The notes under the pieces are model-generated. The model saw only the letters and a list, made by a program, of their open reading frames with translations, was not told the DNA's origin and did no database searches. From Caldimicrobium sp. (GTDB lineage: Bacteria; Desulfobacterota; Thermodesulfobacteria; Thermodesulfobacteriales; Thermodesulfobacteriaceae): a stretch of 37,702 bases of DNA. Both the position numbers and the translations under genes were made by a program. The stretch lies in NCBI GenBank assembly GCA_025060015.1, contig JANXDB010000042.1:1-37702 (forward strand), given 5' to 3'. This document shows positions 1 through 37,702 of this stretch, one piece after another; the first letter of the stretch is position 1, and every line of letters begins with the position of its first letter.

Positions 1-887
<887 letters not shown>

Positions 888-1339
888 TCCTTTCTTTAAC
901 TACACAAGGGCTCTGTGCTAAAGATGTTATCGAGATACGAGCTACAGGGCTCACCTATCAGCGTTACATAGGACCCAACCTCAGCTGGAAGCTTTTTGCC
1001 AGCGAATTTATCAAAAAGGGAGAGGAATATTTTGAGGCTAAAAAACTATACATCGAAAATATCTCCAAAGGAATAAAAATTAACGCAGAAAAAGGCCATT
1101 ACTCTGTCAAAGAGAAGAGATTTCTCTTAAAAGGACAAATCAAACTACAAACTGAAAAGGAAGGTGAAGTGCAAACAGAAGAACTTCACTTTTATCCGGA
1201 AAAGGATTTAATAGAGGCCCCAGGGATCGTAGTTATCAGAAAAGGCACCATGGAGATAAGCGGTGAAGGGCTGACCTATCGGCTATCTATGGGGGATTTT
1301 AAACTTCACAGGCGTGCCAAGGCACAATTCAAACTGTAA

Positions 1340-2107
1340 ATGGAACATAGGGATAAACTTGAAACTCTGAAGAAAAGGCTTTCAAGGTTTGAAGGAAAAG
1401 CTCAGGGGCACCGAAAAAGAGTAAAAGAGAGATTTTGGACAGACGGCCCAGAGAGCTTTTCTGATGAAGATCTCCTAGAACTACTGCTTTTCTTCGGGAT
1501 TCCTCGCAGAGACACCAGGGTCCTGGCAAGGGAGCTTCTAAAGCGCTATCAAGGAAGATTAGATCAAGTCTTAGACGCAGATATAAAGAAACTAAATGAG
1601 ATTCCAGGGTTGGGTTCAAAAGCTATCCTTCCCCTGAAAGTGGTGCATGAAGTAGCAAGGCGATATTTAAAGAGTAAGAGTCTTCATACAAACTACCTCA
1701 AATCTCCTCAGGATGTCTATCAGTATTTGATCTATGAGCTCAAAGGTGAAAAGAGAGAGGTCTTCATGGTGATATACCTTGCTGGTGATCACAGAGTGCT
1801 TGCCTTGGAAAGGCTATTTGAAGGAACTATCAACGAAAGCGCAGTCTACCCAAGGGAGGTCTTCGGTAAGGCTTACTCCTATGGCGCCAGCCATCTGGTT
1901 CTTGCTCATAATCACCCATCTGGAAAACTCAAGCCCTCTAAAGAGGATCTCAAAATCACCCGCACACTAGCCTTTACTGGATTCTTGTTGAATCTCAGAG
2001 TTATTGATCACCTTATTGTTGGGGCAGAGGGATATTACAGTTTCGCCGAAGACGGAATTATGGAGGAGATCGAAAGGGAGTGGAAAGACTTATGGAAATC
2101 AAGATAG
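1340..2107 (+). CDS. radC: RadC family protein (JAMM/MPN domain)
   Basis: RadC proteins have an N-terminal helix-hairpin-helix-like region and a C-terminal JAB1/MPN metalloprotease-fold domain. Their biochemical role is unsettled; the old DNA-repair assignment in E. coli was withdrawn. Here the HhH segment lies around residues 84-95 (IPGLGSKA) and the JAMM zinc motif is complete: E140, then H190-x-H192-P-S194-G and D203. At 255 aa it is slightly longer than usual (about 225) because of a basic N-terminal extension. The ATG directly follows the lptC stop codon without a clear ribosome binding site, suggesting coupled translation. Its 3' end overlaps ispH by 16 bases. Function within this LPS/isoprenoid operon is not apparent. 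Confidence 0.92.
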   Translation: MEHRDKLETLKKRLSRFEGKAQGHRKRVKERFWTDGPESFSDEDLLELLLFFGIPRRDTRVLARELLKRYQGRLDQVLDADIKKLNEIPGLGSKAILPLKVVHEVARRYLKSKSLHTNYLKSPQDVYQYLIYELKGEKREVFMVIYLAGDHRVLALERLFEGTINESAVYPREVFGKAYSYGASHLVLAHNHPSGKLKPSKEDLKITRTLAFTGFLLNLRVIDHLIVGAEGYYSFAEDGIMEEIEREWKDLWKSR

Positions 2108-3738
2108 CCAAAAAAGCAGGCTTTTGCATGGGAGTAAGAAGGGCTGTCAATCTGGTTCTCAAGGCTTTGAATGAAGATAAGACTCCCCTCTACACCTATG
2201 GACCATTGATTCACAACCCACAAACCCTTGAGCTTCTAAACTCCCTTGGAGTTAAAATTCTAAAACATGTCAATGATGAGGTCCAAAAGGGAACCTGTGT
2301 CATTAGAGCACATGGGGTCCCTCCTAAGGAAATGGAAGCTTTAGAAAAAAAGCACACCGTCATTGATGGAACCTGTCCAAGAGTCCAAAAGGTTCAGGCT
2401 TTGGCAAAAAGGGCAAAAGAACAGAGTAAAAAGGTGATTATCATTGGAGACAGGGATCATGCTGAAGTAAAGGGGATTCTAGGTTACTGTAACGGACATG
2501 GTTTTGTAGTGAGTTCCTATGAGGATATAGAAAAACTCCCACCATTGGAAGATTATCTTATTCTCTCCCAGACAACCCAGGATGAGGAGGTCTTTGACCT
2601 TCTTGCCGAGGAGATTCTCTCTCGATACCCAGGAGGTGAGGTAGTCAATACCATCTGCAACGCAACGGAGGTCAGACAGAGCGAAGTAAGAAGGCTCTGT
2701 AAAGAGTGTCAAGCTATTGTAGTTATCGGTGGAAAATTCAGCGCCAACACGGTGCGGTTGGCACAAATAGCAAGGGATGAAGGAAAAGAGGCCTATCTGA
2801 TCGAGAGAACTGAGGAGTTACCTCTGGAGGTGTTGAAAAGGCACCAAAGGGTAGGAGTAACTGCAGGTGCTTCAACTCCAAACTGGCTTATAAATGAAGT
2901 TGTAGATAGGCTTAAAAGCTCAACAAGCAACTTCTATCGCGCCTTTAAGGCCTTTCATATCTTGGCCTTTCACGAAGCCCTTGGCATTCTTCTCCTCCTC
3001 ATGGCTCTATCTCTATGGATTCCCGATCTCCGCTTGAAAGCTGCACTTCCCCTCTTTGCCTTTGTCTTTTTCACTCAACTTTTTAGAAAAAACGCCATGC
3101 AATTTCTTCTCCGTGACACCTTTAAGACCTACTATCCTCTGAAGGAAAAAGCTATCTCTAAACACCGAGGTCTTGTGTTTGGCATCATTGCCATCTCATT
3201 CATCATCGCTCTTCTTTCAGGCTTTCTTTACAATCCATGGCTTGTCTTGGGGCTTCTTTTCATCATCTTCATTGACTGGCTCTTGTTTAAAAGTCCACTT
3301 GCTATCTTAGGTGATTTTCTCTTCTTTTCTGGTTTGCTCTTGCTTTTATATCCCCACTGGAATGAGACCCTTATTATGTTATCAGTCTCTGCTATGACAA
3401 GTTTACTCTGGTGTCACCTTTACAAGGAGCTCATATATCTTCAAAGCGATGGGTTCTTGCCAAAGAGTTTTCTCATCCTATCACTACCTCTTGGAGAAAA
3501 GAAATGGCAAAAGCTCCTCTTCTATGGACTGATTATCTTGGTTTTACCCTTTTTAATTCTCTCCTTTCGTGACCTGACCTATCTTTTCCTAATCCTTATG
3601 CTACCCCTTTATGGGATGTTACTCTATCTCTTGCGACAAAGGCCTCTTGGTCAGATCCTTTACTTAGAGAGCATGACCATCTTTCCTCATATCTGGTTCC
3701 TCCTGCTTAATTTAGGAATCTATCTCTACAGAGCATGA
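2092..3738 (+). CDS. ispH: HMBPP reductase IspH fused to a C-terminal polytopic, UbiA-like membrane domain
   Basis: Residues 1-276 are a complete IspH, the Fe-S enzyme that makes IPP and DMAPP from HMBPP at the end of the MEP pathway. The three cluster cysteines are C12, C95 and C189; H41, H74, H123 and E125 match the substrate-binding set. IspH normally ends there (about 280-320 aa). This protein continues to 548 aa with some eight hydrophobic segments from residue 287 on. That part resembles UbiA prenyltransferases in layout: a loop with RDTFKTYYP (342-350) where the first Asp-rich motif would be, and KELIYLQSDG (446-455) followed by LPLGEKK in the position of the second, but the aspartates are mostly lost. 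I chose ATG 2092 over GTG 2080 because it puts the first ligand at C12, as in E. coli, with AGGGAG upstream. It overlaps tadA by ATGA. Confidence 0.9.
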   Translation: MEIKIAKKAGFCMGVRRAVNLVLKALNEDKTPLYTYGPLIHNPQTLELLNSLGVKILKHVNDEVQKGTCVIRAHGVPPKEMEALEKKHTVIDGTCPRVQKVQALAKRAKEQSKKVIIIGDRDHAEVKGILGYCNGHGFVVSSYEDIEKLPPLEDYLILSQTTQDEEVFDLLAEEILSRYPGGEVVNTICNATEVRQSEVRRLCKECQAIVVIGGKFSANTVRLAQIARDEGKEAYLIERTEELPLEVLKRHQRVGVTAGASTPNWLINEVVDRLKSSTSNFYRAFKAFHILAFHEALGILLLLMALSLWIPDLRLKAALPLFAFVFFTQLFRKNAMQFLLRDTFKTYYPLKEKAISKHRGLVFGIIAISFIIALLSGFLYNPWLVLGLLFIIFIDWLLFKSPLAILGDFLFFSGLLLLLYPHWNETLIMLSVSAMTSLLWCHLYKELIYLQSDGFLPKSFLILSLPLGEKKWQKLLFYGLIILVLPFLILSFRDLTYLFLILMLPLYGMLLYLLRQRPLGQILYLESMTIFPHIWFLLLNLGIYLYRA

Positions 3739-4211
3739 ATTCCTTTTATTTTACCAAGGATGATTTTGAGTTTATGGCCAAGGCCCTGTATCAGGCTCAG
3801 CTTGCCTTTGAGGAAGATGAGGTTCCAGTGGGTGCGGTGTTGGTCTCTTCAGAAGGAGAGATTTTAGCTGAGACACGAAACCTAATCCTTAAGCTTTGCG
3901 ATCCAACTGCCCACGCGGAAATCTTGGCTATAAGAGAGGGCGCTAAAAAATGCGGTAATTACCGTCTAATAGGCTGTAAACTCTATGTTACTTTAGAGCC
4001 CTGTCCAATGTGCACCTATGCTACAGTTCTTGCTCGTTTAGATGAGATTGTATTTGCCACACCGGATCCTAAGACTGGAGCCTGTAAAAGTCTCTATCAG
4101 ATAGCCAGTGATCTAAGGCTTAATCACCAGATCAAAATCAGGTGGGGGCTTTACGAGGAGGAGGCGAGTTTACTTCTTAAAAAATTCTTTCAGGAACGGA
4201 GAAAATTCTAA
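3735..4211 (+). CDS. tadA: tRNA-specific adenosine deaminase TadA
   Basis: TadA converts A34 to inosine in the anticodon of tRNA-Arg(ACG). The protein is a single cytidine-deaminase-fold domain of 158 aa, the normal size. The zinc and catalytic residues are all present: H60-A-E62, and P89-C90-P-M-C93. The motif NYRLIGCKLYVTLEPCPMC is close to the family consensus. The start ATG overlaps the stop of the ispH gene as ATGA, so it is probably translated by coupling. At the 3' end it overlaps the convergent pyruvate kinase gene by 4 bases. A guanine deaminase or other deaminase is less likely given the tRNA-type motif context. Confidence 0.93.
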   Translation: MNSFYFTKDDFEFMAKALYQAQLAFEEDEVPVGAVLVSSEGEILAETRNLILKLCDPTAHAEILAIREGAKKCGNYRLIGCKLYVTLEPCPMCTYATVLARLDEIVFATPDPKTGACKSLYQIASDLRLNHQIKIRWGLYEEEASLLLKKFFQERRKF

Positions 4212-5590
4212 ACCTCTGGAAAGGGAAGATTCTTCACTATAATAAGAAAGAAATCCCTGTCCCTTGACCAGGCTGCCTCAACAAGATAATCTCCAACCCC
4301 GATTTTACCGTATTCTTCCAATATCTTACAGGTAGTCTTAAGCCCCTCTTCGTAACTCAGATCCCCGACTAAAAGGGGTTCAGAACCCCAGAGTGGTCTT
4401 ATCATTCTCACTATGCCTTCATGCGGAACACCTACGAAGAATTTCTTAGCAGGCCTGAAAGAGGTAATCCGTTCAGCAAAACGACCTGTCTTAGAGTAAA
4501 TCACAAGCTTAGCACTAAGACTATCAACAAGCTCCACCAGGCCCTTTGCTAAACGAGACATCGGAATGTCAACTGGCGGACGATCGATGAAAATCTCCTG
4601 CTGAGCTTTTGAGATAATCCTGTACATCCACTGCACTGCCTTAACAGGATCCGGACCAATGGCTGTCTCACCTGTCAATAAAAGACCGTCTACCTGCAAT
4701 TTCACCGCCTCATAAATATCAACAACCTCACTTCTGGTTGGGGTATCCCTTTCCATCAAACTCGATAAAAACTCCGTTGCTAAAACTATTGGACAATGGA
4801 GTTCTCTTGCAACCTTAACCAGTCTTCGCTGAATAACTGGAATCTCCTCCAGGGGAAAGTGCATCCCCAAATCACCTCTTGCTATCACAATACCATCTGA
4901 AACCTCCGCTATCTCCTCTATATTTTTTACACCAGAGGGCACCTCGATCTTTGCCCAAATTTTTATATCTCTTCTACCACTCTCCCTCAAAAAGGACCTG
5001 ATGATATCAATCTGCTCTGCTTTACGTGCATAGCTAACCATTACATGACTAAAGGGTCTCTCCGAAATATAAAGCAGGTCTTCCATATCTTTATTGGTAA
5101 GTAGTGGGCTTTCTATGTCTTTACCGCTTATGGCCACTCCCTTTCGAGGTTCCACCCTTTTACCCCGGAGCACCTTAGCCTTAAATTGCAAGCCTTCAAC
5201 TGCTTCTACCAAAAGCAAAACCTTTCCATCGTCTATGTTGACTATATCACCTCGCTCAAGGGCCTCATAAAATTCCCTATTTCTCAGGGGAACGCCCTTC
5301 TCAGGATCGTAGGCAATAATAATAGTATCCCCCTGGGTAACATCGACGGCCTCAAAGTCTCCTAGCCTGATCTTAAACCCCGAAAGATCAGCAATTAGAC
5401 CCAAAGGAGAACCCACCGTCTCTTCTGCCTCAAAAAAGGCCTTTAAAAGCCTATCCCAGTAGGTTTTGTCTCTGTGACTCATGTTTATCCTGAAGGCTTC
5501 TGCCCCTGCAAAAACCATATCCACAATGACTTTCTTATCCTCAGAGCTTGGTCCGAGTGTGGCAAGAATCTTAACCAAATTCCTCTTCAT
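4208..5590 (-). CDS. pyk: pyruvate kinase, divergent form
   Basis: The 460-residue protein has the TIM barrel, B domain and C-terminal domain layout of pyruvate kinase, which makes pyruvate and ATP from phosphoenolpyruvate and ADP. Matching residues include R34-x-N36-x-S38-H (RINMSH), the K214-I-E216 stretch with the catalytic lysine, the Mg-binding RGDLG (238-242), TPTRSEV (283-289) and TGETA (306-310). It departs from the family at the usual LDTKGPEIR segment, which reads ADLSGFKIR (67-75), so the conserved Lys is Ser, and at the TATQMLESM segment, which reads LATEFLSSL. The enzyme may be kinetically atypical or regulated differently. The ATG is preceded by GAGGGGGAT. It is transcribed alone, divergently from the HARP gene. 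Confidence 0.82.
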   Translation of the reverse strand: MKRNLVKILATLGPSSEDKKVIVDMVFAGAEAFRINMSHRDKTYWDRLLKAFFEAEETVGSPLGLIADLSGFKIRLGDFEAVDVTQGDTIIIAYDPEKGVPLRNREFYEALERGDIVNIDDGKVLLLVEAVEGLQFKAKVLRGKRVEPRKGVAISGKDIESPLLTNKDMEDLLYISERPFSHVMVSYARKAEQIDIIRSFLRESGRRDIKIWAKIEVPSGVKNIEEIAEVSDGIVIARGDLGMHFPLEEIPVIQRRLVKVARELHCPIVLATEFLSSLMERDTPTRSEVVDIYEAVKLQVDGLLLTGETAIGPDPVKAVQWMYRIISKAQQEIFIDRPPVDIPMSRLAKGLVELVDSLSAKLVIYSKTGRFAERITSFRPAKKFFVGVPHEGIVRMIRPLWGSEPLLVGDLSYEEGLKTTCKILEEYGKIGVGDYLVEAAWSRDRDFFLIIVKNLPFPEV

Positions 5591-5636
5591 AGGCTCATCC
5601 CCCTCAAATAGTAGCTTTAATATCCAATTATATTAC

Positions 5637-5664
5637 TTGACCTTAAAGATTTTTTAAATAAAAT
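5637..5664 (+). promoter_or_regulatory. sigma-70-type promoter of the HARP gene, leaderless geometry
   Basis: TTGACC (5637-5642) and TAAAAT (5659-5664) are separated by 16 bases. Transcription would start near 5671, within a few bases of the ATG at 5673, and there is no ribosome binding site, so the mRNA may be leaderless. This is a consensus match only. Confidence 0.5.
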
Positions 5665-5672
5665 TCCCCTTA

Positions 5673-6254
5673 ATGGAAAAGGAACGTCTCATTCCTGATA
5701 CCAGCATTTTCACTAATCCCGATGTTTATCGACAATTTGGTGAGGACCCTTCAATAGCTTTTCAAAACTTTCTTCTCTTAGTGGCAGAGCTTGAAGGTGA
5801 TGTAGGAGTCTATCTCCCCACCTCAGTTTACGAAGAACTCAAACGGATGCTTCCCCATCTAAAGGTCCCTCCAAGAGCCCGCTCTGTCTTAAAAGTAAAA
5901 TCACCAAAAAAATACGAGCTCTATATTCCTGCTTTTTTGATGTATGAGTTCATTGAAGAGATCAGGAACCGCATAAATAAGGGATTACGGGTAGCAGAGG
6001 AGGCAGTCAAGGCCCTAAGCCAAAAGGTGCCAGAAGAGGTGCTTAAATCCCTGAGAAGGAAATATCGTGAGGTGTTAAGAGAGGGCATTATTGATAGCAA
6101 GGAAGACTTAGAAATCATCCTTCTTGCCTTGGAATTGGACGGAGTGGTGCTTTCTGCAGATAGAGGCGTTCTCACCATGGCAGACTCCTTGGGACTTAGG
6201 TTCTGGGAACCAAAGGAGATAAAGGAAACCTTAGAGGGATTTAAAGTTTGGTAA
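5673..6254 (+). CDS. HARP-type (UPF0278) protein-only RNase P homologue, PIN domain
   Basis: The 193-residue protein matches the HARP family (formerly UPF0278, 'RNA ligase partner'), whose Aquifex member Aq_880 is an RNA-free RNase P that removes 5' leaders from pre-tRNA. Seen here: a PIN nuclease core with D9 in LIPDTS, D141 and D145 in GIIDSKEDLEI, D156, and D163 in LSADRG. D9, D141, D145 and D163 align with the acidic active-site set of Aq_880. A basic helical insertion (about residues 95-135, ending KYREVLREG) is characteristic. Length is normal. It has no close operon partner: it is divergent from pyk and convergent with lptE (9-base gap). Bacterial and archaeal members sometimes coexist with the RNA-based enzyme, so activity here is inferred. 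A generic VapC toxin is unlikely: there is no antitoxin and the insertion is HARP-specific. Confidence 0.85.
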   Translation: MEKERLIPDTSIFTNPDVYRQFGEDPSIAFQNFLLLVAELEGDVGVYLPTSVYEELKRMLPHLKVPPRARSVLKVKSPKKYELYIPAFLMYEFIEEIRNRINKGLRVAEEAVKALSQKVPEEVLKSLRRKYREVLREGIIDSKEDLEIILLALELDGVVLSADRGVLTMADSLGLRFWEPKEIKETLEGFKVW

Positions 6255-6263
6255 GTAAATAGA

Positions 6264-6791
6264 TCACCTAAACAAAATGTCCTGAAAAATCAGCTCAGCT
6301 ATATCCTTAGATAACCTTCTTAGCGCCTCTGTTTTTCCTGGCTCCAAGAGACCTGTGGTAACTTGGGAGACCCTATAGGTCTCAAAACGAGAAAGCTTTG
6401 GATTTTCGTGGACCTTCTGCTGAGTTTGCCTCTCAATCAGCTCAAATTTACCCTCAAATAGAAGCTTTCGCTCTCTTGTTTGAAGAAATACCTCATAGGA
6501 GATAGGCTCAATGTATATACGCAAGATCTCACCTTTCAAGATCAAATCTGCTTCTGCTTCACTGTACACCGGCATTAAAAATCTTCCCTGAGCAAACTTA
6601 TGCCTTAGATCATAGGCGATCATCTCACCTAATTCAGGCTCCTGAGTGTAATTTTTGAAAGGTGGTATAAAAACCCTTTGCCAGTGAGGTTTAAAGTATG
6701 TAGGCTTTTCCAGAAGGGAGTATCCACAGGAGAAGAGGAGGATACTAAGTAACAACGATGTTGATAAGCCTATCCTGGACAAAAACCACAT
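6264..6791 (-). CDS. lptE: LPS-assembly lipoprotein LptE
   Basis: LptE plugs the LptD barrel and helps insert LPS in the outer leaflet. From the ATG at 6791 the product is 175 aa: a hydrophobic signal segment, then a lipobox LLFSC with the lipidated Cys followed by GYSL, then a periplasmic domain beginning with the LptE-like segment [16 protein letters not shown]. The C-terminal part is rich in charged and polar residues and lacks membrane segments. The open frame extends to 6845, but that puts 18 hydrophilic residues before the signal peptide, so the internal ATG is preferred. The start lies 47 bases inside leuS, so the two are probably translated from one mRNA. Neighbouring lptC and lpx genes agree with the role. 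Confidence 0.82.
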
Positions 6792-9333
6792 TTTTGATAG
6801 TTTTATTATCAAGGTATTTTTGGATCTTGGGAAGGCCTGAGACAATCTCCCAGGCTTCCTCCTTACCTATGCCAGAGGGAACCTCCACTTGATCTCTCAC
6901 TTTACCATTTATCTGCACCACCAAATTTATTACTTCCTCCTTTGTTAGCTCCTCAATCCAATCCGGAAAGGACTCCTCTGCAACCAGTGTCTTTTTACCT
7001 ATCCTTTCCCAGAGTTCTTCGCAAATATGAGGACAAACCGGAGATAGACAGAGAATTAGCTTCTCAAAGACCTCCTTTAACAACCGGAGATTCTTCTCCT
7101 CCCCCAAGTCCATCTCCTTAAGAGAATCCTGTAAGTAGTTTAAAAATTCCATGATCCTTGCAATCCCAGTGTTAAAATGCATCCTCTCCTCAAAGTCCTG
7201 ATGCACTTTCTTAATCATCTGATGTAGTTTGCGACGAAGCTTCCTTGCGGAGTCGGAAAGTCCTGTTAGATCCTCTTCTCTGTATTCTAAATTTGCTAAA
7301 GTATCAGCATACTCCTCTACAAGGTTATAGACTCTTCTCAGAAATCTATGTGCTCCCTCTATGCCATGGTCACTCCATTCTAAATCCTTCTCAGGTGGTG
7401 CTGCAAAGGCTATGAAGAGCCTTACAGTATCTGCACCATATTTCTCTATCATCACATCAGGATCAACCACATTACACTTACTCTTAGACATTTTCTCTGG
7501 CTTACCGATCACTACCTTTTCACCGCAATTATCCCTTAGGCAGCTTCCATCGTCGGAGACCTCCTCTGGATAGATCCATCCATGCCTGGGACACCTGTAG
7601 GTCTCCTTTATGACCATTCCCTGGGTTAAAAGCCTCTTAAAGGGTTCATCTAAATCAAGATAACCAAGGTCGCGCAGTGCTTTGGTAAAAAAGCGAGCAT
7701 AGAGGAGATGTAAGATAGCATGCTCGATACCACCAATATACTGGTCTACAGGAAGCCAATAGGAAACATCTTCCTTATTGAGAGGCTCTGGCGAATGAGG
7801 ACAGGTGAACCTAGCAAAATACCAGGAAGACTCAACAAAGGTGTCAAAGGTATCGGTTTCTCTTCTGCCCCTTCCACCGCACTTTGGACAGGTGGTATCC
7901 ACAAATTCCCTCAACTCTGGAAGTGGACTTCTTCCCCGCGGGTCAATCTGGGCATCTAAAGGTAGTCTTACCGGAAGGTTTTCTAATTTCTCTGGAACCA
8001 CTCCACAGGTTTCACAATAGATCATGGGAATTGGACAGCCCCAGTAACGCTGTCTCGAAACTCCCCAGTCTCTCAGTCTGTAGGTAATTTTCTTTCTACC
8101 CAATCCTAAGGAAGAAAGCTTTTCCGTAACCCCTTTCTTTCCATCTTCGTTACTTAGGCCTGTGAATTCTCCGGAGTTTACCATCAAACCCGGACCTTCG
8201 TAGGCTGATTCCATTGTCTCTGGACTCAAAGGTTCCTCTTGAGGCTGAATAACTACCTTTATAGGAAGACCGTATTTTCTGGCAAATTCAAAGTCCCTCT
8301 GGTCATGGGCAGGCACACACATTATGGCACCGGTTCCGTATTCCATTAGCACAAAGTTTGCAGTGTAAAGAGGGATAGCCTCTTTGGTCAGGGGATGTAT
8401 AGCGTGAGTGTCTAAAAAAAATCCCTCTTTCTCCGCAAGCCCCTCTTCGATGTTTTTTCTCTCTCTACGAACCTTCTCTCTGAAATCGAGGAGTCTATTC
8501 TCAAAGCCCTTCTGATGGGCAATCTCCACGGCCAAGGGATGTTCCGGAGAAAGAGCGAGATAGGTTACTCCAAAGAGGGTATCAGGTCTTGTGGTAAACA
8601 CAGTAAGGGTTTTACCAAGGTCTGGTATGAAAAACTCTATTTCAGCTCCCTCACTTTTACCGATCCAATTTCTCTGCATGACAAGGACCTTCTCTGGCCA
8701 GAAACCAGCAAGTTTGTTTAAATCCTCGAGGAGTTCTTCTGCATATTGAGTTATCCGAAGAAACCATCCCTCCATCTCCTTGGTAGTAACCACTTCTCCG
8801 CAGCGCCAACATTTTCCCTCTTCCACCTGTTCATTTGCAAGAACTGTTTGACAGCTTTCACACCAATTCACCAGGGATTGCTTCTTATAGGCTAGACCCC
8901 TCTCATAGAGTTCTATGAAAAATCTCTGCTCAAACCTGTAATATTCGGGATCACAGGTGGCAAATTCTCTCTCCCAGTCATAACTAAAGCCAAGCTTTTT
9001 TAATTGAGCTTTCATGTGTTCAATGTTAGAGTGAGTCCATTTTGCTGGATGAACACCGTGTTTTAGAGCAGCATTCTCTGCAGGCAAACCAAAGGCATCC
9101 CAACCCATGGGATGAAGCACATTGTAGCCTTTCATTCTCTTAACCCTGGCAACGATATCCCCCAGGGTGTAGTTTCTCACGTGTCCCATATGAATTTTAC
9201 CTGAGGGGTAGGGAAACATCTCAAGCACATAATATTTGGGTTTCGTGGGATCAGTGGATACTTTGAAAACACCTCTCTTTTCCCAAATACTTTGCCACTT
9301 TCTTTCTATAGAAGAAGGCTCATAGGTCCTCAT
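6745..9333 (-). CDS. leuS: leucyl-tRNA synthetase
   Basis: This class Ia synthetase charges tRNA-Leu. The 862-residue protein is full length. It has the HIGH-type motif HMGH (48-51) within [11 protein letters not shown], zinc-finger-like Cys pairs near residue 160 (CESC, CWRCG), the CP1 editing domain with TTRPDTLFG, and KMSKS near residue 615 followed by CNVVDP. A tRNA-binding helical domain and the short C-terminal domain follow. The Cys-rich segments RCPRHGWI and CLRDNCGEK just before KMSKS are usual in bacterial LeuRS. The start ATG is preceded by a GAGAGACTTACT-type purine stretch. It sits 21 bases downstream of icd and overlaps lptE, in a run that begins with greA. Confidence 0.97.
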
Positions 9334-9354
9334 AGTAAGTCTCTCCGAAAGAGT

Positions 9355-10575
9355 CTATCCCTCGTAAATATTCTTTACAATTTCCTCCGCAAATTGCGAG
9401 CACTTTACCTCCCTTGCTCCTTCTAACTGCCTTGCCAGATCATAGGTTACAATCTTACTCTGAATGGTCTTTGACAGGGCATCCCAAATAAGATCGGCAC
9501 TCTCCGTCCAACCGATGTATTCCAACATCATCTTGGCAGAAAGAATCAAGGAGGAGGGATTAGCCTTATCAAGGCCAGCATACTTAGGGGCAGAACCATG
9601 AGTTGCCTCAAAAACTGCGTAACCATCGCCAATGTTTGCACCTGGAGCCATCCCCAATCCTCCAACCTGGGCCGCCAAGGCATCAGAAAGATAATCACCA
9701 TTTAAATTAGGTGTGGCAAGAATGCTATATTCCTCAGGCCTAAGCAAGGCCCATTGAAACATGGCATCGGCAATACGATCTTTTATCACCACCACTCCCT
9801 CTGGCACCCCCTGGGGATATCTCTGAGGAATTTCCTCCTCTGCCACGGTTATCTCTGGAAACTCCTCTTCTGCAAGTTCATATCCCCAAGCCCGGAAAGC
9901 CCCCTCAGTAAACTTCATAATATTACCCTTATGCACCAAGGTTACACTGGGAAGTTTGTGAGCTATGGCATACTGGATGGCTTTCCTAACCAGTCTTTTT
10001 GTTCCATAGACAGAAATGGGTTTGATTCCAATTCCAGAGTCCTCTCTAATTGCCTTTCCGAAGTTCTCTCTAATGAATTCGATAAGAGCCTTTGCCTCTT
10101 TACTCCCAGCTTGATATTCAATTCCTGCGTAAACATCCTCCGTATTTTCTCTAAAGATGACCATGTTTACCTTGTGAGGTTCTCTCACAGGAGTTGGTGT
10201 CCCTGGTATCCAGCGCACCGGCCTAACACAGGCATAGAGATCAAGAACCTGTCTTAGAGTCACGTTTATGCTTCTAAAACCCCCACCAACTGGAGTTGTA
10301 AGCGGCCCCTTTATGGCTACCACACAGCTCCTAATTGCCTCTAAAGTTTCATCAGGCAGATAGTTGCCTACCTCGGCATAGGCCTTCTCTCCTGCTAAGA
10401 CCTCTCTCCAAATGATTTTCCTCTTTCCCTCATAGGCCTTATCAACCGCTGCATCAACTACCTTAAGCATGGCCTTGGTTATGTCTGGCCCTATGCCATC
10501 ACCCTCAATGTATGCAATTTCAGGATCATCTGGAACCTGAAGAGTAAAATCTTCTCTGAGTTCTATTTTAGCCAT
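9355..10575 (-). CDS. icd: isocitrate dehydrogenase (NADP-dependent type)
   Basis: The enzyme oxidatively decarboxylates isocitrate to 2-oxoglutarate in the TCA cycle. At 406 aa it has the usual dimeric bacterial length. Visible family motifs are [10 protein letters not shown], the substrate loop [29 protein letters not shown], and [16 protein letters not shown] carrying the metal-binding aspartates. The HGSAPKYAG segment retains the Lys-Tyr pair that selects NADP in E. coli, so NADP is the likely cofactor. In an anaerobe it may work in either direction. Its ATG overlaps the end of the frameshifted restriction gene by 8 bases, and the strong ribosome binding site GAGGAGGAATTC lies inside that gene's last codons. 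Confidence 0.95.
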
Positions 10576-11375
10576 TGAATTCCTCCTCTATTATATTTCT
10601 GTTTTGGATTCTTCTCTGTAATTTTCTAATAGCCTCTCCATAGAGAACAATTCTTCCGATGGTTTCATTCTTTTCAATTTTCTCCCTTAATAAATTCAAA
10701 GTCAAAGGTTTACTCAACCAAAACTTAACCTCTCTATAATGCATGCTACTATCGTTTCTCATTTCAATCTCCCCATGTGTTATTCCCGCTACTCTAAACA
10801 AAACCTTCTGATCATCCATTTGCCCCTCTCTTTTGGCCTTAGATGTGGAAACTTCATAACTTTTACTAAGAACTTTGACAACATCCTTGTGCCAGAAAAC
10901 ATGGAAAAATCTATTATCTTTAATTGCCAAAAAATTTACCTCTCCACTATTAAAGATTGCTTTATCTAAAAAGGCTTCTAAAACATTTGGGTTTTTTAGT
11001 AAATTGGCGAGAGCCCGCATGTGAGCTTTCAACATCTCTCTGTAAATAGCTTTATTTCTAACATATTCCTCTCTTTCCTTAGGAAAAAACCCTAATGCAT
11101 TCCAAAAAAATCTCGCTAATATCAAACATACCCTTGAAGACTGAATTTTCTACAAAGTGCTTTTCTCCATACAGAAAAATCTGCCACTTTTTCTCTCCAC
11201 TCTTAACTGAATAACTAAAACCATCTTCATCGATAACATCTTTCTTTGCTCTTGGATCACTTTTGAACTCTTTAGCGATACCTAAGGCAATGGCAAACTC
11301 CCTTGCATCCTCATGCCCTCTTCTCTTCACTGCACTTGCCTTCTCCGATGTCATTGCTCTCTTTCGAGCAGACAT
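10568..11375 (-). pseudogene. probable type II restriction endonuclease, split by a +1 frameshift in a T7 run
   Basis: Two overlapping frames on this strand, 11375-11079 and 11125-10568, join into one 268-residue protein if one T is removed from the run at 11104-11110 (TTTTTTT on the coding strand). The join would read SEIF then WNALGFFPKER. The N-terminal part contains DVIDEDGFSYSVKSGEKKW (residues 46-64), which could be a PD-(D/E)xK nuclease site (an Asp, then SVK58). I do not recognise the exact family. The gene starts 4 bases after the adenine methyltransferase, which strongly suggests a restriction partner. As written, the first frame ends after 98 residues and the product would be inactive. 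Possible explanations are a true mutation, a sequencing or assembly error in the homopolymer, or slippage. AT content looks higher than in the flanking icd and greA genes. Confidence 0.65.
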
Positions 11376-11379
11376 GAGG

Positions 11380-12354
11380 TTATCCCTCTTGGGGATACTT
11401 AATTATCAGTAGTTCCCTTGATTTTTTAATATGTGTGTTATTTTTCTTGATTCTATTAGTTCCTATTCTAATCTCACCCTGACCCATAGTGTAATGAACG
11501 GGAAGTTCAACTATTTCGCAATCTTTATACCATTTCCTTATTGTAGGAGAGTCATTATAAGATAGAATAAATCCACCTTTGTGTTTCAAAAGGAGTTCTC
11601 TTAATACTTGGTGTTCAAAATTTTGATGATGAATAGGAAAGTTTCTCTGTGGATAAAGCCCTCGAAAAACTGAACTATCATCTCCAAGATAATAGGGAGG
11701 ATCACAATAGAGAAAATCATATTCATACTTTGGAATAATCTCTTTGAAATCACCCCAGCAAACTTTTAAATTCTTGACTCTGAAACTTTTTACCCGCTGT
11801 AAAAGGTTATTATAAACTTTTTCATTGGCATAAACACTTGACATCCACTCTAAGAAACCAGGCCCATAGGAGAGATTGTGGTTGAAAAAGTAGTATGCTG
11901 CTAATTTGATAGAAGGCAAATTTATTTCTCTCTGCCAGTGTTTTTTTAATTCCTCCTTTATTTTATGGTAAGTTTCTCTATCTGGTTTTAACTTTTTCAA
12001 CTCTAAATACAGCTCTTGTGGATAGTTAATTTGCACTTGCCAGTAATTTACCAAAACGTCAAAGATATCAAATCCAATTACCTCAATTCCTAACTCTTTA
12101 GCAATGGCAATTTCAATTGAGCCACCACCAAAAAAGGGAGATATAAGCCTTTTTAGATTTTTAGGCAATCTTTCAATAACGTATCCTACTGCCCAGCTTT
12201 TTCCACCTGCATAACGCAAAGGAGAACCAAGATATCGTTTATAACTATTAGACGTTCTTAGATTTTCTAAAAAAAGAGTGCGCCGGTCTAAAAAGTGTGT
12301 TAAACTCTCAAATAAGTTGATTGATATATGTATAGATGGGTTAGCGGATGCCAT
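11380..12354 (-). CDS. D12-class (Dam-type) adenine-N6 DNA methyltransferase
   Basis: The 324-residue protein is a class alpha (D12) N6-adenine methyltransferase, probably the modification half of a type II restriction-modification pair. Motifs in order: SPLRYAGGKS (44-53, motif X), FFGGGSIEI (74-82, motif I, AdoMet binding), GFDIFD (94-99), a helical target-recognition region, and CDPPYY (217-222, motif IV). The C-terminus RELLIIKY is like that of family members. About 40 residues precede motif X, somewhat more than usual; the ATG at 12354 lies two bases after the greA stop, but an internal start cannot be excluded. The recognition sequence cannot be read from the protein. It lies between greA and icd, apparently inserted into a housekeeping operon and transcribed from the greA promoter. 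Confidence 0.88.
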   Translation of the reverse strand: MASANPSIHISINLFESLTHFLDRRTLFLENLRTSNSYKRYLGSPLRYAGGKSWAVGYVIERLPKNLKRLISPFFGGGSIEIAIAKELGIEVIGFDIFDVLVNYWQVQINYPQELYLELKKLKPDRETYHKIKEELKKHWQREINLPSIKLAAYYFFNHNLSYGPGFLEWMSSVYANEKVYNNLLQRVKSFRVKNLKVCWGDFKEIIPKYEYDFLYCDPPYYLGDDSSVFRGLYPQRNFPIHHQNFEHQVLRELLLKHKGGFILSYNDSPTIRKWYKDCEIVELPVHYTMGQGEIRIGTNRIKKNNTHIKKSRELLIIKYPQEG

Positions 12355-12356
12355 TA

Positions 12357-12827
12357 TTACAACTCTATGTCTAAAATCTCATATCTTCTTTGCCCTGCAG
12401 GGGTTTGAACTTTCACCTCATCACCTATTTCTCTTCCAATTAAGGCTCTTGCTAGAGGTGAATTAACTGAAATGCTACCATCCCCTGGATCGGCCTCATA
12501 GGGACCAACGATTCTGTAAGTAACCACTTCCTCGGTTTCTAAATTCAGTAGCTTTACCTTAACTCCGAACTGTACTCGCTCCGGGGGTTCCTTTAGGGGA
12601 GGAATCACCTCTGCCTGGGCCAAAAGTCCGGATAGTTCTTGTATGCGTCCCTCTATATAGGCCTGTCTCTCCTTGGCTGACTCATACTCGGCATTCTCAG
12701 AGAGATCTCCATGGGCTCTTGCCTCTTCAATAGCCTTCACCACTTGACGTCTTTCAAACTTAATGAGATGCTCAAGTTCCTTTTTCAGCTGCTCTAACCC
12801 CTCTGGTGTAAATGGAATCTTGCTCAC
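12357..12827 (-). CDS. greA: transcription elongation factor GreA
   Basis: GreA binds the secondary channel of RNA polymerase and stimulates cleavage of backtracked transcripts. The 156-residue product has the usual N-terminal coiled coil with the acidic tip motif GDLSENAEYESAKE (about residues 40-53), whose Asp and Glu residues are catalytic, and the C-terminal FKBP-like domain ending in SPLARALIGREIGDEV. The start is GTG at 12827: an AGGAGGTGA ribosome binding site (12835-12843) ends 7 bases upstream, which settles it. It is the first gene of the run greA-methyltransferase-restriction gene-icd-leuS-lptE. Confidence 0.97.
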   Translation of the reverse strand: MSKIPFTPEGLEQLKKELEHLIKFERRQVVKAIEEARAHGDLSENAEYESAKERQAYIEGRIQELSGLLAQAEVIPPLKEPPERVQFGVKVKLLNLETEEVVTYRIVGPYEADPGDGSISVNSPLARALIGREIGDEVKVQTPAGQRRYEILDIEL

Positions 12828-12856
12828 CCCTTAGTCACCTCCTGATTTTTTTCCAA

Positions 12857-12884
12857 AGTATAATTCACCTTAGACAAAGTGCAA
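12857..12884 (-). promoter_or_regulatory. sigma-70-type promoter of the greA operon
   Basis: Reading the minus strand, TTGCAC (12884-12879) and TATACT (12862-12857) are 16 bases apart, about 30 bases upstream of the greA start codon. The rest of the 200-base space up to 13027 holds no gene that I can see. Confidence 0.5.
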
Positions 12885-13027
12885 TTACAAAACAAGTCTA
12901 TAAAATACCATAATCACCTTGCTCTTGCTAATACCAATAGGTATATCATTTAAGAATTTTGGAAAGGGATCACCTTTACAAAGTTTTTTAGCAAAGCGGA
13001 GGGGCACTCAAGGGGTAAAGCTTTTCC

Positions 13028-14320
13028 TTAGTGTTTAAAGGCCCTCTGACCTGTAAACATCATGGCCACAGGTGGATAGGCCTCGTTACAAGCCTGGATT
13101 ACCTCCCAATCTCTCACCGAGCCTCCAGGCTGTAATATGGCACTTATGCCCTGCCTGATTGCCACGTCTGCTGCATCCCTAAAGGGTAAAAAGCCATCTG
13201 AAACCATCACAGCGTTAATTAAGCCACCCTTGGCTTTTTTGGTCTCTTCATCAATAGCCTCTTTTTCTTCCTTTGATCTCAAGCCTTTTTCTATTTCCAG
13301 TTCCAGTTCTTTGTAGGAGATACCAAACTTGCTATAGCAAAGCCAATCTCCATAGTTTCTGTAGGCTTTAAAAATAGCGATCTCAGTGCATCCTACGCGG
13401 TCTTGTTCTCCTGTTCCAATGGCAACTGTTCTTTCCTCCTTGACAAAAAGGACTGAATTGGAAGTTACCCCAAGCTCCACCGCCCAGCCAAAGAGCATGT
13501 CTCTTATCTCTCTCTCATCGGGCTTTCTAACACACCTGTACTCCACACCCTCCTTCACCGCCACCGCAGGTTTGAGATCCTCCTCCTTTCTAATCCTGTT
13601 CTTTTGAGATACCTGTAGGATTATGCCCCCGTCCATCAGGCTCTTGAACTCTATGATATATTGATTGGCATACTCTTCAAGCTTATCCATTCTTTTTATC
13701 CTAATGATTCGAAGGTCCTTTTTCTTCTTTAAGATCTCAATAGCTCCCTCTTCATAATCCGGTGCAGCAATTACTTCAAAGTAATGAGGGGCTATAGCTT
13801 CAGCACAGGCCTTGTCAACAGGTCTATTCAGGGCAATAGCACCACCAAAGGCTGCTACCCTGTCTGCGCTCCAAGCCCTAAGGAAAGCCTTCTCCAAGGT
13901 CTCTCCATAGGCTACTCCGCAGGGGTTGTTATGTTTCACTATCACACAGCAGGGTTTTTCGGTGAGATACTTAAGTATGTTTAGCGAGTTGTCCACATCG
14001 GTGAGATTGGTCTTGCTGGGATGCTTTCCAAACTGGATGAAGTCGCTTTCTCTGAGAGAGGATACAAGACCTTTCCCAGGCTGAATGAATTCAATTTCTC
14101 CCAAGAGGAGATTTCCGGCGACAAGTTCATAAAGTGCCGCCTCCTGATCAGGATTTTCGCCATATCTTAGCCCTCTTCTCTCTACAACACCTGGTTCCAC
14201 CTCTAAATCCCAGGTTCGTTTTTTATATATTAGAGTTTGATCCCCAAAGGTTATCCTGAGTTCTGAGGGAAAATGATCGCTCACAATGGTTCTGTACATC
14301 TTCTTTAGATCTTCAGCCAT
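13028..14320 (-). CDS. stand-alone AICAR formyltransferase (PurH C-terminal domain only)
   Basis: The 430-residue protein is the AICAR transformylase half of PurH: it formylates AICAR to FAICAR in purine synthesis. Motifs: GLRYGENPDQ (50-59), the catalytic K129-H130 in VKHNNPCG, VSDGFLPFRDAAD, and a C-terminal MMFTGQRAFKH. It lacks the N-terminal MGS-like IMP cyclohydrolase domain of the usual 520-residue bifunctional PurH, so ring closure must be done by a separate protein elsewhere. Stand-alone formyltransferases of this kind are known in some anaerobes. It lies downstream of lpxB but has its own promoter and a GGAGGTGA ribosome binding site, so expression is likely partly independent of the lipid A genes. 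Confidence 0.88.
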   Translation of the reverse strand: MAEDLKKMYRTIVSDHFPSELRITFGDQTLIYKKRTWDLEVEPGVVERRGLRYGENPDQEAALYELVAGNLLLGEIEFIQPGKGLVSSLRESDFIQFGKHPSKTNLTDVDNSLNILKYLTEKPCCVIVKHNNPCGVAYGETLEKAFLRAWSADRVAAFGGAIALNRPVDKACAEAIAPHYFEVIAAPDYEEGAIEILKKKKDLRIIRIKRMDKLEEYANQYIIEFKSLMDGGIILQVSQKNRIRKEEDLKPAVAVKEGVEYRCVRKPDEREIRDMLFGWAVELGVTSNSVLFVKEERTVAIGTGEQDRVGCTEIAIFKAYRNYGDWLCYSKFGISYKELELEIEKGLRSKEEKEAIDEETKKAKGGLINAVMVSDGFLPFRDAADVAIRQGISAILQPGGSVRDWEVIQACNEAYPPVAMMFTGQRAFKH

Positions 14321-14348
14321 GAGTCACCTCCAATGCTTTGTTTCACTA

Positions 14349-14377
14349 AGTATGTTTAGATTTTTGTGAATTGTCAA
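14349..14377 (-). promoter_or_regulatory. sigma-70-type promoter of the AICAR formyltransferase gene
   Basis: On the minus strand TTGACA (14377-14372) and CATACT (14354-14349) are 17 bases apart. The predicted start lies about 20 bases before the GGAGGTGA ribosome binding site. This fits a separate transcription unit after lpxB. Confidence 0.6.
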
Positions 14378-14379
14378 GG

Positions 14380-15498
14380 CTACTTTTTTAGGTTTTGGGC
14401 AAAGCGGAGGACCTCCTCAGCTATCCTCCAGGTAGCCCCAGGCCCACCAAGGTGCCGAGTGACTTCATTGAGATCAACCAATATCTTGTCTCTTGACCGG
14501 GCCATTCTCTCCAAAGCCAGGCTCAACTCCTGTGGTGTGCTTTTGTCTTGCAGAATTTCAGGATATATCTCCTTTCCGAGGATTAGGTTGGGTAAACTTA
14601 TATACGGCACCTTTACGAGATGTCTCGCTAAAAAATAGAGCCATCGGGGAAGGGTGTAGGTCACCACCGCCGGAGTCCTCAAAAGTGCAGCCTCTAAGGT
14701 TATGGTCCCAGAAGCAAGAAGGGCAACATCAGAGTATTTCAGAACATCGTATTGATTGTTCTCTATGACAAATAGTATCTTGTTGGCCCTTTCCCAAAGA
14801 GCTGAATCCTTTAACCCTGGAGCTTTCACCATAATACCCTGAAAAGATGGATTTCTCCTCTTAAGATCTTCAAAGACCTTCAAAAAGAGAGGCAAATGAC
14901 GCTCCACCTCCCCCTCTCTGCTTCCAGGGAAAAAACTCACCAAAGGCTTGTTTTGATCCAATCGGTATATTTCAAAAAACATCTCCCTTGAAAGATAGGG
15001 CTTGATTACATCAAGAAGGGGATGGCCATGATATTTCACATTAATACCATAGTCTTTGAAAAACTTTTCCTCAAAGGGCAGAATAACAAGAAGTAGGTCC
15101 ACACATTTTTTTATGATGTTTATTCTGTTACGATGCCAGGCCCAAACTTGCGGCGCAACATAGTAGATAACAGGGTAATTTAGGGTTTTGGCAAGCTTAG
15201 CTATCTTTAGATTAAAACCAGGGAAGTCAATGAGCAAAACCAGATCGACCTTTCTTTTCCGAAGCAACTCCTCAATTTTGCGATAGATAAAATAGTACTT
15301 TCTTATATCCGATGGCTTGGGTATACCAATAAGAGAAAGGCTCTCAGCAGAGAAGAGGATCTCTGCCTCGGTTCCTCTGATCTTTGGTCCACCTATGCCA
15401 ACAAAGTGAAAGCTGGGATTTATCTCTCTTATCCTCTTGACTAAAAGGGCACCATAAAGGTCTCCAGAGATTTCTCCAGTAATTATAAGAATTCTCAT
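14380..15498 (-). CDS. lpxB: lipid-A-disaccharide synthase
   Basis: LpxB (GT19) joins UDP-2,3-diacylglucosamine and lipid X to form the lipid A disaccharide at the inner face of the cytoplasmic membrane. The 372-residue protein is of normal length and begins with the GEISGDLYGA motif. It also has FVGIGGPK, LLIDFPGFNLKIA, YYVAPQVWAWHRNR, FPGSREGEVERHLP and LLASGTITLEAAL, all conserved in the family. It is the last gene of fabZ-lpxA-lpxI-oxidoreductase-lpxB and starts 8 bases after the oxidoreductase stop. The operon therefore covers UDP-diacyl sugar cleavage and disaccharide formation; lpxC, lpxD and lpxK are not in the window. Confidence 0.96.
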   Translation of the reverse strand: MRILIITGEISGDLYGALLVKRIREINPSFHFVGIGGPKIRGTEAEILFSAESLSLIGIPKPSDIRKYYFIYRKIEELLRKRKVDLVLLIDFPGFNLKIAKLAKTLNYPVIYYVAPQVWAWHRNRINIIKKCVDLLLVILPFEEKFFKDYGINVKYHGHPLLDVIKPYLSREMFFEIYRLDQNKPLVSFFPGSREGEVERHLPLFLKVFEDLKRRNPSFQGIMVKAPGLKDSALWERANKILFVIENNQYDVLKYSDVALLASGTITLEAALLRTPAVVTYTLPRWLYFLARHLVKVPYISLPNLILGKEIYPEILQDKSTPQELSLALERMARSRDKILVDLNEVTRHLGGPGATWRIAEEVLRFAQNLKK

Positions 15499-15506
15499 GG
15501 CGATCG

Positions 15507-16463
15507 TTATAGAAATCTCTGCAAGTTCTTGGATACCTCTTCCTTGATCTTCAGCGCTAATCCCAGAGACTCGAGGGCCTCTCTCCCAGAGACTCTCACT
15601 GATCTCCTTTCTTTCACAGCCCCTATAAAATCCCTAAGCTCCTCCTTTAAAGGATCATCCTGTGGAAAGTCCTTCTTGTGAACAGCAAAGTCTCTCTCAT
15701 CAAACCTTGGTCTTATCTCAAGAAAGCTCTTCTCCACCGTATCTACACTATAATAGACTCCCTTTTCAAAAACTCTAAACTTTCTCTGCTTCGATAGAGA
15801 GATCCTACTTGCCGTAAGATTGCAGGTCGTCCCATCCTTAAAGACTAACCTGACATTAACAATATCTGGCTTGTCTGTGAAAAGGGGTGCACCAACGGCA
15901 TGCAAAAACTCCAAGTCAAAACCTCCCTTAAGACAAAAAACAAGATCTAAATCGTGTATCATCAGGTCCAGCACCACATCTATGTCTAAATTTCTCTCAA
16001 CGAAACCACTCAGCCTGTGAACCTCGATAAAAAGGGGTCTTTTTGCCCTGTTTAAGAGTAAGTTCACCGCACTTTGATATCGCTCCACATAGCCCACCTG
16101 AAAGGGGATACCCTTTTTTTCTGCAAGACTTACCAACTCCTCTGCCATGGAGAACTCATGGGCAATTGGCTTTTCCAAAAATAGGGGCTTGCCTGCAGAT
16201 AAAATCTCTTTAGCTATTTCATAATGAGTATAAGTGGGCGTGGCCACCACAAAAAGATCTCCCTCTGAGATTGCCTTCCTGTAATCATCTCCGATCTTAA
16301 GAGACACTTTACTCTTGTTCTTCAACTCCTCTACCACAGCCTTTAACCTATCTTCCCTTAGGTCCACAAGATAAAGCTGATCAACCTCAGGGAGCTCCAC
16401 CAATTTTTCTGCATGAAATTTACCTAAATGTCCCACTCCCACAAGAACCACCCTGCAACTCAT
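15507..16463 (-). CDS. Gfo/Idh/MocA-family oxidoreductase in the lipid A cluster (possible GnnA)
   Basis: The 318-residue protein has an N-terminal Rossmann domain (VGVGHLGKFHAEKL, residues 8-21), the family motif EKPIA (97-101) with the catalytic lysine, and a C-terminal domain with LMIHDLDLV. It is an NAD(P)-dependent sugar dehydrogenase; the substrate is not evident from the sequence. Its place between lpxI and lpxB is suggestive: in Acidithiobacillus, gnnA encodes such an oxidoreductase in an lpx cluster, forming UDP-3-keto-GlcNAc which GnnB aminates to UDP-GlcNAc3N, giving amide-linked acyl chains at position 3 of lipid A. No gnnB aminotransferase is present here, so this assignment is inference. 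It ends 8 bases before lpxB and starts 3 bases after lpxI. Confidence 0.82.
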   Translation of the reverse strand: MSCRVVLVGVGHLGKFHAEKLVELPEVDQLYLVDLREDRLKAVVEELKNKSKVSLKIGDDYRKAISEGDLFVVATPTYTHYEIAKEILSAGKPLFLEKPIAHEFSMAEELVSLAEKKGIPFQVGYVERYQSAVNLLLNRAKRPLFIEVHRLSGFVERNLDIDVVLDLMIHDLDLVFCLKGGFDLEFLHAVGAPLFTDKPDIVNVRLVFKDGTTCNLTASRISLSKQRKFRVFEKGVYYSVDTVEKSFLEIRPRFDERDFAVHKKDFPQDDPLKEELRDFIGAVKERRSVRVSGREALESLGLALKIKEEVSKNLQRFL

Positions 16464-16466
16464 TCT

Positions 16467-17279
16467 CTACTTAACCCCCACAATCGTTATCTGGTATTTA
16501 TCAGCCAGCTCTATAGCCTGAGATCTTTGAAGAAAGAATGTCCTTTCGGCTTCCAATGCTAAGACCTTGGCTTTGGCCTTGATCATGATCTCTATGGTCT
16601 GAAGACCAACCACCGGTAGATCAAGCCTAATGTCTTGATTGGGCTTGGCAGTCTTTACCACCACAGCCTGCGACCTAAGTTTACCCCCTCTAAGAATGGT
16701 GGCATCAGTTCCCTCTAAGGCCTCCACTGCCACGGTCATCTTATCCTTTACCACCACGCACTGACCAATGTCAAGCTCGCCTATGGCTTTACCAATCCGC
16801 ATGCCATACCTTATATCCTCCCACTCTGAAGGAGTGGGCTCTACCTTGGTATATACCATCTCTTCCACTAAGTATTTCTTTAGAAACTCCGCAGGGCCTC
16901 TTATTCTAAAGCCCTCTCCCTCAAGATCTGCAGCTAAGGCCTTAAGTAAGGTGTTATCCTCTCTGTTAGATAGCCTCTTCCAAAGATTAAGGGCTCTCTT
17001 GTCTGGAAAGTTAAACCTCAGAGCCAAACTCTTTTCTATTTTGCCTAAAAAGATAAGATTAACCACGCCTTCCTTTTTGAAAATCTCTATTAACTTTTCC
17101 AACTGTCCAATGTATATCTGATAGACTTTCTTGGCGTAAGACTCCAGATTTTTGGCCTGATTTCTGGAAAATGTGAGGGCTATAAGGCTAAAACCCTGGG
17201 TCTTCAGTTCCTCAGCAAGGATGAGGGGAAAAGCCCCTTCCCCTGCAACAAGGCCTATCTTCGAGCTTCCTTCATCCAT
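16467..17279 (-). CDS. lpxI: UDP-2,3-diacylglucosamine pyrophosphatase LpxI
   Basis: LpxI (DUF1009 family) hydrolyses UDP-2,3-diacylglucosamine to lipid X and UMP; it replaces the unrelated LpxH in many bacteria. The 270-residue product has IGLVAGEGAFPLILAEE at the N-terminus, the conserved interdomain segment FLGKIEKS, and RLDLPVVGLQTIE near residue 220. D220 lies where the catalytic Asp of Caulobacter LpxI (D225) is found. Length is normal. It is flanked by lpxA (6 bases upstream) and the oxidoreductase gene, in the pathway order lpxA-lpxI-lpxB. Confidence 0.94.
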   Translation of the reverse strand: MDEGSSKIGLVAGEGAFPLILAEELKTQGFSLIALTFSRNQAKNLESYAKKVYQIYIGQLEKLIEIFKKEGVVNLIFLGKIEKSLALRFNFPDKRALNLWKRLSNREDNTLLKALAADLEGEGFRIRGPAEFLKKYLVEEMVYTKVEPTPSEWEDIRYGMRIGKAIGELDIGQCVVVKDKMTVAVEALEGTDATILRGGKLRSQAVVVKTAKPNQDIRLDLPVVGLQTIEIMIKAKAKVLALEAERTFFLQRSQAIELADKYQITIVGVK

Positions 17280-17285
17280 AGGGAC

Positions 17286-18095
17286 CTAAAAGGCCTCTTC
17301 CCCCTCATAGGGCTTTCTTCTCATTATACCCTGTTTAGAGGGATTTTCCAAAAATCTTATGAGTTCAAGAATCACGGGATCATCATCGAATATGTCCTTG
17401 AGCTCTTGAATAACCTCACGAATGGTGGCTGGTCCATCGGTAAATATACCTAAAGCCTGAGAGATCTTACGAATCTGTTCTTTGGAAAAGCCTGCCCTTC
17501 TAAGGCCGACCAAATTCAAACCCTGAATTTTGGCAGGAATCCCAAAGACCTTTACATAGGGAGGCACATCCTTATCAACGCCTGTCATCCCACTTACAAA
17601 GGCATAGCTTCCGATTCTACAAAACTGATGTACTGCTGAAAAGCCCCCCATTACCACTCTATCCCGCACTTCTACATGCCCTCCCAAGGTGGCATTATTG
17701 GACATAATCACATGATTACCCACTTGACAATCGTGGGCCACATGGACATAACTCATAAGGAGACAGTGGTCACCAATACGGGTGTAACCCCTGTCCTGGA
17801 CAGTTCCCCTATGGATAGTAACAAATTCCCTTATGAGGTTGTGATTTCCAATTTCCACATAGGTTTCTTCCCCTTTGTAGGCAAGGTGTTGAGGTGGTGT
17901 GCCAATCACTGCAAAGGGCCCTATTTGATTATAAGCTCCGATCCTGGTATGACTCTCTATGTAGGAGTTGGCCTTTACAACAGTTCCCTTTCCTATGACT
18001 ACCTTTGGTCCTATGAAAGCATTTGGGCCTATTACCACATCTTCTTCGATTTCTGCACTCCCATCCACATGGGCAGTAGGATGAATCTTAGCCAT
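17286..18095 (-). CDS. lpxA: UDP-N-acetylglucosamine acyltransferase LpxA
   Basis: LpxA transfers a 3-hydroxyacyl chain from ACP to position 3 of UDP-GlcNAc (or UDP-GlcNAc3N), the first step of lipid A synthesis. The 269-residue protein has the left-handed beta-helix hexapeptide repeats from residue 4 on, the TIHRGTVQ loop, the catalytic His (H121 in VAHDC, matching E. coli H125) and the C-terminal helical domain. The Gly equivalent to E. coli G173, part of the chain-length ruler, is kept (G169), which would allow long hydroxyacyl chains. ATG 18095 was chosen; the frame extends to a TTG at 18119, but the ATG overlaps the fabZ stop as ATGGCTAA and begins the typical MAKIHPTA sequence. Confidence 0.96.
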   Translation of the reverse strand: MAKIHPTAHVDGSAEIEEDVVIGPNAFIGPKVVIGKGTVVKANSYIESHTRIGAYNQIGPFAVIGTPPQHLAYKGEETYVEIGNHNLIREFVTIHRGTVQDRGYTRIGDHCLLMSYVHVAHDCQVGNHVIMSNNATLGGHVEVRDRVVMGGFSAVHQFCRIGSYAFVSGMTGVDKDVPPYVKVFGIPAKIQGLNLVGLRRAGFSKEQIRKISQALGIFTDGPATIREVIQELKDIFDDDPVILELIRFLENPSKQGIMRRKPYEGEEAF

Positions 18096-18546
18096 TTTTA
18101 ACCTCAACCATAGCTGCAATTATTTCAGCCTGAGCAACCACCTTATCATCAACCTTGGCAACCACATTGGTTCTTATAATGTGTCCCTTCCTCTTAAAAC
18201 CCTCAGCCTCTATTATCAAGGTATCTCCTGGAAAAACTGGATTTTTAAAACGCACATTTTCCATGCCTGCCAGCACAAAGAGTTTATCCGCGCACTCTGG
18301 AAAGACAACCTTCAGATAAATGGCACCTGTTTGGGCCATTGCCTCGAGTATCAAAACCCCTGGCATAATAGGATAATCGGGGAAATGACCCTGAAAGTAA
18401 GGCTCGTTAATACTCACATTTTTTAGGGCTTTGATATAAGCTCTTTCCCTATCAATTTCCAAGACCCTATCAACCATTAAGAAGGGATAACGATGGGGTA
18501 TAGTCTGAAGGATCCCTCTAATACTAAGCTCCTTTTTTTCCTCCAT
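18088..18546 (-). CDS. fabZ: (3R)-hydroxyacyl-ACP dehydratase FabZ
   Basis: FabZ dehydrates 3-hydroxyacyl-ACP in fatty acid elongation and competes with LpxA for the same hydroxyacyl-ACP, which explains the common fabZ-lpxA pairing. The 152-residue hot-dog-fold protein has IPHRYPFLMVDRV (16-28), FQGHFPDYPIMPGVL with catalytic H54, and E68 in ILEAMAQ. The C-terminal RFKNPVFPGD and KVDDKVVAQAEI segments are typical. The ATG follows an AGAGGGGG ribosome binding site. It is the first gene of the lipid A operon and overlaps lpxA by 8 bases. Confidence 0.97.
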   Translation of the reverse strand: MEEKKELSIRGILQTIPHRYPFLMVDRVLEIDRERAYIKALKNVSINEPYFQGHFPDYPIMPGVLILEAMAQTGAIYLKVVFPECADKLFVLAGMENVRFKNPVFPGDTLIIEAEGFKRKGHIIRTNVVAKVDDKVVAQAEIIAAMVEVKNG

Positions 18547-18577
18547 AAATAGCCCCCTCTTTCTATTTCAGGAATTC

Positions 18578-18606
18578 ATATTATCATAATTTAAAAATCT
18601 TTACAA
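18578..18606 (-). promoter_or_regulatory. possible promoter of the fabZ-lpx operon
   Basis: On the minus strand TTGTAA (18606-18601) and TAATAT (18583-18578) are 17 bases apart, about 30 bases upstream of fabZ in the 70-base divergent space shared with the siroheme decarboxylase gene. The -35 match is partial. Confidence 0.4.
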
Positions 18607-18616
18607 GGTAAAGGAA

Positions 18617-19069
18617 TTGAAAGAAGAAATCGATCCTAGATATCGGGCTCTTCTCAATCTCTTACAGGAAGGCTTTCCCTTGGATCCCAAACCCTTTGCA
18701 GTGCTTGCCAAAAGGGTTGGCCTTACAGAGGAGGAGGTTTTAGATTTTCTCAGGAGTTTAAAAGAGAAGGGTATTTTACGACATCTTGGAGCAAGCCCTG
18801 ATTCGCATAAGCTTGGCCACTTTACCTGTCTCTGTGCCTGTTCTTTAAGTGAGGAAAAATTGCATTTAGCCCAGGAGATAGCAAACCTCCCAGAGGTAAC
18901 CCATGCCTATCTCAGAGAACACTCCCTTAACTTCTGGTTTACCCTGGTTTTGCCCTCTAAAAGTGATTTAGAGCCTTATGTTGAAAGATTAGAAAAGTCT
19001 TACCAAATAAAGGTCCACGCCTTTCCTGCCACAAAAAAATTCAAAGTCAAAGCAGTGTTTGAGATTTAA
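18617..19069 (+). CDS. siroheme decarboxylase subunit (AhbA/AhbB, Lrp/AsnC-like)
   Basis: The 150-residue protein belongs to the AhbA/AhbB/NirDLGH group: an N-terminal winged helix like that of Lrp/AsnC regulators (LLNLLQEGFPLDPKPFAVLA, residues 13-32, and EEEVLDFLRSLKEKGILR) and a C-terminal ferredoxin-like domain with VTHAYLREHSLNFWFTL. AhbA and AhbB together convert siroheme to 12,18-didecarboxysiroheme in the haem pathway of sulfate reducers and archaea; NirD-type relatives act in haem d1 synthesis. Only one gene is here, and I cannot tell which subunit it is. The start is TTG at 18617, preceded by AAGG; an in-frame stop lies nine codons upstream, so no other standard start is available. 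A plain Lrp regulator is unlikely because of the LREH motif. Confidence 0.85.
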   Translation: MKEEIDPRYRALLNLLQEGFPLDPKPFAVLAKRVGLTEEEVLDFLRSLKEKGILRHLGASPDSHKLGHFTCLCACSLSEEKLHLAQEIANLPEVTHAYLREHSLNFWFTLVLPSKSDLEPYVERLEKSYQIKVHAFPATKKFKVKAVFEI

Positions 19070-19368
19070 AAAGTAGATGTCTACCCTATCGCTAACTCGT
19101 TGAAATTTTCTTAAAGATCGCCTCTTTTCCTCTTAGAGATATTCCTTAAAGACTTCCCATCTATTGAAGACGATCTCTCACAGTGAGACAGAGAGAAGAT
19201 ACAGTTTAATTCCCTGTCTTGTCATCTCCGAACATATCTTTATGCCCTTTATTTAAAAGTTAGTCAAAACCTTTGTGCCTAGACAAAGCTGGACAAAGAG
19301 ATAAGCACAATGTGATCAATCTACACTGACCAGTCCAACCGGCAGGTTTCTCTTAGTATCTTTTAATT
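19070..19368 (+). other. 299-base space without a gene
   Basis: No open frame, tRNA or recognisable RNA is seen between the siroheme decarboxylase and DedA genes. It holds a short hairpin just after the stop (GTAGA-TG-TCTAC) and a perfect odd palindrome CTCACAGTGAG at 19177-19187. Neither is followed by a T-run, so neither is a clear terminator. Confidence 0.5.
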
Positions 19369-20007
19369 TTAGCGTTTTTTACCTTTGGTGATTTTTACCT
19401 TCAGAAATACATATAAAGCTATAATGAATAGAGATAAGAGAATGACACCCCAGGAACCTTTGGCAAGATACTCCTTTAGCAAAGCTTCATTCTTCCCAAA
19501 GTAATATCCACAGATCCCAAGCACAGTGCACCAGATGAAGGCTCCAACCGTGGTATAGAAGCAAAAAAGGCCTAAGGCCATTCTAGCAAAGCCTGCGGGA
19601 ATAGAGATAACATGCCTTAGTCCTGGCAAAAGCCTTCCCACAAAGGTGCTGATGTGTCCATGGTTGTGCCAGAAGCCCTCCATCTTAAGAAAGCTTGCCT
19701 CGGTGAGAAGCACATACTGTCCGTATCTTTTGATAAATCTCAAGAAGGCAGGTCTTCCGAATTTCAGGGCAAGATAGTAATTTAAAAGGGCTCCTGCCAA
19801 GCTTCCGAAGGTCCCTGCTAAAATTACACCCCAAAGGGAAAGCTCCCCTTTTGAGGCAAGATAGGCAGCAGGTGGCACAACAATTTCACTGGGGATAGGC
19901 ACAATAGTTGATTCCAAGGCCATAAGAAAAAACACACCAAGATACCCTGACTTCTGAAAAAAAAGCAGAAAATAATTCACAATCTCCCTGGCAAATTCCA
20001 CAATCAT
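19369..20007 (-). CDS. DedA/SNARE-associated family membrane protein
   Basis: DedA proteins are polytopic inner-membrane proteins; bacterial members flip polyprenyl phosphate or phosphatidylethanolamine or support membrane homeostasis. The product (212 aa from ATG 20007) shows the family core: the re-entrant loop motif ESTIVPIPSEIVVPP and GRLLPGLRHVISIPAG with conserved Arg and Gly residues, plus three or four further hydrophobic helices and a basic C-terminal tail (KITKGKKR). The frame runs up to TTG 20043, but ATG 20007 gives the usual short N-terminus before the first helix; neither has a good ribosome binding site. It is monocistronic. The exact substrate cannot be read from sequence; C55-P recycling is possible. 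Confidence 0.85.
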   Translation of the reverse strand: MIVEFAREIVNYFLLFFQKSGYLGVFFLMALESTIVPIPSEIVVPPAAYLASKGELSLWGVILAGTFGSLAGALLNYYLALKFGRPAFLRFIKRYGQYVLLTEASFLKMEGFWHNHGHISTFVGRLLPGLRHVISIPAGFARMALGLFCFYTTVGAFIWCTVLGICGYYFGKNEALLKEYLAKGSWGVILLSLFIIALYVFLKVKITKGKKR

Positions 20008-20474
20008 GTCCCTAATTTTACCTGTAAAATCCACTTTAAACAACTATTTAAGTTTACTCATTTAATATTTTATAATTAATATTTATTTTTCGATTATGGG
20101 TAATAATTATTTACCACGACGATAAAACTAAATTTTAACCTCTCTCAAAGTTTTATCTCTACTAAAATTTTGCCCCTTAGCCCTTGTCTTAAGAGATTCT
20201 CTCAATAGCATATTTTTAGTGGCTTTATAATATTCACAAGCACTTGAATCTTTTACCAAATCAGGAATCCAAGACTTGGATTAATTTGGCTGAACATCTT
20301 CCCTAGCGTATAATGATGTTGTGGACTGAAATACAAAACCCACCAAAGTTTGCAAGCCGTGATATAATTTTAAAAACTTCAACTCAAACTGCTTTAACGA
20401 AAATATCTAATTTTATGAAACTGTAGCCAAACTTTGAGTGTTAGGGATAACCTATCTTATCGGGATTTCTCCCT
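20008..20474 (-). other. AT-rich region with a 50-codon open remnant
   Basis: Most of this stretch has stops in every frame. On the minus strand 20280-20128 is open for 50 codons to a TAG, with protein-like composition (KSWIPDLVKD at the start, RDKTLREVKI at the end), but it begins right after a stop, has only an internal ATG, and no ribosome binding site. It looks like the 3' remnant of a lost gene. No family was recognised and no tRNA is present. Confidence 0.4.
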
Positions 20475-20684
20475 CTATAGTGCCTCCCAATTGCTGCAAC
20501 TAGGGCAAATCCAGGCAATAGCACTGGCACAGAGAAACTTTTTGGGGTTGGTCCTGAGACAGCTTTGACATAGAGTAAAGCCACATTTCCTACAAAAATA
20601 GCAGAGGGGCTGAACCTCCCCACAAAAATCGCAAACCCCTCTGCCTACCTTTCTTTTGATCTCCTCTCTAAGCCCCACACCCAC
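20475..20684 (-). CDS. small cysteine-rich zinc-binding protein downstream of nrdD
   Basis: About 69 residues with nine cysteines, six of them in CxxC pairs: CDFC, CYFCRKC, LCQSC and CPSC. The spacing suggests a double zinc knuckle, and there is no membrane segment or signal peptide. I do not recognise the family. The start is uncertain: the frame is open to TTG 20708, with GTG codons at 20684 and 20678; all of these overlap the preceding 56-residue gene, so it is probably translated by coupling. Its position as the third gene after nrdD suggests a role linked to the anaerobic reductase, but that is inference. The usual partner, the radical-SAM activase NrdG, is not in the window. Confidence 0.6.
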   Translation of the reverse strand: MGVGLREEIKRKVGRGVCDFCGEVQPLCYFCRKCGFTLCQSCLRTNPKKFLCASAIAWICPSCSNWEAL

Positions 20685-20838
20685 AGCGCAATCTAGCGGG
20701 AACTTCAAACCTCACGGTCTTTCTCTCGGCAAACTCTACCTGTTTTCCAGGGTTCCAGTTGGCAACAGGCCTGAAATAACCTACAACCCTTGAATAGACC
20801 TCACAGGGCACAGCCTTGACTTTGACCTTCTCCTCCAT
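20668..20838 (-). CDS. detached glycyl-radical domain of anaerobic ribonucleotide reductase
   Basis: A 56-residue protein whose sequence is the C-terminal glycyl-radical segment of class III ribonucleotide reductase: CEVYSRVVGYFRPV (12-25), then NWNPGKQVEFAERK. G20 in RVVGY would carry the radical. In most NrdD proteins this segment is the last 50 or so residues of the large polypeptide; here nrdD ends 25 bases earlier, in another frame, without it. The small gene has its own GGGAGGTGAGAG ribosome binding site and ATG, so it looks like a real gene rather than a readthrough. It would act in trans, as GrcA does for pyruvate formate-lyase. The C-terminal CGC motif may bind zinc. A sequencing frameshift at the junction cannot be fully excluded. 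Confidence 0.85.
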   Translation of the reverse strand: MEEKVKVKAVPCEVYSRVVGYFRPVANWNPGKQVEFAERKTVRFEVPARLRCGCGA

Positions 20839-20863
20839 CTCTCTCACCTCCCTTTTATTTATA

Positions 20864-22933
20864 TTAACACACCATACAAGCTTTTTCAGACAATCTATTA
20901 AGAATACTCAAAGGAACTATCACTTCTGTTCCAAATCTCTGTAAATCATACTCACTATGTGGGAAGGGACAGATCTCATGTTTACCAGGGATATAGCCAT
21001 GCACAGGACAGACAGAAAAGGTTGGCGTAATGGAAAAATAAGGAAGTCTGAAACGTGAAACTACGGCTCTAACTAACTCCCTCACCACAGTGCGGTCTGT
21101 TATCTCCTCTCCAACGAAGAGATGAACCACTGTTCCTCCGGTAAACATCACCTGCAGGTCATCCTGATGACTCAGAATTTCAAAGATATCATCGCTATAG
21201 TAAACAGGTAGATGGACAGAGTTGGTATAGTATGGGACATCTGGGGTGCCTTGAGAGATGATCCTTGGAAACTTCTTTTTATCAATCTTAGCCAATCTAT
21301 AGCTTGTACCCTCGGCAGGGGTAGCCTCAAGATTATAAAGATTACCAGTGACCTCTTGATATTCGGAAATCTTTTCTCTCATGAAATGTAACACCTTTAA
21401 AGCAAATTCTTTCCCTGCCTCAGTGTAAATGGGTTCTTCTAAAAAATTCAAGCAGGCTTCATTCATGCCCACAATACCGATGGTGGAGAAATGATTTGCC
21501 CAATATTGACCTTTCGCTTCTTTTATACTCTGCAGATAGACCTTTGAATAGGGATATAGCCCCTTTTCAGTGAAGTCCTCAATCACCTTGCGTTTTATCT
21601 CTAAGGAAGTCTTTGAAATCTCCATCAGTCTCTCCAGACGTTCGAAGAAATCCTCCTCACAGGTGGATAGATAGGCAAGGCGAGGAAGATTTATGGTCAC
21701 AACGCCAATAGATCCTGTTAAGGGATTAGCCCCAAAAAGCCCCCCTCCCCTCTTTCTAAGCTCCCTCTGATCTAAACGAAGCCTACAACACATACTTCTT
21801 GCATCATCTGGATCCATATCGGAATTCACAAAGTTGGCAAAATAGGGTATTCCATATTTCCTCGTCATCTCCCAAAGAGGTTCGTATTCAGGGTTTTCCC
21901 AGTCAAAGTCTTTGGTTATGTTGTAAGTGGGAATGGGGAAGGTAAAGATCCTTCCTTTGGCATCTCCTGCCATCATAAGCTCACAGAAAGCCCGGTTGAT
22001 CATGGACATCTCCTGATGGAACTCTCCATATACCTCCTCTCTTGGTTTCCCTCCGATGATGACATTGCTCTGAGAGTAAAGCTTTGAAGGCTTGAGATCG
22101 AAGGTGAGATTGGTAAAGGGAGTCTGGAAACCAACCCTTGTAGGCACATTTAGATTGAAAAGAAACTCCTGCATACACTGCTTTACTTCCTGATAAGAGA
22201 GCTTGTCAAATCTAACGAAGGGAGCAAGGAGGGTATCAAAATTGGAGAAAGCCTGAGCTCCGGCACTCTCCCCCTGAAGGGTGTAAAAGAAGTTTACCAC
22301 CTGTCCTAAGGCAGATCTAAAATGCTTAGGCGGAGCAGATTCCACTTTTCCTGCCACCCCTCCAAAGCCTCTTTGCAAAAGATCAAACAGATCCCAACCA
22401 ACACAGTATGGCCCAAGGATACCAAGATCGTGGATATGGAGGTCCCCCTCTTTGTGTGACTTGGCCACCTCTTCAGGATATAACTTTTCAAGCCAATAAC
22501 GTGCCACAATGGATGAGCTTACATGGAAATTAAGCCCCTGAAGACTATAGTTCATGTTGGAATTCTCGCGGACCCTCCAATCCTCCTGTCCCAAATACTC
22601 CTCAATGAGGGTGTTTCCGTCAACAAGGGCCTGAGTGATCTCCCTTGCCTCTCTCCTCTTTTCACGATAAAGAATATAAGCCTTGGCCACCTCAGGATAT
22701 CCCCTCTCCATCAGGGTCTTTTCAATGATGTCCTGAATGGTCTCCACATGGGGGATATCTCCCTTCTTAAAATAGGTGCGATAAAGCTGGACAGAGACAG
22801 CATCGGCAATCTTTTCTGCATCCTCTTTGGCACCTATTCCCACAGCCTTCATGGCCTTGAAGACAGCATTCACAATCCGGGACCGAGTAAAGGGAACCAA
22901 CTCTCCGCTTCTCTTCCTAACTAAAGGCTCCAT
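20864..22933 (-). CDS. nrdD: anaerobic (class III) ribonucleoside-triphosphate reductase, lacking its glycyl-radical tail
   Basis: It reduces ribonucleotides to deoxyribonucleotides without oxygen. The 689 residues comprise an N-terminal ATP-cone allosteric domain (about 3-95), the ten-stranded barrel with C177 (GPYCVGW) and the finger-loop thiyl site MCCRLRLDQREL (C382/C383), and a C-terminal CPVHGYIPGKHEICPFPH segment that may bind zinc. The sequence then stops at KACMVC, where the RVxGY glycyl-radical motif should follow; that motif is supplied by the next gene (20668-20838). The ATG is preceded by GGGAGGG. Two tandem NrdR boxes and a promoter lie just upstream, so it is probably repressed by NrdR. 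nrdG is not nearby. Confidence 0.95.
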   Translation of the reverse strand: MEPLVRKRSGELVPFTRSRIVNAVFKAMKAVGIGAKEDAEKIADAVSVQLYRTYFKKGDIPHVETIQDIIEKTLMERGYPEVAKAYILYREKRREAREITQALVDGNTLIEEYLGQEDWRVRENSNMNYSLQGLNFHVSSSIVARYWLEKLYPEEVAKSHKEGDLHIHDLGILGPYCVGWDLFDLLQRGFGGVAGKVESAPPKHFRSALGQVVNFFYTLQGESAGAQAFSNFDTLLAPFVRFDKLSYQEVKQCMQEFLFNLNVPTRVGFQTPFTNLTFDLKPSKLYSQSNVIIGGKPREEVYGEFHQEMSMINRAFCELMMAGDAKGRIFTFPIPTYNITKDFDWENPEYEPLWEMTRKYGIPYFANFVNSDMDPDDARSMCCRLRLDQRELRKRGGGLFGANPLTGSIGVVTINLPRLAYLSTCEEDFFERLERLMEISKTSLEIKRKVIEDFTEKGLYPYSKVYLQSIKEAKGQYWANHFSTIGIVGMNEACLNFLEEPIYTEAGKEFALKVLHFMREKISEYQEVTGNLYNLEATPAEGTSYRLAKIDKKKFPRIISQGTPDVPYYTNSVHLPVYYSDDIFEILSHQDDLQVMFTGGTVVHLFVGEEITDRTVVRELVRAVVSRFRLPYFSITPTFSVCPVHGYIPGKHEICPFPHSEYDLQRFGTEVIVPLSILNRLSEKACMVC

Positions 22934-22945
22934 GTGTTACCCTCC

Positions 22946-22961
22946 CTACAATATCTTGTAG
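22946..22961 (-). promoter_or_regulatory. NrdR box, start-proximal
   Basis: A 16-base site with perfect six-base arms (CTACAA and TTGTAG) around TATC; its core CAATATCTTG fits the NrdR consensus CwATATATwG with one mismatch. It lies 12 bases before the nrdD start, next to the ribosome binding site. Its centre is 32 bases from that of the second box, the spacing known for NrdR pairs. Confidence 0.82.
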
Positions 22962-22977
22962 TATTTAAAAAGAACTA

Positions 22978-22993
22978 CCACTATATATAGATA
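22978..22993 (-). promoter_or_regulatory. NrdR box, promoter-proximal
   Basis: It contains the perfect core CTATATATAG (22981-22990). It is separated from the other box by 16 bases, about three helical turns centre to centre, and it covers the -10 element of the nrdD promoter, so binding would block transcription. Confidence 0.82.
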
Positions 22994-23012
22994 GAGATCA
23001 AGAATTTGTCAA
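22984..23012 (-). promoter_or_regulatory. promoter of nrdD
   Basis: On the minus strand TTGACA (23012-23007) and TATATA (22989-22984) are 17 bases apart. The -10 lies within the promoter-proximal NrdR box. The predicted start is near 22977. Confidence 0.75.
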
Positions 23013-23031
23013 GAGCTTTTTTAAAAATTTT

Positions 23032-23901
23032 TTACTTGGAAGGAGCCCTCAAAATGAGAAGAGACCATTCCTTTAAAAATTGTCTTTTTACTCTCTTGAA
23101 CCCCTGGTTGAGATAGTGTTCTTCAAGTTGAGGTAGATCTTCTCTCAGTATGCCAGAGAGGATGAGTATGGTCTCCTCGGGATAGGAGACTCTTTTGAGG
23201 GTGGGTAAGAGTGCCTGTAATTCCCGAAGGCCAATATTGGCAAGAATGAGATGGAATCTCAAACTCTCATCCAAGGTATCAGAGATTTTTATTTGAGATA
23301 AGACTTGATTCAGATCTGCGTTTTTTCTGGTGGCCTCAAGGGCTAGCTCATCAATGTCTACAGCCAAGATCTTTGCCTTGTGATAGAGCTTTGCCACAGC
23401 AATAGCAAGTATTCCTGTGCCACAGCCAAGATCTAAAACCTTAGGCTCTTCTATTTTTTCGGAAAGCTCCTCTAAGTAGATTTCTGTATTTTCAAGCATC
23501 AGCTGAGTTGTGGCGTGATGTCCTGTTCCAAAGGCCTGTCCTGGATCGATGTAAATAGTGATGAGGCCATCCTCAAGGGACGGACTTTCCCAGGGGGGGA
23601 GAATAAGAAGTTTCCTGCCAATTCTCAAGGGTTTAAAGTGGTGTTTCCAAATGATTTCCCAGTTTTCTCTCTCCAAGAGTTGATATTCTGTTTTAACCTC
23701 CGCGAATTTTGCTGTAATCTTCTCCAAAATTGCCAATTTTTCTTCATCCTCAGCTTTAAGACTGAAAGGAAAATAGAATTTGAAGAGGATTTCCTCTGGC
23801 TTCTCCTCTGTTTCCCAGCTTAGATTGGGAATTTCATAGAACTCCTCCTCTAAGAAGTTAGCCAAGTTTGACGGAGCTTTGATAGTTAGAACTAGATACA
23901 T
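23032..23901 (-). CDS. prmA: ribosomal protein L11 methyltransferase PrmA
   Basis: PrmA trimethylates lysines of ribosomal protein L11. The 289-residue protein has the N-terminal L11-binding domain with WEIIWKHHFKPLRIG (81-95), the linker motif DPGQAFGTGHHATT (119-132), and the AdoMet-binding motif VLDLGCGTG (155-163), followed by VDID and LILANIG, the usual PrmA equivalents of motifs II and IV. The N-terminal domain is somewhat divergent. ATG 23901 is preferred to the adjoining TTG 23904; AAGG lies just upstream. It is transcribed alone, divergently from the tRNA-Ser unit and downstream of nothing on its strand. Confidence 0.9.
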   Translation of the reverse strand: MYLVLTIKAPSNLANFLEEEFYEIPNLSWETEEKPEEILFKFYFPFSLKAEDEEKLAILEKITAKFAEVKTEYQLLERENWEIIWKHHFKPLRIGRKLLILPPWESPSLEDGLITIYIDPGQAFGTGHHATTQLMLENTEIYLEELSEKIEEPKVLDLGCGTGILAIAVAKLYHKAKILAVDIDELALEATRKNADLNQVLSQIKISDTLDESLRFHLILANIGLRELQALLPTLKRVSYPEETILILSGILREDLPQLEEHYLNQGFKRVKRQFLKEWSLLILRAPSK

Positions 23902-23940
23902 CAACCTTAAGATAATTCAGATCTTTAAAAAAGGAAGTTC

Positions 23941-23969
23941 TTGACAGCATTGGGATTAGCCTTTATCAT
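23941..23969 (+). promoter_or_regulatory. promoter of the tRNA-Ser-birA-rmuC unit
   Basis: TTGACA (23941-23946) and TATCAT (23964-23969) are 17 bases apart. The expected start near 23976 is 15 bases before the tRNA, leaving a short 5' leader for RNase P-type processing. Confidence 0.8.
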
Positions 23970-23990
23970 TCTTGATAGAGTTTCCTCAAA

Positions 23991-24082
23991 GGAGGAGTGC
24001 CCGAGTGGTCGAAGGGGGCCGACTCGAAATCGGCTGAAGGGGTGTTTAGCCCCTTCCGGGGGTTCAAATCCCTCCTCCTCCG
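23991..24082 (+). tRNA. tRNA-Ser (anticodon CGA)
   Basis: The acceptor stem pairs GGAGGAG (23991-23997) with CTCCTCC (24075-24081), with discriminator G at 24082. The anticodon stem GCCGA/TCGGC encloses loop CTCGAAA with anticodon CGA at 24025-24027, reading UCG. There is a long variable arm (about 24035-24056), as in serine tRNAs, and the T loop TTCAAAT is standard. CCA is not encoded and must be added. birA begins 13 bases downstream. Confidence 0.97.
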
Positions 24083-24095
24083 CTCTCTTTGCATT

Positions 24096-25034
24096 ATGAA
24101 TCTGGAAGAGAACATTCTGAGACGATTAATAGAGTCACCAGAGAGACTTTCAGGGGAACTCCTTGCTAAAGAGTTAAAAGTCAGTAGGGTTGCCATTTGG
24201 AAATCTATAAAAAAATTAAAAGAAAAGGGTTATCCTATTGACACAGCTAAAAGAGGCTACTTCCTTGAAAATAAGGACATTCTACTAAAGGAAGACCTAA
24301 GGTCCCTAATAAGTAAAAGTAAACTCTTCACAGAGGTGGTTCACCTTTGGGAAACTCCCTCTACCATGGAGGTTGCAAAAGCATTAGCTGAGGCTGGACA
24401 AAGGGCCATCGTAATTGCCGAGAGGCAAACTAAAGGAAGGGGACGAATGAATAGAGACTGGGATTCACCCCAAGGTGGAATTTGGTTAACCTTTGTCCTA
24501 CTTGAACCCTTTCCGTTGAAGAGATCCTTTTTACTTACCTATCTTGCCTCTGTGGCTACAGCTAAGGCTATAATTGATGTAACCAAACTGGCAGCTAAGG
24601 TAAAGTGGCCAAACGATGTCTTGGTTGCAGGAAAAAAGGTAGCAGGTATTCTTCTTGAGATCAAGGCTGAAGTTGATGCACTTGTGTATGCCCTCGTGGG
24701 AATCGGTATCAACGTCAACAACCCAGTAGAGGGAAAGCCCTATCTTTTGCCTGCAAGTTCACTGAGGGAGTTGACTGGCGAGTTAATCACGAGAAAAAAC
24801 TTACTCGAGAGGCTGATCTCCTGTTTTGAAGACTCCTTCTTTAACCTTGAGAGGCTCTTAGAAGAGTGGAGAGATCTTAGCGAAACCCTTGGAAAAGAAG
24901 TCAAAATCAAGACCTTTCAAGAAGAGATCGTAGGGTATGCCCTAGATCTTAGTCCCGATGGTGCTCTCCTTGTTAAAACTAAAGAGGGACACATAAAAAA
25001 CGTCTTTTCAGGGGATTGTATCCATCTCAGATGA
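24096..25034 (+). CDS. birA: bifunctional biotin operon repressor / biotin-[acetyl-CoA carboxylase] ligase
   Basis: BirA activates biotin with ATP and attaches it to carboxylase carrier domains; with its N-terminal winged helix it also represses biotin genes. The 312-residue protein has the HTH (about residues 14-55, with KVSRVAIWKSIKKLKEKGY), the biotinyl-AMP loop GRGRMNRDW (114-122), KWPND (170-174), GIGINVNN and the C-terminal SH3-like domain. The frame stays open upstream through the tRNA, but those 33 codons are tRNA sequence; the true start is ATG 24096. There is no ribosome binding site before it, so translation may begin on a processed, nearly leaderless mRNA released by tRNA 3' cleavage. 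It overlaps rmuC as ATGA. Confidence 0.94.
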   Translation: MNLEENILRRLIESPERLSGELLAKELKVSRVAIWKSIKKLKEKGYPIDTAKRGYFLENKDILLKEDLRSLISKSKLFTEVVHLWETPSTMEVAKALAEAGQRAIVIAERQTKGRGRMNRDWDSPQGGIWLTFVLLEPFPLKRSFLLTYLASVATAKAIIDVTKLAAKVKWPNDVLVAGKKVAGILLEIKAEVDALVYALVGIGINVNNPVEGKPYLLPASSLRELTGELITRKNLLERLISCFEDSFFNLERLLEEWRDLSETLGKEVKIKTFQEEIVGYALDLSPDGALLVKTKEGHIKNVFSGDCIHLR

Positions 25035-25918
25035 CAGAGGCTCTTGGATTTATCATCCTCTCCATAGTTCTAATTTTTGGCCTTTTACTGCTCTATTTTC
25101 AACTGAGGAGTTATCTGGAAAAGAGGCTGACTGAGAATCTCTTCAGTATTAAGGAGCGCCTACAGGATCTTAGTGAGATAAGAAGGGACTTGCAGAAACT
25201 TTACTTTACCGAAGAAATCCTTAAAACCCTGAGGGAGGAACTTTCAAAGTTGAGTCAAATATTTATCAGCAGAAGATCAGGCAAGGCAGGAGAAAGGGTT
25301 TTGGAAGAGGTCCTGTCTCAATTACCTACCCACCTACTGAAAAGGGATCTAAAACTATCCACCGGAGAGGTAGAATTTGCTCTTGCCCTTGACGAAGGCC
25401 GATATCTTCCCATTGACTCAAAGTTCGTTGCCCCAGAAATTCTCGCCAAAGATGAATTAACCCCTGAAGAGGAAAAGGACCTCCTTAGAAGAGTCAAAAA
25501 TAGGGCAAGAGAGATCCTACCATATTTAAGGGACGAACGAACTGTGGGTATGGCAATAATGACCTGCCCAGATGGCCTTTTTCCCTATCTTCAACGAAGG
25601 ATCTTCGAAGAACTTGAAAGAGACCGTATTCTTCTTGTGCCATATTCTTTTCTCTTACCGGTAACTCTCTTCATCCACTACTTTTGGGAGAGATTTGGTA
25701 AGCCCCTGGATAGAGACAACATCATTCAGGGGGTTTCTAACATTGAACGTTTCGCCTTTGAGATAGAGAGAGACATCGAAAAGACTCTCAAAGAGTTGAA
25801 AAGTGCAGAAAATCTACTCTTAAAGCTTAGGGAGAGCTACAGGGCACTGCAAAGAGAGTTAAATTCTCTAAAGGAGAGCTCTTACAAAGAGAGTAACTCC
25901 ATGGGCACCTTGGAGTAA
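25031..25918 (+). CDS. rmuC: DNA recombination protein RmuC homologue
   Basis: RmuC proteins limit inversions at short repeats in E. coli and have a nuclease-like fold. The 295-residue product has one N-terminal membrane helix (about residues 4-23), a coiled-coil region (25-75), and the RmuC domain with GKAGERVLEEVL, LPIDSKFVAPE (the PIDSKF motif is diagnostic), ERTVGMAIMTCPDGLFPYL and VPYSFLLPVTLFIHYFWERFG. It is shorter than the E. coli protein (475 aa) but within the range of compact family members. The ATG at 25031 overlaps the birA stop. Its last 37 bases overlap the convergent peptidase gene. Confidence 0.88.
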   Translation: MTEALGFIILSIVLIFGLLLLYFQLRSYLEKRLTENLFSIKERLQDLSEIRRDLQKLYFTEEILKTLREELSKLSQIFISRRSGKAGERVLEEVLSQLPTHLLKRDLKLSTGEVEFALALDEGRYLPIDSKFVAPEILAKDELTPEEEKDLLRRVKNRAREILPYLRDERTVGMAIMTCPDGLFPYLQRRIFEELERDRILLVPYSFLLPVTLFIHYFWERFGKPLDRDNIIQGVSNIERFAFEIERDIEKTLKELKSAENLLLKLRESYRALQRELNSLKESSYKESNSMGTLE

Positions 25919-26979
25919 GTCCTTCCCTCTCCTCCTTCCACAAAAACGATATTTTCAAGCCTTATGCCAAATCTTCCTTCGAAGTATAGACCCGGTTCAA
26001 TGGTAAAGACCATACCCTCTTCAATTAAAGGCTGTTTCTTTAGAAAAGAGGCCCGCCTCTTGAAATAAATCCTTGGGAACTCGTGAACCTCGATTCCAAT
26101 GCCATGGCCTGTGGAATGGGTAAAACGGGAAAGAACCCCCTTTTCATGAAAATACTCCCTTATGGTTTTATCGATCTCCCATACAGGTGTTCCTACCTTG
26201 ACCTTTTCAAAGCCTTTGAACCAGGCACTTTTAACATACTCGTAGTATTTCTTGAAATCCGATGGAGGTTTTCCAAGATACAGTGTTCTGGTAAAATCAC
26301 TACAGTATCCCCCATAGATCACACCAAAGTCAAGAAGCAGAGGTTTTCCCTTTTCTATAACCACTTTGGAGCTTTCCCAATGAGGAATAGCTGAGTTCTC
26401 CCCAAGAGCTACAATAGAAGAAAAAGCCTCCCCTTGTGCTGAAAATTTAAAAGCTAAATCTATGATCTTACCTCTCAAGGTAAGCTCGCTTTGATTATCT
26501 AAGTTATTTAAGAGTTCATAATAGATTTTATCGGTAATCTCAATAGCTTTTTTCATAGTGGCCCTTTCTTCATTGTCCTTTATCATCCTTAGTTTTTGTA
26601 AGGGATGACTTATTCCAAGAAGGCTGTATTTACTACTCTTCAATGACCTATAAGTATCGCAGGAAACCTTGTCGGATTCAAAACCAACCCTTTTAATCTT
26701 TAAGGAGGCTATTGTTCTCTTCAAAAAACTGTTGGAATCATCTGTAATCAACTCTAATTTCATTTCAGGGGGAGCGACTTTTCTTGCCTTTTCAAAGTAA
26801 CGGGCATCAGTAAGCAGAAATTCACCTTCCTCTAAGATGAGCACAAAGGCCAAGGAGGCCTTAAGCCCAGTGAGATAAAAGACATTTGGAGGTGAGCTTA
26901 TGAGAAGGGCTTCTACCCCCCAGGTAGAAAGAGATCTCTTTAGTGCACCAATCCTCTTTTTAAATTGCTCGCCCTTCAA
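25882..26979 (-). CDS. M24-family Xaa-Pro aminopeptidase / dipeptidase
   Basis: The 365-residue protein has the creatinase-type N-terminal domain (about 1-130, with LLISSPPNVFYLTG) and the pita-bread catalytic domain. Metal ligands can be placed: Asp in LLLDFGV, Asp in CSDFTRT, His in STGHGIGIEVHE, Glu in FTIEPGLYF and Glu in IRLENIV. It removes N-terminal residues next to proline or splits Xaa-Pro dipeptides; which of the two is not decided by sequence. One usual residue differs: the common IPHG..S is IPHWESS. The start codon is TTG (26979) with a weak upstream AGGC; no better start was found. It is monocistronic and convergent with rmuC. Confidence 0.9.
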   Translation of the reverse strand: MKGEQFKKRIGALKRSLSTWGVEALLISSPPNVFYLTGLKASLAFVLILEEGEFLLTDARYFEKARKVAPPEMKLELITDDSNSFLKRTIASLKIKRVGFESDKVSCDTYRSLKSSKYSLLGISHPLQKLRMIKDNEERATMKKAIEITDKIYYELLNNLDNQSELTLRGKIIDLAFKFSAQGEAFSSIVALGENSAIPHWESSKVVIEKGKPLLLDFGVIYGGYCSDFTRTLYLGKPPSDFKKYYEYVKSAWFKGFEKVKVGTPVWEIDKTIREYFHEKGVLSRFTHSTGHGIGIEVHEFPRIYFKRRASFLKKQPLIEEGMVFTIEPGLYFEGRFGIRLENIVFVEGGEGRTYSKVPMELLSL

Positions 26980-27245
26980 TGTTTAAGCCTTTGTCTGTAG
27001 ATTTCTACAATTTTAAGACCTCTAGATTTTTAATCTCTTTAAAGGTCCTTTGCTCCTTTATAACTCTGATTTCTTTCTTCATAGGTTCATAACTATGGTT
27101 TCTTATCTTAACAAGTAGCCATTAAAATTCAACCTTTAAGATGACTCAGAATAAAAGTGTTTACATCAATGATTACTGGTCTAAAATAGAGAATATAGGG
27201 ATTTTAACTTGAGTTGAAGCGATTATAAAGAAGGAGATCTAATCT
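26980..27245 (+). other. intergenic region with a promoter and a doubtful 25-codon frame
   Basis: This divergent region serves the peptidase and glycosyltransferase genes. On the minus strand 27082-27005 an ATG opens a 25-residue lysine-rich frame (MKKEIRVIKEQ...), which continues open 13 codons upstream of the ATG; no ribosome binding site precedes it and I do not treat it as a gene. Confidence 0.4.
27160..27187 (+). promoter_or_regulatory. possible promoter of the glycosyltransferase gene
   Basis: TTTACA (27160-27165) and TAAAAT (27182-27187) are 16 bases apart, giving a leader of about 50 bases before the AAGGAGAT ribosome binding site of the next gene. Confidence 0.45.
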
Positions 27246-28337
27246 ATGCAAAAGGTGTTAATTCTTACCACCTCTTTTGGTGGCGGTCATAAGAGCGTTG
27301 CTGCTGCCCTTAAAAGAGACTTGGAGGAGAATCATAACTTAGAGGTAAAGATAATCGATTTATATGAAGTTTCGATCCCAAGGTTAAATCTCATCACTGC
27401 TAAGGGCTATGTTTACATGATGAAATACACTCCTAAGGTTTACGGCCTTTTCTATAACCAGACCAAGGACTTAGAAAAGTCCAATCCCTTCAACATGCTC
27501 TTTACAAGGCCGAGTCTAGGGGCGCTTAGAGATCTAATTGAACGAGAAAAGCCGGATGGCTTAGTTGCTGTCTACCCCACATATGCCGGCATGTTTTACC
27601 ATCTGAAAAAAGCGGGGTTCTCTTTGCCAAAGAGCTTTGTGGTCATCACAGATTTTGTTGCTCACATACAGTGGCTTTATGATGACATTGACGTATACTT
27701 TGTTCCCTCCTTTGAGGTCAAGTTATTTCTTCTAAAAAAAGGGATAAAGGGTGGCAGAATAGAGGTCTCAGGCATCCCTATTCAACGAGAATTTGACCTG
27801 AAGAAGAGCTCAAAGAGAGATCTTATCTTGATCAGTGCTGGTCTTTTTGGAATGACACCCTCTATATCAGAAATATGTAAGGCCGTGGAAGAGGTTGTGC
27901 CAAATGGCTTTGAAATCTTACTACTCTGTGGATTGGATGAGAGCCTATCCAAAAAGGCTCAGAGCATTTTCAGAAGAGTAAAAACTATAGAGGGGTTTCT
28001 CTCATATGATCAAATAGCAGGGCTTATGGGACAAAGTTATGTTCTTATTTCCAAAGCAGGAGGGCTTACCACCTCAGAAGCCCTAGCCTCCGAGACGCCT
28101 ATGATTATTTATAAACCACTGCCTGGTCAAGAGTATTACAACGCCCTGTATCTTGAAAAAAATGAGGCTGGGCTTGTGGCTAATAGTAAAGAAGAGTTAA
28201 AGAGACTTTTGACTGCCCTTTTTAAGGAAAGAGATCTCTATGAAAAACTACTAGAAAACATAAGGAGAATCAAAAAACCTAACTCTGCTTCTCACGTAGC
28301 CAAAGTAATACATGATGAACTGCAGAGGAGAAATTAA
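27246..28337 (+). CDS. diacylglycerol glycosyltransferase, MGDG-synthase/UgtP type (GT28)
   Basis: The 363-residue protein has the two-domain GT-B layout of MGDG synthases and UgtP. The N-terminal domain (about 1-170, PF06925 type) starts with ILTTSFGGGHKSVAAAL (G12-H15 motif). The C-terminal GT28 domain has SAGLFGM, the donor-binding segment SKAGGLTTSEALA and PLPGQEYYNALYLE. It would transfer a hexose from a UDP-sugar to diacylglycerol to make a membrane glycolipid at the cytoplasmic face; the donor and whether it is processive cannot be told. The ATG has an AAGGAGAT site 7 bases upstream. MurG is excluded by the N-terminal motif. Its last 59 bases overlap the convergent phosphatidyltransferase gene, another membrane lipid gene. 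Confidence 0.85.
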   Translation: MQKVLILTTSFGGGHKSVAAALKRDLEENHNLEVKIIDLYEVSIPRLNLITAKGYVYMMKYTPKVYGLFYNQTKDLEKSNPFNMLFTRPSLGALRDLIEREKPDGLVAVYPTYAGMFYHLKKAGFSLPKSFVVITDFVAHIQWLYDDIDVYFVPSFEVKLFLLKKGIKGGRIEVSGIPIQREFDLKKSSKRDLILISAGLFGMTPSISEICKAVEEVVPNGFEILLLCGLDESLSKKAQSIFRRVKTIEGFLSYDQIAGLMGQSYVLISKAGGLTTSEALASETPMIIYKPLPGQEYYNALYLEKNEAGLVANSKEELKRLLTALFKERDLYEKLLENIRRIKKPNSASHVAKVIHDELQRRN

Positions 28338-28824
28338 GGACCACAAGTAAAAGCTCCAAAGGTAGCAGATCAATTTCAATTCTCCAGAGATTTAGTGCTA
28401 ACACCAATATCAAAAAAGAGTATTGATAGAAGGTAACAGGCTTTCCAAGTGGTGAACCAAGAGGTTTTCTCTTTTTAAAGAAAATATAAGCCCCGAGTGG
28501 GGCAAGAAGGATGTCCTGAACCACAGTGAGAAAAACTACCCAGGAACTGACATTGATCTCAAGGTTTACAAAATAAAAAGACCCAAAGGCAAAAACCATA
28601 AAAATCCTATCTGCCAGAGGATCAAGAATTCTTCCCCACAGACTGTCACCCAAACCAAGTTTTCTCGCTATGGTTCCATCAAGTTTATCACTTAAACCTG
28701 CTATAAGGACCATCACAAATGCCTTTTCTAGATCTTGCTTGATTAGCAAATAAGAAAAAGCAAAGGCTAAAGGCAATCTGACCAGACTTAGAAGGCTGAT
28801 TATAATAAGTTTAGTCTGATTGAT
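28279..28824 (-). CDS. CDP-alcohol phosphatidyltransferase (PgsA-like), probable non-ATG start
   Basis: The CDP-alcohol phosphatidyltransferase motif is complete: SDKLDGTIARKLG then GDSLWGRILDPLADR (the DG-x2-AR-x8-G-x3-D-x3-D pattern), followed by four hydrophobic helices. Phosphatidylglycerophosphate synthase is the likely role, but another head-group alcohol is possible. The first standard start, TTG 28776, would cut off the N-terminal SLLSLVRLP segment that aligns with the LLTLxR motif of PgsA. The frame is open upstream to a stop before 28860 with no ATG, GTG or TTG, and GAGGT (28836-28832) lies 7 bases before an ATC at 28824, so I mark that as the probable start. An upstream base error is an alternative. 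It is 181 aa from ATC. Confidence 0.78.
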   Translation of the reverse strand: MNQTKLIIISLLSLVRLPLAFAFSYLLIKQDLEKAFVMVLIAGLSDKLDGTIARKLGLGDSLWGRILDPLADRIFMVFAFGSFYFVNLEINVSSWVVFLTVVQDILLAPLGAYIFFKKRKPLGSPLGKPVTFYQYSFLILVLALNLWRIEIDLLPLELLLVVLNFSSAVHHVLLWLREKQS

Positions 28825-28985
28825 TGTGATTACCTCAGTCTCCTGTCCTGATTGAAGATTTTAAAGGAAATACCCAAAATCACAAGAAGAAAAAAACTTT
28901 CTCGAATAGACAATCCTACAAGAGACAAATGTCTTTTTCTGTGTTATATTTAAAGTTGTGACTTAACATAAGGAGGAAAGAGAAC

Positions 28986-29435
28986 ATGGAAACCCTAGAC
29001 GATCTCTTTGTGGAAGGGGCCATGAAACTTGCAAAGAAGGAATATGACTCAGCTTTGGAGATCTTTAATCAAATTCTTGAGTCTAATCCTAATCACCTAA
29101 AAGCCCTGGCAGCCAGAGCTACTATATACCTAAAGAGAGAGGACCTTGTTTCTGCCGAACAGGACTTAAACAAAGTGATTGCACTTGAACCGAATAACGC
29201 CAGAAATTACTTCAGGTTGGGGCAGGTTTATTACAAAAAAAAGGATCTGGATAGGGCATTAGAACTCTTTTCCCAAGCTATTGATCTTGACCCTATGTAT
29301 CCTGCTGCCTATATGGCCAGAAGTCAGATTTTAAGAGAGAAGGGATTAGAAGAGGCTGCTGATTTAGAGCTAAACAAGGCTGTTGCTGCCTATAGAGAAA
29401 CTGCCAAGGCTAATAAGATCATTGACTTTGCCTAA
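28986..29435 (+). CDS. small tetratricopeptide-repeat protein
   Basis: The 149-residue protein is almost entirely three TPR units: about residues 4-37 (GAMKLAKKEYDSALEIF), 38-71 (AARATIYLKREDLVSAEQ) and 72-105 (YFRLGQVYYKKKDLDRALE), plus part of a fourth. There is no signal peptide or membrane segment, so it is cytoplasmic and probably an interaction scaffold; no specific function can be given. A GGAGG site lies 8 bases before the ATG. A possible -10 (TATATT) lies upstream, near the short inverted repeat AGACA-AA-TGTCT. The 3' end overlaps the convergent aminotransferase gene by 17 bases. Confidence 0.85.
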   Translation: METLDDLFVEGAMKLAKKEYDSALEIFNQILESNPNHLKALAARATIYLKREDLVSAEQDLNKVIALEPNNARNYFRLGQVYYKKKDLDRALELFSQAIDLDPMYPAAYMARSQILREKGLEEAADLELNKAVAAYRETAKANKIIDFA

Positions 29436-30504
29436 AGGGATCCTCCAAGACCACAGTCCACTGGAACTCATCATCAATTTCGCCATATTGCAGACCTGTG
29501 AGATAATCGAAAAACCTTTTTGCTAAAGGGCCTGTCTCTCCATTGTTAATGAGGACTTCCTCTCCTTTGTAGTAAATTTTACCAACAGGTGATATAACAG
29601 CAGCGGTTCCTGTGCCAAAACACTCACTTAGGGCCCCTGATTTTGCTCCCTCTATGACCTCATCGATGGAGATTCTCCTTTCCATCGCCTTTAACCCTAA
29701 ATGAGTAGCAAGTTTTAGAAGGCTATCTCTGGTTATTCCGGGGAGGATAGAACCGGTTAACTCTGGAGTTACAAGTTTATCTTCGATATAGAAGAAGATG
29801 TTCATAGTGCCAACTTCCTCTACATATTTTCTTTCAACGGCATCAAGCCATAGGATTTGAGTGTAGCCTAAGGTTTTGGCCTCTTCTTGGGCCTTGAGAC
29901 TTGCGGCATAATTACCTCCAGCCTTGACATCGCCTGTTCCCCCGGGAAAGGCTCTTACATATCTATCAGTGACATAAATGCTTATGGGATTAAAACCCTC
30001 TTCATAGTAAGCTGAAACTGGACAAAGGATGATTACAAATAGATATTCTGAGCTGGGTTTAACACCAAGGGCACCTTCGGAGCCAAAAATAAAAGGCCTT
30101 ATGTAAAGAGCTGACCCTTTTTCTTTGGGGATCCAATCCCTGTCAATCCAAATAAGGGTTTTTAGAGCCTTTAAAGCAAGGTCAGGGTCTACCTTGGGTA
30201 TGCAGAGCCTTTCGGCTGATCTGTTTAACCTGGCTATGTTATCCCAAGGCCTAAAGAGACGAATTTTGCCATCAACACCATGATAGGCCTTCAGCCCCTC
30301 AAAAATGGTCTGCGAGTAGTGGAGCACTATGGCTGCTGGATGCAATTCAATTTTTCTGAAAGGGATAACTCTTGGGGAATGCCACCCTCGATTAGCTTCA
30401 TAGTCCATTATGAACATATGGGGTGTGAAAACCTTGCCGAAGGCCAATTTATCCAAAGCCGGAGGTTTAACTTTATCTGCACATAGGTGAACTTCTATTT
30501 CCAT
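29419..30504 (-). CDS. ilvE: branched-chain amino acid aminotransferase
   Basis: This PLP-dependent fold-type IV enzyme catalyses the last step of leucine, isoleucine and valine synthesis. The 361-residue protein belongs to the longer IlvE type shared with eukaryotes and many bacteria. Landmarks: YSQTIFEGLKAYHG (63-76), the PLP lysine K194 in TGDVKAGGNYAASL, YVEEVGTMNIFF, GSILPGITRDSLL and ECFGTGTAAVISPVG. A D-amino acid or aminodeoxychorismate lyase role is unlikely given these motifs. It is monocistronic. The gene starts 93 bases from the divergent nuclease gene. Confidence 0.95.
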   Translation of the reverse strand: MEIEVHLCADKVKPPALDKLAFGKVFTPHMFIMDYEANRGWHSPRVIPFRKIELHPAAIVLHYSQTIFEGLKAYHGVDGKIRLFRPWDNIARLNRSAERLCIPKVDPDLALKALKTLIWIDRDWIPKEKGSALYIRPFIFGSEGALGVKPSSEYLFVIILCPVSAYYEEGFNPISIYVTDRYVRAFPGGTGDVKAGGNYAASLKAQEEAKTLGYTQILWLDAVERKYVEEVGTMNIFFYIEDKLVTPELTGSILPGITRDSLLKLATHLGLKAMERRISIDEVIEGAKSGALSECFGTGTAAVISPVGKIYYKGEEVLINNGETGPLAKRFFDYLTGLQYGEIDDEFQWTVVLEDPFRQSQ

Positions 30505-30597
30505 CGGTCATCCCCTATGCCTTTCCTATCTAAAATCAGTTATCTTAAAACAACTATGTATTTTTGCAAATCTTTCAAAACGTGTTATTTTATCACT

Positions 30598-31197
30598 ATG
30601 CCTTTGAATGTAATGATCAATTCTAGGCCTCTCAGAGTTTTACACCAAAGGACCTTTTCTCAAAGACTTGGTGAAATTTTACACTTTTGTTTGGGTTCCA
30701 TACTTTCCCTAAGGGCCTTTGATCCCTCAGAAAAGGAGATTCAATCTCTAATTAACAAAGCTTTGGCCTACCACCATGAACCTTTAGAAGATAGAGTCCA
30801 TCTCAGAGATGAAGCATCAAAGATACTCCAAAATATACAAAAGGCAAATCTCTGGAAAGATCTGCAAAACCTCCTTGAAAACAAATTCCCTATTTACAGA
30901 GAGTTAGAGGGCTATTTTGGTTTAGAGGAGAAACTTCTCCGTCCAGATCTTCTTGCCAAGGGGGATAGAGAATGGCTACTCTTGGAATTCAAATTAAAGG
31001 AGGAGCAACTAAATGAGGAACAGCTGACCCTTTATTGCTCTTTTCTCAAAACCATATTCCCAGACCACACCATAAAGGTTTATGCAGTCATTTTCCAACC
31101 ACCTAAATTGAAATTCATAAAAGCTTTATCTCCTACTAGAGATTACCATGAAAGCCCAAGCCTACCTCGTACCACCCAGCTCTCACTTTTTAAATAG
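30598..31197 (+). CDS. stand-alone RecB/AddA-type PD-(D/E)xK nuclease domain (no helicase)
   Basis: The 199-residue protein resembles the C-terminal nuclease domain of AddA/RecB: H29 in LGEILHF, D117 in RPDLLA, E130-F-K132 in LLLEFKLKE, and Q142 with Y146 in EEQLTLY, the order H...D...ExK...QxxxY of that nuclease family. A full AddA has some 800-1000 residues of UvrD-type helicase before it; here none exists, because the upstream DNA is the 5' end of ilvE on the other strand. The start is uncertain: ATG 30598 is preferred; the frame is open to 30487, and ATG 30613 is also possible. TTGCAA and TATTTT form a promoter-like pair just before 30598. It overlaps the AddB-like gene by 50 bases, so they should be co-expressed. 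Confidence 0.75.
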   Translation: MPLNVMINSRPLRVLHQRTFSQRLGEILHFCLGSILSLRAFDPSEKEIQSLINKALAYHHEPLEDRVHLRDEASKILQNIQKANLWKDLQNLLENKFPIYRELEGYFGLEEKLLRPDLLAKGDREWLLLEFKLKEEQLNEEQLTLYCSFLKTIFPDHTIKVYAVIFQPPKLKFIKALSPTRDYHESPSLPRTTQLSLFK

Positions 31198-34129
31198 CCT
31201 GGTTAACTTTCTCCTCTCTCATATCAACTTTGAGGATCCAGAGACCTCTGGGATCTATATTATCCTACCAACCAAAAGGGCAACCCTCTTTTTGAGACAC
31301 TATCTTATCCAAAAGATCAATAGAAAAGCCTTCTTTTTACCTAAAATACAACCCTGGGAAGACTTCCTTTTAGAGACATACATTTACCTTGCAGATAATC
31401 CCAAAACCCTTCTTCCCGAGCCTGCCAAAACACTGATCTTCCTCAGATCAGTACCTCAGAGAAACAAACTCTGGGAAGAACCAGAAAAGCTACTTTACTG
31501 GAGTTCTCTCTTTTTAGAAGTCTTTGAAGAATTCGAAAAAGAGGGTAGGATTCCGACTAACCTTCTTTATCCGCCAGAGGATCTCCCTCTCCAGGCAAGG
31601 GAACTCTTTGAAGACCTGAGGAGTACCTATGAAGCCTATAAAAAATTCCAGGAAAAAAATGGATTTTTATTCCTATCTGAGGTTCTTGGAGAACTTAAGG
31701 CCTGTCTTAGTGAAAAGACAGATAATTTTTCCTTCATTAAGGGCCTGGTTATGGCTGGTTTTGTGGCCTTCAGAGAGGCAGAAAAGCAATTTCTTGCTCA
31801 ACTGATGGAAAACTTGGATAGGCTTTCAACAACTGTTAATTTTTTCTTTGAAAGCCAGAACCCACCCCCCAAACTACTTCAAGAGACATTAAAAGGGCTC
31901 GGCCTTCCCTACGAAGTTCTGCCACAAAAATTTCATGAAAGAGTAAGCAGAAAAACCAGGCTACACCTGATCTCCTTTTCCGATGGAGAGAGTGAAGCCT
32001 ACAAAGTCGAGGAAATACTTAAAGAGGCTCAAATCTCAAAGCCAGATGAGATAGCAATTGTCCTTCCAAAATCATCTACTCTCATGCCCCTATTACCTCG
32101 ACTTAAAGACCTCTCCTTCCACATAAACATCACCCTGCCCTTTCCAGCAAGAGTTCTACCTCTTAACAGATGGCTTATCCTCATACTTAAAGCCCAAAAA
32201 GAAAGGAAAATGAAAGCCTATCCTACCTCGCTTTTTCTGCAAATTTTCTCTTTTCCCCTCTTGAGATTATTTCAAAGGGATTACCCCCTCCTTGAGGGCC
32301 TTATAAAAAATATTAGAGATCTATCTCAAAAGAGAAGAAATCGATTTATCACTAAAGAGGAGATAGAAGAAAATTTAGAGGCATTGTATCAGGACTCTTT
32401 CTGCCTTGTTTACAGGATTCTCTTTGAAAATTGGGAAAACTTAGATTCTCCTAACAGGACTTTCACTGCACTCTCAAGTCTTCTTGATTTCCTATGGCCC
32501 TTTTTTGAGAGAGAAAGTGAGACAGAGGAGATTAATTTCCTTCTCACGAGACAATTCCTTGCAGAGATTGAACGAAAGGTCCTCCCTCTTTTCAAAATTA
32601 CCTCCCTATGGGAAGAGCTACCTCCTCTTGAGGAGAGATTCTTTTATCATCTTTTGGAGTCTTTGCTACTTTCCCTTGAACTACCCCTCTATGGAGACCC
32701 CTTAAAAGGTTTACAAATCCTTGGTTTTCTTGAGAGTAGACTTCTCTCTTTTAAAAAGATTCTACTCCTTGATGTAAATGAGGGTGCGCTTCCTCCAAGC
32801 ACGAACTTAAATCCCCTTCTAACAGATGAAATGAAAACCTATCTCAAACTACCAATCTTCAAAAACGAGCTATGGGATTATTACTTTGAGAGACTTTTAG
32901 ACTCAACGGATGAAGCATACCTCTTTTATCTTGAGACTAAAAAGGGAAGGGGAGAGCTCTTAGGAGAGCCTTCCAGATATGTGTTAAAGCTCCAATGGCT
33001 TGCCGAATCGGCAAAGAAAAACATCACCAAAGAGTCAATCAAGCTAAATGCCTATGTGCCCAAGGAAGTGGAATCTATAAAAAAAGAAGATAAAGACGTA
33101 GAAGCCCTTATCAAGATCCTTCAGGAAAATGGCCTCAGCAGAAATGCCCTTGAGACCTATTTAACCTGTCCTGCTAAATTCTATTTTAGCTACCTCCTTG
33201 ATATCAGTCCCAGGGATGAGATAAGTTATGAAGAAAAGGAGATGGGAAGATTTATTCATAAGTTTTTTGAAAGTTTTTTTGGTAAATACCTCCATCAGCC
33301 TATTCGTTTCACTGATATCCTCAGAGAAGCTCCTTGGAAAGAAATCTTTAAAAAACTCTGGCTTAGTTATCATTTTGAAGAAAAAATGGATCCCCTAAGT
33401 GTCTATCTAACCCGTAAAATTGCCCTGGCAAGTATTGAAAAGTACTTTCTTTATCTTAGTAGTCTTGAATCTCCTCAGAGTGACACCAACCGTTATCTTG
33501 AAAGCACCATTACCACTGGTCTCGAAAAACGATTAGAATTCATGGCAAATCCAAGCCTTCCAATCAAACCCTCTATAAATAGTGTAAAATTCTATGGCAT
33601 TATTGATTGGGTTGGGCTCAGGGTCTTTAGCGATGATCAAGCATTCTGTCTTATTTTAGATTTCAAAACAGGGCTCAATACTAAAACTGGGCCAAAAACC
33701 CTTTCAAAATTAATCAAGTCAACCCCACCTGAAACCCTGGGATTAGACTCTCTTCAACTGGTTGGAAACCTCTTTGGTGATAACCTTTGTAACTTTCAAC
33801 TCCTCTTTTACCTCTATCTCCTTAATAAAAATCAAAACATGATTTTACCCGGACAATGGAATGGATGCTTTGGCATAAATGCTGCCTATGTGACAATCAC
33901 AGACTTTGAAAAACCAGAGAAACTGATCTGTGAGTTTGACGTAAAAAAGAGTGACTCCTTGAGGCATTTCTTAGAAAATACCTTTCAGGACTATCTCTTC
34001 TGGATTGTCAAACACCTTCTTGAAGAACCAGAATTTCACATGATTATTGAAGAGCCCAAGTGTTCCTACTGTGATTATAAAATCCTTTGCAAAACCTACA
34101 GAAAAAAGGGGGAAGTAGATGTCACATGA
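31148..34129 (+). CDS. AddB-like nuclease with C-terminal RecB-type domain and Fe-S cysteines
   Basis: The 993-residue protein has an inactivated helicase-like N-terminal portion (LPTKRATLFLRHYL near residue 42, but no Walker A motif) and a C-terminal RecB-type nuclease: D in YGIIDWVGLR (about 818), LDFKTG (about 838) and FQLLFYLYLL. A cysteine in LTCPAKFYFSYL (about 674) and three in CSYCDYKILC (about 971-980) form the four-cysteine Fe-S pattern of AddB and related nucleases. AddB works with AddA in double-strand break resection before RecA loading. Here its partner gene encodes only a nuclease domain, so the motor must be supplied elsewhere or the pair is not a classical AddAB. The last 11 bases overlap the next gene. 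Confidence 0.8.
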   Translation: MKAQAYLVPPSSHFLNSLVNFLLSHINFEDPETSGIYIILPTKRATLFLRHYLIQKINRKAFFLPKIQPWEDFLLETYIYLADNPKTLLPEPAKTLIFLRSVPQRNKLWEEPEKLLYWSSLFLEVFEEFEKEGRIPTNLLYPPEDLPLQARELFEDLRSTYEAYKKFQEKNGFLFLSEVLGELKACLSEKTDNFSFIKGLVMAGFVAFREAEKQFLAQLMENLDRLSTTVNFFFESQNPPPKLLQETLKGLGLPYEVLPQKFHERVSRKTRLHLISFSDGESEAYKVEEILKEAQISKPDEIAIVLPKSSTLMPLLPRLKDLSFHINITLPFPARVLPLNRWLILILKAQKERKMKAYPTSLFLQIFSFPLLRLFQRDYPLLEGLIKNIRDLSQKRRNRFITKEEIEENLEALYQDSFCLVYRILFENWENLDSPNRTFTALSSLLDFLWPFFERESETEEINFLLTRQFLAEIERKVLPLFKITSLWEELPPLEERFFYHLLESLLLSLELPLYGDPLKGLQILGFLESRLLSFKKILLLDVNEGALPPSTNLNPLLTDEMKTYLKLPIFKNELWDYYFERLLDSTDEAYLFYLETKKGRGELLGEPSRYVLKLQWLAESAKKNITKESIKLNAYVPKEVESIKKEDKDVEALIKILQENGLSRNALETYLTCPAKFYFSYLLDISPRDEISYEEKEMGRFIHKFFESFFGKYLHQPIRFTDILREAPWKEIFKKLWLSYHFEEKMDPLSVYLTRKIALASIEKYFLYLSSLESPQSDTNRYLESTITTGLEKRLEFMANPSLPIKPSINSVKFYGIIDWVGLRVFSDDQAFCLILDFKTGLNTKTGPKTLSKLIKSTPPETLGLDSLQLVGNLFGDNLCNFQLLFYLYLLNKNQNMILPGQWNGCFGINAAYVTITDFEKPEKLICEFDVKKSDSLRHFLENTFQDYLFWIVKHLLEEPEFHMIIEEPKCSYCDYKILCKTYRKKGEVDVT

Positions 34130-35327
34130 ATTAAGGCTAACGCTAGCTCAAATTGAGATTCAACCCGATATCAATCAAAATCTCAGAAAAATCATCTCCG
34201 TAGTAAGAGAGAGTAAGGATGAGGTAATCTTATTTCCGGAACTCTCTCTCACTGGTTATCAGGACTTAAGAAGAATCCCTCATCAAAGCATCCAAGATGC
34301 CCTAAGTGAGATCCAAAGATACGCAGGTCCAAAACATGTCTTTCTTGGAGCCCCCTATGTTGGAGAGGATATAACTAACGCCTACTTTTGCATATCGGAA
34401 AGAGAGAAACTGATAGTGGCAGAAAAGGACCTCCTTTTCCCTGGATTAGATGATATTGCTGGACTAAGTAGAGGTATTCGAAGAGAAACAATTGAAATAA
34501 AGGGAGTAAAAGTTGGAACTCTTATCTGCTTTGAGCTGAGAAGTCCAGAGTTAGCTAGAGCCATGATCAACGAAGCCATATCTTTACTCCTTGTTCCTGC
34601 ACAGTGGCCAAAGGCCCGAATAGACCACTTTCAAACTCTTCTAAAGGCAAGAGCTATAGAGAATCAGATCTATGTAATAGGAATAAACGGAGTAGGAGCT
34701 ATTGGAGAGACTATTCTAGGTGGTGGATCATGCCTCTTCAATCCCAGGGGAGAACCCATTTTCTCTTTAGGCGAGGATGAGGAGGTGCTTTCCATTAAAC
34801 TTAATATTGAAGAACCTTCTCTTCCTTATCCCTTAAAAACACCTCTTCCCAGCTATCAAAAAGTCAAAAGCTTAGATGAGCTTATGGAGATTTCCCAGCA
34901 TAGGAGAAAAAGGGGACAGATCATGGTCTTTACCAATGGGTGTTTCGACATTTTGCATGCAGGGCACATTGATTATCTCAAGAGGGCACGCAGTCTCGGA
35001 GATTTCTTAGTAGTAGGGTTAAATAGTGATGCCTCTATTAGAAAAATAAAGGGGAGAGAAAGACCAATCAATTCCCAGGAAATGAGAATAGAGGTCTTAG
35101 CAGGGCTTGCCACCGTAGATTATGTGGTAGTATTTGAGGATGAAACGCCAGAGAGGCTGATAAGAGCCTTAAAACCCGATGTCCTGGTCAAAGGAGAAGA
35201 TTGGGAAGAGGATAAGATAATTGGTGCCGACTTTGTTAGAAGCCACGGAGGAAGAGTGGAGAGAATTAAATTCACTTATTCTACCTCTACATCGAATATA
35301 ATACAGAAAATCAAAGCTCTTTCTTAG
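34119..35327 (+). CDS. fusion of nitrilase-superfamily amidohydrolase and D-beta-D-heptose 1-phosphate adenylyltransferase
   Basis: Residues 1-235 form a carbon-nitrogen hydrolase with the Glu-Lys-Cys triad: E41 in FPELSLTGY, K103 in EKDLLFPG and C137 in LICFELRSPE, plus VPAQWP and KARAIENQIYV as in omega-amidase-like members. Residues 266-402 are an RfaE2/HldE C-terminal adenylyltransferase: FTNGCFDILHAGHIDYL with HxGH at 280-283, LNSDASIRKIKG, VLVKGEDW and YSTSTSNIIQKI. The latter makes ADP-heptose for LPS core; in E. coli it is fused to a kinase, not to an amidase. Both halves look catalytically intact. I see no frameshift or internal stop, and the linker (235-265) has a possible internal ATG at residue 256. 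The substrate of the amidase half is unknown. Confidence 0.85.
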   Translation: MSHELRLTLAQIEIQPDINQNLRKIISVVRESKDEVILFPELSLTGYQDLRRIPHQSIQDALSEIQRYAGPKHVFLGAPYVGEDITNAYFCISEREKLIVAEKDLLFPGLDDIAGLSRGIRRETIEIKGVKVGTLICFELRSPELARAMINEAISLLLVPAQWPKARIDHFQTLLKARAIENQIYVIGINGVGAIGETILGGGSCLFNPRGEPIFSLGEDEEVLSIKLNIEEPSLPYPLKTPLPSYQKVKSLDELMEISQHRRKRGQIMVFTNGCFDILHAGHIDYLKRARSLGDFLVVGLNSDASIRKIKGRERPINSQEMRIEVLAGLATVDYVVVFEDETPERLIRALKPDVLVKGEDWEEDKIIGADFVRSHGGRVERIKFTYSTSTSNIIQKIKALS

Positions 35328-35334
35328 TAAGACT

Positions 35335-35637
35335 TTAGGCTATCTCAGAGATTAATGAGGAAATCATCGCCCGCGCAAGATCTCTATCAGAAACTTGATA
35401 TTGACCGCTTTGAATCCTCTCCTTCAGCTGGGCAACCTTGTCCTCACGCACCTCAGGTAGATGAGAGGACTCTCTTTGTGCCCTTTCAATGGTAGATTTA
35501 AGAGATAGCTGAACTTTATCTTGGATTTTAGAGGATTGATCTTCCTTTGGAGTTTGAATATCAGCAGGTTTTTCCTTATTGATTTCTTTATCCTTAGAGA
35601 AAGTTGCTTTAGATGCTGTTATATCTGTTATCTTCAT
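35335..35637 (-). CDS. flgM: anti-sigma-28 factor FlgM
   Basis: FlgM binds and holds sigma-28 (FliA) until the flagellar hook is complete, then is exported. The 100-residue protein has a disordered, charged N-terminal half and the conserved C-terminal sigma-binding part: DKVQLSLKS (40-48), LPEVREDKVAQLKERI and SGQYQVSDRDLARAMI. A GAGGG site precedes the ATG, and a consensus sigma-28 promoter lies 28 bases upstream, so it is autoregulated with the late flagellar genes. It is isolated: no other flagellar gene is in the window. It ends 7 bases from the convergent fusion gene. Confidence 0.93.
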   Translation of the reverse strand: MKITDITASKATFSKDKEINKEKPADIQTPKEDQSSKIQDKVQLSLKSTIERAQRESSHLPEVREDKVAQLKERIQSGQYQVSDRDLARAMISSLISEIA

Positions 35638-35664
35638 TTTAATTCCCTCACATTTTTTTTATTA

Positions 35665-35691
35665 TTATCGGCATTTGTATAAAAAAATTTA
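35665..35691 (-). promoter_or_regulatory. sigma-28 (FliA) promoter of flgM
   Basis: On the minus strand TAAA (35691-35688) and GCCGATAA (35672-35665) are separated by 15 bases, an exact match to the sigma-28 consensus. The start would be near 35658, about 20 bases before the flgM ATG. Confidence 0.92.
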
Positions 35692-36186
35692 ATTCTTCTC
35701 TGAGGTTAACATATAATATCAAGGTGTCAACCTTTTTTATAAGTGCCATAAGATTTTAGACTGAGGGGAGTTCTCGTTAAATTTGTAACAAATCCACTCC
35801 AAAGGCGATACATTCCCAAACCCAAACTTACTCCAAAAGGCCCCTCCACTCCTACTTTAAATAAATAACTATTTCCCAATGTGACTTCTTTTCTTTGAAA
35901 TACACCTTTAATGGCTTTAAGTCTTTATAGCATTTTTAAGTCTTTGATGGGAGAAGGTGTTAGTGAGAAGCTAAACATTGGAACACCGAACTTACTTTTT
36001 ATTTTCTTTGACCTTTCTCCCTCCTTTCTTTAATATTAATTTTGAATTTTAACACCTTTTTACCTACAACACAAAGGATCTACCCAAATCTTGCTACTAG
36101 ATTAGCTTAACCTTCACAATTATTAGGTGTAAAAATTAATTGTATCCAAAAAAGAGTAACAATCCAGACGGACAAAGTTGAAAGAA
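35692..36186 (-). other. 495-base AT-rich region with a 65-codon open remnant
   Basis: No supported gene. On the minus strand 35924-35727 is open for 65 codons with protein-like composition (KVGVEGPFGVSLGLGMYR in the middle). The only possible starts are an internal TTG and ATG with no ribosome binding site. It may be the tail of a decayed gene; no family is recognised. The octamer AAGTCTTT occurs twice, about 23 bases apart, near 35919-35950. A GGAGGGAG sequence near 36020 (minus strand) leads into no long frame. Confidence 0.4.
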
Positions 36187-36855
36187 TTAGTTTGATATTA
36201 CGGAGAGGGGGGTTATGAAATAGTTAGGATCATAAAGTACTTTGGCCTCACATTTTATGAAACTTTCAAATGAGTTAGCCAAGGCAAGAAAAAAGGCATT
36301 TTCAGTATTGGTTTTTATGCTCTGAATAAATCGTAAACAAAAATTATACAAATACCTATTGAAAAAGAATTTTTGTTTTGTAAAAAATTGATTGATTATA
36401 TCTTCATTACCTGCAAATTGATCCTCCCCTTCTCTTAAGGTTAAGTATCCCATGAATTCAAGTTCGGAGACTATGTGATCGGGAGGATGGGGCCAATTAT
36501 CGTCAACTTGTAAGCCCTCTCTTTGAAAAAATTTTTTTACTTCTAAAGTAGTTTTTCCCATGATTTGACGATCTTCTAAATAGACAGATCCATAAGGAGG
36601 AGCGGGGACCTCTAAGCTGGCCCCCAAAAATAAACGAGTATATTCAATTTGAAGCTCCGCCTCATCAAACTCTTCAAAAGCAGACTTTAATGTTTTAACT
36701 TGTTCGTAAAGAGTATAATCATACTCCATAGCGCATTCCAGGAAATCCTGCCATACTACAGGGTCACCGTGCACCTCCTTTTCAGGTAAACAAAAAAAGG
36801 CTGAAAAATATCTATAAAGTTTACTTCTCAACAGTCCCTTTGACCTCTCCTCCAT
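36187..36855 (-). CDS. TorD/DmsD-family maturation chaperone
   Basis: Proteins of this all-helical family bind the twin-arginine signal or apo-form of molybdopterin enzymes during cofactor insertion. The 222-residue protein has the family signatures: EYTRLFLGA near residue 70, PPYGSVYLEDRQIMG (91-105) and PPDHIVSELEFMGYL (143-157). It starts 12 bases after the Fe-S subunit gene, which is the usual arrangement for DMSO-reductase-family operons, and would serve the catalytic subunit expected beyond the right edge. It cannot be assigned to a particular reductase by sequence. Confidence 0.85.
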   Translation of the reverse strand: MEERSKGLLRSKLYRYFSAFFCLPEKEVHGDPVVWQDFLECAMEYDYTLYEQVKTLKSAFEEFDEAELQIEYTRLFLGASLEVPAPPYGSVYLEDRQIMGKTTLEVKKFFQREGLQVDDNWPHPPDHIVSELEFMGYLTLREGEDQFAGNEDIINQFFTKQKFFFNRYLYNFCLRFIQSIKTNTENAFFLALANSFESFIKCEAKVLYDPNYFITPLSVISN

Positions 36856-36868
36856 TTTTAAGAGGCCT

Positions 36869-37702
36869 TTATCCCTTTACACTATAACTTCTAATATAAT
36901 ACACATTTGGTTTTGTGCTTTTTTCAATTTCCGCCTCTTTCAGCCATTCTCCTTTGTTGTTTTTCAATCTCATAGGCTTATACTTTGCAAGTAGTTTAGC
37001 GACTTCACTGTTGGGATCATTTTTATCACCAAAAACTCTGGCTCCAGCGGGACAAGATACTACACAGTATGGCAATTCACCCCTCCTTACCCTGTGAATA
37101 CAAAAATGACACTTTTCAATCCATTCAGGCTCTCTAATGATACTGGTTTCTCCTCTTCCCATAGTACGCATTCCAGGCTGTTTATGATAATCTCCTACAG
37201 GGCGATCGTCCCTAAAGGTATACTCATGTCTATGGGGTGGAAAAACCCCCACTCTTTTCGATAACTCTTCAGGAGAAGCTGTAGCTCCTGGATAATACTC
37301 ACTCTTTTCTCCCCACTCAGGATGAGCCCGAGCTCCCACTCGGTTAAAACTTATTACTGAATAGGCAGTTCCCGCTTTGGCCGGATTTTCTGAGGAGTAA
37401 GGACACTTATTCTTTTCGTCAATTAAACATTTTCTACACTTTTCTCCTAAACAATATCTTCTATTATACATAACAATACCTTCTTCCGTCTTATATAATG
37501 CCTTCGGTTCTGGACAGGCCTTAATGCAGTTTGGATCCTCACAGTGATTGCATAGAACTGGCACCACTGTGTACTTTACATTGGGAAACTTCCCCTCCAT
37601 AGTTATTACATAGTCCGCCCAGTTAAAGGGACTTCCATCTCTTGTAGGAGATTGAGTATTGTTCATAGTTTTACAGGCAATAGCACAGGCTCCACACCCA
37701 GT
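36869..37702 (-). CDS. 4Fe-4S ferredoxin-type electron-transfer subunit of a DMSO-reductase-family enzyme (5' end missing)
   Basis: The gene runs off the right edge; the frame is open above ATG 37666 and that ATG is internal, since the 12 codons before it read CGACAIACKT, the first cysteine cluster. Four clusters of the DmsB/PsrB/NrfC type are visible: that one, CNHCEDPNCIKACP, CLGEKCRKCLIDEKNKCP and CHFCIHRVRRGELPYCVVSCP. It passes electrons between a membrane anchor and a molybdopterin subunit. Between clusters three and four there are about 97 residues where DmsB has some 16, an insertion that includes PPHRHEYTF. The visible 277 residues already exceed typical DmsB (about 205). The substrate (polysulfide, thiosulfate, arsenate or another) is not decided. 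Confidence 0.88.
   Translation of the reverse strand, partial: TGCGACAIACKTMNNTQSPTRDGSPFNWADYVITMEGKFPNVKYTVVPVLCNHCEDPNCIKACPEPKALYKTEEGIVMYNRRYCLGEKCRKCLIDEKNKCPYSSENPAKAGTAYSVISFNRVGARAHPEWGEKSEYYPGATASPEELSKRVGVFPPHRHEYTFRDDRPVGDYHKQPGMRTMGRGETSIIREPEWIEKCHFCIHRVRRGELPYCVVSCPAGARVFGDKNDPNSEVAKLLAKYKPMRLKNNKGEWLKEAEIEKSTKPNVYYIRSYSVKG

Follow-up and report, generated by a model that had tools for sequence, protein, structure and literature searches.

In the window, by which we mean the whole 37,702-nucleotide stretch of Caldimicrobium sp. DNA analysed here (assembly GCA_025060015.1, contig JANXDB010000042.1), we found a gene that encodes an intact IspH joined to a membrane domain that is almost certainly derived from UbiA prenyltransferases, in which every active-site motif residue compared except one has been replaced. 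The same replacements run through a clade of 19 sequences from three genera, here called A3 (seven from the window's genus, the window's own included, and twelve from two further genera). We consider it probable that a catalytically dead UbiA protein is kept in this clade as a membrane anchor or docking domain for the active IspH. The fusion as such has been known since 2015; what is new is the loss of the UbiA active site in A3. The literature searched contained no description of this loss for the Caldimicrobium-type clade, which is not proof of novelty.

An uninterrupted fusion gene conserved in the family

The fusion gene is a single open frame of 548 codons on the + strand (2092-3738), without interruption; a longer listed start is an in-frame GTG at 2080. 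The original prediction was of an unbroken run from IspH into a membrane part, and 270 further residues do follow in frame. The upstream gene (1340..2107, + strand), which we take to be RadC-type, shares 16 bases with the beginning of the fusion gene, whose stop codon in turn overlaps the ATG of the next gene downstream (3735..4211, + strand), presumably a TadA-type deaminase; both families were recognised without a search. Owing to the overlaps with both neighbours, we regard the fusion gene as part of a tightly packed operon. RadC and TadA flank it in nearly all loci across the order, and this shared gene order identifies the members of the order as true orthologues. At the checked loci elsewhere in the phylum, outside the order, this flanking was not found.

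A side observation concerns the - strand of the window (6264-9333), where a leucyl-tRNA synthetase-like ORF (6745-9333) overlaps a small lipoprotein-like ORF (6264-6845) by about 100 bases. Because of this overlap, the listed TTG start of the smaller ORF probably lies too far upstream.

Among 30 genomes of the same family, 27 carry both parts in one frame; these are the window's own and 26 other full-length relatives, the best-named being the Caldimicrobium MAG L001. In two genomes the fusion is split, with contigs that end inside the gene, and one genome (70% complete) gave no match to the fusion. Thus every family genome with an assembled locus has the fusion, and none shows a stop or frameshift in it. 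A sequencing slip or contig artefact is ruled out by the 26 intact relatives and by splits that occur solely at contig ends; these are also the only cases within the family in which relatives carry the two parts separately, an outcome that would have undermined the fusion and that we had looked for.

Beyond the family, listed matches that span both parts occur in more than 100 of the 297 sampled genomes of the phylum, which extends the distribution of the known fusion. We also searched 18 phylum genomes with an unfused IspH for stand-alone copies of the fusion's UbiA subfamily; 15 had none, and the other three gave weak matches. These searches indicate that genomes with an unfused IspH mostly lack this subfamily, and no gene-context clue to the UbiA substrate emerged from the 18 genomes.

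The IspH half is complete

IspH reduces HMBPP to IPP and DMAPP. The IspH domain of the window (residues 1-278; 2092..2925, + strand) matches TIGR00216 over residues 3-275 (E=8e-86; 287.7 bits against a curated cut-off of 187.85) and Pfam LYTB (E=4e-89), and its AF2 model matches the solved IspH structure 3dnf. Its three cluster cysteines, C12 (2125..2127), C95 (2374..2376) and C189 (2656..2658; all + strand), are evident in the translation and the alignment, so that the predicted complete IspH is confirmed. Together with nine other active-site positions (His, Glu, Thr, Ser and Asn) they are invariant in all 94 aligned fused proteins, 12 of 12 positions checked. A search of the window's genome returned a single IspH match, which is the fusion gene.

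The membrane domain descends from UbiA

The C-terminal membrane domain (residues 279-548; 2926..3735, + strand) gave no match in Pfam, NCBIfam or PDB sequence searches, and the UbiA model (PF01040) matched none of the 19 A3 domains. Its ancestry becomes visible through relatives. The orthologues in three sister genera (A2, n=8) all match Pfam UbiA, the best at 5.5e-9 and above the curated cut-off, and so do all 18 relatives examined from elsewhere in the order and the phylum (best 4.2e-18); the sister sequence L024 and the phylum relative L078 are among those that pass the cut-off. Archaeal-type DGGGP synthases and chlorophyll synthase are the proteins that the domains of the order and phylum relatives resemble most. 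In profile comparisons, A3 matches A2 with 98.6-98.8% probability across 260 columns, and the remaining sequences of the order and phylum with 83-96%. Against the canonical UbiA proteins of the same genomes there was no profile match, and the link to UbiA therefore depends on the sister domains.

The predicted structure of the C-terminal part alone is compatible with this assignment. The AF2 model, built from two sequences (the window domain and one relative) and of low confidence (pLDDT 62), has nine helices and not the eight originally counted. The top three Foldseek matches of this model in the PDB are 7bpu (probability 1.00), 8djk (0.90) and 4tq3 (0.89), with weak E-values of 0.036 to 0.8. 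These are DGGGP synthase, UBIAD1 and AfUbiA, respectively. Together with chlorophyll synthase (9sau), the UbiA prenyltransferases 7bpu and 4tq3 are the closest kin, by sequence or by fold, of the domain or its intact relatives, and the modelled window domain may share their nine-helix fold and the positions of their motifs; the Mg and diphosphate ligands of these enzymes are lost in A3. Taken together, the chain of homologues, the conserved gene order, the tentative fold and the placement of the motifs bear out the reading of an IspH fused to a degenerate UbiA.

A membrane-domain tree with canonical UbiA as outgroup was discarded on account of long-branch joins, and the IspH tree was used. The tree program flagged a deviant amino-acid make-up of the membrane domain in L007, L009, L010, L012, L018, L019 and L021. 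The window's genome also encodes a separate canonical UbiA (TIGR01475, MqnP-like group), which could supply quinone prenylation.

Stepwise loss of the UbiA active site

Motif positions were compared in 93 fused proteins. Outside the order (n=58), the Asn of motif 1 is kept in 51 sequences and its first Asp in 45, and all 58 have K or R in loop 4-5; of the motif-2 residues, the first Asp is present in 44 sequences, the second in 57 and the Gly in 58. N, D, R/K and ExxxDxxxG are all retained in the remaining families of the order (F2). The sister genera display intermediate stages of motif loss: in A2 the motif-1 Asp has become Ala in 8 of 8 sequences, while N, R and DxxxDxxxG are kept.

In the window, the Asp positions of the motif 1 region (residues 333-351, KNAMQFLLRDTFKTYYPLK; 3088..3144, + strand), with LLRDTF at the motif, are replaced in the alignment. 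The loop 4-5 region (residues 402-405; 3295..3306, + strand), PGSK or PGNR in relatives, has lost its basic residue. In the motif 2 region (Y449-P457, YLQSDGFLP; 3436..3462, + strand) the window has YLQSD at the DXXXD repeat: the first Asp is changed to Tyr and the final Gly to Pro, and the second Asp, D453, is the sole residue left at a motif position. Across A3, the motif-1 Asp position (D+4) is mostly N, L, Q or T, in a register uncertain by about two residues, so that a nearby Asn could be the motif Asn; the basic residue of loop 4-5 is mostly Phe, and motif 2 has Tyr at the first Asp (D-8) and Pro at the Gly in 19 of 19 sequences. The set of Mg and diphosphate ligands (NxxxD, K/R of loop 4-5, DxxxD) is thus replaced throughout the clade save D453, which is retained in all 19 within an equally invariant loop. 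The original statement that the aspartates are largely gone holds for most of the motif Asp residues but not for this one.

Previous work on AfUbiA demonstrated that Ala at N68, D72, R22 or K146 abolishes GPP binding and that D198A and D202A weaken it 45-fold and 21-fold, respectively (PMC4106721). As these mutants show lost or weakened binding, it is very unlikely from the alignment that a Mg-prenyl-diphosphate would bind to the A3 domain in the manner usual for UbiA.

Deviant motifs were also observed elsewhere in the alignment. In L112, L115, L120, L121, L122 and L125 (families f52 and f8), Ala replaces the first Asp of motif 2 (ALEGD/AIEGD) and the motif-1 Asp is followed by a gap of one residue; given the decay in this lineage, partial decay of the UbiA site arose more than once. 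In several further lineages of the phylum, comprising L128, L129, L131, L133, L148 and L150 as well as L140, L146, L147, L152 and L153, the first motif-1 Asp gives way to Gly, Asn or Thr, with motif 2 mostly kept.

Fast evolution under continued constraint

Compared at similar IspH divergence, the membrane domains of A3, A2 and F2 evolve about 3-4 times as fast as IspH, whereas the median domain/IspH rate ratios in the rest of the phylum are 0.6-1.9. Because all three groups of the order show the elevated rate, constraint seems to have loosened already in their common ancestor, ahead of the full loss of the motifs. Pairwise dN/dS values (NG86) within A3 are mostly 0.15-0.25 at moderate divergence, an estimate limited by dS saturation. 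They point to persisting purifying selection on the membrane domain, although hydrophobicity alone can give a ratio below 1 and could partly explain them.

Two blocks stand out amid the drifting A3 domain. The motif-2 loop (YxExxYxQxDGFLPxxF) is near invariant, and so is RPLGQxxYLE, which contains the segment PLGQILYLE of the window (residues 518-526, ahead of the last helix; 3643..3669, + strand); this segment is largely kept across the order. Both blocks plausibly face the cytoplasm, and IspH, which would be located there, might contact them. The invariance of the DGF-P loop and of PLGQxxYLE suggests that the domain may have a role beyond passive anchoring.

Possible roles of the decayed domain

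It has been shown that IspH-UbiA hybrids with two DXXXD motifs (class PT_UbiA_5) occur in sulfate-reducing bacteria, and it was proposed by Rao et al. that IspH feeds the UbiA part locally; the hybrids failed to express in that 2015 study (PMC4746011). They resemble the protein of the window in domain order, with IspH preceding UbiA in a single chain, in phylum and in the presence of a separate canonical UbiA/MenA in the genome, and the test species Thermodesulfatator atlanticus belongs to the same order. In A3, unlike in these hybrids, both DXXXD repeats are broken and the domain lies below Pfam detection. The IspH-RPS1 hybrids of Firmicutes (NF000907) likewise join IspH to a large C-terminal partner, which is dispensable for catalysis in vitro (PMC4746011); there the partner consists of S1 repeats, in the window it is a membrane domain.

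In the explanation that we favour, the fusion protein is the cell's only IspH and would make IPP and DMAPP like any other IspH, while being attached to a membrane domain of UbiA fold that came down from the phylum's IspH-UbiA fusion. This domain would have lost its prenyltransferase activity in A3 and would keep IspH on the inner membrane face, close to where prenyl chains and quinones are made, with the conserved loops perhaps docking IspH. Quinone prenylation would be carried out by the separate MqnP-like UbiA (TIGR01475). Channelling or sensing of isoprenoids and anchoring at the membrane had all been suggested for the fusion; anchoring emerges as the likeliest, while channelling or sensing of a prenyl diphosphate is disfavoured in A3 because most of the binding residues are lost.

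An alternative that we consider unlikely is that the domain, as a pseudoenzyme, may still bind a prenyl lipid or quinone and feed back on IspH, by analogy with UBIAD1. In animals, UBIAD1 senses GGPP, and it binds and controls HMG-CoA reductase (PMC9314443, 8djk), so that there, too, a UbiA-fold protein is coupled to an upstream isoprenoid enzyme, and it is among the top fold matches of the window domain; the (near) invariance of D453-G454-F455 and PLGQxxYLE while the remainder drifts would also fit such a role. UBIAD1 and HMG-CoA reductase are separate proteins of another pathway, and wild-type UBIAD1 binds GGPP. Against the pseudoenzyme, the comparison with AfUbiA makes a diphosphate ligand unlikely for A3, in which the residues that bind it are mostly lost (PMC4106721). 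Somewhat less likely still is the more specific idea of a non-catalytic regulatory membrane subunit controlling the fused IspH in response to a lipid product of the isoprenoid pathway, which might be a quinone or an undecaprenyl lipid.

We regard it as improbable, slightly more so than such a subunit, that the domain still works as a prenyltransferase, or as a related transferase, by means of a rearranged metal site and is fed locally by IspH. The relatives in the phylum mostly keep NxxxD, the basic loop residue and DxxxDxxxG, and in the window D453 persists, as do some charged residues close to motif 1; yet the key positions save D453 are replaced throughout A3, in three genera, and the domain evolves at an accelerated rate. 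A shade less probable again is neutral decay, in which the domain would persist solely because IspH lies upstream. The stepwise motif loss from F2 through A2 to A3 and the faster change are what such decay would leave behind, but dN/dS values well below 1, the invariant blocks and the open frame in all assembled family genomes speak against it. Replacement of the UbiA domain by an unrelated membrane family, for which one might cite that the window domain has no family match and that no profile match links it to the canonical UbiA proteins encoded in these genomes, can be practically dismissed, given a full-length profile match to the sister domains, the same gene order, a motif-2 region that aligns residue by residue and UbiA fold matches.

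If UbiA catalysis were the sole reason for the fusion, the fusion would be expected to vanish once catalysis is lost. It outlives the loss of the UbiA active site in every assembled member of A3, and we therefore favour membrane placement of IspH as its lasting benefit. The decayed variant separates two ideas that are entangled in the published fusion and makes its purpose more testable. The graded relatives, with intact, half-decayed and decayed sites, form a natural set of constructs for probing the role of the domain and, coming from thermophiles, may behave better than the hybrids of 2015. Should the regulatory reading be true, the protein would be the bacterial equivalent, in a single chain, of the pair UBIAD1 and HMG-CoA reductase.
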